From Desulfonispora thiosulfatigenes DSM 11270 (lineage in GTDB: Bacteria; Bacillota; Peptococcia; Peptococcales; Desulfonisporaceae): DNA of 56,408 bases. The stretch's first letter is position 1, and each line of letters begins with the position of its first letter. The position numbers and the translations under genes were made by a program. Below the pieces are notes generated by a model. It was given only the letters and a program-made list of their open reading frames with translations. It did no database searches and had not been told where the DNA came from. Where the stretch lies: contig NZ_FWWT01000016.1 in the NCBI RefSeq assembly GCF_900176035.1, positions 1 through 56,408 on the forward strand. Direction: 5' to 3'. This document shows, piece after piece, positions 1 through 56,408 of this stretch.

Positions 1-45
1 CATATAAAGACAAATTAACCATATTCCAAGTGCATAATATATTTT

Positions 46-698
46 AGAATTCTGGAACGAACAATAGGTTAAAAAAGAAGGTAAAAGGAATTACCCATAA
101 TTATTCCAATAGTAATATATCAATGGAACAAGAAAAATGGAACTTAAAAACAGATTTACGAGAAATGATTCCAGGATTTCATGACCTACCAGAATATTTT
201 AAAGAAAGAGTACCTGTCTTTAAACATGAACTTATTAATATAAAAGAATATGAAGAAAATGATTTTGAAAAATACACAAAATTAACGGCAATGATGCTAA
301 AGGCATTTAAATATGCCTTTGAAGAAAACCTTGAAGTAGTATTAAGGGTATTTTTATTAGCTATAAAAGAAGCAGAAAAAGAAGAATCATTAGATACATT
401 AATTTACTACGGAGAAATATATTTAAAATACATCGAACTTACAAATAGCCAACTAAAAGAAGAAGACATACGAGAAGAAATAAGAAAATTAGACGGAAAG
501 GGGGATGTTACCATGGGTATATTAGAACAAATAGAAGAAAGAGGAATTAAAAAAGGCATACAAAAGGGAATCAAAGAAGGAGAAATAAAAACAGCTAAAA
601 ATTCGTTAAAACTCGGCATTCCTTTAGAACAAGTGGCTCAAATATCTGAACTAACCCTAGAAGAGGTTAAGAAAATTAAGCGAGAACTTGAAAAATAA
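46..698 (+). pseudogene. Rpn/PD-(D/E)XK nuclease family remnant, 5' end decayed
   Basis: The open part (123-698, 191 codons) has the middle and C-terminal part of the Rpn (recombination-promoting nuclease / PD-(D/E)XK 'transposase') family, including MIPGFHDLPEY and the basic-acidic tail GIKKGIQKGIKEGE. The nuclease half is missing. Upstream, matching pieces lie in other frames: FWNEQ and VKKEGKRNYP separated by a stop near 66-68, then PIIIPIVIYQWNKKNG in a third frame, so at least two frameshifts and one stop broke the gene. The ATG at 123 has no convincing ribosome binding site and is probably not a true start. Earlier sequence lies outside or is unrecognisable. I infer an inactive nuclease whose C-terminal piece may still be made from an internal start. 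Confidence 0.7.
513..698 (+). CDS. Possible intragenic short Rpn C-terminal protein (61 aa)
   Basis: An ATG at 513, in frame with the Rpn remnant, follows the purine-rich AAAGGGGG at 497-504 with about 8 nt spacing. Translation from here gives 61 residues: a short helix, the GIKKGIQKGIKEGE repeat tail and a small helix-turn-helix-like end. In E. coli RpnA a short product made from an internal start is known to inhibit the full nuclease. The same arrangement recurs at 17630 and 20979 in this window, which is the main reason to list this one. Expression is inferred. Confidence 0.35.
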   Translation: MGILEQIEERGIKKGIQKGIKEGEIKTAKNSLKLGIPLEQVAQISELTLEEVKKIKRELEK

Positions 699-737
699 AG
701 TATTTTTAAAAGAGTAAATTAAACTGTAAAAATTGTG

Positions 738-762
738 GGGCGCCCGGAGGGTCGCCTTTTTT
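738..762 (+). terminator. Rho-independent terminator after the Rpn remnant
   Basis: GGCGCCC and GGGTCGCC form a GC-rich stem with a one-base bulge, followed by six T. A related hairpin ending GGTCGCTC plus T-run occurs at 5912-5939. Confidence 0.6.
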
Positions 763-823
763 CTATATAAGCTACAATACGAATTTAGTGCAGTAAAATA
801 TCTTGCTCCGAAGTATTTACCTG

Positions 824-852
824 TTGACACAAAATTCACAAAATATTACAAT
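824..852 (+). promoter_or_regulatory. Sigma-A promoter of the RND efflux operon
   Basis: TTGACA at 824-829 and TACAAT at 847-852 are separated by exactly 17 nt, a near-consensus vegetative promoter. Transcription should start near 859, directly at the operator-like repeat at 860-881 and about 50 nt before the first gene. Confidence 0.8.
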
Positions 853-859
853 GAATACA

Positions 860-881
860 ACTGACTGGCTGGTCGGTCGGT
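860..881. promoter_or_regulatory. Probable TetR-family operator
   Basis: ACTGACTGG and TCGGTCGGT form an imperfect inverted repeat around a CTGG centre, placed at the expected transcription start. Such GACN-type palindromes over promoters are typical of TetR regulators of efflux pumps, and a TetR gene closes this operon at 5119. Direct autorepression is inferred. Confidence 0.6.
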
Positions 882-908
882 GAATTTATATAACGAGGAG
901 ATTAGACA

Positions 909-1994
909 ATGCAAAAAAAGAATCAATCCGTGACTAAAAAGAATCTAGCTATTATTCTTCTGCTTATTTCTAGCTTAATTTTTTCCATAGGTTGTGAGAA
1001 AAAAGAGGAAATAAAAGAAGTGGTAGAGGAAGAAACGACTAAAATCCCCGTGGAAACGGTAGCAGTAAAGCAAGGTAATTTTAATAAAGCATTGGTTTTA
1101 AGCGGTGTAACCAAGGCCAAGGATGAAGTATCAGTAATCCCTAAAACAATGGGGATGGAAAAGATTATTGAACTTCATATTAAAGAAGGGGACAAGGTGT
1201 CAGCAGGTCAAACTATTGCTGTATTAGATCATAGGTCTACTGATGTGCAAATGAATTCAGCGCAAATTGCGTATGAAGATGCCCAAAAAAATTATGAGCG
1301 TAATAAGGTGCTTTTTGAAAGTGGAGCTTTACCTCAAATAAATTTAGAACAAAGTGAAACCGCTTTAAGAAATGCAGAGAATAATCTAAATGCTCAAAAT
1401 CTTAATTTTGATAACTCGATTGTGACAACTCCAATTAGTGGCACAGTTACTCAGCTTATCGCGAAAAAGGGTGGCATGGCTAGCGGACAAACTCCAATAG
1501 CTGTAGTTACGGATTTATCTACTATAGAAGTAAAAACAAATATCAATGAAATGCAAATAAATAAAGTAAAATTGGGTCACAAGGTGAGAATGTATATTCC
1601 AGCCTTAGGGGGAAAGCCCTTAACAGGAACTATTGTGACAATTAACCCATTAATTGATGAAAAAGCCAAAGCTTATCCTGTAACTATTCATATTTCGAAC
1701 ACAGATGGCAAAATTAAATCTGGAATGTATACAGAAATTGAATTAATCACAGATAGCATTAGTAAGGGAATTATTATCCCAGCGCAAGCAATTATTACCC
1801 GGGAAAATGAAAGCAAAGTTTTTGTAGTGAGGGATAATAAAGCAGTAGCTGTAAAGGTAGAATTAGGATTATCAAATGGAGATGAAACTATTATCACTAA
1901 AGGCCTTAAGGTTGGGGAGCAAGTAATCACATATGGTAATGAAGACGTGGTGAATGGTGATGAAGTAGTTGTCACTAAACGAGGTGATAAATAA
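909..1994 (+). CDS. RND efflux periplasmic adaptor (HlyD/MFP family) lipoprotein
   Basis: The 361-residue protein begins with a basic N-terminus, a hydrophobic stretch and the lipobox FSIGC (Cys29), so it should be a membrane-anchored lipoprotein facing outward. The middle has the biotinyl-lipoyl-like half-motifs, a helical hairpin around residues 110-155 (QSETALRNAENNL) and beta-barrel/membrane-proximal domains, as in AcrA/HlyD adaptors of tripartite or two-part RND pumps. The GAGGAG at 895-900 supports the ATG at 909. Its stop overlaps the permease start by one base (TAATG), so the two are translationally coupled. No outer-membrane channel gene is present, as usual in monoderm RND systems. 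The substrate is unknown. Confidence 0.9.
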   Translation: MQKKNQSVTKKNLAIILLLISSLIFSIGCEKKEEIKEVVEEETTKIPVETVAVKQGNFNKALVLSGVTKAKDEVSVIPKTMGMEKIIELHIKEGDKVSAGQTIAVLDHRSTDVQMNSAQIAYEDAQKNYERNKVLFESGALPQINLEQSETALRNAENNLNAQNLNFDNSIVTTPISGTVTQLIAKKGGMASGQTPIAVVTDLSTIEVKTNINEMQINKVKLGHKVRMYIPALGGKPLTGTIVTINPLIDEKAKAYPVTIHISNTDGKIKSGMYTEIELITDSISKGIIIPAQAIITRENESKVFVVRDNKAVAVKVELGLSNGDETIITKGLKVGEQVITYGNEDVVNGDEVVVTKRGDK

Positions 1995-4900
1995 TGAAGT
2001 TATCGGATTTATCCGTTAGAAGACCTGTCTTAATATTCATGATTGTCCTAGCAATTTTAATGCTAGGGGCAGTGTCTATGACGCAGCTTGCAATAGACCT
2101 TTTTCCAGAAATGGATGTGCCTGTTGCCTTGACCATTGTAGAGTATGATGGCGTGGGGCCAGAGGAAATGGAAAAACTCGTAACCAAGCCCTTAGAGGAA
2201 CAATTATCCACAATTAATGGTGTAAAAACAGTTAGATCTCAAAGTACGCTCGGAAGTTCTGTTGTTATTACAGAATTTAACTGGGGTACTGATATGGATA
2301 ATAATACAATCAAAATGCGGGAAAAGGTTGATTTCATCAAAGCATACTTACCAGAGGATGTAAGTGAGCCGATGATTTTTAAAATGGATTTAAATATGTT
2401 CCCGATTATGATGCTAGGTGTAACAGGTGATGGAGATCTCGCCCAAGTAAAACAAACAGTAGAAAACAAAATTAAACCTCGCTTAGAAAGAATTGCAGGG
2501 GTAGCCTCTGTTGATGTATCAGGAGGAAAAACGAGGGAAATTCAGGTAGAAGTATCCCCTTATATGTTACAGGCTTATGGCCTTAGTATTCAGGATATTT
2601 CTAATATTATCAGAGGAGAAAATAACAACTTTTCTGTAGGTAGTGTCGAACAAGGTAAAAAAGATTATCTTGTAAGGGTAAAGGGAGAATTTAAAGAGAT
2701 CAAGGAAATAGAAGAAATCTTAATCCCTTTAAAAACGGGTGAAACCATTGCACTTAAGAATTTAGCGCAAATCAAAAATACCTATGAAGAACAAAAGAGT
2801 TATTCGCTCTTAAATGGACAGCCTAGTATTTCTTTAAATATTCAAAAGCAAAGTGATGCCAATACGGTAAAGGTATCCGATGCTGTTCAAGAGGAATTGG
2901 AAACTTTAAAGAATGAATTACCAGGTAATATTAAAATAGAAATGGCAATGGATCAGGCTGAATTTATTAGAAAATCCATTGACGGAGTAAAGCAAAATGG
3001 TTATATTGGTGCCCTTCTTGCTGTAGTTGTACTATTCTTATTTTTAAGAAGTGTTAGAAGTACTTTAATAGTTGGAACAGCAATTCCAATTTCTATTATT
3101 GCGACTTTTATCTTAATTTATTTTTCGGGCTTAACCTTAAACATGATGTCTCTTGGAGGATTAGCCTTAGGTATTGGTATGATGGTGGACAGTGCGATTG
3201 TAATATTAGAAAATATCTACCGTTATCGTGAAGAAGGTTATAGCAGATTTGAAGCAGCTAAACTAGGAGCTTCCGAGGTTGGTTCAGCGGTGGTAGCTTC
3301 TACGATTACAACAATTTGTGTATTTTTACCGATAGTTTATGTAGAAGGTATAGCGTCGCAAATCTTTAGGCCTTTAGCTTTAACCGTAACATTTTCTTTA
3401 ATTGCTTCTTTATTAGTAGCACTGAGTCTAGTGCCGATGTTGTCATCTAAGCTTTTAGTAGTTGATATTAAAAAAGAAAAACCTAAAAATATCTTCCAAA
3501 AGATTGGAGGATTATGGGTTAAGTTTTTAGATGGCTTGGATAATTTTTATAGTATGAATTTAAAATGGGCTATTAATCATAAGTTTATCGTTATAGTAGT
3601 GACAATTGCCGGGCTTGTGGGTAGTGCCTTTTTGATTCCTAAAGTGGGAATGGAGTTTATGCCGGCTCAAGATAATGGCATGTTTACTGTACAGGCAAAA
3701 TTACCCAATAGCACAGTTTTAGGAGAAACATCTAAAATTGCCACACAGGTGGAAGCAAGTATTGCTGAAATTAAAGAAGTTGATTCTATCTTTATGAGTG
3801 TAGGTAGTGGTGGTGGAATGGCTACCGGAAACTTTGGCTCTGGAAGTAATATGATTAGTATTACAGGTAATTTAGTACCTTTAACAGAAAGAACTAGAAG
3901 TGTCCAAGATATTATGGATGAAATTAGAGAAAAGAATAAAAACCTTGCTGGAGTAGCCCTTTCCGTAACTGCTGAAGGTGGTTCCATGGGCTCTGGTTCT
4001 CCGATTGATATTACAATTAAAGGGCATGATCTAGATGTCTTAAAGAATTTAGAAGAACAATTTGCACAAAAAATTGAAACCGTAGAAGGAACTAGAGAAA
4101 TAACAACTAGCTTAGAAGAAGGCGTGCCAGAATTAACGGTAAATTTAGATCGAGAAAAAGCAAGTTTATATGGCATTACTTCAAGTCAATTATCTGGGGC
4201 AATTCGGATGGGGCTACAAGGTGCGACAAGTTCTAAATATCGTACCGGTGGCGATGAAATAAATATTAAAGTATTTTTACCAGAAAAAGACAGAGGTAGA
4301 ATTGATGATTTAAATAGACTGATGGTTTCATCCCCGATGGGTGTGAATGTGCCAGTTGAGGAAATAGCTACTTTAAAATATGAAACAGGACCAACAACAA
4401 TTTCCAGGGTAGATCAATCAAGAACCGTTTCAATAACTGGAGATATTGCAGGCAGAGACTTAAAAAGTGTAACTGAAGATATTCAAAAAGCAGTAAAAGA
4501 AATTCCCCTGCCATCAGGTTATCAAGTAGAATTTGGTGGTTCAAATAAGGACATGATTGAGTCTTTTACTAGCTTAGGACTTGCTTTAATCATGGCAATA
4601 TTTTTAGTTTACATGGTCTTAGCAGCTCAGTTTGAAGCATTATTATATCCTTTCATCATTATGTTTAGCTTACCACCAACTTTAATTGGGGTAGTGGGAG
4701 GATTATTATTAACAGGTAAAACATTTAGTGTAATTTCCTTTATCGGGGTAATTATGCTGGCCGGTATCGTAGTAAATAATGCCATCGTGCTTGTGGATTA
4801 TATCGGTGTATTACGTAGTCGTGGCATGGAAAAAACAGAAGCAATTTTAAAAGCTGGTCCAACTCGTTTAAGACCAATTTTAATGACTACTCTAACTACA

Positions 4901-5116
4901 GTACTTGCCCTTTTACCTCAAGCCCTAGGAATAGGTGAAGGTTCAGAAGTTTCAGCACCTATGGCGATAGTAGTTGTCTTTGGTCTTAGTTTTTCAACTA
5001 TCATTACCTTAATTTTAATCCCAGTAGTGTATTCGATCTTAGATTCATTTGCGCAAAAGATCAAAAACTTCTTTACAAGAATTATTACTGGTGATAAGAA
5101 TACAGAGGCGATGTAA
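1994..5116 (+). CDS. RND (AcrB/SwrC-type) efflux transporter permease
   Basis: At 1040 residues this has the normal length of an HAE/AcrB-type RND pump: a first membrane helix near residues 10-30, a large extracytoplasmic loop, a block of helices around 335-490 with the proton-relay segment GIGMMVDSAIVILEN, a second loop and a final helix block around 850-1025. It would export drugs, detergents or lipopeptides in exchange for protons. It sits between its adaptor and a TetR regulator, spaced by one-base overlap and 2 nt. Homologues such as SwrC/YerP in Bacillus give surfactin resistance, but the substrate here cannot be read from sequence. Confidence 0.93.
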   Translation: MKLSDLSVRRPVLIFMIVLAILMLGAVSMTQLAIDLFPEMDVPVALTIVEYDGVGPEEMEKLVTKPLEEQLSTINGVKTVRSQSTLGSSVVITEFNWGTDMDNNTIKMREKVDFIKAYLPEDVSEPMIFKMDLNMFPIMMLGVTGDGDLAQVKQTVENKIKPRLERIAGVASVDVSGGKTREIQVEVSPYMLQAYGLSIQDISNIIRGENNNFSVGSVEQGKKDYLVRVKGEFKEIKEIEEILIPLKTGETIALKNLAQIKNTYEEQKSYSLLNGQPSISLNIQKQSDANTVKVSDAVQEELETLKNELPGNIKIEMAMDQAEFIRKSIDGVKQNGYIGALLAVVVLFLFLRSVRSTLIVGTAIPISIIATFILIYFSGLTLNMMSLGGLALGIGMMVDSAIVILENIYRYREEGYSRFEAAKLGASEVGSAVVASTITTICVFLPIVYVEGIASQIFRPLALTVTFSLIASLLVALSLVPMLSSKLLVVDIKKEKPKNIFQKIGGLWVKFLDGLDNFYSMNLKWAINHKFIVIVVTIAGLVGSAFLIPKVGMEFMPAQDNGMFTVQAKLPNSTVLGETSKIATQVEASIAEIKEVDSIFMSVGSGGGMATGNFGSGSNMISITGNLVPLTERTRSVQDIMDEIREKNKNLAGVALSVTAEGGSMGSGSPIDITIKGHDLDVLKNLEEQFAQKIETVEGTREITTSLEEGVPELTVNLDREKASLYGITSSQLSGAIRMGLQGATSSKYRTGGDEINIKVFLPEKDRGRIDDLNRLMVSSPMGVNVPVEEIATLKYETGPTTISRVDQSRTVSITGDIAGRDLKSVTEDIQKAVKEIPLPSGYQVEFGGSNKDMIESFTSLGLALIMAIFLVYMVLAAQFEALLYPFIIMFSLPPTLIGVVGGLLLTGKTFSVISFIGVIMLAGIVVNNAIVLVDYIGVLRSRGMEKTEAILKAGPTRLRPILMTTLTTVLALLPQALGIGEGSEVSAPMAIVVVFGLSFSTIITLILIPVVYSILDSFAQKIKNFFTRIITGDKNTEAM

Positions 5117-5118
5117 TT

Positions 5119-5703
5119 ATGTGTGAAAAAACTAAAAGCCAAATTATCATCGAAGCTGCTTATGAGGTTTTTGGGAATAAAGGATTTCAAAAGGCAAGGA
5201 TGGAAGAAATAGCTGAAAAAGCAGGTGTCGGCAAAGGCACCCTTTATGAATATTTTAAAAGTAAAAAAGACTTATATGAAGAAATGTACAGATGGTACAT
5301 TGAAAAATATTTTAATAGTCTTGGTCAAAATCTAGATAGTCAAAATACGGCTACAGATAAAATTAGAATAATCATCAAGAATCATCTTTATCATCTGCAT
5401 AAAGCTAAGAATTTATTCATGAGGCTGGAAGCGGACCATAGTTGTAATATGGATTTAAGTCCTAAGATAAAAGTCCAGTTGCATAATATTTATCATAATA
5501 ATTTTAATGAGATAAAGGTAATAATTGAAACTGGGATTAATGAAGGCGAATTTAGAAATTTGGATTCTAGCCTTGCTGCCAATTTCTTGTTAAGTTCAAT
5601 TGCTGGAATGGGCCATTCCATGATGTTTTTAAATATTTCGTATCAGCCAGAAGAGATAGCAGATAAGATATTAGACCTATTTATTAATGGGATGAAAGGT
5701 TAA
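5119..5703 (+). CDS. TetR/AcrR-family transcriptional regulator
   Basis: The 194-residue protein has the classic N-terminal TetR DNA-binding domain: the helix IIEAAYEVFGNKGF followed by the helix-turn-helix MEEIAEKAGVGKGTLYEYF (residues about 28-46). The C-terminal ligand domain is variable, as in all TetR proteins. It follows the permease gene by 2 nt and ends at a large hairpin terminator. It most likely represses its own operon through the inverted repeat at 860-881; that link is inferred from position. Confidence 0.9.
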   Translation: MCEKTKSQIIIEAAYEVFGNKGFQKARMEEIAEKAGVGKGTLYEYFKSKKDLYEEMYRWYIEKYFNSLGQNLDSQNTATDKIRIIIKNHLYHLHKAKNLFMRLEADHSCNMDLSPKIKVQLHNIYHNNFNEIKVIIETGINEGEFRNLDSSLAANFLLSSIAGMGHSMMFLNISYQPEEIADKILDLFINGMKG

Positions 5704-5879
5704 GGATATTTGTTAGCAGGCACAACGCACGCTCGAACAAGAAAAAGGAAGGAGCGCAGGTAGCTTTAGGAATGGACTGAACTCGCTAAGGCTCAAACAG
5801 CAGTTCCATTCTTATCTAAAGCTACCTGCGCTCTTTTTATTTAAACTCGCTATTGCTACGCTTATGCTAACAAATATCC
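5704..5879. repeat. MITE-like palindromic element, copy 1 (also terminator-like)
   Basis: Perfect 15-bp terminal inverted repeats GGATATTTGTTAGCA (5704-5718) and TGCTAACAAATATCC (5865-5879) enclose an 18-bp perfect stem, GAGCGCAGGTAGCTTTAG (5752-5769) with its complement at 5816-5833. The stem extends inward (GAATGG/CCATTC) and is followed by a T-run. A second, diverged copy lies in opposite orientation at 9282-9449. There is no coding capacity. It probably terminates the efflux operon transcript, and its two-copy distribution suggests a mobilised, non-autonomous element. Confidence 0.7.
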
Positions 5880-5911
5880 ATTTAAGTTTTATGAGCAATT
5901 TTAATTTAAGT

Positions 5912-5939
5912 GTAGGGCGGCCGTGGGTCGCTCTTTTTT
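5912..5939 (+). terminator. Rho-independent terminator-like hairpin
   Basis: GGGCGGCC and GGTCGCTC pair (8 bp with G-U pairs, 3-nt loop) and are followed by six T. Its sequence is related to the hairpin at 738-762. It lies about 80 nt before the DUF5693 gene and may attenuate or isolate it. Confidence 0.5.
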
Positions 5940-6019
5940 CTTGAACATTCGTACACGCTGTGGTACTTTAAATACAAGTGTAAACTTTTATAGTAAATGT
6001 CGAAATTGGAGGCGTTAAT

Positions 6020-7960
6020 TTGAAATCTAAAGGGTACATCAAGGTTGTAGCTTATTTATTTATTGCTTTGTCGATTATTTCTTCTCTCTATATATTAAAT
6101 CAAAGAGTTACCAATGAAAGAAACAATAAAAATGTAGAGATGATTGTCAGTTCTTCTGAGCTTAGTTCACTAGCTCAGGCAAATGATATAGAACTAGAAT
6201 CTTTAGTCGCAAAGCTAAAAGAACGTGGTATCACTGGTGTTTTAGAAAAAGAAATTAGTTTAGGTGACCTTCGTAGAACAGGTAAAATCAAATATTATCA
6301 AGGTGAAGAATTAAAAACAGCACCAGATTATAGTTACTTAGCTGGGGACATTCCTTTAAGCGATGCTAATCTTTTTATTACTTTAAATGAGCCTAAATTA
6401 AATAAACAAATAATTGATCATTTAACAGCAAAATTTAAAGGGATAAAGGTATATAATGGGGAAATTAATGTTATTGCTGTACCGATTAATATTCCTAATT
6501 CTGACAAGGAAAAAGAAAAAATCTATGAAAATATTGACTCTTATGGTGTTGGCTTTGATACAGAAGAATTAACTGAATTAGCCAACCTAGATTTAATGAT
6601 TGTTCCACAAATTAGGGACTGGAAAGGTGTCAATGACAAGTCTTTACAATTTGTTGCAGATGAAATAAAATCCATTCCTAATTTAAGCTTTATTCTTTTT
6701 AACGATGAAAAGGTACCCGGTTACCCGACAAAAATTCAGTACCTAGGAGAATTATTAAAAAATGAGCAAGGCATTCCGATTGCACCCATTGGTGATGTGG
6801 AGTTTTTCAACCAAAAAGGGATCACTAATTTAGCTACTTACTTAAATAAAGATGCAGTAAGAGTTCATTCTATTAGCTCAGGCGAAATGGCTACCAAAAG
6901 TCCACGTGAACTCATTGAACGCTTTGAACTAGCAGTTAGCGAAAGAAATATTAGAACTTTATTTGTCCGCTTTTTTGGCATGGAAAATCCAGCTGAAGCT
7001 TTAGAGACAAATTTGACTTACTTACAAAATATAAAAGAAAACTTACAACACGCTGGCTTTACCATTGAAAAGGCAGAGAGCTACCCTTCTATGGTATATT
7101 ACCAATGGATGATCCTAATCATTGGACTAGGAGTTCTAGGAGGCGCAGCTTTAATCTTATTAGAACTTAATCTGTCCTTCTTAGCATTAATAAAAATAGT
7201 TTTAGGAGCACTAGTATGGGGTGCGCTGTACTATAAATCCCCAATTTTAGCCCGAAAATTAATGGCTTTAGCAAGTGTCATGGTGTTCCCAATTTTAGCA
7301 TTTTTAAAAGTAATGAAAGAAGAACGCAGAAACCTAGTAGCAAGTATTTTTGCTCTTTTAAAATTATCAGCAATCAGCTTTTTAGGAGCCCTATTTATGG
7401 TAGGGTTATTATCAGATAAACTATTTATGTTAAAACTTGACCAGTTTATAGGAGTTAAATTAGCCCATATTATTCCATTAGTGGTTATTCCAGCCTTACT
7501 TTTTAGCCGGAAAAATAGTTTAAGTAAAGCAAAAGAGTTACTGGATAAAGCACTTACTTACAAGGTTATTATTGTCTCAGCTATCGGTATTTTATTCCTG
7601 GTAATTTATGTAATTAGGACAGGTAATGTCGGAGAAAATATGGTCTCAGGGCTTGAAATCCAGATTAGAGAAGGCTTACGGGAGATTTTAGGAGTCAGAC
7701 CAAGGACAAAAGAATTTTTAATAGGCCACCCTTTAACCTTATTATTACTGTATTATGGATTAAACAAAAAGAATTGGCTATTAATAATTCCAGCAGTAAT
7801 TGGACAAGTTTCCCTTGTAAACACCTATGCACATATTCACACACCGTTTTTAATTTCCGCAATCCGTTCTTTAAATGGATTATGGATAGGAATTATAATC
7901 GGGTTTATACTAATAATAATGTGGAAATGGTTTAGTAAATATTTAACCACACATAAATAA
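6020..7960 (+). CDS. DUF5693 family polytopic membrane protein
   Basis: The 646-residue protein starts at TTG 6020, supported by TTGGAGG about 8 nt upstream. Residues 8-27 form a signal-anchor helix. Residues 30-355 form a soluble, probably extracytoplasmic domain. Residues 360-640 contain about nine hydrophobic helices. This order (one helix, soluble domain, polytopic C-terminus) and its position directly before csaB match the DUF5693 family of Bacillota, which is habitually linked to CsaB. The function is unknown; a role in pyruvylated cell-wall polymer or S-layer anchoring is inferred from the neighbour only. Confidence 0.75.
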   Translation: MKSKGYIKVVAYLFIALSIISSLYILNQRVTNERNNKNVEMIVSSSELSSLAQANDIELESLVAKLKERGITGVLEKEISLGDLRRTGKIKYYQGEELKTAPDYSYLAGDIPLSDANLFITLNEPKLNKQIIDHLTAKFKGIKVYNGEINVIAVPINIPNSDKEKEKIYENIDSYGVGFDTEELTELANLDLMIVPQIRDWKGVNDKSLQFVADEIKSIPNLSFILFNDEKVPGYPTKIQYLGELLKNEQGIPIAPIGDVEFFNQKGITNLATYLNKDAVRVHSISSGEMATKSPRELIERFELAVSERNIRTLFVRFFGMENPAEALETNLTYLQNIKENLQHAGFTIEKAESYPSMVYYQWMILIIGLGVLGGAALILLELNLSFLALIKIVLGALVWGALYYKSPILARKLMALASVMVFPILAFLKVMKEERRNLVASIFALLKLSAISFLGALFMVGLLSDKLFMLKLDQFIGVKLAHIIPLVVIPALLFSRKNSLSKAKELLDKALTYKVIIVSAIGILFLVIYVIRTGNVGENMVSGLEIQIREGLREILGVRPRTKEFLIGHPLTLLLLYYGLNKKNWLLIIPAVIGQVSLVNTYAHIHTPFLISAIRSLNGLWIGIIIGFILIIMWKWFSKYLTTHK

Positions 7961-7970
7961 TTGATGCTCT

Positions 7971-8140
7971 TAAATAGCGATCATTAAATAGTAAGCATTA
8001 AATAGTAAGTATTAAATAGCAAGCATTAAAATCAGTATTAAAAATTATCATTAAAAGTTAGCATTAAAAGATATTATGAAAAGATATTATTAAAAGATAT
8101 TATTAAAAGATATTATTAAAAGACAGCTTTTTAAAAACAG
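7971..8140. repeat. Degenerate 13-14 bp tandem repeat tract
   Basis: About eleven head-to-tail units between the DUF5693 and csaB genes. The first ones resemble AAATAGTAAGCATT (14 bp) and grade into exact copies of AAAAGATATTATT (13 bp). No coding sequence or spacer-like variation is present, so it is a slippage-type expansion and not a CRISPR array. It occupies most of the 230-bp gap. Confidence 0.75.
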
Positions 8141-8191
8141 TTTTAAAAAAGGGTATTTTAACTAATAAAAATCTCAAAATGAGGTATATAT

Positions 8192-8497
8192 ATGAAAAAA
8201 GTAATCCTAAGCGGATATTATGGGTTTAACAATGCTGGAGATGAAGCCGTATTGTATTCCATAATTGCAGCTTTACGGGGTTTAGATGAAAATTTAGAAA
8301 TAACCGTTTTATCAAATAATCCAGAACATACCATTAAAGCCTATCAAGTTAAAGCAATTAATCGTTGGAAAGTAAAGGAAATATATCCGGCAATAAAGGA
8401 AGCAGACCTTGTAATTAGCGGAGGTGGCAGCCTTTTACAGGATGTGACCAGCAAAAAATGGTATTTTATATTATTTGGGCATAATAGGAATAGCTAA
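8192..8497 (+). pseudogene. csaB: csaB polysaccharide pyruvyl transferase, 5' part (frameshifted)
   Basis: The first 101 codons give the N-terminal Rossmann-like part of a CsaB pyruvyl transferase (GYYGFNNAGDEAVL, then ISGGGSLLQDVTSK). The frame is lost after TSKK. The remainder continues in another frame, overlapping at 8475-8497. Removing one A from the A6 run near 8453-8459 would join them as TSKNGILYYLGIIGIAK, which fits the family. The intact enzyme adds ketal pyruvate to secondary cell-wall polysaccharide, the anchor for SLH-domain S-layer proteins. This is either a real single-base mutation, a slippage-corrected gene or a sequencing error. Confidence 0.8.
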
Positions 8498-9308
8498 ATT
8501 TTTGCGCAAAAAAATATTAATTTATTCTCAAGGCATAGGACCGGTAACAGACAAAAGAAATCGCCTCTTAACAGGAATAATTTTAAATAAAGTAGCAGCG
8601 ATTACTGTTAGAGATACAGAATCAAAAAAAGACCTTGAGGACATGAAAATTAAACAGGAAATAATTCTAGCTGCAGACCCTGTTCTGGGAAATGAAGCCG
8701 AAGAAATAGATGAAAATATCGGACAGGAACTTTTAGAACTAGCAAACGTCGATATTAATAAGAAGCTTTTGGCTGTTTCCTTGAGAGAATGGCCAGTCGA
8801 AAGGGAAAATTACGAAGCTATCGCGCGTACTTGTGATCACTTTGCTGCCGAGGGCTGGGAAATAATATTCTTGCCAATGCACTTTCCAGACGACATCAGC
8901 GCAGGACGAGAAGTGCTAAAAGAAATGAAAGAAGAAGCCGTACTCTTAAAGCAAAATTATTCTCCTTATGAAACATTATGTATTTTAAAAAAATGCGACC
9001 TAATTGTCAGCATGAGATTACACGCTCTAATCATGGGAGCCGTAGTCCAAAAGCCCATAGTGGCCATATCCTACGACCCGAAAATAGATAGTTTCATGCA
9101 AAGTTTGGGATTTTATGATATATTACAGATAAATAACTTAAAAGAAAATAAATTAACAGGGCAAATACAAACCGCCTGGGATCAAAAAGATACCATTATC
9201 AGCGACTTAAAAGTCAAAAGCAGGGAACTAAAAATAAGGGCGCTGATTCCAGCCGAGAAGGCGCAAGAACTACTTAAAGACAATTTATTATCAAAAGCGA
9301 AGCAATAG
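8475..9308 (+). pseudogene. csaB: csaB polysaccharide pyruvyl transferase, 3' part (frameshifted)
   Basis: The open frame holds the rest of the pyruvyl transferase: LGIIGIAKFLRKKILIYSQG, VTDKRN, then ISMRLH-like VSMRLHALIMGA and PIVAISYDPKI, all typical of the C-terminal half. The TTG at 8475 has no ribosome binding site and is an artefact of the frame break, so this is not an independent gene. The last codons (KDNLLSKAKQ) overlap the left arm of the palindromic element at 9282, so that element reaches into the coding end. Confidence 0.8.
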
Positions 9309-9449
9309 CGAGCTTAAATAAAAAGAGCGAAGGTTGTTTTAGATAAGAATTTGACCGCTGTCTGAGTGATAGCGAGTTCGGCAAATTCCAAAAACTGCCG
9401 TAGCTCCTCCTTATAACTGTTTGAGCGTGCGCAGCGTTGATAATAAATT
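9282..9449. repeat. MITE-like palindromic element, copy 2 (inverted relative to copy 1)
   Basis: Perfect 13-bp inverted repeats AATTTATTATCAA (9282-9294) and TTGATAATAAATT (9437-9449) flank a core whose reverse complement resembles copy 1 over most of its length (for example CTCGCTATTGCT, TTCTTATCTAAA, CGCTCTTTTTATTTAA). The terminal arms differ from copy 1 at several bases, yet pairing is preserved in both. The left arm is part of the csaB 3' coding region. It fills the gap before fabZ. Confidence 0.65.
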
Positions 9450-9491
9450 ATCTGCCCCTAGATTAAACTGAATAAGTTTGGAGGAATTTAA

Positions 9492-9923
9492 ATGTTAGAT
9501 ATAAATCAAATAAAAGAAATCCTACCACATAGATACCCATTTCTCTTAGTAGATAGAATAATCGAACTAGACCCGGGCAAAAAAGTAATCGGGATTAAAA
9601 ATGTCAGTGCTAATGAAGAATTTTTCAATGGGCACTTTCCAAATTTCCCAGTAATGCCAGGGGTTTTAATTGTCGAAGCTCTAGCTCAAACTGGAGCCGT
9701 GGGTGTATTATGCATGGAAGAATATAAAGGGAAATTAGTTTTATTTGCAGGTATCGACAAAGTCCGTTTTAAAAGACAAGTCGTACCGGGAGATCAATTA
9801 AGACTTGAAATCGAAGTAACAAAGTTAAGAGGCAAAGTAGGTAAATGTGATGCCAAAGCATTTGTCGGCGAAGAATTAGCAGTACAGGGTGAATTAATGT
9901 TTGTAATTGCAGAGGAGTCTTAA
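9492..9923 (+). CDS. fabZ: 3-hydroxyacyl-ACP dehydratase FabZ
   Basis: The 143-residue hot-dog-fold enzyme dehydrates (3R)-hydroxyacyl-ACP in type II fatty acid elongation in the cytoplasm. [11 protein letters not shown] opens the protein, the catalytic histidine is in [15 protein letters not shown] (His48) and the catalytic glutamate in IVEALAQ (Glu62). Length is normal. GGAGG at 9481-9485 supports the ATG. The tagO-like gene follows after 2 nt, so they are probably co-transcribed, an unusual pairing outside LPS clusters. Confidence 0.95.
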
Positions 9924-9925
9924 TA

Positions 9926-10975
9926 ATGAATTTGGTGCTAATGATAATAGGGGCGTTTTTTATCACTTATATGCTTGTACCCCAAGTGGCCAAACTAGCC
10001 TTTAAAATAGGGGCCATTGACAAGCCAAATCACCGAAAAGTACATAGCAAAATAATGCCGCGCTTAGGTGGTTTAGCTATTTATTTAGGGTTTACGGTTA
10101 TGGTTTTATTAACGCAAGAATTAACAAGTCAAATTATAGGCTTAATCCTTGGTAGCTCTATCATTGTGGCTATCGGTGTTTTAGATGATGTAAAAGATAT
10201 TTCACCTAAAATCAAATTACTAGGGCAAATCCTAGCAGCCTTAGTCCTTGCTTTATTTGGGGTCGATGTGGATTTTATTACTCACCCGATTTTTGGTAAT
10301 ACATTTTCCTTGGGTTACTTTAGTTTGCCAGTGACCATATTTTGGGTAGTAGGAATTACTAATGCAGTTAATTTAATTGATGGATTAGATGGATTAGCTG
10401 GTGGAGTTTCAACTATTGCCGCATTAATTCTAGCTGCTATTGGATTTATGCATGGAGAATTAGTCATGGCAAGCCTGGCTTTAATTTTAGCAGCTTCCAC
10501 CATAGGCTTTTTACGCTATAACTTTTTCCCAGCAACTATTTTCATGGGCGATAGTGGATCAATGTTTTTAGGATTTAACCTAGCAGCATTTTCTATGATG
10601 GGCTTAACTAAAAGTATAACGGTAATTTCCGTATTTGTACCTATTTTAATAATCGGAATACCTATCTTTGATACATTATTTGCGATAGTGCGTAGATTTA
10701 TTAATAATCAGCCAATTTTTAAAGCAGATAAAGAACATTTACACCATTGCCTGTTGAATAAAGGATTAAGTCATAAACAAACAGTGCTTACAATCTATGG
10801 AATTAATATTTTCTTAGGCGTGGTGGGAATTTTATTAAGTAAAATGACCACTAATCAAGGAATGTTAATCTTGGCCTTTGTTTCTTTATTTATTCTTTGG
10901 GGAGCCCAAAAAATCGGCGTCATGGGTAAAAGAAAGACCACTGAACAACTGAGAGAAAAGGTTGCCGAAAAATAA
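9926..10975 (+). CDS. Undecaprenyl-phosphate GlcNAc-1-phosphate transferase (WecA/TagO/MraY family)
   Basis: The 349-residue integral membrane enzyme transfers a HexNAc-1-phosphate from the UDP sugar to undecaprenyl phosphate and so starts a cell-wall glycopolymer. Family motifs are clear: DKPNHRKVHSKIMPRLGG, the Asp-rich LDDVKDISPKIKLLGQ, NAVNLIDGLDGLAGG, FMGDSGSMFLG and the histidine motif DKEHLHHCLLNKGLSHKQ, spread among about eleven membrane helices. Together with csaB upstream, this suggests synthesis of a secondary cell-wall polysaccharide. The exact acceptor polymer is not determinable. Confidence 0.9.
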   Translation: MNLVLMIIGAFFITYMLVPQVAKLAFKIGAIDKPNHRKVHSKIMPRLGGLAIYLGFTVMVLLTQELTSQIIGLILGSSIIVAIGVLDDVKDISPKIKLLGQILAALVLALFGVDVDFITHPIFGNTFSLGYFSLPVTIFWVVGITNAVNLIDGLDGLAGGVSTIAALILAAIGFMHGELVMASLALILAASTIGFLRYNFFPATIFMGDSGSMFLGFNLAAFSMMGLTKSITVISVFVPILIIGIPIFDTLFAIVRRFINNQPIFKADKEHLHHCLLNKGLSHKQTVLTIYGINIFLGVVGILLSKMTTNQGMLILAFVSLFILWGAQKIGVMGKRKTTEQLREKVAEK

Positions 10976-11116
10976 AAGGATATATTAATAATCTAGAATT
11001 ATCATGTATAAATTTTCTAATACCATTTATCGTATTTGCGATTTTATACTATTCTTGATATAAGTTTTATTATAATAGTCGAAGATTATAACGGGTTAAA
11101 ATAAAGAGGTGATAAA

Positions 11117-11779
11117 ATGAGACCTAAATTAATTGTTCCAGCACTTATTTTGACCTTGCTTGCCGGTATTTATATTGGACACTCAAAGATTAATGAACAG
11201 TCCCAAGAAGTATTTAGTTTTAACTTTTTGACATCTGCCTTTAAAGAAACACAAACAGCTAATAAAGTGGCAGCCATGACCAATATTAACGATCAAATTT
11301 TAATCTTAAAAGCAGAAGTAGGACTTTTAAAAGAAGAATTAAGTAGGGCTACTGGCAAACAAATTGCTAGTATTACTCCAGATATATTAGAAAAGATGGA
11401 AAATCAGGTTAACGAAGAACCAATATCAGAGGATCCAGCTAATGTAAAGCCAACAAACGAAAAACCCGTAAATGAAGAGCCTGTAAAAAAAGAACCAGCT
11501 AAAAAACCTGTAACTGAAAATAAAAAGCCACCTGAGGATATAAAAGAAATTCCGATCGAAGAAATAAAACAAAAACCTCAGAAAGCTCAGATTATTCAAA
11601 AGAACACCTATGTTAATATGCGTTCAGGACCTAGCGAAAAATATGATATAATTACAAAAATCTATCCAGATCAAGAATTTAGCATCGTGACTAAACAAAA
11701 TAGCTGGTATCAAATTAAATTGCAAGACGGGAAAACTGGCTGGGTAGCTAGTTGGATTGTTAAAGTGAAGAGTGAGTAA
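11117..11779 (+). CDS. Membrane-anchored SH3b-domain protein
   Basis: The 220-residue protein has an N-terminal signal anchor (residues 6-22, LIVPALILTLLAGIYIG), a short coiled-coil-like part (residues 55-80), a Pro/Glu/Lys repeat linker (NEEPVNEEPVKKEP, residues 95-150) and a C-terminal bacterial SH3 domain (VNMRSGPSEKYDIITK to GKTGWVASWIVK). Such proteins bind peptidoglycan. GAGGTG before ATG 11117 supports the start. It is followed by its own terminator. No catalytic domain is visible, so it is probably a wall-binding or regulatory protein. Confidence 0.8.
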   Translation: MRPKLIVPALILTLLAGIYIGHSKINEQSQEVFSFNFLTSAFKETQTANKVAAMTNINDQILILKAEVGLLKEELSRATGKQIASITPDILEKMENQVNEEPISEDPANVKPTNEKPVNEEPVKKEPAKKPVTENKKPPEDIKEIPIEEIKQKPQKAQIIQKNTYVNMRSGPSEKYDIITKIYPDQEFSIVTKQNSWYQIKLQDGKTGWVASWIVKVKSE

Positions 11780-11806
11780 GCCCGAATCTTTGAGCGGGCT
11801 TTTTTT
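11779..11806 (+). terminator. Rho-independent terminator after the SH3 gene
   Basis: AGCCCG and CGGGCT form a perfect 6-bp stem with a 10-nt loop, followed by a run of T. Confidence 0.85.
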
Positions 11807-11965
11807 AAGTGCGAGCCAAATTAACTAATAAATTGAAATTTTTACAGATTAGCTATATAATTGACATGTTGCGTTATTTTTTGCATTTCAGTGCACTAAT
11901 TATAGTAGTATTTGAATTCCTAATTTTAGAAACGAAATTGAAATTATTTATATGGAGGTTTACCC

Positions 11966-12349
11966 GTGGAAGAACAAGAAATATCACTACGAGAACTAAT
12001 CGAGATCTTATTAAAAAACAAGAAGATGATTATGACAATTACCTTAGCAAGCGTTTTACTAACTGCCTTAGTTAGTCTTTTTGTTTTAAAGCCAAGCTAT
12101 GAAGCAGAGGCTAAATTAATTGTGGCAGACCTTAATGCTAATTCTATAAATGGAAATATTAGTGTTATGCTCTCTGATCCTAAAGGAGATATAATTGGAG
12201 AAGAGCAAATTAAAGGAATAATTGACTCTGTATCTAATCAATCACGTCTAAATTTACAAAGTTATATGGAACAAATAAAAAATCCAGAAATCTTAACTAG
12301 TGTAATCAAAGATCTATCCTTAAATGAAGATAAATATACTATCAATTAA
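11966..12349 (+). pseudogene. Wzz/chain-length determinant protein, 5' part (frameshift and deletion)
   Basis: GTG 11966, preceded by GGAGG, opens the N-terminal part of a Wzz/CapA-type polysaccharide copolymerase: EISLRELIEILLKNKK, a membrane helix (residues 20-41) and the YEAEAKLIV strand. The frame ends after NEDKYTIN. The rest resumes in another frame within VKDRDPKQAANIANSL. About 20 residues usually found between these motifs are missing, so a deletion of roughly 50-60 nt that is not a multiple of three is the likely cause. An intact protein would set chain length of the exported polysaccharide. Confidence 0.75.
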
Positions 12350-12872
12350 GGTTAAAGATAGGGACCCTAAACAAGCAGCTAACATAGCCAATTCCTTAGC
12401 CACTAAGTTTTCCGGCTTTATCTCAGAACTTGCAACCAAACAAACTAATCAATCTTTAACTTATATTCAAACTCAACTTGAAATAGAAGAGAAAAACTTA
12501 AAAGAAGTTTTGGCTCAATATCGAACAGAGTTGGCTAAAGCTGGAGTGGATGATCAAAATATTCAAAAGGCTGCAGCAGATAAACAAGTAGAGCTTGAAA
12601 TGATTGACCTAAAAGTAGAAAATGCACGTAACAAATTTAAAGCATTACTAGCAAAAAAAGAAGAAATTAAATTAGCCCAATCCTTTGATATAGGAGAAGC
12701 AGCTATCGTAGTATCTTCAAAAGCTTATGAAAGTAAAAGTCCTGTATCTCCAAATAAAACATTGAATGTAGCGATTGCCCTAGTATTGGGACTTATGATT
12801 GGTGTATTTGCTGCTTTTGCAAAATCATATTGGCAATCAACAAGCATGGAAGGCAAAGGGGCAAAAGTCTAA
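12324..12872 (+). pseudogene. Wzz/chain-length determinant protein, 3' part
   Basis: This frame carries the C-terminal half of the Wzz protein: DRDPKQAANIANSLATKF, the long periplasmic coiled coil (residues 40-110), the PVSPNKTLNVAIALVLGLMI motif and the second membrane helix. The ATG at 12324 lies inside the 5' fragment, lacks a clear ribosome binding site and follows the deletion point, so independent translation is doubtful. No BY-kinase (CpsD/EpsB) gene follows. The 3' end is 21 nt before the dehydratase gene. Confidence 0.75.
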
Positions 12873-12893
12873 CCAAGAAAAGAAGGTGTTTAT

Positions 12894-14804
12894 ATGTCTA
12901 AACCTATACGCATTTTTCTTTTGACTATAATTGATGCGTTTTTAATCTATGTAGCCTTTTATATGGCCTTATTAGTACGATTTGATTTTGACATACCTGC
13001 TACAAATTTAACTGGATTTCATAGTATAGCCATTCACCTTGTTGTTGTGGCTGTAATATGTTTCCATTTATTTGGATTATATAAAAGAGTTTGGCAGTAT
13101 GCCAGTATTGGTGAACTATTAATCGTAGTAGTTGCTGTAGGTGTGGCTACCACAATGCAAGTTACTTTAGCCTATTTTTTTATGGAAGGTGCTAGCTTTC
13201 CTCTTCCACGAAGTATTTTCATTTTAAGTTGTTTTTTTACGATCTTTTTAGTCGGTGGGTCGAGATTAGCTTGGCGTCTTTTTAGAGATCAAGCCTTAAA
13301 TATGCATACTATCAGAGGTGGCAAACCTATTTTAATTATAGGTGCGGGTGATGCTGGATTTATGGTGGCCAAAGAGATGAAAAATCATTTTTCAGGCAAA
13401 GTAAATGTAGTAGGCTTTATCGATGATAGTGCAACAAAACAAAGCTCGAAAATATTAAATATACCAGTTCTTGGAAATAGGGGAGACATTCCGGAGATAG
13501 TTTCTAGGTATAACATTGAACGGGTGATTATTGCCATTCCTTCAGTAGAGGGTAAGGTAATCAAAGAAATAGTAGAAATTTGTAACCAAACAAATGCGGA
13601 AATTCAAATACTGCCTGGCATGTATGATTTAATTGAAGGAAATGTCACAGTTAATAATATTCGGGAAGTTCAGGTAGAAGACTTATTAGGAAGAGATCCC
13701 ATAAAGGTCGACTTACAAGGTATTTCGGAATATATTAATGATCGCGTAGTTTTAGTTACAGGCGCAGGGGGATCAATCGGTTCTGAACTTTGTCGACAAA
13801 TAGCAAGATTTTCCCCTAGTGAATTATTATTATTAGATATCTCTGAAAACACGATTTATGAAATAGAATTAGAATTACGTAGCACTCATCCTGATTTAAA
13901 AATCTATCCTTTAATCAAAGATATCCGAGAAAAGGATTCCATGGAAAGAGTATTTAGACAATTTAAGCCGAAAGTAGTTTTTCATGCTGCAGCCCACAAA
14001 CACGTTCCTTTAATGGAGCATAATCCAGAAGAAGCCATTAAAAATAATGTTAGAGGAACATATAATGTGGCCCGGTCAGCAGATAAGTTCGGTGCTGAAA
14101 GATTTGTCTTAATTTCAACAGATAAAGCAGTTAATCCCACTAGTGTAATGGGTGCATCTAAGAGGGTTGCTGAAATGATTATTCAGTTCATGGATAAAAC
14201 AAGTAAAACAAATTTTATGGCAGTCCGTTTTGGTAATGTTTTAGGAAGTAAAGGAAGCGTTGTACCTTTATTTAAAAAGCAAATACGTGAAGGCGGACCA
14301 GTAACGGTTACTCATGAAGAAATGGTTAGATTTTTCATGACCATCCCTGAAGCTGTACAATTAGTAATTGAAGCAGGATCCATGTCCAAAGGTGGAGAAA
14401 TATTTATCCTCGATATGGGTGAACCTGTTAAGATTATTGATTTAGCCAGAACATTAATTAGACTTTCGGGATTTGAACCAGAAGTCGATATAGATATAGA
14501 AATTTCAGGCATCAGACCAGGAGAAAAATTATATGAAGAACTACTGATATCTAAAGAAGGCTGTGATGCTACTAAGCATAAACGAATCTATGCAGAAAAA
14601 CCTAATTTCTTAGATATTCCATTAATTGAAGAGGTTATAGCGTCTATTCTTACAGATAAATTACCAAATAGCAAAGAAGAAACAGAAAAGTTCTTAAAGG
14701 CTATAATTCCACAATTTAGAGATAAATGTGCAAGTAATAATCACCTTGAGATAGAAAACGCTTCTTTCATTACTAGTCAAGCCGAACAATTCGTAGCTGG
14801 TTAG
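12894..14804 (+). CDS. Membrane-bound UDP-sugar 4,6-dehydratase (EpsC/CapD/PglF type)
   Basis: The 636-residue protein has four N-terminal membrane helices (residues 5-125), a CoA-binding-like domain (ILIIGAGDAGFMV, about 145-260) and a C-terminal extended SDR domain with VTGAGGSIGSELCRQI and the catalytic segment LISTDKAVNPTSVMGASKR. This architecture is shared by PglF, CapD and EpsC, which convert UDP-GlcNAc to UDP-2-acetamido-4-keto-2,6-dideoxyhexose. PglE-, PglC- and PglD-like genes stand 15-18 kb downstream (30320-32806), so it probably supplies the first step of a bacillosamine-type sugar. Length is normal. Confidence 0.9.
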   Translation: MSKPIRIFLLTIIDAFLIYVAFYMALLVRFDFDIPATNLTGFHSIAIHLVVVAVICFHLFGLYKRVWQYASIGELLIVVVAVGVATTMQVTLAYFFMEGASFPLPRSIFILSCFFTIFLVGGSRLAWRLFRDQALNMHTIRGGKPILIIGAGDAGFMVAKEMKNHFSGKVNVVGFIDDSATKQSSKILNIPVLGNRGDIPEIVSRYNIERVIIAIPSVEGKVIKEIVEICNQTNAEIQILPGMYDLIEGNVTVNNIREVQVEDLLGRDPIKVDLQGISEYINDRVVLVTGAGGSIGSELCRQIARFSPSELLLLDISENTIYEIELELRSTHPDLKIYPLIKDIREKDSMERVFRQFKPKVVFHAAAHKHVPLMEHNPEEAIKNNVRGTYNVARSADKFGAERFVLISTDKAVNPTSVMGASKRVAEMIIQFMDKTSKTNFMAVRFGNVLGSKGSVVPLFKKQIREGGPVTVTHEEMVRFFMTIPEAVQLVIEAGSMSKGGEIFILDMGEPVKIIDLARTLIRLSGFEPEVDIDIEISGIRPGEKLYEELLISKEGCDATKHKRIYAEKPNFLDIPLIEEVIASILTDKLPNSKEETEKFLKAIIPQFRDKCASNNHLEIENASFITSQAEQFVAG

Positions 14805-15036
14805 CGGCTACTTAGATATCTAGAATATAAAGTTAGTCTAAAAAGCATGGTAAACTTTAAAGCAAGGTATATTTAAAAGTAAGGTTAATGCAACAGCAAG
14901 GTAAATCTAAAAGCAAAGAAAATCAAAAAGTAACTAGTGCATAAAAATATTCTTAACCAGAGGGTTTAAAGCTAGTTTCCCCCGAGGGCACAAAGGATAT
15001 ACCCAATAATATTTAAATACTCTCATTTTTAAAGAA
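14805..15036. other. AT-rich intergenic stretch with A+G-rich degenerate repeats
   Basis: Between the dehydratase and the DUF1659 gene there is no gene. Segments resembling AAAGCAAGGTA recur loosely between 14850 and 14930. They look like the slippage-type tracts seen at 7971 and 19931. A hairpin and an inverted repeat follow at 15037 and 15076. Confidence 0.5.
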
Positions 15037-15068
15037 GTCGTTCCTATTTAACATAGGGGCGGCTTTTT
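15037..15068 (+). terminator. Terminator-like hairpin before DUF1659
   Basis: GTCGTTCCTAT pairs with ATAGGGGCGGC (11 bp, three G-U pairs) and is followed by T5. A sibling hairpin with the same GTCGTTC...GCGGC ends occurs at 20111-20145. Confidence 0.65.
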
Positions 15069-15075
15069 CCTTTTT

Positions 15076-15108
15076 CCCTAACTTTTTATACAATGAAGTC
15101 AGTTAGGG
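15076..15108. promoter_or_regulatory. Inverted repeat around a possible promoter of the DUF1659/DUF2922 pair
   Basis: CCCTAACT (15076-15083) and AGTTAGGG (15101-15108) form a perfect 8-bp inverted repeat that encloses TATACAAT, a -10-like sequence. It ends 16 nt before the DUF1659 start and could be an operator or a leader hairpin. Confidence 0.4.
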
Positions 15109-15124
15109 AAAGGGGGTGAAGCAC

Positions 15125-15352
15125 ATGATGGTTGAGAGAATGCATAATTATTCCAAATTACGCATTACATTGGATTTCGGAATGGACGAAAATGAAAAGG
15201 AAATTCTGAAGGCAAAGACTTTTTCTAATGTAAAGGAAGACGCTGAAGATGAAGCATTATATGAAGTGGGAACTGTTTTTGCTGGGTTAACAACATGTGA
15301 GACATTATTTGATGTTGAAAGAATTAGTTCAAATAGTATTTTTTATGCTTAA
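15125..15352 (+). CDS. DUF1659 family small protein
   Basis: This small acidic protein (75 residues from ATG 15125) resembles DUF1659: a beta-rich N-terminus (LRITLDFGMDENEKEI), the KAKTFSNV strand and a short helix. I prefer ATG 15125 to the upstream GTG 15116 because AAAGGGGGTGA ends 5 nt before it. DUF1659 and DUF2922 genes are usually adjacent in Bacillota, as here (41 nt apart). The molecular function of both is unknown. Confidence 0.75.
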   Translation: MMVERMHNYSKLRITLDFGMDENEKEILKAKTFSNVKEDAEDEALYEVGTVFAGLTTCETLFDVERISSNSIFYA

Positions 15353-15393
15353 TCTTTCAAATTATATGAAAGTAGAGAAAGGAGGTAATTGGC

Positions 15394-15621
15394 TTGGCTA
15401 AGACATTACAACTAAGCTTTGTAGATGCGGACAATAAAAAGGTATCTATGACTGTTAACGACCCTAGGGAAGACCTAACGGGGCTGGAAGTTAAGGCTGC
15501 GATGGATCAAATAATTGCGCAAAATATTTTTACGTCATCAAAAAATAAAGATCTCGTAGCTATCTCGGGAGCAAGAATTATTGATCGCGATGTAACTGAG
15601 TTAGAAGTCTCGGGAGAGTAG
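15394..15621 (+). CDS. DUF2922 family small protein
   Basis: The 75-residue protein starts at TTG 15394 with AAAGGAGGT 7 nt upstream. It has the DUF2922 pattern: LQLSFVDADNKKVSMTVNDP, then LTGLEVKAAMDQIIAQNIF and a terminal strand pair ending ARIIDRDVTELEV. It follows the DUF1659 gene in the same transcription unit. These proteins are often near YvrJ; a YvrJ gene is present at 22515 in this window. Function is unknown. Confidence 0.85.
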   Translation: MAKTLQLSFVDADNKKVSMTVNDPREDLTGLEVKAAMDQIIAQNIFTSSKNKDLVAISGARIIDRDVTELEVSGE

Positions 15622-16107
15622 AGTAGGAAAAGGTAAAAGTGATTAAATAGAGATAGATTTGCGTTTTGGCTGAGTAAATGACTAAATAAAAATGTGCATA
15701 AACCTTAAAATATAATGGCATTAAAGTATTTAGTTCTAAATTTTCAGAATAACTGGAACAAAGGGTGGCTTTTCTCCTTCTTAATTAAATGTCCTGAATA
15801 TAGGGTTCATTTAAATAGTGGGGGCAGGAGCCGCCTTTTTTTTATTCTTTTTTATGATGTATTGTGTTGTGGCAGCTAAAACTTTTAGCTTCTCAGCCTT
15901 TATAATTTTAATGTAATTGTCTTGGTCTTTTTCCGTAACGAGTAATTAAGGTTGGAATTTTGCCCTTTATACGCTAAAATAAAGGATATATAGAAAATTG
16001 ACCCAATTAGGGAGATAAAATTAGGGATACAAAATAAAGATATAAGATAAAAATAAAGATTAAGAAATAAAATAAAGTTTTGAAAATAATGAAATGTAGG
16101 TGAACAA
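15622..16107. other. Intergenic region without a supported gene
   Basis: It contains the nested hairpin element (15763-15843) and, from about 16005, an A-rich tract with repeated AATAAAGAT-like words leading to the next gene. The minus strand between 15950 and 15830 reads open for about 42 codons but has no start codon or ribosome binding site. I see nothing else. Confidence 0.5.
15763..15843 (+). repeat. Repeated nested-hairpin terminator element, copy 1
   Basis: Outer stem GGTGGCT / AGCCGCC, then TCCTTC and GCAGGAG pairing, and an inner hairpin TTAAATG...CATTTAA form a long two-stage structure, followed by T8. A second copy lies at 17851-17927. The outer stem differs in the two copies (AGCCGCC versus AGCTACC) but still pairs with GGTGGCT by G-U pairs. 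It probably ends the DUF2922 transcript. Confidence 0.7.
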
Positions 16108-17136
16108 ATGAAAGGAATGATTATGGCGGCAGGTCTAGGATCTCGTTTAATGCCATTAACAGAAAATATACCTAAGCCGATGGTACCCGTATTAAATAAA
16201 CCTGTGATGCAGTATTGTATTGAACTTTTAAAAGAACATGGTGTTCAGGAAATTATTGCTAATACTCATTATCGTCCGGAAGCTATTTCTAATTATTTTG
16301 GAGATGGGAGTAATTTAGGCGTACGTTTAGAATATTCATACGAAGAGGAATTACTAGGTACGGCTGGGGGAGTTAAAAATAATCGATGGTTTTTAGATGA
16401 AACATTTATTATCGTGAGCGGCGATGCCTTAACTGATATTAATTTAACCGAGATGGCAAGGTTTCATAAGGAAAATAATGCTCTGGTAACTCTTGCCCTA
16501 AAGTCTGTTGAAGATGTAAGTAAATATGGGGTAGTAGTTACAGATGAAGCGGGCAAGATTCAGGCATTTCAGGAAAAGCCAAAAGCTTCGGAAGCTGTAA
16601 GCAACTTAGTTAATACTGGGATTTATATTTTTGAGCCGGAAATATTTGATTATATTCCTGATGGTTTTTATGATTTTGGTAAAGAGCTATTCCCGAAATT
16701 AGTAGAAATGAATGCGAAAATTTATGGTTTTAATACTACGGATTATTGGTCAGATGTAGGGAGTTTAGAAGTTTATAAAGATTCCAATTGGGATTTTTTA
16801 GCTAATGACAAAAACCTTATAGGCAAAAATACCGTGGTGCAAGATAGTGCTAAGCAAGAAGGAAATGTGGTCATTGGCTCTGGCTGCTATATTGGTAATA
16901 ATGTAAGGCTTAAGAACTGTATTATCTGGGATGATTGTATCATTGCAGATAATGTTGTAATTGAAAATGCAATTATTGGCTCAAAGTGTCTTATTGGAGA
17001 GGGTTCCACCATTAATTCTCAAGTAGTAGTGGGATGTGGTTGTAAAATAGGTAGTAATGTTACCTTGGGTCCCGGGCTAAAGATCGAGAGTAATAGTAGA
17101 ATTGATAGTGGTGAAGATATTTTAGAAGTAGGGTAA
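16108..17136 (+). CDS. Sugar-1-phosphate nucleotidyltransferase with left-handed beta-helix domain
   Basis: The 342-residue enzyme joins a hexose-1-phosphate to an NTP. It has the signature GMIMAAGLGSRLMPLTENIPKP at the N-terminus, the metal-binding VSGDALTDIN, the sugar-binding EKPKA and NTGIYIF, then from about residue 235 hexapeptide repeats (VVIGSGCYIGNNV, IGEGSTI). It resembles mannose-1-phosphate guanylyltransferase-type or glucose-1-phosphate-type proteins of Bacillota; the substrate cannot be fixed. With the phosphosugar mutase at 18068 it can make an activated hexose. Confidence 0.85.
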   Translation: MKGMIMAAGLGSRLMPLTENIPKPMVPVLNKPVMQYCIELLKEHGVQEIIANTHYRPEAISNYFGDGSNLGVRLEYSYEEELLGTAGGVKNNRWFLDETFIIVSGDALTDINLTEMARFHKENNALVTLALKSVEDVSKYGVVVTDEAGKIQAFQEKPKASEAVSNLVNTGIYIFEPEIFDYIPDGFYDFGKELFPKLVEMNAKIYGFNTTDYWSDVGSLEVYKDSNWDFLANDKNLIGKNTVVQDSAKQEGNVVIGSGCYIGNNVRLKNCIIWDDCIIADNVVIENAIIGSKCLIGEGSTINSQVVVGCGCKIGSNVTLGPGLKIESNSRIDSGEDILEVG

Positions 17137-17144
17137 TAATAAAA

Positions 17145-17206
17145 GCTATATATAAGGAAGATTTCTTTCTACGATACAATTAACATCAAGAAAAGATGAT
17201 TATAAT
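17145..17206 (+). promoter_or_regulatory. Rpn-type promoter region, copy at the truncated gene
   Basis: The stretch GCTATATATAAGGAAGA, then a T-rich segment, then ATTAACATCAA and TATAAT (17201-17206) parallels the region before the full-length rpn gene (20265-20323). The -10 box lies only 6 nt before the ATG at 17213, so a transcript would start at or inside that ATG. Confidence 0.55.
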
Positions 17207-17212
17207 AGAAAG

Positions 17213-17809
17213 ATGTTTAAATATTTTGCAAGACTCCATGAAAAATACCAAAGAAAAATATTACCGATTGTCATATACTCGCATGATAATAAAGAAAAGG
17301 AACCAGATAATTATAAGCTTGAGTTTTCTTTTTTAAAGGTATTAGAATTTAACTTTATGAGATTACAATTAAATAACGAACCATGGCGAAATTATATTAG
17401 AAGTAATAACCCTGTAGCAGCAGCTTTAATTAGTAAGATGAATTATTCTAAAGAAGAAAAAATATCTGTAAAGATAGAGTTTACAAGAATGCTGGCAAAT
17501 ATGCAATTAGATATAGCGAGAAGTACAATTTTAACCGCATTTTTTGAAAACTACGTTAAATTAACTACAGAAGAAGATCAATATAATAAAATGCTAATAG
17601 AAGAGTTAACTCCTCAGGAGGTGAGTAGTGTGATAGAAATAACTACATCTTACCATGAAAAAGGTCGTGAAGAGGGAATTAGAGAAGGTGAAAAAGAAGG
17701 AAGAAAAGAAGTAGCAAAAAATCTTATTTTACTAGGAATTGAGATAGATAAAATTATGGAAGCGACTAAATTATCTAGGGAAGAGATTAAAAAATTAATA
17801 AGTGAGTAA
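17213..17809 (+). pseudogene. Rpn/PD-(D/E)XK family protein, N-terminally truncated (198 codons)
   Basis: The frame begins with FKYFARLHEKYQRKILPIVI, which in Rpn proteins lies in the middle of the nuclease half, so the first part with the catalytic Asp is gone. It keeps the variable helical region (YSKEEKISVKIEFTRML) and the tail GREEGIREGEKEGRKE. ATG 17213 directly follows a TATAAT box, with no room for a ribosome binding site: the promoter seems fused to the truncated gene. A strong internal start exists at 17630. I infer that the nuclease is dead and only the short protein matters. Confidence 0.7.
17630..17809 (+). CDS. Possible intragenic short Rpn C-terminal protein (59 aa)
   Basis: GTG 17630 is in frame with the truncated Rpn gene and follows AGGAGGTGA (17616-17624), the full anti-16S complement, with 5 nt spacing. 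The product (VIEITTSYHEKGREEG... to LSREEIKKLISE) has the amphipathic repeat tail and an end helix pair like the liberated copies at 21419 and 21906. That the best ribosome binding site of the gene sits here supports internal initiation; an inhibitor function is inferred from RpnA of E. coli. Confidence 0.5.
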   Translation: MIEITTSYHEKGREEGIREGEKEGRKEVAKNLILLGIEIDKIMEATKLSREEIKKLISE

Positions 17810-17850
17810 GATTAAGTGTATGACCAAAGTTGAATGAACAATTAGAATGA

Positions 17851-17927
17851 GGGTGGCTTTGTCCTTCTTAATTAAATGTCCTAGATATAGGGGTCATTTA
17901 AGTAGTTAGGCAGGAGCTACCTTTTTT
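17851..17927 (+). repeat. Repeated nested-hairpin terminator element, copy 2
   Basis: Same design as 15763-15843: GGTGGCT (17852-17858) pairs with AGCTACC (17915-17921), an inner hairpin is built on TTAAATG/CATTTAA, and T6 follows. The sequence between (TCCTTCTTAATTAAATGTCC) is almost identical in both copies. It lies 41 nt after the truncated Rpn gene. Confidence 0.7.
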
Positions 17928-18067
17928 GTGCCTTTTTTAATTGCCAATATTTACCCAAAATGTTATCATTTAAGATAATTAACATAAAAAGCAGCGCATC
18001 TAAATATATTAGTATTGTGGTCAACTTTACCTTTATTTATTCATGTACTTAAAATAAGGAGGAGCAT

Positions 18068-19930
18068 ATGGAAAAAATAGCACATAAGGAGCATTATTTA
18101 CAGCAGTATCAAAAATGGATTAATACGGATTCTTTAAACGAGGAAATGAAAGCTGAGCTTTTAGCGATAAAAGATGACAAGGCCGAGATAGAGGAAAGAT
18201 TTTATAAAAACCTAGAATTTGGCACAGGTGGTCTTCGGGGGCTAATGGGGGCAGGGACTAATCGCATTAATATTTATACCGTGCGCCGTTCTACTCAGGG
18301 ACTAGCTAATTACTTAAAAAAGCAGAATTTAACCCCGTGCACTACGAAAACTGAAGATCGTGCGGCTTCAAAGGGCACTTGGCGGAATATAGATCACCCT
18401 ACTGTAAAGGCATCTGGGCAGACGAACACTAATAAAACCACGCCTCTAAAGGTAGTTATTGCCTACGATTCACGGTTTAAGTCACGGGAATTTGCCTTAG
18501 AATCAGCACTTGTTCTAGCACAAAATGGTATTAAGGCTTATGTTTTTGCAGAAATTGCCCCTACCCCATTACTTTCTTATGCGGTGTGTGAACTTGGAGC
18601 AGACGCAGGCATTGTTATTACAGCAAGTCACAATCCTAAGGAATATAATGGGTACAAGGTTTACGGTAATTATGGAGGACAAATGACAGATGAAGATTCT
18701 AGAGCTGTTATCGAACAAGTAGAAAATATCCAGGAAGAATTAAGTGTAGCCGTGATGGCACAAAAAGAAGCCGAGGCACAGGAATTATTAGTGTGGCTTG
18801 GTAGTGAATTATTGGATAGATATATCGAGAGAACAAAAGGGTTAATTTTAAATCCTGAAATAATTGAAAAAATGCAAGATAGCCTAAAAATTGTATACAC
18901 TCCTTTACATGGGACGGGCAATATTCCGGTAATGAGGCTGTTACAGGAATCCGGCTTTAAAGAAGTAGCAATTGTTCCAGAGCAAGCAGAGCCAGATGGT
19001 AGTTTTCCAACAGCGTCTTATCCAAATCCTGAGGATATTAAGTCCTTTGCCCTTGCGATTGAACTAGGCAAGGCAAATAATGCAGATATTCTCCTAGCAA
19101 CTGATCCTGATGCTGACCGAGTAGGCGTAATTGTGAAAAATGAGCGTAGTGAATATGTGTCCTTAACGGGTAATCAATTAGGTGGATTATTAGTTGACTA
19201 TATTTTAAGTAGTCGTAAGGAAAAAAACACCCTGCCCGCAGATGGCGTAATTATTAAAACAATCGTTACTTCTAGCTTAGGCGTGGATATTGCTCGTAAA
19301 TATGGAATTGGTCATATTGATGTTTTAACCGGTTTTAAATATATCGGTGAAAAAATAAATGAATTTACACACAGTAAAAGCTCCACCTATTTATTTGGCT
19401 ACGAAGAAAGCTATGGTTATTTAGCCAGTGATTATGTACGCGATAAAGATGCCGTGCAAATTTGTTTATTAGCCTCTGAAATGGCTGCATTTTATAAGGA
19501 TAAGGGTATTACCTTGTACGAGCGTTTACACCAGTTATTCACAGAACTTGGCTATTATCAAGAGGACCTGGTAAATATCACCTTAGAAGGCATTGCCGGA
19601 GAAAAAACAATTGCTGCTATCATCGAAGATTTCCGGAACAATCCCCCACATGAGGTTCATGGGGAAAGGGTATTAATGGTATGTGACTATTTAACATGTA
19701 CGGAAGTGGACATGATTGAAAAAATAGCAACAAAAACCACCCTGCCAAAGTCCAATGTCTTAAGGTATCGCCTCTCTGATGGATCATGGTTTTGCATTCG
19801 TCCTTCTGGCACAGAGCCTAAACTTAAAATTTACTTTGGGGTAAAAGGTAACACAGCTGAAGAAGCGACCACAAAGCTAGAAGGAATCAAAGTAGAAGTC
19901 ATGCAAAGAGTAAATCAAGTAAATGTGTAA
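18068..19930 (+). CDS. Phospho-sugar mutase (phosphoglucomutase/phosphomannomutase, PgcA type)
   Basis: The 620-residue enzyme interconverts hexose-6-phosphate and hexose-1-phosphate. FGTGGLRGLMGAGTNRIN opens the catalytic region; the phosphoserine loop is ITASHNPKEYNGYKVYG, the metal loop DPDADRVG, the sugar loop GYEESYGYL and the phosphate-binding motif RPSGTEPKLKIY. AAGGAGGAG before ATG 18068 supports the start. Between GLANYLKKQ and KVVIAYDSR lies an extra hydrophilic stretch of about 40 residues (87-127) where relatives have about 10, with locally raised GC. It supplies hexose-1-phosphate to the nucleotidyltransferase at 16108. Confidence 0.92.
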   Translation: MEKIAHKEHYLQQYQKWINTDSLNEEMKAELLAIKDDKAEIEERFYKNLEFGTGGLRGLMGAGTNRINIYTVRRSTQGLANYLKKQNLTPCTTKTEDRAASKGTWRNIDHPTVKASGQTNTNKTTPLKVVIAYDSRFKSREFALESALVLAQNGIKAYVFAEIAPTPLLSYAVCELGADAGIVITASHNPKEYNGYKVYGNYGGQMTDEDSRAVIEQVENIQEELSVAVMAQKEAEAQELLVWLGSELLDRYIERTKGLILNPEIIEKMQDSLKIVYTPLHGTGNIPVMRLLQESGFKEVAIVPEQAEPDGSFPTASYPNPEDIKSFALAIELGKANNADILLATDPDADRVGVIVKNERSEYVSLTGNQLGGLLVDYILSSRKEKNTLPADGVIIKTIVTSSLGVDIARKYGIGHIDVLTGFKYIGEKINEFTHSKSSTYLFGYEESYGYLASDYVRDKDAVQICLLASEMAAFYKDKGITLYERLHQLFTELGYYQEDLVNITLEGIAGEKTIAAIIEDFRNNPPHEVHGERVLMVCDYLTCTEVDMIEKIATKTTLPKSNVLRYRLSDGSWFCIRPSGTEPKLKIYFGVKGNTAEEATTKLEGIKVEVMQRVNQVNV

Positions 19931-20105
19931 GCAAAAATATTAATAATATAGGGTTAATCATAATTAATAATACAGGTTAGTAATATATAAAAATATAGGT
20001 TTAGTTATCATTAATAATATAAGGTTAATTATATAAATTAGTAATAAATTAGTAATAAATTTAAGTAATAAGGTTAATTATATAAATTAGTAATAAATTA
20101 GTAAT
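19931..20105. repeat. AT-rich slippage repeat tract
   Basis: The words TTAATAATATA and AGGTTAATTATATAAATTAGTAATAAATTAG recur; the latter type of unit is present twice in exact form (about 20026 and 20070). No gene is visible. It separates the phosphosugar mutase from the terminator at 20111. Confidence 0.65.
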
Positions 20106-20110
20106 ACAAG

Positions 20111-20145
20111 GTCGTTCTGGTAAAAAGCTGGAGCGGCTTTTCTTT
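20111..20145 (+). terminator. Terminator-like hairpin
   Basis: GTCGTTCTGG pairs with CTGGAGCGGC (10 bp with G-U pairs, 7-nt loop), followed by a T-rich tail. Related to the hairpin at 15037-15068. Confidence 0.65.
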
Positions 20146-20264
20146 TCTCTTTACAATACTTTTCGTTAACCACAGTAATAATTTCTGGATTTCATTCTTT
20201 ATTATGCCCCAGACTTTTAATTATATGCATATTTAAGATAGAAATTGAGCAGGGTAATAATACA

Positions 20265-20323
20265 GCTATATATAAGGAAGAGTTTTTTCTGCTATTCAAT
20301 TAATATCAAAAAATTGCTATAAT
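20265..20323 (+). promoter_or_regulatory. Promoter region of the full-length rpn gene
   Basis: GCTATATATAAGGAAGA at 20265, then ATTCAATTAATATCAA and a perfect TATAAT at 20318-20323. The -35 (TTCAAT, 20295-20300) is weak. The same sequence, slightly decayed, precedes the two freed C-terminal genes (TTTAAT at 21331 and its counterpart near 21821) and, more distantly, the truncated gene at 17213. Confidence 0.6.
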
Positions 20324-20345
20324 AAGAGAAAGGGAATACTGGTAA

Positions 20346-21254
20346 ATGAAGAAAAATAAGAAATATGATTTAATGGATCCGAAAATTGATTTTGCATTCA
20401 AACAAATCTTTGCAGGGAAATTTAAAGAAAGTAAAATTGTCCTAATAGATTTACTAAATTCTATTTTAGGGTTCGAGGAAACGGTAAAAATTACCGACAT
20501 TCTATATTTAAACCCCTATACGGATAAGGAATATGAAGAATCCAAACAATCAATCCTGGATATTAAGGTCAAAACAAATAAAGAGGAATTAATCGATATT
20601 GAAATACAAATTAGAAATTCTGATAATTATCGCAAACGCTCCTTGTATTACTGGTCAACTATTTATGGGGAGCAAATAGTTGAAGGCGAAGCATATAATG
20701 AATTAAAAAGATGCATAGTAATAAATATCCTGAATTTTAATTTAATTACAGAAAATGAACACTATCATAGTATTTTTAATGTAAGAGAAAAAAACAAAAA
20801 CTTTGCCTTAAATCATGATTTAGAAATCCACTACCTGGAATTAAAGAAGTTTTTGAAAAGCACAGGCGAAGAAAAGTTTACAGGTTTAGAGCAGTGGTTA
20901 ATATTCCTTAAAGATTCAGGCAATGAAAATAAACGCGAAATAATAAATCAAATACGAAAAGAAAATGAGGTGATTGACATGGCAGGAGAAATCTTAGAAA
21001 AATTAAGTCAAGATGAAAAGGCTAGAGCAATCTACCAACAAAGACGCAAATGGTATTTGGATAAGGTATCAAGTGAGAAGTATTTTCTAAGTAAAGGCCG
21101 AGAAGAAGGAATTAAAGAAGGAATTAAAGAAGGAGAGCTAAAAGGCAAAAGGGATATAGCAAAAAAACTTATTTCCTTAGGAATTGAAATAGATAAAATC
21201 GAGGAAGCTACAAAGTTATCTAGGGCAGAGATTGAAGAGATAGCAAAGGAATAA
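20346..21254 (+). CDS. Rpn-family PD-(D/E)XK nuclease (full length, 302 aa)
   Basis: This is an intact member of the Rpn / 'PD-(D/E)XK nuclease family transposase' group. The opening DLMDPKIDFAFKQIFAGK, the catalytic core LDIKVKTNKEELIDIEIQ (Asp and the Glu-x-Gln pair) and YYWSTIYGEQIVEGEAY are typical; the C-terminal part has the GIKEGIKEGE tail. Rpn proteins of E. coli are DNA endonucleases that promote recombination, and RpnA restricts phages. AGAAAGGG at about 20328 supports ATG 20346. The C-terminal third carries an internal gene (20979), which is also present as two separate downstream copies. Confidence 0.88.
   Translation: MKKNKKYDLMDPKIDFAFKQIFAGKFKESKIVLIDLLNSILGFEETVKITDILYLNPYTDKEYEESKQSILDIKVKTNKEELIDIEIQIRNSDNYRKRSLYYWSTIYGEQIVEGEAYNELKRCIVINILNFNLITENEHYHSIFNVREKNKNFALNHDLEIHYLELKKFLKSTGEEKFTGLEQWLIFLKDSGNENKREIINQIRKENEVIDMAGEILEKLSQDEKARAIYQQRRKWYLDKVSSEKYFLSKGREEGIKEGIKEGELKGKRDIAKKLISLGIEIDKIEEATKLSRAEIEEIAKE
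20979..21254 (+). CDS. Intragenic short Rpn protein (91 aa), internal start
   Basis: ATG 20979 is in frame with the nuclease and is preceded by GAGGTGA (20967-20973) with 5 nt spacing, a better site than that of the nuclease itself. The product MAGEILEKLSQDEKARAIY... contains a helical segment (YQQRRKWYLDKVSSEKYF), the GIKE repeat and an end segment IDKIEEATKLSRAEIEEI. Two stand-alone copies of this segment downstream start at the same ATG and keep the same ribosome binding site, which is strong comparative support. By analogy with E. coli RpnA it should antagonise the nuclease; this is inferred. Confidence 0.65.
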   Translation: MAGEILEKLSQDEKARAIYQQRRKWYLDKVSSEKYFLSKGREEGIKEGIKEGELKGKRDIAKKLISLGIEIDKIEEATKLSRAEIEEIAKE

Positions 21255-21273
21255 AGTGAATTAAGGAAATCTT

Positions 21274-21304
21274 AGCTGTTCATTTTTGATGAGCAGCCTT
21301 TTTT
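21274..21304 (+). terminator. Terminator of the full-length rpn gene
   Basis: GCTGTTCAT and ATGAGCAGC pair (one G-U) around a T-rich loop and are followed by T6. Identical hairpins end the two downstream copies. Confidence 0.75.
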
Positions 21305-21418
21305 CTACTCGATTAATATTAAAAAATTGCTTTAATAAATGAACACTATCATAGTATTTTCAATATAAGAGAAAAAAACAAAATAAATCAAATACGAAAA
21401 GAAAATGAGGTGATTGAC

Positions 21419-21742
21419 ATGGCAGGAGAAATCTTAGAAAAATTAAGTCAAGATGAAAAGGCTAGAGCAATCTACCAACAAAGACGCAAATGGTATTTGG
21501 ATAAGGTCTCAAGTGAGAAGTATTTTCTAAGTAAAGGCCGAGAAGAAGGAATTAAAGAAGGAATTAAAGAAGGAATTAAAGAAGGAATCAAGGAAGGAAT
21601 TAAGGAAGGGATAAAAGAAGGAGAACTAAAAGGTAAAAGGGATATAGCAAAAAAACTTATTTCCTTAGGAATTGAAATAGATAAAATTGAGGAAGCTACA
21701 AAGTTATCTAGGGCAGAGATTGAAGAGATAGCAAATGAATAA
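21419..21742 (+). CDS. Stand-alone Rpn C-terminal protein, copy B (107 aa)
   Basis: From ATG 21419, preceded by GAGGTGA at 5 nt, the gene encodes a protein almost identical to the last 91 residues of the nuclease at 20346 but with six GIKE repeats where that protein has two. A GTG three codons upstream (21410) is open but overlaps the ribosome binding site, so I choose the ATG. It has its own promoter-like -10 (TTTAAT, 21331) and a hairpin terminator. No nuclease residues remain. Probable role: binding partner or inhibitor of the Rpn nuclease; could also be a decaying fragment. Confidence 0.7.
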   Translation: MAGEILEKLSQDEKARAIYQQRRKWYLDKVSSEKYFLSKGREEGIKEGIKEGIKEGIKEGIKEGIKEGELKGKRDIAKKLISLGIEIDKIEEATKLSRAEIEEIANE

Positions 21743-21761
21743 AGTGAATTAAGGAAATCTT

Positions 21762-21792
21762 AGCTGTTCATTTTTGATGAGCAGCCTTTTTT
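21762..21792 (+). terminator. Terminator of copy B
   Basis: Same GCTGTTCA/TGATGAGCAGC hairpin and T6 tail as at 21274-21304. Confidence 0.75.
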
Positions 21793-21905
21793 CTGCTCGA
21801 TTAATATTAAAAAATTGCTTTAATAAATGAACACTATCATAGTATTTTCAATATAAGAGAAAAAAAATAATAAATCAAATACGAAAAGAAAATGAGGTGA
21901 TTGAC

Positions 21906-22208
21906 ATGGCAGGTGAAATCTTAGAAAAATTAAGTCAAGATGAAAAAGCTAGAGCAATCTACCAGCAAAGACGTAAATGGTATTTGGATAAGGTATCAAG
22001 TGAGAAGTATTTTCTCAGTAAAGGCCGAGAAGAAGGAATTAAAGAAGGGATCAAAGAAGGAATCAAAGAAGGAGAGCTAAAAGTCAAAAGGGATATAGCA
22101 AAAAAACTAATTTTATTAGGAATAGAGATAGATAAAATTGAGGAAGCTACAAAGTTATCTAGGGCTGAGATTGAAGAACTGGCAAAGGAAGAGATGTCAA
22201 AGGAATAG
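21906..22208 (+). CDS. Stand-alone Rpn C-terminal protein, copy C (100 aa)
   Basis: ATG 21906 follows the conserved GAGGTGA at 5 nt. The protein matches copies A and B through YFLSKGREEG, has three GIKE repeats before GELK, and then drifts slightly (KVKRDIAKKLILLG) with a different end (ELAKEEMSKE). The open frame has been kept through the 12-bp repeat changes, because the repeat unit is a multiple of three. It ends before its own hairpin terminator. Confidence 0.68.
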   Translation: MAGEILEKLSQDEKARAIYQQRRKWYLDKVSSEKYFLSKGREEGIKEGIKEGIKEGELKVKRDIAKKLILLGIEIDKIEEATKLSRAEIEELAKEEMSKE

Positions 22209-22236
22209 AGTGAATAAAGTAAATTAAGGAAAGCAT

Positions 22237-22266
22237 AGCTGTTCATTTTTGATGAGCAGCTTTTTT
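22237..22266 (+). terminator. Terminator of copy C
   Basis: Third copy of the GCTGTTCATTTTTGATGAGCAGC-class hairpin, followed by T6. The bases right after (ATTCAATCAATATCAAAGAA) look like one more decayed copy of the rpn promoter. Confidence 0.7.
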
Positions 22267-22290
22267 CTATATTCAATCAATATCAAAGAA

Positions 22291-22374
22291 AAACCCTGGC
22301 AATATTCCAGCTCCCACCTCCTTTTCGCCTCAAAAAACCCACCAATATTCCAGCCCCTACCCCCTTTACGCCCC
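22291..22374. repeat. C-rich 44-bp tandem repeat (two copies)
   Basis: Two units with 44-bp period share AATATTCCAGC followed by a pyrimidine-rich half ending CGCC. A weaker third trace (CCCCTTTTCGCCC) is near 22432. The + strand is strikingly C-rich compared with the A-rich surroundings. No ORF with a ribosome binding site fits it. Confidence 0.65.
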
Positions 22375-22514
22375 ATTTATCCTCAAATACCACGACCTGC
22401 CTACAATAAGGCCCATTTAGAACCAAATGCTCCCCTTTTCGCCCAAATAGTCATTACACCTTTTGAAATAATAGGCTATAATAGTAGTAATAGCAAAAGA
22501 AGGGAGTGAATAGG

Positions 22515-22676
22515 GTGGAGGAATTAATGCAACAAGTAGCAAATTTCGGATTTCCTATCGTGGTTAGTATTTATTTACTAGTACGCGTAGAAGGACGTCT
22601 AGAGCATCTATCATGTTCAATAAACGATTTATCCAGCGTAATTCTCAGACTAAAAGAGGTCATTGTCCATGAATAA
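22515..22676 (+). CDS. yvrJ: YvrJ family small membrane protein (53 aa)
   Basis: GTG 22515 follows AGGGAGTG at about 8 nt. The product begins with VEELMQQVANFGFPIVVSIY, the YvrJ hallmark: a short amphipathic start and one membrane helix (residues 11-24), then LVRVEGRLEHL and a terminal coiled segment. YvrJ-like proteins of about 50 residues are common in Bacillota, often with DUF1659/DUF2922; their function is unknown. It is too short for many gene finders. Confidence 0.75.
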   Translation: MEELMQQVANFGFPIVVSIYLLVRVEGRLEHLSCSINDLSSVILRLKEVIVHE

Positions 22677-22711
22677 TAAATGTATCTTAAAATCAAAGGA
22701 GGTCACAGAGC

Positions 22712-23221
22712 ATGAATCATAGTGCAAATGCTATTTGCAACAATTTACCGGAAATTCAGGCTTTGCTGCCTATTTATACAGAAGATGGGGGAAATAGCAC
22801 AGAAGTGTGCCTGGTAAATGGAAAGCGCCTCATAAGTCCGAAAAAAACTAAAACCATTCTAAAAAACATAGCAGAGTCATACACCAAAGACGTGAGCCTG
22901 ATTAGAAGAAAGTATGGGTCCCTAATTGGCCGCAAACATCAAGCACCGCTACCATTGATTCCGGATTTAATCTTGGTTCCTTTAAAATTCCGTTCACCAA
23001 TTGGTAAAGACGAAGGCGCATTATGCTACATCTCTCAAACCCAAGTGGCCAGCTGGAAGGCCTGCGGTAAAACTAGCACAAAAATAATTTTTAAAAATGA
23101 GCTAGAGATTGAAGTAATGCAAAGCATCGACTCGGTAACCTTAGCCCTAAAACAAGCCGACATGATAAGAATGGAATACATAAAAAATCTTGATTTAAAA
23201 TCTATCCAGAATCTACTTTAA
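22712..23221 (+). CDS. ComK-like protein (169 aa)
   Basis: The ATG has AAAGGAGG 12 nt upstream. The sequence fits the layout of the competence factor ComK: an early ALLPIYT strand, IRRKYGSLIGRKHQAPLPL (compare the FGSS..GRK stretch of ComK), LVPLKFRSPIGKDEGALCYI, a STKIIFKNELEIEV strand and a C-terminal helix. A fragment of a second copy lies at 23441-23656. ComK binds DNA as a transcription activator; whether this homologue does so is unknown. Placement beside phage-type replication genes suggests a mobile-element regulator. The family call is by pattern only. Confidence 0.45.
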   Translation: MNHSANAICNNLPEIQALLPIYTEDGGNSTEVCLVNGKRLISPKKTKTILKNIAESYTKDVSLIRRKYGSLIGRKHQAPLPLIPDLILVPLKFRSPIGKDEGALCYISQTQVASWKACGKTSTKIIFKNELEIEVMQSIDSVTLALKQADMIRMEYIKNLDLKSIQNLL

Positions 23222-23240
23222 TTTAATAATATTCTTAAAA

Positions 23241-23275
23241 GGGTTTGTCCAAGTAAAAGGGGACAGCCTTTTTTT
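23241..23275 (+). terminator. Rho-independent terminator after the ComK-like gene
   Basis: TTGTCC pairs with GGACAG-type sequence (GGGGACAGCC) and T7 follows. Confidence 0.55.
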
Positions 23276-23338
23276 CATGTGTGAAGAATTTGCTGAACAA
23301 TCCTTGATAATAGAACCCACCTCGCTTAATTGACAAAG

Positions 23339-23416
23339 TTTGATGGCGAATATATCTTTAAATTCCTAGATGAAAAGTGGCTAGATCCAGACCAAATATT
23401 AGCCAACTATTTTTAG
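23339..23416 (+). pseudogene. Fragment of a VapE/primase gene
   Basis: The 25-codon stretch FDGEYIFKFLDEKWLDPDQI is nearly the same as residues about 186-205 of the intact protein encoded at 25847 (DGEYIFNFLDEKWLDPDEV). It ends in TAG. Nothing else of that gene is present here, so it is a relic of a second copy of the replication module. Confidence 0.75.
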
Positions 23417-23440
23417 AATATGGGCATGATGTAATAATCT

Positions 23441-23656
23441 ATCCAATTAAAATTTCGCTCACCAATTGGTAAGGACGAAGGAGCCTTATGCTACAGCTCA
23501 CGAACGCAAGTCAAGAGCTGGCAGCCATGTAACAAAAGCAGCGCGAGAATTATCTTTAAGAATGATCAAGAAATTATTGTAATGCAGTCCATGGAAAATG
23601 TAACCATAGCCCTGCAACAAGCAAACTTAATCAGAAGCCAGTTACCAGCTAATTAA
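23441..23656 (+). pseudogene. C-terminal fragment of a second ComK-like gene
   Basis: From 23447 the frame reads LKFRSPIGKDEGALCYSS, then IIFKNDQEIIVMQSMENV, closely matching residues about 90-155 of the protein encoded at 22712. The upstream half is absent, and a stop codon lies just before. It is joined to the VapE fragment, so at least two deletions shaped this region. Confidence 0.75.
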
Positions 23657-23683
23657 TTTTAGTAGGTAACTGGTTATTTTTTT
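23638..23683 (+). terminator. Terminator overlapping the end of the ComK-like fragment
   Basis: CCAGTTACC (23638-23646) and GGTAACTGG (23665-23673) form a perfect 9-bp stem, followed by TTATTTTTTT. The 5' half lies in the last codons of the fragment. Confidence 0.8.
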
Positions 23684-23798
23684 GCCTCCCACCTAAAGAG
23701 GCGAGAGACTTACGCCAAGTTAGTCAGGTAAAAATGTTACGAATTTCCTATTCTGGGGGGCTATATAGTGAGAGCCTAAAGAGAGGAAGAGATAAAAA

Positions 23799-25787
23799 AT
23801 GAAAAAACTATCAATTGATATCGAAACATTTAGTAGCATAGACCTCGCTAGATGTGGCGTTTATAAATATTGCGACTCAGCTGATTTTAAAATACTACTT
23901 TTTGCCTATGCCTTTAATGATGAAAAAGTAGAGGTCATAGACCTAGCCCAAAATGAAGAAATCCCAGAAAAAGTCGAGCAGGCCTTAACCGATCCTAATG
24001 TAATCAAAACAGCATTTAATGCAAACTTTGAACGAACTTGCTTAAAAAAATACTTTAATAAACCTATGCCACCTAGCCAGTGGAGGTGTACCGCTGTCTT
24101 AGCCTTAACGCTCGGTCTTCCAGGAAATCTTGCGGGAGTAACAAAGTGCCTAAAATTACCAGAGGAAAAAATGCAAGAAGGTAAAGATTTAATTAAATTT
24201 TTCTCTATTCCCATAAATAAAAATCAGAATATTCAGACAATGAAGGCGGCCCAAACAGCTCAATCACCCCAATCTGCCTCCTGCGCCCGAAATCTACCCC
24301 AGCATAATTTAAAAAAGTGGCAGACCTTTAAAGAATATTGTAAACAAGACGTCGTAGTGGAGCGCGAGATTAGAAAAAAACTAGAAGTCTTTCCTATCCC
24401 AGCGCCTGAGCAAAAACTCTGGGAGCTAGACCAAAAGATAAACGATAACGGGGTAAGAATAGACGGGCAATTAGTAGAAAATGCAATTGAATGCGCTGAA
24501 ATATATCACAAAAAAAGACTAGCTGAAGCCGCCTCCCTAACAGGACTAGCTAATCCTAATAGCCCTGCCCAGCTAAAGGACTGGCTCGCTGCGCAAGGTA
24601 TAGAAGTAATTAGCCTTGCAAAAGACAAAGTAAAAGAATTATTAGCCACAGAAACGGACCCTAAAATCATCAGAGTATTAGAACTTAGGCAGGAAATGTC
24701 AAAAACATCCGTTAAAAAATATGAAGCCATGGATAAAGTAGTATGCAGCGATGGGAAAATTAAAGGCATGCTGCAGTTTTATGGGGCAGCTACAGGCAGA
24801 TGGGCAGGTAGAGTTATAAATCCCCAAAACCTCCCAAGAAACGAGATAGAAAGCCTTGATCTAGCACGCCGTCTCATAAAGTCTAAAGATTATAAAGAAT
24901 TAGAATTAACCTTTGACTCTGTGCCAGATACCTTGTCCCAATTAATTAGAACAGCCTTTATCCCCTCACCTCATGCTAGATTTATCGTGTCAGACTTTTC
25001 TAGCATTGAAGCAAGGGTAATCGCTTGGCTAGCAGGGGAAAAGTGGAGAATAGATGTCTTTAACGACCATGGAAAAATATATGAAGCCTCAGCATCAGAG
25101 ATGTTTAACGTACCACTAGCAGAAATCACCAAAGATAGTGAGCTGCGCCAAAAAGGTAAAATCGCAGAACTAGCCCTAGGGTATCAAGGTAGCACAGGCG
25201 CACTTAAAGCCATGGGAGCATTAGGCATGGGACTAGCTGAAGAAGAATTAAAACCATTAGTAGATACCTGGAGAAGTTCAAATCCAAAAATAGTAAAGCT
25301 CTGGCGCGACGTGGAAAATGCAGCCATAAAAGCAGTAACAGAAAGAACAACTATTAAAATACAGTTTGGACTTAAATTTAGCTATCAAGGTGGAATTTTA
25401 TTTATCACCCTACCCTCAGGTAGAAGCCTTGCTTATCTTAGGCCAAGAGTAGAAATAAATAGAAAATTTAATACAGAAAAATTAACCTATGAAGGAGTAG
25501 TCCCAGGAAGTAGAAAATGGGGACGAGTAGACACCTATGGAGGTAAATTAGTGGAAAATATTATTCAAGGCCTTGCAAGAGACTGCCTAGCTATAGCCAT
25601 GTTAAGGCTTGATAAGGCAGGATATAAAATAAGCTTTCACGTCCATGATGAGGTTATCCTTGATGTTCCAAAGGGGACAGGCTCAAAAGAAGAAGTAGAA
25701 AAAATCATGGCAAAAAGTATTAGCTGGGCACCAGGTCTTCCTTTAAACGCTGAAAGCTTTGAAACAAATTATTATATGAAAGAATAG
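23799..25787 (+). CDS. Phage-type DNA polymerase, family A (662 aa)
   Basis: The protein has an N-terminal 3'-5' exonuclease domain (IDIETFSS with Asp7 and Glu9; FNANFERTCL; YCKQDVVVE) and a family A polymerase domain: motif A SDFSSIEARVIAWLAG (Asp399), the O-helix region KGKIAELALGYQGSTGALKA and motif C FHVHDEVILD (Asp617). It lacks the 5' nuclease of host Pol I, as phage and prophage enzymes do. Residues about 140-170 hold a low-complexity insert (AQTAQSPQSASCA). It is followed by a primase/helicase gene, so it belongs to a phage-derived replication module. Confidence 0.92.
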   Translation: MKKLSIDIETFSSIDLARCGVYKYCDSADFKILLFAYAFNDEKVEVIDLAQNEEIPEKVEQALTDPNVIKTAFNANFERTCLKKYFNKPMPPSQWRCTAVLALTLGLPGNLAGVTKCLKLPEEKMQEGKDLIKFFSIPINKNQNIQTMKAAQTAQSPQSASCARNLPQHNLKKWQTFKEYCKQDVVVEREIRKKLEVFPIPAPEQKLWELDQKINDNGVRIDGQLVENAIECAEIYHKKRLAEAASLTGLANPNSPAQLKDWLAAQGIEVISLAKDKVKELLATETDPKIIRVLELRQEMSKTSVKKYEAMDKVVCSDGKIKGMLQFYGAATGRWAGRVINPQNLPRNEIESLDLARRLIKSKDYKELELTFDSVPDTLSQLIRTAFIPSPHARFIVSDFSSIEARVIAWLAGEKWRIDVFNDHGKIYEASASEMFNVPLAEITKDSELRQKGKIAELALGYQGSTGALKAMGALGMGLAEEELKPLVDTWRSSNPKIVKLWRDVENAAIKAVTERTTIKIQFGLKFSYQGGILFITLPSGRSLAYLRPRVEINRKFNTEKLTYEGVVPGSRKWGRVDTYGGKLVENIIQGLARDCLAIAMLRLDKAGYKISFHVHDEVILDVPKGTGSKEEVEKIMAKSISWAPGLPLNAESFETNYYMKE

Positions 25788-25846
25788 CAAATTTCTAATT
25801 ATAAGATATTATTCCGCCCAAAAAAATAAATAAGGAGTAGATAAAA

Positions 25847-28249
25847 ATGATAGATCCTAAAAAAATATCTCAACAAGCACACTTAGAATTAAAACATGAC
25901 TTTTTATTAAATATTGCAACAGGTAGAAGCCGCAGAGAAACTAATTGGAAAAATATAAAAATTATGTGGTCAGAGTTAGTAAAAAGGTTAAGTAAAACAC
26001 ACAGAACCCATGAAACCGTTAGCGAATATCAAAACGCACTAAAAGCCAAAAGAGATGAAATAAAAGATGTCGGGGGATTTGTCGGAGGAGCTTTAAAAGA
26101 AGGCCGTAGAAAAGCAGAAAATATCATCGGAAGGCAAATAGTAACTCTTGATGCTGACTTTGTCTTAGGAGATTTATGGGCTAGATTTGAGGTAAAAATA
26201 GGCTGTAGCGGGGTAATGTACTCGACCCACTCCCATACCCCTACTAGTCCAAGGTTAAGGTTAGTAATCCCTCTAGTAAGGCCAGTAACACCTGATGAAT
26301 ATCAAGCAGTATCTAGAAAAATAGCAGAAGACCTAGGAATAGATTTTTTTGATGATACAACATACGAACCTCATAGATTAATGTACTGGCCCTCGACTTC
26401 TATTGATGGAGAATATATTTTTAATTTTTTAGATGAAAAATGGCTAGATCCAGATGAAGTACTAAATAGATATGATGATTGGACAGATTCATCTTTTTGG
26501 CCTGAATCATCACGCACTAATCTTGAGCGAAAAAGACAAATTGATAAACAGGAAAGTCCTCGTGAAAAAAAGGGAATAATCGGAGCATTTTGTAGGACTT
26601 ATAAAGTTACAGATGTAATAGATAAATATCTTAAAGAAATTTACACCCCTAGTATTGATCCAAATAGATATACCTATATACCTGGTAGTTCAGCTAATGG
26701 GCTTATTATCTATGGGGAGGGGGACTTTGCCTACTCACACCATGGCACAGACCCGATAAGTGGGAGACTGTGTAATGCCTTTGACCTTGTGAGGATTCAT
26801 AAATTTTCCTATTTAGATAAAAAAGCAAAAGAAGATACCCCTATGGCAAAGGTGCCTTCATATCTTGCTATGCAGCGATTTGCTTTAAAAGATATAGAAG
26901 TGAAAAAACGAATTGTTATGGAAAAAGGGGCAAGTAAAGAAAATTTAACTAATGAAAATTGGCAGGCAAATCTAGAGATTAATAAAAATGGTGAAATTAA
27001 AAATAGTTTAAAAAATTTAATAACCATTATTCAAAATGACCCTAAATTAAAAGGAATTGTCTTTAATGAATTAAGTGATGGTATGGAAATCAAAGGAAAA
27101 GTTCCTTGGAAACACCCTAGTAAATGGTGGAGGGACGCAGATGATGCTCAGCTCATTAGTTATATAGATATGAATTATGGATCATTTTCTATAAGAAATT
27201 TTGATATTGCCGTGACAAAGGTAGCAGATGATAGGTCATATCACCCTATTAGAGAATATTTAGAAGCCTTACCTGCATGGGATGGGGTAGAAAGATTAGA
27301 TCAAATATTAATTGATTATTTAGGTGCAGAAAATAATGATTATGTAAAAGCAGTAACTAGAAAGGTATTTGTTGCAGCAGTTGCAAGGGTATATAATCCA
27401 GGAATAAAATTTGACTGGATGCTCGTTTTAAGCGGTGAACAAGGAATAGGAAAAAGCACCTTAATCCAAAAGCTTGCAGGTGAGTGGTTTAATGACTCTC
27501 TAAGGCTATCTGATACCAAAGATAAAACAGCAGCTGAAAAACTTCAAGGATACTGGATTTTAGAAATAGGAGAGTTAGCTGGAATGAGAAAAGCTGAAGA
27601 AAATGAACTAAAAAACTTCCTCTCCTCACAAAATGATGTCTATAGGGCAAGCTTTGGTAAAAGAGCCACCCCTCATCCAAGGCAATGTATATTTATAGGG
27701 ACAACAAATGAAAAAGGATATCTAAGAGATGCTACTGGAAATAGGAGATTTTGGCCAGTAAAAGTATATCGGGGAAAAAAGAAACCTTGGAATATAACTA
27801 AAAATGAAATCGAACAAATCTGGGCCGAAGCTCTCCTAAAATATCAAGAAAGTGAAAAACTTCAGCTATCAGAAGAGCTAGAAATATATGCAAATCAAAT
27901 GCAAGATGAAGCCCTAGAAGTAGACGAAAGACAAGGAATTATTGAAAACTATATGGAAATGCTCCTTCCAGATAACTGGAAAGACATGGATTTATTTGCT
28001 AGAAGGGAGTATATAAATGAATACCATAATAAAAATAGTATCATTCCAAAAGGCACAAATAAGAGAAAAAAAATATCAGTAATCGAAATTTGGTGCGAAG
28101 CTTTTGGCAAAAATAAGGCAGATTTAAAGAGAGCAAAATCCTACGAAATAACTAAAATGTTACGAAGAATAGAAGGATGGGAGCAATCAGATAAATTAGC
28201 AAGCGGTGGAATTTATGGAAATAGAAGAATATGGAAGCGAAAATCATAA
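25847..28249 (+). CDS. Primase-polymerase / virulence-associated E (VapE) helicase protein (800 aa)
   Basis: The N-terminal part looks like an archaeo-eukaryotic primase domain: TLDADF (Asp102, Asp104), THSHTPTSPRLRLVIPL with the catalytic-type histidine, and EPHRLMYWPS. The C-terminal part is a VapE-type P-loop domain with Walker A SGEQGIGKSTL (about 528-538), WILEIGELAGM as Walker B region, and ATPHPRQCIFIGTTNE. Such proteins start and unwind replication in phages and phage-like islands. AAGGAG precedes ATG 25847. It stands 59 nt after the polymerase. No integrase, terminase or capsid gene is in the window. Confidence 0.88.
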   Translation: MIDPKKISQQAHLELKHDFLLNIATGRSRRETNWKNIKIMWSELVKRLSKTHRTHETVSEYQNALKAKRDEIKDVGGFVGGALKEGRRKAENIIGRQIVTLDADFVLGDLWARFEVKIGCSGVMYSTHSHTPTSPRLRLVIPLVRPVTPDEYQAVSRKIAEDLGIDFFDDTTYEPHRLMYWPSTSIDGEYIFNFLDEKWLDPDEVLNRYDDWTDSSFWPESSRTNLERKRQIDKQESPREKKGIIGAFCRTYKVTDVIDKYLKEIYTPSIDPNRYTYIPGSSANGLIIYGEGDFAYSHHGTDPISGRLCNAFDLVRIHKFSYLDKKAKEDTPMAKVPSYLAMQRFALKDIEVKKRIVMEKGASKENLTNENWQANLEINKNGEIKNSLKNLITIIQNDPKLKGIVFNELSDGMEIKGKVPWKHPSKWWRDADDAQLISYIDMNYGSFSIRNFDIAVTKVADDRSYHPIREYLEALPAWDGVERLDQILIDYLGAENNDYVKAVTRKVFVAAVARVYNPGIKFDWMLVLSGEQGIGKSTLIQKLAGEWFNDSLRLSDTKDKTAAEKLQGYWILEIGELAGMRKAEENELKNFLSSQNDVYRASFGKRATPHPRQCIFIGTTNEKGYLRDATGNRRFWPVKVYRGKKKPWNITKNEIEQIWAEALLKYQESEKLQLSEELEIYANQMQDEALEVDERQGIIENYMEMLLPDNWKDMDLFARREYINEYHNKNSIIPKGTNKRKKISVIEIWCEAFGKNKADLKRAKSYEITKMLRRIEGWEQSDKLASGGIYGNRRIWKRKS

Positions 28250-28790
28250 CAAGAATTTTTAGTTATGTTTTAGTTATCGTTAAGTTATTCACCTTAAGCC
28301 CTTACATACCAAAGCATTAACTAACTACAATAACTAAATAACTATAATCCTATATAGAGATGATATGAATATGGAGAAAACAGCAAATTTCGCATACATG
28401 CATATACGCGTATTGCGTATAGGGAAATTTGGGTTTAGTTAGTTATTTAGTTATTTCCCTTTTTTGTGCAGAATTTGTCGAAAGATTGCCCCCGATAATA
28501 CGGGAATGTTCGGTTGACACGCACGGACTAAAATACTAGAATTGAAATGTATGGAAAATAGGGCATAAAAAAGGTAGAAAAAGAAGGAATGTGGGAAAAT
28601 TAGGGAATTGACTGAAGAATGGCGAAAGAATCAGAACCACAAGACGCAGCATAAGAATTATTAAGAAATGAGTTTGTTATGCAATATATAGATTTACTCA
28701 ACTACTCGAATTTTTCGATGAGTTCAAAATGATATGATAAACTATTTATGAACCTGTAAGAATTGCTTACAAGTTCAAATAAGAAAGAGG
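28250..28790. other. Intergenic region with TAGTTAT words and a long inverted repeat
   Basis: No gene is supported. Between 28258 and 28290 TTAGTTAT-like words recur with about 12-nt spacing. AATAACTAAATAACTA (28329-28344) is repeated in perfect inverted form at 28440-28455; between the arms lies the palindrome ATACGCGTAT (28404-28413). This could be a replication origin or large terminator of the phage-type module. The end of the region holds the operator-like palindrome before rhuM. Confidence 0.5.
28699..28725. promoter_or_regulatory. Palindrome upstream of rhuM, possible operator
   Basis: CAACTACTCGAA and TTCGATGAGTTC form an imperfect inverted repeat. 23 of its 27 bases are identical to a perfect palindrome inside the rhuM coding region at 28987-29013. 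Autoregulation by RhuM is a guess. Confidence 0.45.
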
Positions 28791-29816
28791 GTGAATTGCT
28801 TGGAAAACATTAATCAATTTGTTCTTTATACAGGTGATGATGGAAATGTAAAACTCCAGATATTTTTAGAAGAAGAAACACTATGGTTATCTCAAAAACT
28901 CATTGGCGAGTTGTTCCAGGTAGAATCTAACACCATCAATTATCATATTAAGGAAATCTATAAAAGTGGTGAATTGGAAGAGTTGGCAACTACTCGAAAA
29001 TTTCGAGTAGTTCAAAAAGAAGGCAACAGAGACGTTTCAAGAGATGTTGTTTTTTATAATTTAGATGTTATCATTGCTGTTGGATATAGAGTTAATTCAA
29101 AGCGAGCTACTCAGTTTAGAATATGGGCAACTAAAGTATTAAAAGAATATATGATTAAAGGATTTGTCTTGGATGATGAAAGATTGAAACAAGGCGAAAG
29201 AGTATTTAATAAAGATTATTTTAAAGAGCTTCTTGAAAGAGTTCGTTCGATACGTGCCAGCGAGAGAAGAATCTACCAACAGATTACAGATATCTTTGCT
29301 GAGTGTAGTATTGACTATGATCCTAACTCAGAAATGACAAAAGAATTCTATGCAACAGTTCAAAACAAATTTCATTATGCTATTACAGGAAAAACTGCTG
29401 CTGAGATAATACATTCAAAAGCAAACAAAGATGAGCCTAATATGGGGCTTTTAACATGGAAAAACGCACCTGATGGCAGAATTTTAGCATCAGATGTAAA
29501 AATAGCTAAAAATTATCTTTCTGAGAAAGAAATTAAAAGATTGGAAAGAACCATCTCATCTTTCTTTGACTATATAGAAAACATCATTGAGAATAGAGAG
29601 ACTTTTACCATGGAAGCTTTTGCTAACAGTGTAGTGCGCTTCTTAGAATTCAATGAATATAAGATTCTCACAGGAAAAGGAAAGATTTCAAAAGCACAAG
29701 CTGATCAGAAAGCATTGAATGAATACAAAGAGTATAACAAGCATCAGCCAATACATTCAGATTTTGATAAGCAGATAAAAAAATATTTGGAAAGCGGTAG
29801 TTATAAAAAAGAATAA
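28791..29816 (+). CDS. rhuM: RhuM family protein
   Basis: The 341-residue protein matches the RhuM ('virulence protein') family: LFLEEETLWLSQKLIGELF-like opening, TTRKFRVVQKEG, VIIAVGYRVNSKRATQFRIW and a C-terminal part ending in a helical region. Homologues occur on islands in many bacteria; their biochemical role is unknown, though the N-terminal half looks DNA-binding. The start is GTG 28791 or, with better spacing from AGAGGGTGA, TTG 28800. TTRKFRV is encoded by a perfect palindrome. Confidence 0.85.
   Translation: MNCLENINQFVLYTGDDGNVKLQIFLEEETLWLSQKLIGELFQVESNTINYHIKEIYKSGELEELATTRKFRVVQKEGNRDVSRDVVFYNLDVIIAVGYRVNSKRATQFRIWATKVLKEYMIKGFVLDDERLKQGERVFNKDYFKELLERVRSIRASERRIYQQITDIFAECSIDYDPNSEMTKEFYATVQNKFHYAITGKTAAEIIHSKANKDEPNMGLLTWKNAPDGRILASDVKIAKNYLSEKEIKRLERTISSFFDYIENIIENRETFTMEAFANSVVRFLEFNEYKILTGKGKISKAQADQKALNEYKEYNKHQPIHSDFDKQIKKYLESGSYKKE
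28987..29013. promoter_or_regulatory. Perfect palindrome within rhuM
   Basis: AACTACTCGAAA, a central A and TTTCGAGTAGTT form a perfect 12-bp-arm inverted repeat that encodes the TTRKFRVV segment. A diverged copy lies upstream of the gene at 28699. Confidence 0.6.
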
Positions 29817-29900
29817 GTGGGATATTTAATAGTATTCGAATTCGAACAAATTAAAAAATGAACTATCAAGGAATCCTTGACAGTTGGAAAGGAGAAGTTT

Positions 29901-30254
29901 ATGTACAGTGATACAAGTAAATTATTAGTATGGCAAAGATCACATGAGCTGGTCTTGAATATATATGAAGTCACTAAAGACTTTCCAAAAGACGAGCAGT
30001 TCGGCTTGACTTCACAAATAAGAAGAGCTGCTGTTTCGGTTCCTAGTAATATTGTAGAGGGAAAAGCAAGGGGATCTAGCAAAGAATATAAACGATTTTT
30101 GCTAATGGCACGTGGTTCTTTGGAAGAAACAAAGTATCAGCTGCTATTAGCAAAAGATTTGAAATATATAGATGAAAAGAAATATAAGGAAGTATTGAAC
30201 TTAGCAATGGAAACAGGAAGACTTTTGGCTGGATTGATTAAGTCTTTGGGTTGA
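29901..30254 (+). CDS. Four helix bundle protein (23S rRNA intervening-sequence family)
   Basis: The 117-residue protein begins MYSDTSKLLVWQRSHELVL and has QIRRAAVSVPSNIVEGKARG and FLLMARGSLEETKYQL, the signature of the four helix bundle proteins also found inside 23S rRNA intervening sequences and diversity-generating retroelements. AAAGGAG lies 7 nt before ATG 29901; the upstream TTG at 29877 is less likely. No rRNA or retroelement is nearby, so it is a solitary copy of unknown role. Confidence 0.88.
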   Translation: MYSDTSKLLVWQRSHELVLNIYEVTKDFPKDEQFGLTSQIRRAAVSVPSNIVEGKARGSSKEYKRFLLMARGSLEETKYQLLLAKDLKYIDEKKYKEVLNLAMETGRLLAGLIKSLG

Positions 30255-30319
30255 AGTTTTTACCTTTCCAACTTACCAACTTTCTACTTTCCAACTAAAT
30301 TGAAGGAGGCTCGACTAAA

Positions 30320-31435
30320 ATGTCTAATAAAATCTGGCTTTCATCTCCCCATATGAGCGATGAGGGATATGAAAAAGAATATATAAAAGAAGCATTTGAT
30401 ACTAATTGGATTGCTCCTCTTGGCACGAATGTAAATGAATTTGAAAAAGAACTTGCTACAAAAGTTGGTAGTGGACATGCTGCAGCATTAGTATCCGGAA
30501 CTAGTGCAATTCATTTAGCACTTAAAGCTGTTGGGGTTAGTACAGGGGATATTGTCCTTTGTCCTACCCTTACTTTTTCTGCTACTGCAAATCCCATCAT
30601 TTATCAAAATGCAACTCCTGTATTTATCGATAGTGATTATGAAACTTGGAATATGTGTCCAAAGGCATTAGGGGCAGCTTTTGAAAAGTACGGTGATAAG
30701 GTGAAGGCTGTTTTAGTCGTGCATTTATATGGCCTATCAGCTGATATGGATAAGATTATGAAGATTTGTAATAAATATAATATTCCTGTTATAGAAGATG
30801 CAGCTGAGTCTTTAGGAGCACTTTATAAAGGACAACCTACAGGAACGTTCGGTAAATTTGGAGTATTTAGTTTTAACGGAAATAAGATTATCACGACTTC
30901 TGGTGGCGGGATGCTAGTTTCTGATGATGAAGAGAAGATTAAGAAAATAAGATTCTGGTCTACTCAAAGTAGAGATCCAGCAAGGCACTACCAACATAGC
31001 GAATTAGGGTTTAATTATCGTATGAGCAATGTCGTGGCTGGTATTGGGCGAGGACAGCTTAAGGTGTTAGACCAAAGAGTGGAAAAGAAGAAATATATCT
31101 TTGAATATTACAAAAAAGAGCTAGGCTCTCTTGAGGGTGTAGAATTCATGCCTATCAATGACTGGAATGAGCCGAATTATTGGTTAAGTGTTATTACGTT
31201 GAAAGGTAAAGTTAGACCTCTTGATGTAATGGAGGCACTAGAAGCTGAGAATATTGAATCAAGGCCTGTCTGGAAGCCAATGCACATGCAGCCATTTTTT
31301 GTTGAGTATGATTACATCGGTTCAGATGTAAGTGAGAAGCTGTTTGAAAATGGGGTGTGCTTGCCAAGTGATACCAAGATGAATGATGAGGATCTTGAGA
31401 GGATTTGTGGTATTATAAAGGGGCTTTGGTCTTAA
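30320..31435 (+). CDS. pglE: DegT/DnrJ/EryC1 aminotransferase, PglE-like
   Basis: A PLP-dependent sugar aminotransferase of 371 residues. LVSGTSAIHLALKA binds the cofactor phosphate, EDAAESLGA the ring and Lys189 in FSFNGNKIITTSGGG forms the Schiff base. WLSSPHMSDEGYEKEYIKEA is typical of the PglE/LegC-type enzymes acting on UDP-4-keto-6-deoxy-GlcNAc. Together with the sugar-phosphate transferase and acetyltransferase that follow, and the dehydratase at 12894, it fits synthesis of UDP-2,4-diacetamido-2,4,6-trideoxyhexose. GAAGGAGG before ATG 30320 supports the start; this gene opens the polysaccharide operon. Confidence 0.87.
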   Translation: MSNKIWLSSPHMSDEGYEKEYIKEAFDTNWIAPLGTNVNEFEKELATKVGSGHAAALVSGTSAIHLALKAVGVSTGDIVLCPTLTFSATANPIIYQNATPVFIDSDYETWNMCPKALGAAFEKYGDKVKAVLVVHLYGLSADMDKIMKICNKYNIPVIEDAAESLGALYKGQPTGTFGKFGVFSFNGNKIITTSGGGMLVSDDEEKIKKIRFWSTQSRDPARHYQHSELGFNYRMSNVVAGIGRGQLKVLDQRVEKKKYIFEYYKKELGSLEGVEFMPINDWNEPNYWLSVITLKGKVRPLDVMEALEAENIESRPVWKPMHMQPFFVEYDYIGSDVSEKLFENGVCLPSDTKMNDEDLERICGIIKGLWS

Positions 31436-31455
31436 GAAGAAGTAGGTGGAAATAG

Positions 31456-32121
31456 ATGCAAACTGAGATTAAACGGAATATAGGGATTAAGCCTGATAAG
31501 GGTAGGGTTTATAGAAGATTTATTAAAAGACCAATGGACTTCATTTTGTCTTTGATGGCCATTATCGTTTTAAGTCCGGTACTTATAATAGTTGCAATTC
31601 TTGTTAGGTTGAAGCTAGGTAGTCCAGTGTTGTTTAAGCAAAAGAGACCAGGGCTTCATGAGAAGATATTTACTATGTATAAGTTTAGGACTATGACAGA
31701 TGAAAAGGACGAGAATGGGGAACTACTTCCAGACTCAGTAAGACTGACCAAGTTCGGAAAGATGTTAAGGTCTACGTCACTTGATGAGCTACCAGAGCTT
31801 TTTAATATATTAAAGGGCGATATGTCGATCATTGGGCCACGTCCTTTGCTTGTACAGTATCTGCCTCTATATAACGACCACCAAAAGAGAAGGCATGAAG
31901 TTAGACCAGGTCTTTCAGGACATGCCCAGGTAAACGGGCGTAATGCAATCAGCTGGGAAGATAAGTTCAACCTAGATGTTGAATACGTTGATAATATGAG
32001 TTTCATAGGAGACTGGAGGATTATCTTTCTTACTATTAAGAAAGTTTTTGTTAAGGAAGGTATTAGCTCAGATACATCAGTAACGATGGAACCATTTAGA
32101 GGAAGTAAACCTGATAATTGA
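31456..32121 (+). CDS. pglC: Initiating sugar-1-phosphate transferase (PglC/WcaJ family)
   Basis: The 221-residue protein has one N-terminal membrane re-entrant helix (residues 27-49, [20 protein letters not shown]) and the bacterial sugar transferase domain: [48 protein letters not shown] and [14 protein letters not shown]. It loads the first sugar phosphate of the repeat unit onto undecaprenyl phosphate at the inner membrane face. The small size without extra helices resembles PglC, in agreement with its neighbours. Confidence 0.92.
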
Positions 32122-32185
32122 GATAAATATAATTTAGAATTTCTATAATCATCCATTTTTTATTTCAGAGGGGAATGTACCAATA

Positions 32186-32806
32186 ATGAAAGATAAGTTA
32201 ATCATAATAGGTGCCAGTGGACATGGAAAGGTTGTCGCTGACATCGCAATAAAAATGAATAAGTGGCAAAGCATAGCATTCCTTGATGATGATGAGTCTA
32301 TTAAGACATCTATGGGATTAGTAGTCATCGGCAAAACTGCTGATGCTTTTACATATAAAGATAATGCTGATTTTTTTGTGGCTATTGGAACCAATGATAC
32401 AAGAGAAAGATTACAAGAGAAGTTGATAGATGAAGGCTTAAATGTGGTAACTTTAATTCATCCAAGTGTAATTATTGGAATTGATGTTGAGATTGGGATT
32501 GGAACTGTAATTATGGCAGGAGTTGTTATTAATAGCTCAAGTAGAATTGGTAAGGGTTGTATCATCAATACAAGTTCTAGCTTGGATCACGATAATATAA
32601 TTGAAGATTATGTTCATATTTCGCCTGGAGTTAATTTAGCTGGAACGGTTAAGGTTGGTAAGGGAAGTTGGATAGGAATAGGAAGTACGGTAAGTAATAA
32701 CGTGAACATTTGTAATGGCTGTAAAGTAGGTGCAGGTGCTGTATTGGTTAAGGATATTACTGAACCTGGGACATATGTTGGGGTTCCAGTTAGGAAGAAA
32801 GATTAA
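32186..32806 (+). CDS. pglD: Sugar O/N-acetyltransferase (PglD/NeuD family)
   Basis: The 206-residue protein starts with a Rossmann-like part (LIIIGASGHGKVVADIA, AFLDDD) and continues in a left-handed beta-helix made of hexapeptides (IGIGTVIMAGVVINSSSRIG) with the catalytic-type histidine in SSLDHDNIIEDYVHISPG. PglD acetylates UDP-4-amino-sugar to give diNAc-bacillosamine. Position directly after the PglC-like gene supports that role; NeuD-type sialic O-acetylation is the alternative. Confidence 0.88.
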   Translation: MKDKLIIIGASGHGKVVADIAIKMNKWQSIAFLDDDESIKTSMGLVVIGKTADAFTYKDNADFFVAIGTNDTRERLQEKLIDEGLNVVTLIHPSVIIGIDVEIGIGTVIMAGVVINSSSRIGKGCIINTSSSLDHDNIIEDYVHISPGVNLAGTVKVGKGSWIGIGSTVSNNVNICNGCKVGAGAVLVKDITEPGTYVGVPVRKKD

Positions 32807-32830
32807 ATTATATTGATAGGAGAATTAGAA

Positions 32831-33934
32831 ATGAAGATATTATATGTTGCGAATGTTCACAGGCACTTTAATGCCTTTCATATCCCCTATATCAAGTGGC
32901 TTAAAGATAATGGTCATGAAGTTCATGTGGCTGCAAATGGGGAAGAAGTAGTGCCAGAAGCAGACAAAAAGTTCACAATAAATATTGATAGGTCACCATA
33001 TAAAGTAGCGAATATTGGTGCTTATCGAGAACTAAAAAAAATAATACAAGAAGAAAAATATAATGTAATTCATTGTCATACTCCTATGGGTGGTATTATT
33101 GGTAGATTAGCTTCAATTGGCCCACGAAAAGAAGGTATGAAAGTAATTTATACATGTCATGGATTTCATTTCTGTAAGAAGGGTCCAGTTATTAATTGGT
33201 TGATGTATTACCCTGTTGAAAGGTTTATGGCAAAATACACAGATGTAATAATTACGATCAATAACGAAGACTACCAATTATCTCAAAAATTTGACATTAG
33301 TAAAAAGTATTACATTCCAGGGATAGGATTAGATATTGAGAAATTTAAGCGTTGTTCAAAGGATGAAAAACCTATAAAAAAAAGAATGGATATAGGGGTT
33401 CAGAGTGACGATGTATTATTAGTTTCTGTAGGAGATTTGACAAAAAGAAAAAATCACCAAATTGTTTTTAAGGCAATTGCAAAGGTTAAGGGATTAAAAA
33501 TTAAATATGTATTGTGTGGACAAGGAGATCAACGAGAATACTTAATGACTCTTGCAAAAAAGTTAAAGATTGAAGATAAAGTAATATTTCTTGGTCATAG
33601 AAAGGATGTTAAAGAAATATTACGAGTGTCTGATATTTTCATTTTTCCATCTTTATGGGAAGGTTTAGGGATAGCGGGAATTGAAGCTATGGCGGTAGGA
33701 TTGCCAGTTATAGCTTCGAGTAGACATGGAATAAAGGATTATGCCATTCATAAAGAAACGGCTCTGTTATGTGATCCACTAAAATCATCAGAGTTCAAAA
33801 ATTCTATAATGGATTTAATTAATAATGATGTATTAAGAAATAAATTAAAAAAGAATGCTTTTGAAACAATTGAAAAATTTGATTTATCCAATTCAATGGA
33901 AAAAATGATTGAAATATATACTAAAGAATTGTAA
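32831..33934 (+). CDS. Glycosyltransferase family 4
   Basis: This 367-residue GT-B enzyme starts KILYVANVHRHFNAFHIPYI and has VIHCHTPMGGIIGRL, a nucleotide-sugar binding C-terminal half with VGDLTKRKNHQIVFKAI, and the EX7E region FPSLWEGLGIAGIEAMAVG. ATG 32831 has AGGAGA at 8 nt, better than the upstream codon at 32813. It resembles EpsD/PglA-type enzymes that add the second sugar after the lipid-linked bacillosamine-type residue; the donor sugar is unknown. Confidence 0.88.
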   Translation: MKILYVANVHRHFNAFHIPYIKWLKDNGHEVHVAANGEEVVPEADKKFTINIDRSPYKVANIGAYRELKKIIQEEKYNVIHCHTPMGGIIGRLASIGPRKEGMKVIYTCHGFHFCKKGPVINWLMYYPVERFMAKYTDVIITINNEDYQLSQKFDISKKYYIPGIGLDIEKFKRCSKDEKPIKKRMDIGVQSDDVLLVSVGDLTKRKNHQIVFKAIAKVKGLKIKYVLCGQGDQREYLMTLAKKLKIEDKVIFLGHRKDVKEILRVSDIFIFPSLWEGLGIAGIEAMAVGLPVIASSRHGIKDYAIHKETALLCDPLKSSEFKNSIMDLINNDVLRNKLKKNAFETIEKFDLSNSMEKMIEIYTKEL

Positions 33935-33988
33935 ATGCTAACGAAACATTTGTAATTCTAAATACCGTGTATAGGGGAATAATACGAT

Positions 33989-35164
33989 ATGAAAAAATAT
34001 GTCATTTATATAGGAACTATTTTTTTGCCCGATAAAAATGCAGCAGCGCAAAGGGCAATCATGATAAGTAAATTGTATAAAGAAAATGGTTACACTCCTA
34101 TTATTATAGGCGCTTGTAAGGATATAGATAGTTCAACTGCTATAGTAGATACTTATGCAAACTATTTCGGATTTGATACATACTCAATGGCATATCCAAG
34201 ATCTAATGTAGAATGGTTAAAGAGATTAGTAGATATCAATCCAATACTAAAAGTAATAGATGAATATGGAGAAAAAAATATTCACTCACTTGTTATCATG
34301 GACTACATGTCTATAGCTCTTTGGAAGTTAATGAAATATTCAAAAAGAATGGGAATTAGATTTGTTATAGACACTGTAGATTGGTTTAATAAATCAGAAT
34401 ATAGATTTCCTAAAAATATAATAAAAGACATTGATACTTCTTTAAGGATGAGATTTATTCATAAAAAAGCAAATTATATGATTTCGATTAGTAAATATTT
34501 ATATAATTATTACAAAGGTAAAGTAGAAAATATAGTTATAATACCGAGCATTGCAGATGTAAGAGATTGTAAGTGGAGTCAACTTTCGGGTTATAAAGAA
34601 AATGAATTTCTTACTTTAGGATATGCAGGAGATCCAGGTGAAAAGTTCGAAAGGGAGAGATTGGACTGGTTGATCAAAATAGTCTCACAAATGAACAAAA
34701 AGGATAAAAAGATCAAGCTTCTGATGGCAGGTGTCAATAAAGAAAAAATAGCTAATAACTTGCCTCACTTAAAAAGTATTATTGATAACGATGAGTTAAT
34801 AGTTTTCTTAGGTAGAATACCACATAAAGATTGCCTGGATATGATAGCAACATCTGATTTCAGCGTAATAATAAGAGAAAATACATTAGTAAATCTAGCT
34901 GGTTTTCCAACTAAATTAAGCGAGAGTTACGCTTGTTCAACCCCTGTTATTACAACCCCATCAAGTAATATATCTGATTACGTAATAAATGCTCAAAATG
35001 GCTTCTTAACTAAAGAGATTTCATTTGAGTCTCTCAAAGATTTAATTGAACAATTACATGAACTAAATTCTAAAAGTATTAGTGAAATGCATGAAACAAC
35101 GAGAAGAATTAACAGGCTTAAACTTACAAATTTCACAAAAGATATTCAGAAAGTAATAGAATAG
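33989..35164 (+). CDS. Glycosyltransferase (GT-B, family 4-like)
   Basis: A 391-residue protein without membrane segments. The start YVIYIGTIFLPDKNAAAQRA is typical of GT4 enzymes that open with a Pro/Asn/Ala loop; LGYAGDPGE, LLMAGVN and FPTKLSESYACSTPVITT form the donor-binding half. It is likely one of the transferases that build the repeat unit in the cytoplasm. The sugar and linkage cannot be told. Confidence 0.82.
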   Translation: MKKYVIYIGTIFLPDKNAAAQRAIMISKLYKENGYTPIIIGACKDIDSSTAIVDTYANYFGFDTYSMAYPRSNVEWLKRLVDINPILKVIDEYGEKNIHSLVIMDYMSIALWKLMKYSKRMGIRFVIDTVDWFNKSEYRFPKNIIKDIDTSLRMRFIHKKANYMISISKYLYNYYKGKVENIVIIPSIADVRDCKWSQLSGYKENEFLTLGYAGDPGEKFERERLDWLIKIVSQMNKKDKKIKLLMAGVNKEKIANNLPHLKSIIDNDELIVFLGRIPHKDCLDMIATSDFSVIIRENTLVNLAGFPTKLSESYACSTPVITTPSSNISDYVINAQNGFLTKEISFESLKDLIEQLHELNSKSISEMHETTRRINRLKLTNFTKDIQKVIE

Positions 35165-35174
35165 AGGACTTTAT

Positions 35175-36257
35175 ATGAGAATATATTATTTGCTATTATT
35201 TTATTTTATATTTATTTACTCATTAAAAAAAATAAAAATTCCACTTAACAGAAACACCATAATTTACCTATATGCAATACCTATCTTTTTAATTATTGCG
35301 CTGAGAGATTTTTCTGTAGGGACAGATACTTTTATGTATCAAATAATGTTTGAACGTTCTATATTTAATCTAAAGCATTATGGAACAGAGATGCTAAGTT
35401 TAAGAAAGGAGCCATTATTTTGGTTAACGGCAGCTATTATTCAATTCGTTGTAGGTTCTGATAGAGTGTATTTCGCTATTATGGCTTTAATTATGATTTT
35501 TTCACTATCAATTTTTATTATTAGGCATTCGAAATTTCCGATGATTAGCTTTTGGCTGTATGTTACCTTGGGATATTTGGGACTTTCTATGTCTGGGCTA
35601 AGACAAATGCTAGCCATATCTATAACTTTCTTAGGGTTTAAGTATCTTATAAATGGAAATTGGGTCAAGTATATTATAACTATATTAATAGCCGTAATGT
35701 TTCACTTCTCTGCTATAGTGATGATTCCAATTTATTATTTAAGAAAAATTCATTTGAATAAAAAGGGTAAAATAGGTATTTTGTTTGTTTCTGTAATTCT
35801 AGGATTTCTAGTGAAAGATATAATTCTCAGATTAATATTTTCATTTAATGTGATGTCAAGATATAGTGTTTATGAAAGTAGTGTAGGCAATGTGCAAACT
35901 AATCCATTAGTTGTAGTTGTAGCTCTAGGAATATCTACGGTTAGTTTAATTTTATATCAAAGAAATGCTGGCAACTTAGAGGATAAGTTTAAGAATTCTT
36001 TCGATATATTATTTATTATGTCATGTCTCAATATTATAACATTAATTATCTCTCTAGACTTAGCGATTGTTAGCAGGGTGGGGTATTATTTTTCAATATG
36101 CAATATAATTCTTCTTCCAAATGCGATAGCAACGATTAGAGATAAATGGGTGAGATTACTTATGATTTCAGGTGCATTAATGATTTCTCTCTCTCAATTT
36201 TTAATATCTACACCGGGTGATTTCCTAAGGATAGATAACTACAAGTTTTTCTGGTAA
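35175..36257 (+). CDS. EpsG-family / Wzy-like polysaccharide polymerase
   Basis: The 360-residue protein is made of about nine to ten hydrophobic helices. The early ALRDFSVGTDTFMY motif and the SGLRQMLAISITFLG segment are signatures of the EpsG family, which acts as the polymerase of extracellular polysaccharides. The gene starts 10 nt after the preceding glycosyltransferase. It is AT-rich and diverse, as Wzy genes usually are. Confidence 0.85.
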   Translation: MRIYYLLLFYFIFIYSLKKIKIPLNRNTIIYLYAIPIFLIIALRDFSVGTDTFMYQIMFERSIFNLKHYGTEMLSLRKEPLFWLTAAIIQFVVGSDRVYFAIMALIMIFSLSIFIIRHSKFPMISFWLYVTLGYLGLSMSGLRQMLAISITFLGFKYLINGNWVKYIITILIAVMFHFSAIVMIPIYYLRKIHLNKKGKIGILFVSVILGFLVKDIILRLIFSFNVMSRYSVYESSVGNVQTNPLVVVVALGISTVSLILYQRNAGNLEDKFKNSFDILFIMSCLNIITLIISLDLAIVSRVGYYFSICNIILLPNAIATIRDKWVRLLMISGALMISLSQFLISTPGDFLRIDNYKFFW

Positions 36258-36281
36258 AAGAATAGAAAGGTGGAGGCTAAG

Positions 36282-37310
36282 ATGTATAAATTTTTAAATA
36301 CTAAGACGCTTTTAATCACAGGCGGCACAGGATCTTTTGGAAATGCTGTGATGGAAAGATTTTTAAATACAAACGTTAAAGAAATTCGTATTTTTTCGCG
36401 TGATGAAAAAAAACAAGATGATATGAGAAAGCTATATAAGAATGATAAATTAAAGTTTTATATTGGAGACGTAAGAGATTTAGCAAGTGTAAAGAATGCT
36501 ATGAATGGCGTTGATTATATATTTCATGCTGCAGCCTTAAAACAAGTACCTTCATGTGAGTTTTTCCCTCTAGAAGCAGTAAAAACCAATGTATTAGGTA
36601 CAGACAATGTACTTACTGCTGCGATAGAATGCGGAGTAAAAAAGGTTATTTGTCTTTCCACGGATAAAGCTGCTTACCCAATTAATGCTATGGGAATCTC
36701 AAAAGCAATGATGGAAAAGGTAATTGTGGCCAAAGCAAGAACAGTAGATCCAGAAAAAACCTTAATTTGTTGTACTCGTTATGGAAATGTAATGGCCTCT
36801 AGAGGATCTGTTATTCCTTTATTTATTGACCAAATAAAAAATGGACAACCTTTAACAGTTACAGATCCTAACATGACAAGGTTTTTAATGAGCCTTGAGG
36901 AAGCTGTGGAACTTGTAGTATTTGCCTTTGAAAACGCTGAAGCAGGAGATATCATGGTGCAAAAATCACCAGCCTCCACAGTAGGAGATTTAGCACAGGC
37001 TATGCTAGAACTATTTAAGGGTAATAATGAGATTAAAATTATTGGAACTCGTCATGGTGAAAAGCTATATGAAACACTTCTTACAAAAGAAGAACATGTA
37101 GTAGCTCATGATATGGGTGGATTTTATAGAGTTCCTGCGGATAAAAGAGACCTTAACTATGATAAATATTTCGTAGAAGGTGATCAAAAGTTATCATCAG
37201 AAGAAGAGTACAATTCACACAATACTGAAAGGCTTAATATAGAGCAAATTAAAGAAAAATTATTACAACTTGACTATGTAAGAGAACAGCTTGAAAGTTG
37301 GAATAAATAA
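36282..37310 (+). CDS. capE: UDP-GlcNAc 4,6-dehydratase/5-epimerase CapE (FnlA)
   Basis: A soluble SDR protein (342 residues from ATG 36282, which has AGGTGGAGG upstream). LLITGGTGSFGNAVMERFL binds the nucleotide; LSTDKAAYPINAMGISKAMME is the catalytic stretch. Without membrane helices and with RYGNVMASRGSVIPLF it fits the CapE/FnlA group, the first step from UDP-GlcNAc to UDP-N-acetyl-L-fucosamine. CapF and CapG homologues follow directly. Confidence 0.92.
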   Translation: MYKFLNTKTLLITGGTGSFGNAVMERFLNTNVKEIRIFSRDEKKQDDMRKLYKNDKLKFYIGDVRDLASVKNAMNGVDYIFHAAALKQVPSCEFFPLEAVKTNVLGTDNVLTAAIECGVKKVICLSTDKAAYPINAMGISKAMMEKVIVAKARTVDPEKTLICCTRYGNVMASRGSVIPLFIDQIKNGQPLTVTDPNMTRFLMSLEEAVELVVFAFENAEAGDIMVQKSPASTVGDLAQAMLELFKGNNEIKIIGTRHGEKLYETLLTKEEHVVAHDMGGFYRVPADKRDLNYDKYFVEGDQKLSSEEEYNSHNTERLNIEQIKEKLLQLDYVREQLESWNK

Positions 37311-38419
37311 TGAAGATATTAGTTACAGGAGCCAAAGGTTTTATTGGTAAAAACCTGATAGCTGAACTTAAAAATAGAAAATACGATGATATCTTTGAAT
37401 GTACCCGAGATACAAGTCAAGTGGAGTTAGAAGGGTATTGCAAAGAAGCAGACTTTGTTTTTCATCTGGCAGGGGTGAATCGTCCTAAAGAACAATCAGA
37501 GTTCATGGAAGGAAACTTTGGCTTCACTTCTGTCTTACTTGATATGCTCAAAAAGTATAACAATACCTGCCCAGTGATGATTTCATCTTCAATCCAAGCT
37601 GAGTTTGATAACCCTTATGGTGAGAGTAAAAAGGCAGGGGAAGATTTATTATTAAAGTACAGTGAGGAAACTGGTACAAAAGTATTAATTTATCGCTATC
37701 CTAATGTATTTGGTAAATGGTGTAAGCCTAATTATAATAGTGCCGTGGCAACATTTTGCCACAATATAGCGCATGATTTACCGATAAAAGTGAATGATCC
37801 AAGTGTAGTGATGAATCTTGTTTATATAGATAATGTAGTAGAGGAATTAATTAATGCCCTTGAAGGTAGAGAAAATAGGATTGATCAATTTTGCGAAGTG
37901 CAGGTAGTACACACTATAACTTTAGGCGAAATCGTTGATTTAATCTATTCCTTTAAAAAGAGTAGAGAAGAACGCTCAATTCCGAAAATGTCAGATGAAT
38001 TTACCAAAAAGCTTTATAGCACATACCTAAGCTATTTACCAGAGGATAAATTTAGTTATGATCTTAAAATGAATATTGATAATAGAGGATCTTTTACCGA
38101 GTTCATTAAGACTCCAGATAGAGGACAAGTTTCAGTTAATATATCTAAACCAGGTATCACAAAAGGAAATCACTGGCACCATACGAAGAATGAAAAATTT
38201 CTTGTGGTAAGTGGTAAAGGAGTTATTCGGTTTAGAAAAATCGATTCCGAGGATATTATAGAGTACTTTGTAAGCGATGAAAAGATGGAAGTTGTGGACA
38301 TTCCAACAGGTTACACACATAATATTGAAAATCTTGGAGATTCCGATATGGTGACGATAATGTGGGCTAATGAATCCTTTGATCCTAAGAAGCCGGATAC
38401 TTACTTTTTGGAGGCATAG
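37310..38419 (+). CDS. capF: CapF/FnlB bifunctional UDP-sugar reductase-epimerase
   Basis: The 369-residue protein has an N-terminal NAD(P)-binding SDR domain (LVTGAKGFIGKNLIAEL) and a C-terminal cupin domain (ITKGNHWHHTKNEKFLVVSG, with metal-binding histidines). This fusion is unique to CapF, which epimerises C3 and reduces C4 to give UDP-2-acetamido-2,6-dideoxy-L-talose. It overlaps the capE stop by one base. Confidence 0.93.
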   Translation: MKILVTGAKGFIGKNLIAELKNRKYDDIFECTRDTSQVELEGYCKEADFVFHLAGVNRPKEQSEFMEGNFGFTSVLLDMLKKYNNTCPVMISSSIQAEFDNPYGESKKAGEDLLLKYSEETGTKVLIYRYPNVFGKWCKPNYNSAVATFCHNIAHDLPIKVNDPSVVMNLVYIDNVVEELINALEGRENRIDQFCEVQVVHTITLGEIVDLIYSFKKSREERSIPKMSDEFTKKLYSTYLSYLPEDKFSYDLKMNIDNRGSFTEFIKTPDRGQVSVNISKPGITKGNHWHHTKNEKFLVVSGKGVIRFRKIDSEDIIEYFVSDEKMEVVDIPTGYTHNIENLGDSDMVTIMWANESFDPKKPDTYFLEA

Positions 38420-38422
38420 AAG

Positions 38423-39589
38423 ATGAAGAAATTAAAAGTGATGACAGTTGTAGGGACTAGACCGGAGATTATTAGACTGTCAGCTGTTATAAATAAATTA
38501 GAGGAATCAGAAGCAATTGAACATGTATTAGTTCATACAGGGCAGAATTATGATTATGAACTTAACGAGGTTTTTTTCAAGGATTTTAATTTAAAAAAAC
38601 CAGATTATTTTCTGAACGCGGCAACGGGTACAGCGGTAGAGACAATCGGAAATATTCTAGTAAAGATTGATCCTATTCTTGAAGAAGTTAAGCCCGATGC
38701 CTTTCTTGTATTAGGTGATACAAATAGTTGTCTTTGTGCAATTGCGGCAAAGAGAAGACATATTCCGATTTTTCACATGGAAGCAGGCAATAGATGCTTT
38801 GATCAAAGAGTCCCAGAGGAAACAAATAGAAAAATTGTCGATCATATAGCAGATATTAACCTAACATATAGCGATATTGCAAGAGAGTATCTTTTAAGAG
38901 AAGGTTTACCTGCAGATAGGATTATTAAGACAGGAAGCCCTATGTTTGAAGTGCTTAATTCAAGAAAAGAAGATATTGAAAAATCAGATGTACTTGAAAG
39001 ACTAGGGCTTGAAGAAGGTAAATATTTTGTCGTATCTGCACATCGAGAAGAGAATATAAGCTCAGAACAGAATTTTAGGGATTTAGTAGATAGCTTAAAT
39101 ACGATTGCTGAGAAATATCAGATGCCATTAATCGTAAGTACGCATCCAAGAACTAGAAAAATGATTGAAGTAAAAGGAATTGAGTTTAATCCACTAGTAA
39201 AAACTATGAAACCACTTGGATTTAACGATTATGTGAAACTGCAAAAGTATGCAAAGGCGGTATTAAGTGATAGTGGGACAATTAGTGAAGAATCATCCAT
39301 TCTTGGATTTAGAGCACTAAATATTAGACAAGCCCACGAGAGACCTGAAGCGATGGAAGAAGCTTCAGTGATGATGGTGGGATTAAAGAAAGAAAGAATT
39401 CTTCAGGGATTAGAAGTGTTAGAGACTCAAGAGAAAGATACATTGAGATTGGTAGCGGATTATAGTATGCCTAATGTTTCAGATAAAGTGTTGAGGATTA
39501 TTTTATCTTATACAGATTATGTAAATAGAGTGGTTTGGGGTGAAAAGTTAGGCAACCAAATTCAAGCAAGGGGTTTGCATAATGAGTAA
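38423..39589 (+). CDS. capG: UDP-sugar 2-epimerase CapG (WecB/FnlC-like)
   Basis: The 388-residue GT-B-fold epimerase has VVGTRPEIIRLSAVI, LVHTGQNYDYELNEVFF, VLGDTNSCLCAI, HMEAGNRCFDQRVPEE and SDSGTISEESSILG. It belongs to the non-hydrolysing UDP-HexNAc 2-epimerases. As third in the CapE-CapF-CapG series it makes UDP-N-acetyl-L-fucosamine. GGAGG precedes the start and the gene is 3 nt from capF. Confidence 0.93.
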   Translation: MKKLKVMTVVGTRPEIIRLSAVINKLEESEAIEHVLVHTGQNYDYELNEVFFKDFNLKKPDYFLNAATGTAVETIGNILVKIDPILEEVKPDAFLVLGDTNSCLCAIAAKRRHIPIFHMEAGNRCFDQRVPEETNRKIVDHIADINLTYSDIAREYLLREGLPADRIIKTGSPMFEVLNSRKEDIEKSDVLERLGLEEGKYFVVSAHREENISSEQNFRDLVDSLNTIAEKYQMPLIVSTHPRTRKMIEVKGIEFNPLVKTMKPLGFNDYVKLQKYAKAVLSDSGTISEESSILGFRALNIRQAHERPEAMEEASVMMVGLKKERILQGLEVLETQEKDTLRLVADYSMPNVSDKVLRIILSYTDYVNRVVWGEKLGNQIQARGLHNE

Positions 39590-40796
39590 AATAATGGTTA
39601 TTCATCATTCTGGTGATATAGGAGGAGCGGGAGTAAGCTTATTTAATACAATACGTGCAATTGAACAATTAGCTGATGTAGTTGTATATTGTCCTGAAGA
39701 TCCTTCAAAGTTTAAGGATTTTTTAATTTCAAAAGGGATAAAAACCAAAACATATAATTTTCCCTTAGGTTCAGTATATAACTTTAGTGGTGGTCCATCT
39801 ATCTGCAATCCTACATTCACTAAAAAAATAATTGACATATTTAAGTATAAAAATATTTGGAAAGAAATAATCAGAGAAGAGAGTCCGGATTTAGTTTTAG
39901 TTAATTCAAAGATTTTAGCTTGGTTTTCAATCATCACTAAAAAATTGGGAATTAAAAGTATATGTTATGTTAGGGAAACGAAAAAGAAAAACCCACTTAA
40001 CATTTTTAATTATCTCACTAAATACTTTTTGAATAAGTTCGACAAAGTAATTTTCATTTCTAAATATGATGAAAAGGTAGAAGGTATAGATAAAGAAAAG
40101 AGTGTAGTTATTCCTAATTTTGTGGATTTTGATAATTATAAAAGCAAGAAAAACAATGATGAGACTTTAGAAAAGTTCAACATACCAAATGGAAGATTTA
40201 ATATACTATTTGTGGGGGGGATGGCAAAGTTAAAAGGGGTTGATATTGCGATTAAGTCTATAGCATTCTTAAAAGAACACGAGATCAACTTAATTATTGT
40301 TGGTAACCCTCAATTTGCATATATTTCGTCAACAAATATTTATTTTACTTTCTATAATTCCCTAAAAAGGCGATATGAACGTAGCATTGAGAAAACCATT
40401 TTAAAGAACGGTATAGAAGACAAAATTTTCAAAATTGGCATACAGCATGAAATGGTTGAGATATATAAAATCTCTGATGTCTTAATTTTTCCAGCAACCA
40501 AGCCACATCAAGCTCGTCCTGCATTTGAAGCAGGATCACAAGGAAAACCTGTTATAATGCCAGATTTTGAAAATACAGTAGAGTATGTTAAGGATAATGT
40601 GAATGGTCTGATATTTAAAAAAAGAGACGCTAGAAGTTTGGCTAACGCAATTAAAAAGTTGATTGACAATCCAGGGCTTGCTCATGAATTAGGTAGAAAA
40701 AATTATGAATTAACTTTACAAAATCATACAAGAGAAAAATCTGAAACTATGTTAAGGAAAGTCGTAATTGATATGCTAACGGTAGATTTAAAATAG
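39582..40796 (+). CDS. Glycosyltransferase family 4, possible L-FucNAc transferase
   Basis: A 404-residue GT-B enzyme: VIHHSGDIGGAGVSLFNTI at the start, LVNSKILAWFS, NILFVGGMAKLKGVDIAIKS and RPAFEAGSQGKPVIMPDF (donor site). It overlaps capG by 8 nt, and genes directly behind cap/fnl sets often encode the L-FucNAc transferase, so that role is inferred. Confidence 0.85.
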   Translation: MSKIMVIHHSGDIGGAGVSLFNTIRAIEQLADVVVYCPEDPSKFKDFLISKGIKTKTYNFPLGSVYNFSGGPSICNPTFTKKIIDIFKYKNIWKEIIREESPDLVLVNSKILAWFSIITKKLGIKSICYVRETKKKNPLNIFNYLTKYFLNKFDKVIFISKYDEKVEGIDKEKSVVIPNFVDFDNYKSKKNNDETLEKFNIPNGRFNILFVGGMAKLKGVDIAIKSIAFLKEHEINLIIVGNPQFAYISSTNIYFTFYNSLKRRYERSIEKTILKNGIEDKIFKIGIQHEMVEIYKISDVLIFPATKPHQARPAFEAGSQGKPVIMPDFENTVEYVKDNVNGLIFKKRDARSLANAIKKLIDNPGLAHELGRKNYELTLQNHTREKSETMLRKVVIDMLTVDLK

Positions 40797-40812
40797 AGAA
40801 TGGAGAAATGAT

Positions 40813-42132
40813 ATGCAAATATTTAAAAATTTAATTCATAAAAGAGATAAAATAGCAGTCATTGGGCTTGGTTATGTAGGGATGCCGATAGCAGTTGCTT
40901 TTGCTAAAAAGGTGGATGTAATAGGGTTTGATTTAAATGAAAAGAAAATTGAATTATATAAAAACGGCATTGACCCAACTAATGAAGTTGGTAACGAGGA
41001 AATAAGGAAAACGATGGTAGAATTTACAGCAGATGAATTAAAGATTAAGGAAGCAAAGTTCCATATAGTTGCTGTACCCACACCAATCAATTCCGACAAA
41101 ACACCTGATTTGTCTCCTGTAGAAGGTGCTAGTAGGATTGTAGGTCGAAACTTAACTAAAGGCTCTATTGTGGTATATGAGTCTACTGTCTATCCAGGTG
41201 TAACTGAAGATATATGTGTACCCATATTAGAAAAAGAATCAGGCCTAACGTGTGGAGTTGATTTCAAGATAGGCTATTCTCCAGAACGTATTAATCCAGG
41301 TGACAAGGTGCATAGACTTGAAAATATTATAAAAATAGTTTCGGGTATGGATGAGGAAAGCCTTGAAGAAATAGCCAAAGTGTACGAGCTAGTAATAGAA
41401 GTAGGTGTTCATAGAGCCGGATCAATAAAAGTAGCTGAAGCAGCAAAAGTGGTTGAAAATAGTCAACGTGATATAAATATAGCTTTTATGAATGAACTCG
41501 CAATGGTATTTGACCGAATGGGAATTAACACAAAAGAAGTTGTTGAGGCAATGAATACAAAGTGGAATGCGCTTGGTTTTACTCCTGGTCTTGTTGGTGG
41601 TCATTGTATAGGCGTGGACCCTTACTACTTTGTATATGAAGCAGAGAAGCTTGGTTATCACAGTCAGATTATTTTATCAGGACGAAAGATTAATGATGGT
41701 ATGGGTAAGTTTGTGGCAGATGCAATAATAAAAAAACTTATCTTGGCAAACAAAGTAGTAAGACAAGCTAAAGTTGTTATTCTAGGTTTAACATTCAAAG
41801 AAAATACACCTGATACTAGAAATTCAAAAGTTGTAGACATTATTGATAGTCTTAGAGAATATGGAATAGAACCAATCATCGTTGATCCAGAAGCTGATGC
41901 TGATGAAGCTAAGCATGAGTATGGTATTGATTTAGTAGATATTAAAAACGTTTATAATGCTGATTGTCTGGTGTTGGCAGTGGCTCATGATACTTTTAAA
42001 AAATTGAGCTGGAATGAAATCGATGCTTTATACGGAAACTTTGAGAATAAAGATAAGGTATTAATAGATGTTAAGAGTATCTTAGATAGAAAAGAAATTG
42101 AAGAAAAAGGATATAGTTATTGGAGACTATAA
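40813..42132 (+). CDS. UDP-HexNAc 6-dehydrogenase (WbpO/TviB/CapL-like)
   Basis: The 439-residue nucleotide-sugar dehydrogenase oxidises C6 of a UDP-N-acetylhexosamine to a uronic acid. It has the NAD loop VIGLGYVGMPIAVAFAKK, YESTVYPGVTEDICVP, YSPERINPGD, the catalytic cysteine in GGHCIGVDPYYF and the C-terminal LGLTFKENTPDTRNSKV. The PTPINSDKTPDLSPV stretch fits the WbpO/TviB group acting on UDP-GalNAc or UDP-GlcNAc; ManNAc is also possible because an epimerase is next door. Confidence 0.9.
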   Translation: MQIFKNLIHKRDKIAVIGLGYVGMPIAVAFAKKVDVIGFDLNEKKIELYKNGIDPTNEVGNEEIRKTMVEFTADELKIKEAKFHIVAVPTPINSDKTPDLSPVEGASRIVGRNLTKGSIVVYESTVYPGVTEDICVPILEKESGLTCGVDFKIGYSPERINPGDKVHRLENIIKIVSGMDEESLEEIAKVYELVIEVGVHRAGSIKVAEAAKVVENSQRDINIAFMNELAMVFDRMGINTKEVVEAMNTKWNALGFTPGLVGGHCIGVDPYYFVYEAEKLGYHSQIILSGRKINDGMGKFVADAIIKKLILANKVVRQAKVVILGLTFKENTPDTRNSKVVDIIDSLREYGIEPIIVDPEADADEAKHEYGIDLVDIKNVYNADCLVLAVAHDTFKKLSWNEIDALYGNFENKDKVLIDVKSILDRKEIEEKGYSYWRL

Positions 42133-42156
42133 TTGAAATATCGAGGAGATATAACT

Positions 42157-43350
42157 ATGAAGATTGGATTTGTAAGTACTTGGTTTGAGAGAGGCGCAGC
42201 TTATGTTACTAAGTCATATATAGATGTGCTAAAGAATAAACATGATGTCTATGTATACGCTCGAGGCGGAGAAGAGAATGCTAAAAATGATCCAAAATGG
42301 AATTTAAGTTATGTTACCTGGGGATTAAATTTATTAGGAACAACAATAAACAAAAATCATTTTTTTAATTGGGTTAAAGAAAGTAGACTTGAAATTATTT
42401 TTTTTAATGAGCAAAGAGATTATAAGATATTAGCTTTACTAAAAAAAGAATTTCCAAATATTAAAATTGGATCATATATTGATTATTATAAAGAAAATGA
42501 AATTGAGAACTTTTGGATTTATGATTTTCTAATATGTAATACTAAAAGACATTTTTCTGTTTTTAATGAGCATCCTCAATGTTATTATGTCCCGTGGGGC
42601 ACTAATATTGATTTGTTTAAACCAAGCTTTGAACACGATGGCCAGGAATTAATTTTCTTTCATTCGGTAGGAATGTCTCTAAGAAAAGGTACTGATATAC
42701 TGCTCAAAGTTTTTATTGAAAAAGAACTATATAAATACTCTAAGTTGATAATTCATAGTCAGTTAGATTTTGAAAAACACTTTGGTTATTCATGTCATCA
42801 ATTGAAGGATTTCAATATTGAACTCGTTGAAAAGACAGTGGGTGCACCAGGATTATATAGTGTAGGGGATGTGTATGTATATCCTACAACACTTGATGGA
42901 CTAGGTTTAACAATTTATGAAGCATTGTCATGCGGTCTTCCAGTAATTACAACGGATAATGCGCCTATGAATGAAATTGTCAATTCTGAGATTGGTTTTT
43001 TGGTTGAAGTCGAAAAATATTACTCGAGAAGTGATGGATATTATTGGCCACTATCAATATGTAGATTTGATTCCTTATATGAGGGGATGAAGTACTTTAT
43101 TAATAATTCTAAGACTTTAAAATCGCTAAAGGAAAATGCGCGACTCTTTGCTGAGTTAAATCTTGATTGGAACAAAAACAGTCAAACTGTTAATGAGATA
43201 TTCGAAAAAACAGAAATCATAACTAATCAATCTGAAGCAGATAGAATCCTAAAAATGCACAGAAAAGAAATCGTATTAAAAACAAGAGAAACTATCTATA
43301 GCTTAATTCCAGATAGATTAGTAAACTTATTGAGGATGTCTAAATTATAA
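42157..43350 (+). CDS. Glycosyltransferase, GT-B type
   Basis: The 397-residue protein starts at ATG 42157 (GAGGAGA at 7 nt). IGFVSTWFERGAAYVTKSYI opens the acceptor domain; IFFHSVGMSLRKGTDILLKVF and PTTLDGLGLTIYEALSCG form the donor domain. It belongs to the EPS operon. Its substrate is unknown. The 130-nt gap after it includes a short coding-like relic (LKRAYPEKLLAFLKLTKMN). Confidence 0.82.
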   Translation: MKIGFVSTWFERGAAYVTKSYIDVLKNKHDVYVYARGGEENAKNDPKWNLSYVTWGLNLLGTTINKNHFFNWVKESRLEIIFFNEQRDYKILALLKKEFPNIKIGSYIDYYKENEIENFWIYDFLICNTKRHFSVFNEHPQCYYVPWGTNIDLFKPSFEHDGQELIFFHSVGMSLRKGTDILLKVFIEKELYKYSKLIIHSQLDFEKHFGYSCHQLKDFNIELVEKTVGAPGLYSVGDVYVYPTTLDGLGLTIYEALSCGLPVITTDNAPMNEIVNSEIGFLVEVEKYYSRSDGYYWPLSICRFDSLYEGMKYFINNSKTLKSLKENARLFAELNLDWNKNSQTVNEIFEKTEIITNQSEADRILKMHRKEIVLKTRETIYSLIPDRLVNLLRMSKL

Positions 43351-43480
43351 GCATAAAGAAACTAAAGAGAGCTTATCCTGAAAAGCTTCTTGCTTTTTTA
43401 AAATTAACCAAAATGAATTAAGAATTGATGAAAGGTGTTTGGGGATTAAAGGAAAATGGGTTAGAGACAGGAGGCGTATT

Positions 43481-44452
43481 ATGAAGAAATTTGAAATTGA
43501 TGTGCCAGTGGTATTGTTTTTATTTGTGAGGCCTCATACCCTAGAAGTTGTGTTTAAGAGGATTAGAGAAGTTAAGCCGAGCAAATTATTTCTGATCTCT
43601 GATGGGCCACGAAATAAAATAGATGAACAAAAAATATTTCGGTGCAGACAAATAGTAGAGAATATTGATTGGGATTGCAAAGTGGAAAAAATGTATTTTG
43701 ATACAAATCAAGGAATGTATGTGACTTTTAAGAAAGCCTTAGATTTTGTATTTTCTCATGTTGATAGGTGTATTTTTTTAGAGGATGATGTGGTGCCATC
43801 TAAGAGTTTTTTCTATTATTGTGAAGAATTACTAGAGAAATACAAGGATGATCTAAGAATCAATAGTATATGTGGAATGAACCATAGGGACATATATGAA
43901 GATACCCCTGATGACTACTTTTTTTGCAAAACAGGTTCAATTTGGGGCTTTGCTTTTTGGAAAAGAACTTATGATCTATTTTATGATTTTGAATACGGAG
44001 ATAGCAAATACTATCTTAAGAATATAAAGCTTAATGCAAGGTTGTACAAGAACTTTTGTGATTCACTAGAAGGCTATGTAAACGATTCAAATTTCAATGG
44101 TCACATACCTGGGCCTGAGTTCTTTTTTGGGTTGAATATTTACGCTCAAAGTCAATTAGTCATAGTACCAAAGAAAAATATGGTCTGTAATATAGGATAT
44201 GGTGAAGGAAACACTCATTTCTCTGATGATATTAGAAAGCTACCTAAAGCTGTGCAAAAAATGTTTAATATGAAGACATATGAAATAGACATGCCAATTA
44301 AACATCCTAAATATATAATTGAAGACAAAAACTATGAAAAGCTACTATATAGAATGATGGGTAGGAGTGTAGCGGTTAAGATATTTAGAAGGATAGAGGT
44401 TTTAACTAGGAAGATATATTATGACACTGCTAAAAAATTCAAAAATAAATAA
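43481..44452 (+). CDS. GT-A-type glycosyltransferase (HlpA-like)
   Basis: From ATG 43481 (GGAGG at 43471) the 323-residue protein has PVVLFLFVRPHTLEVVFKRI, KLFLISDGPR, the metal-binding CIFLEDDVVPSKSFFYYCEE and SIWGFAFWKRTYDLF. This matches a group of capsular GT-A enzymes often labelled 'hemolytic protein HlpA-like'. The DxD-type EDD motif supports a sugar transferase. Donor and acceptor are not known. Confidence 0.8.
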   Translation: MKKFEIDVPVVLFLFVRPHTLEVVFKRIREVKPSKLFLISDGPRNKIDEQKIFRCRQIVENIDWDCKVEKMYFDTNQGMYVTFKKALDFVFSHVDRCIFLEDDVVPSKSFFYYCEELLEKYKDDLRINSICGMNHRDIYEDTPDDYFFCKTGSIWGFAFWKRTYDLFYDFEYGDSKYYLKNIKLNARLYKNFCDSLEGYVNDSNFNGHIPGPEFFFGLNIYAQSQLVIVPKKNMVCNIGYGEGNTHFSDDIRKLPKAVQKMFNMKTYEIDMPIKHPKYIIEDKNYEKLLYRMMGRSVAVKIFRRIEVLTRKIYYDTAKKFKNK

Positions 44453-44485
44453 TAGTTTAAGTTCACTAGGAGGTGCCGTAATAAA

Positions 44486-46042
44486 ATGAGCACTGAGATA
44501 AACAATAAAAATCAGTCATCGCGGCAAATAAAGTACGGTGCCTTAATGTCATATACAGCTGTATTCGTAAATATTATTGCAGGTATGCTGTTTACACCTT
44601 GGATGATCAGGCAAATAGGACAAGCTGATTATGGGCTATATGCATTAGCGCTATCAGTAATTATGTTTTTCACTATAGATTTTGGTTTAGGAGAGTCAGT
44701 ATCACGATTCTTATCCAAATACAATGCAGAAAATCAAGTTGAGAAAAAAAGGGATTTCTTAGGTGTAACATTTAAGCTGTATATAGTAATTGATATGATT
44801 ATATTTATCGCCTTATTAACGGTTTTTTTGTTGGCAGATACAATTTATTCAGAGTTAACTCCTGAGGAACTGGAAAAGTTTAAAATAGTTTTTATTATAG
44901 CTGCTTTCTATGCCCTAGGATCATTTCCATTTCAGCCTTTAAATGGTATCCTTATTTCTCACGAGAGGTTTGTGTTTTTAAAAGCAATGGATTTATTTCA
45001 TCGGTTATTAACAGTAATAACAATGATTGTAGTTTTGCTATTGGGTTTTCGTTTATACGGATTAGTAATTGTTAATGCGCTTACCGGATTTATAGCTATA
45101 ATCCTCAAAATACATTATATATTTAGAAAAAATAAAATGTTGGAAATAAATTTTAGTGCTTGGGACAAAAGATTATTAAAGGAGCTTTTTTCTTTTTCAA
45201 TATGGATAGCTATTATTGTTTTTTCTCAAAGGTTTATATTCACCATTACACCTTCTGTACTAGGCGCCTTTTCAGGAACTGCTGAGATTGCAGTATTTTC
45301 TATTGCATCAACTATGGAGGGCTATGTTTGGATGATAGCTTCAGCATTAAATGGATTGTTCCTACCAAAGGTTACAAGTTTACTATTAAATAAAAATGCT
45401 TATGAAGAAGTAGAAGCTCTTATGATTAAAGTTGGGAGAATTCAACTGATAATAGTTGGATTATTATATGCAGGGTTTCTAACTCTAGGTAAAGACTTTG
45501 TTGAATTATGGCTTGGGAATAATTTTTCCAGTGCATACATTATAACATTATTATTAATAACACCATCACTTGTAGTATTAACACAACAGATTGCAAATAC
45601 AGCACTTGTAGCTAAAAACTTAGTTAAATATCATTGTTTTGGTGTGGTAATTATGAGCATGACTAGTATAGTACTTTCAATAGTTCTTTCACCAAAACTT
45701 GGAGCGACTGGAGCAGGAATAGGTATTTTTATTGGTACCATTCTAGGTGGGGTAGTGGTGATGAATTTAGTATATTCAAGAGTTTTAAGGATAAATCTAG
45801 CTGTATTCTTTCGAGAGTGCCATCTAAAATTATTCATGCCAATAGTTTTAACGATACTAATTGGGTTTTTGGTTCAACTATACTTTCCTTTAGGTGGGTG
45901 GGTTGGATTTTTGATTAAAGTGACCATAGTTAGTATATCGTACTCAATATTAATCTGGAAATTAGGGCTGAATAATTTTGAAAAAGGTTTATTTTTAGGA
46001 ATGGCTAATAATATTGCAAACAGTATTTATAAAAATCGTTAA
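44486..46042 (+). CDS. wzx: Polysaccharide flippase (Wzx/MOP family)
   Basis: A 518-residue polytopic protein with about 12-14 helices. The start RQIKYGALMSYTAVFVNIIA and PWMIRQIGQADYGLYALA are typical of polysaccharide transport proteins of the MOP superfamily. It flips the lipid-linked repeat unit to the outside, to the EpsG-like polymerase. AGGAGGTG precedes ATG 44486. Confidence 0.92.
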   Translation: MSTEINNKNQSSRQIKYGALMSYTAVFVNIIAGMLFTPWMIRQIGQADYGLYALALSVIMFFTIDFGLGESVSRFLSKYNAENQVEKKRDFLGVTFKLYIVIDMIIFIALLTVFLLADTIYSELTPEELEKFKIVFIIAAFYALGSFPFQPLNGILISHERFVFLKAMDLFHRLLTVITMIVVLLLGFRLYGLVIVNALTGFIAIILKIHYIFRKNKMLEINFSAWDKRLLKELFSFSIWIAIIVFSQRFIFTITPSVLGAFSGTAEIAVFSIASTMEGYVWMIASALNGLFLPKVTSLLLNKNAYEEVEALMIKVGRIQLIIVGLLYAGFLTLGKDFVELWLGNNFSSAYIITLLLITPSLVVLTQQIANTALVAKNLVKYHCFGVVIMSMTSIVLSIVLSPKLGATGAGIGIFIGTILGGVVVMNLVYSRVLRINLAVFFRECHLKLFMPIVLTILIGFLVQLYFPLGGWVGFLIKVTIVSISYSILIWKLGLNNFEKGLFLGMANNIANSIYKNR

Positions 46043-46080
46043 TTTGCTTTATGTTCTAGTTGAAATTGGGGAGGTGCAAG

Positions 46081-46671
46081 ATGAATAACAGTTTTTATTC
46101 TAAAGAAGAACTAATTGGTTTGGGATTTTGTGAGATCGGAAGTAATGTACTTATTAGTAAAAAGGCTAGCATATATAATGCAAGCAAAATTTCTATTGGA
46201 AATAATGTAAGGATTGATGACTTTTGTATACTAAGCGGGACAATATCAATAGGAAATTTCATTCACATTGCTGCCTATTCGGCATTATACGGAGGGGAAT
46301 GTGGAATTGAAATTAATGATTATTCTAATATATCTTCAAAAAACTCTATTTATGCAATAAGTGACGACTACTCTGGTATGTCAATGACAAATCCAATGAT
46401 TCCTGATAAGTATAAAAAAATCTATGGAGAAAAGGTTGTTTTTGAAAAACATGTAATAATTGGATCAAGTTGTGTTGTTTTGCCAGGGGTAGTACTAGGT
46501 GAAGGCAGTTCATTTGGAGCAATGTCTCTGATAAATAAAAGTTCGGAACCTTGGACAATAAATGCAGGAATACCCTTCAGAAAAATTAAAGATAGAAGTA
46601 AAGAAATACTGAAGCTTGAAGAACAATTTATTAAGGAGGTAGGTGAAAAATGCGTAAACCAATCCAAGTAA
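46081..46671 (+). CDS. Hexapeptide acyltransferase
   Basis: The 196-residue protein starts at ATG 46081 behind GGGGAGGTG. It consists of left-handed beta-helix repeats (ISIGNNVRIDDFCILSG, EINDYSNISSKNSIYAISDD) and ends VVLPGVVLGEGSSFGAMSLI. It overlaps the VioA-like transaminase by 22 nt and probably acetylates the amino group of the dTDP-amino sugar, as VioB or FdtC do; O-acetylation of the polymer is the alternative. Confidence 0.85.
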   Translation: MNNSFYSKEELIGLGFCEIGSNVLISKKASIYNASKISIGNNVRIDDFCILSGTISIGNFIHIAAYSALYGGECGIEINDYSNISSKNSIYAISDDYSGMSMTNPMIPDKYKKIYGEKVVFEKHVIIGSSCVVLPGVVLGEGSSFGAMSLINKSSEPWTINAGIPFRKIKDRSKEILKLEEQFIKEVGEKCVNQSK

Positions 46672-47846
46672 CCCAATCATCAATGCCAGAACTTAATGAA
46701 TATATCGAAGAAATTAAAGAATTATGGAACAGCCGTTGGCTCACCAACATGGGTGTCAAACATAAAGAACTCGAATCACAACTCATTAAATATTTAAATG
46801 TTAACAATATAACCTTATTCACTAACGGCCACTTAGCACTTGAATTTATTATAGCAGCACTAGGTTTAACAGGAGAAGTAATCACCACGCCTTTTACTTT
46901 TGCCTCAACGACTCATGCAATCGTAAGAAATGGCTTAAAACCTGTATTTTGTGATATTAATCAAGATGATTATACAATTGATGTCAATAAAATTGAAGGC
47001 TTAATTACTGAAAAAACTACGGCAATTATTCCCGTTCATGTTTATGGCAATATTTGCAATGTTGAAAAAATAGAGCAAATTGCAAAAAAACATAATCTAA
47101 AAGTAATTTATGATGCAGCTCATACATTTGGGGTTAAAGTAAATGGACAAGGCGTAGGATCTTTTGGGGATGCGTCTATGTTTAGTTTTCATGCTACCAA
47201 AGTATTTAACACCATTGAAGGTGGGGCTGTCACCTATAATGATCCTTCTCTTAAATCAGTCCTAAATAATTTAAAGAATTTTGGAATTACGGGACTAGAG
47301 ACAGTTGAATATATTGGTAGTAATGCAAAAATGAATGAGTTTCAAGCCGCAATGGGAATTTGTAATCTGAGGCATGTAGATGAAGAAATAGCTAAAAGAA
47401 AAATTGTTGTGGAAAGATATATTGCAAATTTAAAAGGCTTAATAGGAATAAAATTATCAGAAGTACAAGAAGGCGTAAAAAGTAATTATGCCTACTTCCC
47501 TGTAGTTTTTGAGGGTTACAAGAAAACTAGAGATGAAGTCTTTGAGCAATTAAGAGCACATAATATTATGGCAAGAAAATACTTCTATCCGCTTACAAAT
47601 AGCTTTGAGTGTTATAAAGGTGAATATAATGTGGAAGATACACCTGTAGCTAAATATATAGCAGAAAGAGTTTTAACCTTACCCTTATATGCAGATTTAA
47701 GCTTAGAAGATGTAGATAGAATTTGTGAAAAGATTAAAGAGATAAGGGGGAAACGTTGTGAAAGGAATTATCCTCGCAGGTGGAAAGGGAACAAGGCTTT
47801 ATCCAATGACGAAGGCAGTATCAAAGCAGTTACTACCAATATATGA
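46650..47846 (+). CDS. vioA: DegT-family dTDP-4-amino-4,6-dideoxyglucose transaminase (VioA-like)
   Basis: A PLP transaminase of 398 residues. [45 protein letters not shown] and [13 protein letters not shown] (Lys184) match VioA/DesI-type enzymes acting on dTDP-4-keto-6-deoxyglucose, which the following rfbA and rfbB supply. AAGGAGGT supports the start. The normal C-terminus would be near KIKEIRG; here the frame runs on for about 29 codons into rfbA, an 89-nt overlap, so the original stop seems lost. Confidence 0.85.
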
Positions 47847-48624
47847 TAAGCCGCTTATATATTATCCACTATCGGTGCTTATGTTAGCAGCAATTAGAGA
47901 GATTTTAATTATTTCTACGCCAGAAGATACACCTGTATATGAGAAATTATTGGGAGACGGATCATCTTTGGGGCTAAAATTCTCATACAAAGTACAGGAC
48001 AAGCCTAGAGGATTAGCAGATGCATTCATACAAGGAGAAGATTTCATTGGTGATGACAGTGTATGTCTAATTTTAGGTGACAATGTTTTCTACGGTCAAG
48101 ATTTAACAAAAGTACTAAATCAAGCAACGGCTGCCAAAGAAGGTGCAGTTATCTTTGGCTATCCTGTAAAAGATGCTAGGTCATTTGGTGTTGTAGAGTT
48201 TGATGAAAATCGAAAAGTACTTTCCATAGAAGAAAAACCAGAGCATCCAAAATCAAACTATGCTGTTCCAGGTTTATATTTCTATGATAATCGAGTGGTA
48301 GAGATTGCGAAGAATATTAAGCCATCAGCTCGTGGTGAAATAGAAATTACTTCAATTAATAATGAATACTTAGAAAAGAAAGATCTTAATGTTGTTCTAT
48401 TAGGGCGTGGTATGGCATGGTTAGATACAGGAACACCTGAAGGAATGCTTAAAGCTGCAGAATATGTAGAAGCGGTTCAATCAAGACAAGGTTTTTATAT
48501 AGCATGTCTAGAAGAAATAGCTTGGAGACGAGGTTTTATTGATGATAGTCAATTAAAAGAAGTCGGTGAAAGTTTAAAGATGACGGAATATGGACAATAT
48601 ATCTTATCATTGTTAGAAGTATAA
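47758..48624 (+). CDS. rfbA: Glucose-1-phosphate thymidylyltransferase RfbA
   Basis: The 288-residue enzyme makes dTDP-glucose. The signature [22 protein letters not shown] is at the N-terminus, with [33 protein letters not shown] and the terminal [19 protein letters not shown] start with AAGGGGG 9 nt upstream. Length is normal for RfbA. Confidence 0.95.
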
Positions 48625-48648
48625 GAGAGAAATGCGAGGTAAAATAAA

Positions 48649-49728
48649 ATGAAAACAATACTAGTAACAGGTGGCGCAGGTTTTATCGGAAGTAACTTTG
48701 TAAACTTAATGCTTAATAAGCATCCAGACTATAAAATCATCAACATAGATGCTCTTACATACGCTGGGAATTTAGAAAATCTTAAGGATATAGACGGGAA
48801 CGCTAATTATGAGTTTATCAAAGTCGATATCAGAGACAGAGAAAAAATTGATGAAATTTTTAAAAATAATGAAATAACTTCAGTTGTTAACTTTGCAGCA
48901 GAATCACATGTAGATAGAAGCATTGAAGAACCAGAAATATTCTTAACAACAAATATCATTGGAACTCAAGTTCTCTTAGATACAGCTAAGAAGTACTGGA
49001 AAGTAAACCCAAATGATAAATATTGTAAAGAATACAAGCCAGGAGTTAAATTTCTTCAAGTTTCTACTGACGAAGTTTATGGTGCCTTAGGTGAAACAGG
49101 TTTATTTGTAGAAACAATGCCCCTTCTGCCAAATAGCCCATATTCAGCTTCTAAAGCAAGTGCTGATTTGATTGTAAGGTCATATAATGAAACTTTTGGA
49201 TTACCTATGAACATTACAAGATGTAGTAATAACTATGGTCCATATCAGTTCCCGGAAAAGCTTATTCCTCTTATGATTAATAACTGCCTTAAAGAAAAAG
49301 AACTTCCAATATACGGAGATGGCATGCAAATCAGAGACTGGCTTCATGTATCAGATCATTGTACTGCTATAGACACGGTGCTTCATAAAGGTAAAGATGG
49401 AGAAGTATATAATATCGGTGGAAACAACGAAAAAGCTAATACCGAAATTGTAAAACTAATCATTAATACACTAGGAAAATCAGAGAATCTTATAAAATAC
49501 GTAAAAGATCGCCCAGGGCATGACAGAAGATATGCTATAGACAACACTAAGATAACAACTGAGCTTGGGTGGGAGCCAGCATACACATTTGAACAAGGAA
49601 TTAAAGAAACAATAGAGTGGTATTTAGATAATACACAGTGGATTGAAAATATCATTTCAGGGGATTATGCTAATTATTACGATAAGATGTATTCAGGAAT
49701 AGATGAAGTTGCAGCAATTAAAGAATAG
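48649..49728 (+). CDS. rfbB: dTDP-glucose 4,6-dehydratase RfbB
   Basis: The 359-residue SDR enzyme forms dTDP-4-keto-6-deoxyglucose. It has TGGAGFIGSNFVNLML, NFAAESHVDRSI, VSTDEVYGALG, YSASKASADLIV (the YxxxK pair) and the terminal RPGHDRRYAID. RfbC and RfbD do not follow, so the product most likely goes to the VioA-like transaminase. It ends the polysaccharide operon. Confidence 0.95.
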   Translation: MKTILVTGGAGFIGSNFVNLMLNKHPDYKIINIDALTYAGNLENLKDIDGNANYEFIKVDIRDREKIDEIFKNNEITSVVNFAAESHVDRSIEEPEIFLTTNIIGTQVLLDTAKKYWKVNPNDKYCKEYKPGVKFLQVSTDEVYGALGETGLFVETMPLLPNSPYSASKASADLIVRSYNETFGLPMNITRCSNNYGPYQFPEKLIPLMINNCLKEKELPIYGDGMQIRDWLHVSDHCTAIDTVLHKGKDGEVYNIGGNNEKANTEIVKLIINTLGKSENLIKYVKDRPGHDRRYAIDNTKITTELGWEPAYTFEQGIKETIEWYLDNTQWIENIISGDYANYYDKMYSGIDEVAAIKE

Positions 49729-50024
49729 ACATATAAGACGAGCATCATCCCTGTCACTTAACGTATTATTTAGTGAAAGTAGTAGAGAAGGAAGTAGAAT
49801 CTTTGGCTGAGGTTGCTGCTGGGAAAGACATTTAGAGGATCATTAACAAGACGGGCATTTAAGTTTGGAATCAGAGATTAATATATTGCCCGTTTTATTT
49901 TTTAGATAGACTTGTCGGGACATTTTGTTGATGGGAAGTTAATGCAGATAATATTACAAGATAATTAGTTGAAAGTAGTCATTTATTAATGGAAATTGTA
50001 TTGTTAAAAATTGGAGGAGACTTT
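49729..50024. other. Intergenic region with a short relic and direct repeat copy 1
   Basis: A stretch at about 49774-49835 reads VKVVEKEVESLAEVAAGKDI and stop, like the end of a lost gene I cannot identify. Direct repeat copy 1, which is a terminator, follows at 49848-49925. Confidence 0.4.
49848..49925 (+). repeat. Terminator-containing direct repeat, copy 1
   Basis: ACGGGCA (49851-49857) and TGCCCGT (49887-49893) form a perfect 7-bp stem followed by a T-rich tail. The whole stretch, including the loop and about 25 nt behind the tail, recurs at 50388-50463 on the other side of the 50025 gene. Confidence 0.75.
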
Positions 50025-50402
50025 ATGATGAATGGGCAAAGTTATGCAGTTGAGATTGAACACATTATTAGAGATGTTTTTTCATGTGATAGATTTGGCT
50101 TCGGAGGTGTTGCTAATTCTGACTTTATAAGATCGAAACCTTTCATTGCTATTATTGCAGCTTTAGCATATCAATTTGCAGTAGCTGGTGAAAATCAAAG
50201 AGGTCAGATTGAAAATTTTATTGAAGACAAATCATTCTATTCAGATTTTAGTATTGATGAACTTCTTTCGTTTGAAACATCAGAAAAAGTAATTGATGGA
50301 ATAAATGTAGATATTGGATTTCTGTCTGGTGGAGAGGCAATAAAAAAATTATCAAGGATTTTAGAGAAGTTATTAAGTGATAAAGAAAAGACGCGCATTT
50401 AA
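50025..50402 (+). CDS. Uncharacterised small protein in a repeat-flanked cassette (125 aa)
   Basis: ATG 50025 has GGAGGAGA 6 nt upstream. The acidic, mostly helical protein (IEHIIRDVFSCDRFGFGGVAN to LSRILEKLLSDKEKTRI) matches no family I know. A conserved-looking GFGGVANSDFIRSKPF segment may be the core. Its last four codons and stop lie inside the second direct repeat, so its 3' end was formed by the repeat. It is the first gene of the accessory region. Confidence 0.6.
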   Translation: MMNGQSYAVEIEHIIRDVFSCDRFGFGGVANSDFIRSKPFIAIIAALAYQFAVAGENQRGQIENFIEDKSFYSDFSIDELLSFETSEKVIDGINVDIGFLSGGEAIKKLSRILEKLLSDKEKTRI

Positions 50403-50463
50403 GTTTGGAAGCAGAGATGCATATATTGCCGTTTTATTTTCTAGATAGACTTATCAGAATATT
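50388..50463 (+). repeat. Terminator-derived direct repeat, copy 2
   Basis: Direct repeat of 49848-49925 with about 85 % visual identity. The stem is broken here (ACGCGCA against TGCCGT), so copy 1 is probably the ancestral terminator. Confidence 0.75.
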
Positions 50464-50580
50464 TGGGTTAAAGGTTGAAGTGAGGGATTGTCAGGTTGAC
50501 ATGAGTACAAATCTTTATACCAGAATTATGACATTTATAAAGAGCAGGTCAACATCTGTAGAAAAAGGGGCGGATGAACA

Positions 50581-51708
50581 TTGAAATCAGTTTTAGTTGG
50601 AAATGGGATAAATATTCAATTTGGTGGGATGGCTTATTCCAGCAGTTTTATAATGAAAAGGGTCAAATATAAAGCGGAAATGGATGGATATGATGAGCTC
50701 TTTAATAATTCTTTAACTAAAGTAGATATTATGGGAATTTTGAACGGTTTTGTAAGTATTTCAAATGATATAGTAGATAATAATTATGATGATTATGTAA
50801 AAAACGCAGATGAGAGGGATGCCCTTATTGATTACAAGAGAAGATATGGTAAGATTCAATCATCGCATGAAATTATGTTAGAAGATTGGTTCTTTATTTT
50901 TCATATGTTCTTCTTGAAGAATAAAGATATTTCTGATAACGCTACTTCTTCAAAACAAGGGTTTGAAAGATTAATATTAGATGCCATTTATAATGATGGA
51001 GATATTCAAAAGCTACATACTAAAATGAATAGGAAAGTTAAGGGGTTCTTTAATAGATTTGATAATATTTTCACACTAAATTATGATAACAATCTAGAAA
51101 GATTGACTGGAAAAGATGTGTTTCATTTACACGGTGATTATTCAATATTACATAGTAGTGAAAATCTGGATTATGTTAGTGGATATATTAGGGAAAACAT
51201 GAAAAAAAGAGTTGTAATAAACGGGTATGAACACTGTTTTTGCAATGCGTTACTCGATTATAGTGGAAAATTAAAACTGAGAAATGCTGATCTTAATCAC
51301 ATGTTAAATATTGATTCAGAAAAATATCGTTTTAGATATGGGATGGATCAAAACTGGAAGAATGATCTATTAGGGTGCAAATCAGATAAACCAAATGAAT
51401 ATGAGATTATTATGACCAAAATTAATAATCCAGGTTTGAAAATGGCATCAGACTATTATTTTGACAAATTAAGAAAAATCGAAGGGGAGTTGCATATTTT
51501 GGGGATGTCTCCCAATAACGATGATCATATATTTGATATCGTTAAAGAAAATCAAAAAATCGAAAAAGTTTATTTCTACTATTTTTCAGAATCTGAAAAA
51601 CGTAAGGCGGAGGAAAGTTTTCCATCTGAAATTTATGAATTTAAGAGTATGCTGAAACTATGGTCAGATTTAGGATGTGAACAAAAGAAATATAAATGCA
51701 ATGTCTGA
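50581..51708 (+). CDS. SIR2-like domain protein, probable defence NADase
   Basis: The 375-residue protein has the marks of SIR2-like proteins in bacterial defence systems: VLVGNGINIQFGG (residues 4-16) as the NAD loop, FTLNYDNNLERL (164-175, compare TTNYD), the catalytic-type histidine in FHLHGDY (His184) and LHILGMSPNNDDHIFDIV near residue 305-322. SIR2 effectors such as those of Thoeris, DSR or SIR2-HerA destroy NAD on infection. It starts at TTG 50581 behind AAAGGGGCGG. A small gene overlaps its end. The subfamily is unknown, so the defence role is inferred. Confidence 0.7.
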   Translation: MKSVLVGNGINIQFGGMAYSSSFIMKRVKYKAEMDGYDELFNNSLTKVDIMGILNGFVSISNDIVDNNYDDYVKNADERDALIDYKRRYGKIQSSHEIMLEDWFFIFHMFFLKNKDISDNATSSKQGFERLILDAIYNDGDIQKLHTKMNRKVKGFFNRFDNIFTLNYDNNLERLTGKDVFHLHGDYSILHSSENLDYVSGYIRENMKKRVVINGYEHCFCNALLDYSGKLKLRNADLNHMLNIDSEKYRFRYGMDQNWKNDLLGCKSDKPNEYEIIMTKINNPGLKMASDYYFDKLRKIEGELHILGMSPNNDDHIFDIVKENQKIEKVYFYYFSESEKRKAEESFPSEIYEFKSMLKLWSDLGCEQKKYKCNV

Positions 51709-51946
51709 TGATTCAATTACTAAAGAACAAATAATTAACGAAGTGAATAGTATTCCTCAATTTGAAATGGATAGGCTTTGTATGTTGGTTAAGACGGATT
51801 TGATAAGTAGGAACCATGACAATAGAAGTACTGATTTAGCAGAATTTTCTAAGGCAAAAGCCAGTGTTAGTTACATTGCTTTGAAGGAAGGAATATTACC
51901 TTCTGTTTTGTATATGGTTTATGTAATGAATTGGAATAAACGATAA
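51701..51946 (+). CDS. Small partner of the SIR2-like protein (81 aa)
   Basis: ATG 51701 overlaps the stop of the SIR2-like gene (ATGTCTGA), the sign of translational coupling. The product is a charged helical protein (MSDDSITKEQIINEVNSIPQ to YIALKEGILPSVLYMVYVMN). I recognise no domain. By position it could be the sensor or inhibitor of the SIR2-like protein. Confidence 0.6.
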   Translation: MSDDSITKEQIINEVNSIPQFEMDRLCMLVKTDLISRNHDNRSTDLAEFSKAKASVSYIALKEGILPSVLYMVYVMNWNKR

Positions 51947-52087
51947 AACTGACTTGATTATGAATATCTATGAAGGTATCCTTGCTAGGCACTTAACTTA
52001 TTACAACCACGAATAAGATTAACCAGATCCTTCGATGAGGCCTCACATACATAACCTAGGCTATACTATTGAATTGGAGGTGATTGT

Positions 52088-53047
52088 ATGAACTTGTGGG
52101 AAGTCTATGATAAAATTGATGGGTATTTAAATCAAAAACTACTTACCATTCCTCCATATCCTTGTGTTTCAGGAAGTAAGGTTCAGGAATTATTAGACTG
52201 CTTAGAAAATCCAGATCCAGCTTGGGGTGGATTAGATGGAGAGATTTTAAGGATGGTAATTCATCCTTGGCAAAGAGCATATCAAGTTGAATATAAATAT
52301 AGGCCATCAAAAATATTTACAGGTTCTATGAAAGTGATAGAAAGTGCTACTTATGATCTAATGATTGGTAATTACGTCTGCTCATATCTAAGCTTAGTTC
52401 CGGTTGTTGAAGCGGTATTAAGACAGTGGGCTACTGAAAAATCTGATGAAATTGAATCATCAAATAAGAATGGCGATTTCAAGATAAGCGTCTTTTCAAA
52501 AAATCTAGTCAGTTATTTAGAGGAAAAGAATGAGCAAAGAAAGTCAAACCCTAAGTTTCAAAAGTGGGTAAGCAATCAGATTAAATATTTTGAGTTTATG
52601 ATGGATAAAGTCTTTTATCTCAGGTTTAAAGATTCGGAAGAAGGTGTACAGAGAGAGTTTAACAGAAATAGAGTTTTACACCTTTTGGACAACATAGAAG
52701 ATACTAGAGTTTTACGGGATAATAATACAAGAATTTTTTTGTTGCTGGATATTATTGCTGAGTTATATTTGTGCTTAGATGATAATCTTTATGTTAAAAA
52801 CACTTTTTATGCTGATTGTGAAGATAATATTGATTTTAATTTGAGATGGAAGACCTATCTCAAAAATGAGCTAGAATCTATAGGTTTTACAGATATGAAT
52901 ATAATACGGTTTGCATTTTTAACCAAAGATGAAAAGGTGTGTTTATCTGAGGAGAAAAAGAAGAAGTTTATTGAGCAGCAAGAACTTCGGATAAGGCTTT
53001 TGGAATCTAGAAATTTTAATGGGGAAAGTAAGCACGATGAGAAGTAA
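52088..53047 (+). CDS. Uncharacterised protein with HEPN-like Rx4H motif (319 aa)
   Basis: ATG 52088 follows TTGGAGGTGA. The protein is mostly helical and soluble. EFNRNRVLHLLDN has Arg193-x4-His198, the HEPN RNase motif, followed by a long helix (NNTRIFLLLDIIAELYL) as in HEPN folds. HEPN proteins are frequent RNases in toxin-antitoxin and abortive infection systems. I know no exact family. The middle part (SLVPVVEAVLRQWATEK) also fits a helical bundle. Classification is by motif only. Confidence 0.5.
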   Translation: MNLWEVYDKIDGYLNQKLLTIPPYPCVSGSKVQELLDCLENPDPAWGGLDGEILRMVIHPWQRAYQVEYKYRPSKIFTGSMKVIESATYDLMIGNYVCSYLSLVPVVEAVLRQWATEKSDEIESSNKNGDFKISVFSKNLVSYLEEKNEQRKSNPKFQKWVSNQIKYFEFMMDKVFYLRFKDSEEGVQREFNRNRVLHLLDNIEDTRVLRDNNTRIFLLLDIIAELYLCLDDNLYVKNTFYADCEDNIDFNLRWKTYLKNELESIGFTDMNIIRFAFLTKDEKVCLSEEKKKKFIEQQELRIRLLESRNFNGESKHDEK

Positions 53048-53090
53048 AAAAAGGATGGATAAATCATTACGCAAACAATCGCTAACAACC

Positions 53091-53195
53091 TTTGCTAAAA
53101 TTACAGGCAATATAATAAATTAAGGGGTACTGTAAATAGCGAAAGAAGTTAATGAAATAATCGGGATGTTATCATGAAATAATACCCTTCATTTA
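53091..53195 (+). repeat. Intergenic direct repeat, copy 1
   Basis: About 105 nt starting TTTGCTAAAATTACA and ending CTTCATTTA, lying between the 52088 and 53223 genes. It recurs after the 55008 gene at 56070-56174 with the same orientation, including AAGTTAATGAAAT and GTTATCATG. Confidence 0.7.
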
Positions 53196-53222
53196 CAAAA
53201 TCTATCACAAGGGGATGGCGTA

Positions 53223-54293
53223 ATGATTAAGTTGAAAGAGTTTATAGAAAATGAATACGGTTCAAAAAAAATGAAGCTTCAGAATCTATGGATTTGTTTT
53301 TTTCTTGTTCCATTAATACCTTATATAAATTGGGTTATCAACAAGAACACTTACGGTTTCATTCTTGATTTTGCTTCCAAGTGCGTGATATATTTCATAA
53401 TAAGCACTATTATATTGATATTGAGCGCAACACTTTTTAGTAATGGAAACGACAATAAATTTGTTAAATTTCTACTTACCATAATTGTTTGTATTTCCTG
53501 GGTGACAACATTTTCATTTCTAATTCCAATAGGCCTATTATTAAAATTTAACCAGTTTTTAGAGATACTATCACGATTTAAACTTGATGAGATAAAACTA
53601 GTGGTTTATATGGTAAGTTCAACAATTTCTTTATTAATTATTACTATATACCTTGGTGTAGCAATACCTCTTTACTCAATAATTGACCTATACTTTAGCG
53701 TAAGTTATATCTTTCTGCTCTTATTAATGGTATTATTCATACTGTCATTCAACACAATGAGTAAGTGGATGTATAAATTTTATATTATCACTACTAAATC
53801 CTATCACTCCAAAAGACAATTTTTACAGGCCTATTTTCAAAATTACAAAGAAAAGAACATAGTCCTTTTTTTGATTTTTTTACTTGCAACCTTATATATT
53901 TATTCTCAGAAAAATCAAGATGATATTATGCAAGCAAGCACTGCTTCCATCGCGACAATAATTCTTCTAGACGCACTAATTGATAAATGGAAAAACAAAT
54001 TTCATAAAACTGATATGGAATATAGGTTCGTCGAGTTCCTAAGTATGGATATTCAAATAATCAATTCCCAAGTTGAAAGTAGTAATTTTACAAATATTAA
54101 TCTGAAACTAAAGCCTAACGACCATATTGAATTAATGAGACACTTAAGTATCACTACTACAAATAGATCGTTCAAAAAAATAATCGGTATCTATGAGACT
54201 TTAATATCAGAGTATCAGCCGTATGATAGATTTACTGAAAATATATTTGATTTGGAATCGAAAATCATAGCTTACATTATTCGATGTAATTGA
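53223..54293 (+). CDS. Uncharacterised polytopic membrane protein (356 aa)
   Basis: ATG 53223, with AAGGGGATGG upstream. Residues 20-230 contain about six hydrophobic helices (for example YFIISTIILILSATLF and YIFLLLLMVLFILSF), and residues 235-356 form a soluble helical tail with LSMDIQIINSQVESSNF and IIGIYETLISEY. I recognise no family. Membrane proteins of this design are common as effectors in defence islands, but there is no motif to prove it. Confidence 0.65.
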   Translation: MIKLKEFIENEYGSKKMKLQNLWICFFLVPLIPYINWVINKNTYGFILDFASKCVIYFIISTIILILSATLFSNGNDNKFVKFLLTIIVCISWVTTFSFLIPIGLLLKFNQFLEILSRFKLDEIKLVVYMVSSTISLLIITIYLGVAIPLYSIIDLYFSVSYIFLLLLMVLFILSFNTMSKWMYKFYIITTKSYHSKRQFLQAYFQNYKEKNIVLFLIFLLATLYIYSQKNQDDIMQASTASIATIILLDALIDKWKNKFHKTDMEYRFVEFLSMDIQIINSQVESSNFTNINLKLKPNDHIELMRHLSITTTNRSFKKIIGIYETLISEYQPYDRFTENIFDLESKIIAYIIRCN

Positions 54294-54727
54294 CAGTACT
54301 GTTTTTAGTACTTTTAGATAGATTTGTTTCTTTAAAACTTAAGGTATAGATTTATTTTCAAGTGGATGTAGTTTTTTTAGAATACTCTCCTTAAGTTCTT
54401 TGTATAACATTTAGGTTACAGTCCACCCTTTCTTTACAAGTATTTTAACACCTATATTAACTTACAATAAACTTGGGGTTTTGGTAAAGTTACTTGACAA
54501 TCTAGACTTATTATGAGAAAAAAATTTAAATATTTTTCCATTCAAGGAGAAAAGGTAATAATAGTTCTTAGAAACCGCGAGATGTTATATCTAAACCCAG
54601 AATGTTCTACAAAAACCTTTGGGAAGTCTTTGACTTTTTACACCTAATGGAAAACGGTGCCAGCCACCTAAGTTATTAACCTATTTAACATTCCGACAAT
54701 TAGATATAGTTATGATTCCATCAGATA
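54294..54727. other. Non-coding stretch of 434 nt
   Basis: AT-rich sequence without an open frame that has a ribosome binding site on either strand. GGTGCCAGCCACC at about 54657-54669 is a short GC-rich imperfect palindrome. It leads into the epimerase relic. Confidence 0.45.
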
Positions 54728-55001
54728 ATGAATACCTTTAAAGAGTACAAGCCTAATATAGTAGTAAATTTAGCAGCCCAAGCAGGAGTACGTTACTCTA
54801 TTGAAAACCCAGATGCTTATATAGAAATTAATATCCTTGGGTTTTATAACATTATTGAAGCTTGTAGATATAATCCCGTAGACCATCTAGTATATGCTTC
54901 CGCTAGATTTATTACAACAAGCAGTAGATTTTAAGCCAGAAACTTCTATGGAAGAAGTCCTGCAGAAGTTTGTGGAGTGGTATGTGGCTGTTATGGGGTG
55001 A
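54728..55001 (+). pseudogene. Relic of a UDP-glucuronate 4-epimerase-type gene with large internal deletion
   Basis: YKPNIVVNLAAQAGVRYSIE and NPDAYIEINILGFYNIIEAC are typical of the N-terminal half of CapI/LpsL epimerases, broken after VYAS. Then, in another frame, DLLQQAVDFKPETSMEEVLQ and KFVEWYVAVMG with stop are the family's C-terminal end. About 200 residues between and the NAD-loop start are missing. It shows that the polysaccharide locus once extended to this point. Confidence 0.8.
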
Positions 55002-55007
55002 TAACTC

Positions 55008-56021
55008 ATGAAAAATAGTAATAAAATAAATAAAGCTTTATTAGCAAGCACTTATGAAATTGAAATGGATTTAATTAAAGATTGGGATGGTCATCTGAAT
55101 GATAGAATGCTAAAAATGGGTTATAAGCCTAAAGAGGGAGGATATAATTCACTTGATTATCATAAGGCTATGAAGAAATTAATTTCAGTCCATCCAAGAA
55201 AAGTGCATTACTCTAAAGAGTTTTCATGTCCTGATGAATGCAAAAGTGCTCTGAATAAATTAATTGCAGATATTGAAAATGGGAAGAACTTATTACCATA
55301 CATGAGCAAACAAGTAATTAAACCCACGAAAAATGATGGACTGCTAAATGACTGGAATATTCACCACTTTCATTTAAATGAAGAATATGAGAAGGATACT
55401 ATATTTATTAAAAGAAGTGATTGGTTGTTATTGGCCTTTGTTAATGAAGAAGGCATTTATTGTCTTGATGTCTATCCGCATAAAAAACCCTATTTGTGGT
55501 CTCATATTAAGATGATAGAGATTATCCATAATAATTGGCCAGAGCTTATAGAGAAGAATAAATTAAAAGGTGTAGTTGGTTTAACTGAGAAAATTGATGA
55601 TAAAAGTTACTCGGTGCTAAGAAAAACTAATTCAACCACTCTCGTAGAAATAGGTGAAAATAAGGTTTATGGCTTAATAGGTGGTGGTTATGCAAGCGAT
55701 GGAAGTTCAATAGAAGCTGTTAGGACGTCGGATTATTGGTATAATTATATAAGAAAAATTGAACTTTATATTTTAGATGAATACCAAAACTTTAAAAGAC
55801 AGATGTTACCATTTGATTCGTGTAGCATGGATAAAAAGTTAGAAATAAAATTGCTGACACTAACTGAAGAAGAATTGATTCTTTTAGAAAAACGACGCAA
55901 TGTTATTATCAAGGTAAACTATAACAGTGGAAACATTAGGATGTGTAAGCTGAGTAGTTTATTAGATGAGTTTTTATATGATTCTTGGGAAAATAGGTTT
56001 ACATACAAGTTGATATTATAA
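55008..56021 (+). CDS. Uncharacterised protein with HHFHL motif (337 aa)
   Basis: The ATG at 55008 lies 6 nt after the epimerase relic, so its ribosome binding site (GGGGTGA) may come from that relic's end. Residues 115-180 hold WNIHHFHL, RSDWLLLAF, LDVYPHK and MIEIIHNNWPE, histidine-rich segments that suggest a metal- or nucleic-acid-related active site. I have seen similar segments in unannotated island proteins but know no family name. The C-terminal part (TEEELILLEKRRNVIIKV) is charged. Position suggests a defence or toxin gene. Confidence 0.55.
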   Translation: MKNSNKINKALLASTYEIEMDLIKDWDGHLNDRMLKMGYKPKEGGYNSLDYHKAMKKLISVHPRKVHYSKEFSCPDECKSALNKLIADIENGKNLLPYMSKQVIKPTKNDGLLNDWNIHHFHLNEEYEKDTIFIKRSDWLLLAFVNEEGIYCLDVYPHKKPYLWSHIKMIEIIHNNWPELIEKNKLKGVVGLTEKIDDKSYSVLRKTNSTTLVEIGENKVYGLIGGGYASDGSSIEAVRTSDYWYNYIRKIELYILDEYQNFKRQMLPFDSCSMDKKLEIKLLTLTEEELILLEKRRNVIIKVNYNSGNIRMCKLSSLLDEFLYDSWENRFTYKLIL

Positions 56022-56408
56022 ACTAAAGGTAAGCGTCAACGAATTTCCGCCTAGAACCTATTAAACTCCTTTGCTAAAATTACAAGAAACAAAATAATTA
56101 AGAGGCTCTTTTAATGGTAAAGTAAGTTAATGAAATTAATTGGGAAGTTATCATGCGAAAATACTCTTCATTTAAAGGGGTATAATTAATTTTCGCCGAG
56201 AAAATCTAATCAGACCCCACCAATTATAGAAGAAAAAAATTAAAAACTGAAATTAAATCAATCTTTCATGCTATATCTTTAATAAAGAAATTGGATAATA
56301 GATGTTAAATTTTAACTAATTTGGTATGGTATATTTAGTTTGTTACATTTAATTCTAACCCCGTTTTAGAATCCCATTTACTACTAAGACCTAATTTTGT
56401 AATTATTT
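56022..56408. other. Terminal non-coding region with direct repeat copy 2
   Basis: No gene is supported to the window end. It contains repeat copy 2 (56070-56174) and AT-rich sequence. Confidence 0.45.
56070..56174 (+). repeat. Intergenic direct repeat, copy 2
   Basis: Direct copy of 53091-53195 with some changes: TTTGCTAAAATTACA at the start, TAAGTTAATGAAAT in the middle, then GTTATCATG and CTCTTCATTTA. Together they bracket the 53223 and 55008 genes. Confidence 0.7.

Follow-up and report, generated by a model that had tools for sequence, protein, structure and literature searches.

The rpn locus of Desulfonispora thiosulfatigenes DSM 11270 raises the question of why a full-length gene of the Rpn family should be followed directly by two short genes that contain only its C-terminal part, and of what the products of these short genes would do. 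The locus lies in a stretch of 56,408 nucleotides of contig NZ_FWWT01000016.1, to which we refer as the window. In Rpn systems, the short protein RpnS blocks the full-length protein RpnL via complex formation, and four-residue repeats sit in the first helix, through which dimerisation occurs (PMC10327210). Zhong et al. (2023, PMC10327210) have already described stand-alone RpnS genes in E. coli, 3′ of rpnE (YpaA) and of rpnC, as well as tandem rpn arrays in other genomes. Freed rpnS genes are a kind already known, and the array described here adds a different bacterium and a different subfamily.

The upstream gene of the array, rpnL, apparently encodes an intact predicted nuclease. A family profile search matched 20346-21254 to PF12784 (E=1.1e-62; 212 bits against a curated cut-off of 27.4) and to TIGR01784 (E=4.4e-55; 187 bits against a curated cut-off of 52.1). 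The PD-(D/E)XK residues D72, E86 and Q88 are unchanged across 21 homologs and are likely to form the active site, a catalytic role that we assign from family membership. In the AlphaFold2 model of RpnL (pLDDT 82.5), the nuclease domain is predicted with confidence and the C-terminus after it is helical. When the full-length model was compared by fold with the PDB, nothing matched at E<=0.001, and the hits to McrC, EndoMS and EcoO109I were weak.

Is the C-terminal part also translated on its own? The first-pass annotation of this DNA had pointed to an in-frame internal ATG at 20979 behind the motif GAGGTGA; both are present in the sequence, and the Shine-Dalgarno motif is conserved across homologs. 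We aligned 41 homologs and inspected the DNA 5′ of the position equivalent to M212, where 12 of them have a start codon (9 ATG, 3 GTG). A strong Shine-Dalgarno sequence precedes the codon in all 12 (-8.1 to -12.4 kcal/mol) and is mostly missing from the 29 homologs without an internal start codon (median about -2.4), a difference in strength (Mann-Whitney P=1.8e-6) that is only indicative because the homologs are not independent. In the homologs with ATG, the Shine-Dalgarno sequence is also stronger than under recoding with their own codon usage (single P values 0.004-0.18, combined 9e-6, and indicative for the same reason). We propose that RpnS would be translated from this ATG within rpnL, as one element of an explanation that, taken whole, we consider about equally likely to be right or wrong.

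The two short genes downstream reuse the parent's ATG and ribosome binding site, each preceded by a scar of the nuclease ORF of roughly 40 nt, as had been noted on first reading; the hairpin terminator also noted then is found 3′ of all three frames (Table 1). Both are separate genes 3′ of rpn that begin at the internal start and derive from their own parent, and outside the repeats the parent and copies share 96-99% protein identity. The view that an intragenic RpnS in the C-terminal part turned into separate genes agrees with the conserved internal Shine-Dalgarno sequence and with the purifying selection described below. A promoter-like -10 element had also been ascribed to each copy, but the TTTAAT in question is a weakened version of the parent's TATAAT, and promoter-like sites in the region number 11 against 8.7 +/- 3.1 in shuffled sequences, which is no excess.

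Table 1. Features of the rpn array, in window positions
Feature	Position	Strand	Details
rpnL, full-length Rpn nuclease (predicted)	20346..21254	+	302 aa; PF12784, TIGR01784; conserved D72, E86, Q88
Shine-Dalgarno GAGGTGA of the internal start	20967..20973	+	duplex -9.9 kcal/mol; conserved along with the start codon
Intragenic rpnS (putative)	20979..21254	+	91 aa; 2 IKEG repeats at 21111-21134; in-frame ATG, conserved start
Intrinsic terminator 3′ of rpnL	21275..21297	+	z -3.8
Copied rpnL upstream box (= 20286-20325)	21299..21338	+	-10-like TTTAAT; 85% identity to parent box; 39/40 to copy 2 box
Nuclease-ORF scar between two deletions, 5′ of stand-alone rpnS 1	21338..21379	+	96% identity to 20753-20799
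Shine-Dalgarno of stand-alone rpnS 1	21407..21413	+	same as the parent's
Stand-alone rpnS 1 (copy 1)	21419..21742	+	107 aa; 6 IKEG repeats at 21551-21622; open frame
Intrinsic terminator 3′ of stand-alone rpnS 1	21763..21785	+	z -3.2
Second upstream box and scar	21787..21866	+	near identical to 21299-21379
Shine-Dalgarno of stand-alone rpnS 2	21894..21900	+	same as the parent's
Stand-alone rpnS 2 (copy 2)	21906..22208	+	100 aa; 3 IKEG repeats at 22038-22073; five-residue C-terminal extension; open frame
Intrinsic terminator 3′ of stand-alone rpnS 2	22237..22261	+	z -4.9

The predicted fold of copy 1 also resembles that of an RpnS. Stand-alone rpnS 1 is predicted to form a long helix (residues 2-82) followed by helices at 87-94 and 98-106 (mean pLDDT 73.5), in agreement with the three-helix RpnA-S of PMC10327210, and the four-residue IKEG repeats fall in the first long helix of this predicted helical C-terminal domain. 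Compared with the RpnA-S structure 7TH0, the family profile matches at the expected place, weakly (E=0.084); the RpnS proteins of the array have 91-107 aa, whereas the E. coli RpnA-S construct has 49 aa.

Short frames of this kind could be by-products in decay: pieces of the 3′ end that remained after tandem duplication and deletion, in a family that turns over fast, and that are intact only because they are young. The genome does hold several N-truncated rpn fragments (in the window at 123-698 and 17213-17809), the array was not found in other sampled genomes, and a repeat with a length of 12 nt cannot break the frame. The first-pass annotation had stated that the frame of the copies stayed intact, and a comparison of synonymous and non-synonymous changes bears this out. 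In the 83 codons that can be aligned, copy 1 departs from the parent at 4 synonymous and 1 non-synonymous nucleotides (dN/dS 0.06; P=0.011 in a neutral simulation), and copy 2 does so at 11 and 5 (dN/dS 0.09; P=1e-4); across the array the values are 0.06, 0.09 and 0.12. Changes specific to copy 2 are synonymous at 10 nucleotides and non-synonymous at 5 (P=1.5e-4 under neutrality), a signal that weakens to P=0.048 if half of the synonymous changes belong to the parent lineage. Within copy 1, comparison of the six IKEG repeats with a uniform unit gives 5 synonymous and 0 non-synonymous differences (P=3e-4). Because synonymous changes dominate, the stand-alone frames look maintained as proteins under purifying selection. 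This argues against by-products, as do the intact start, ribosome binding site and terminators of both copies and the recurrence of the pattern in E. coli, where YpaA is detectably made (PMC10327210), and in other Bacillota; we regard decay as unlikely.

If the short products are maintained, the next question is what they might bind. The main difference among the three C-termini, which the first-pass annotation missed, is the number of IKEG repeats: 2 in the parent, 6 in copy 1 and 3 in copy 2. In E. coli, addition of one repeat to RpnC-S led to loss of its inhibition of RpnC, and inhibition was regained when the repeats were matched (PMC10327210). Because a single extra repeat had this effect, we predict that the copies with 6 and 3 repeats inhibit their 2-repeat neighbour poorly, following a rule whose source is one E. 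coli protein, RpnC. The copies probably do not block the neighbouring nuclease, and they may block other Rpn versions. Independent turnover of the repeats alone would also give a mismatch between parent and copies. A comparable dependence is cited in PMC10327210 for EcoR124I and EcoR124II HsdS, in which the number of four-residue repeats shifts specificity; in HsdS the repeats change the spacing of the DNA target, whereas in rpnS they would change protein-protein pairing.

This mismatch bears directly on the earlier suggestion that the copies raise the dose of cognate antitoxin, supplying more inhibitor for the neighbouring RpnL. Such a role would suit genes that share the parent's start and ribosome binding site, are nearly identical to it outside the repeats and lie just 3′ of rpnL. 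However, it is hard to reconcile with 6 and 3 repeats against 2 when a one-repeat difference ended inhibition in E. coli RpnC (PMC10327210), and a high dose is disfavoured by the weakness of the promoters and by the terminators that separate the units, so that we think a dose effect quite improbable. The other earlier suggestion, decoys with altered specificity, we judge to be closer than the dose reading, given the repeat mismatch.

How the array arose can be approached segment by segment. The copies had been described as sharing two deletions. Deletion 1 (parent about 20326-20754) is indeed exactly common to both, but the junctions of deletion 2 differ: copy 1 has lost 20800-20943 (144 nt), which leaves the scar in frame, whereas copy 2 has lost 20795-20939 (145 nt), which leaves it out of frame. 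Copy 1 agrees with copy 2 at 76/77 nt of the box and scar. Its coding part has 4 substitutions relative to the parent and 15 relative to copy 2 (233 nt compared), and its terminator matches the parent's at 42/42 positions with 3 mismatches to copy 2. The array is a mosaic, since the coding part and terminator of copy 1 go with the parent and its box and scar with copy 2; on this ground we reject the history first put forward, in which a C-terminal-only gene arose once and was then simply duplicated. In the simplest history, copy 2 would be older, and a tandem duplication that bracketed the parent's C-terminus, the terminator, the box and the scar would then have made copy 1; the coding part of the freed C-termini would therefore have arisen twice. 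The long repeat tract is probably ancestral, with the parent having shrunk from at least 6 repeats to 2, because the copy 1 repeats are too diverged for their differences to have accumulated after copy 1 recently separated from the parent (Poisson P about 4e-4 to 8e-3, with expected counts of 0.6-1.2 that are our own estimates).

The mosaic structure of copy 1, with the coding part of the parent and the upstream part of copy 2, also points to past exchange inside the array, as would be expected if the short genes were cassettes, reserve C-termini whose recombination with the full gene switches the register (the repeat number) of RpnL and intragenic RpnS together. A likely case of such recombination is seen in E. 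coli: the four sampled strains without ypaA (L119-L122) have a full-length RpnE with the ypaA tail (AANNH), as expected from a fusion, and fusion is also described in PMC10327210. Yet a silent cassette needs no protein-level selection and no conserved ribosome binding site or start, and fusion removes the copy instead of keeping it. Although selection during residence in the full gene could account for part of the protein-level selection, we hold it improbable that the short genes serve as cassettes, to the same degree as for the dose effect.

Stand-alone rpnS genes with a shared internal start recur elsewhere. Across 23 E. coli genomes in which we inspected the rpnE-ypaA locus, the internal start and its Shine-Dalgarno sequence (AAAAGGAGAGATTR-ATG) are common to rpnE and ypaA in every pair that was resolved. 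RefSeq marks ypaA (L116:4817-5002 and relatives) as a pseudogene 'missing N-terminus'; the start of ypaA is that of RpnS and has a strong Shine-Dalgarno sequence in front of it. Repeat number is unequal between rpnE and ypaA in 12/12 distinct protein pairs, which is not significant because random pairing of lengths would by our arithmetic give only about 0.8 matches; active avoidance of a matching repeat number in E. coli is unproven. Like the array, E. coli RpnE/YpaA and RpnC with its second RpnC-S have a stand-alone rpnS directly 3′ of rpn with the same start and Shine-Dalgarno sequence, originated by duplication of the parent and have not kept the parent's repeat number. Unlike these cases, the array has two tandem stand-alone copies, both of which carry a terminator and a duplicate of the upstream box, and it belongs to another Rpn subfamily (PF12784/TIGR01784), with a longer RpnS, in another bacterium.

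Among 398 Bacillota genomes, 86 contain matches to the C-terminus, and by our count more than 30 have such a match in short stand-alone frames, some of them at contig ends. At three Bacillota loci (L163, L165 and L167), a parent and a stand-alone gene have a common internal start and Shine-Dalgarno sequence, and their RpnS lengths differ by multiples of four residues (24 at L163, 20 at L165 and -8/+12 at L167); in the Bacillota pairs that could be compared, the repeat number of the stand-alone gene differs from that of its neighbour. Direct duplication of rpn parts is common to the array, to these three loci and to the published tandem rpn arrays (PMC10327210), and the three loci also resemble the array in having C-terminal genes beside a full rpn and differences in repeats. 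They differ from it in copy number and place, with one stand-alone copy each at L163 and L165 and two, one on each side, at L167, and they belong to other sequence families. The three-frame array was found in none of the other sampled genomes; the relatives returned included none of the same genus or family, the nearest being of the same order. One scan of viral contigs gave no relatives. Elsewhere in the genome, the matches to the intergenic DNA of the unit were confined to pieces resembling the terminator, located 3′ of other rpn C-termini, and no further units were found.

We propose that the locus is an Rpn toxin-antitoxin gene-within-a-gene, in which RpnL would be a PD-(D/E)XK nuclease and RpnS would be the product translated from ATG 20979. 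The two stand-alone rpnS genes would have arisen when the 3′ part of rpn was duplicated in tandem, together with its ribosome site, its terminator and a piece of the upstream box. Each stand-alone product is expected to consist of one long IKEG-bearing helix and a small two-helix end, and to dimerise through the long helix. We infer both an antitoxin activity of the RpnS type and a choice of partner for these products. Since partner choice in E. coli RpnC depends on the number of repeats, it is most likely that the copies with 6 and 3 repeats bind inefficiently to the neighbour with 2. They would instead neutralise an RpnL of another register, either former versions of the gene or alleles that arrive by transfer. 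That the stand-alone copies are RpnS proteins of another register is the best-supported reading of the array, and we put its chances at about half.

The surroundings of the array hold further features. About 3 kb 5′ of it, 17213-17809 encodes a 198-aa N-truncated Rpn relative whose C-terminus has 53% identity to that of the array. The N-truncated Rpn at 123-698 belongs to a different subfamily and contains an internal Met and repeats of its own (GDVTMGILEQIEERGIKKG); a full gene almost identical to it is found at G000:C15:98840-99655. Between a phosphomannomutase-like gene and rpn, AT-rich direct repeats occupy 19941-20106 (TTAATAATATAGG-like, with a 39-nt unit present twice at 49 nt). Adjoining the array, 23799-28249 encodes a phage-type DNA polymerase A and a VapE-like helicase/primase and is a prophage remnant or phage satellite. 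It is followed by a RhuM-family gene at 28791-30254 (PADLOC PDC-S05, E=2e-152) and then by a 23S rRNA intervening-sequence or bAvd-like four-helix protein, and a relative of the anti-phage protein PD-T4-7 lies at 55008-56021 (E=4e-48). Polysaccharide pyruvyl transferase-like and chain-length-determinant-like genes at 8192-9308 and 11966-12872 each appear as two overlapping frames, which are frameshifts or sequencing errors.

Stand-alone rpnS genes are mostly unannotated or, like E. coli ypaA, labelled as pseudogenes, and the array provides a case from another bacterium and another subfamily in which there is evidence for selection on the protein. Tentatively, such genes might serve as a stock of antitoxins that differ in register, which would protect the cell against Rpn proteins of other registers (former selves and incoming alleles) and donate register switches to the resident nuclease; the 6-repeat copy would then retain the parent's earlier register, from before its reduction to 2 repeats. 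We see this as a possibility that falls well short of even chances. Given the pattern of mismatch and the published pairing rule, the role of the extra RpnS proteins can be tested directly by combining a few nucleases with a few antitoxins in all pairs.
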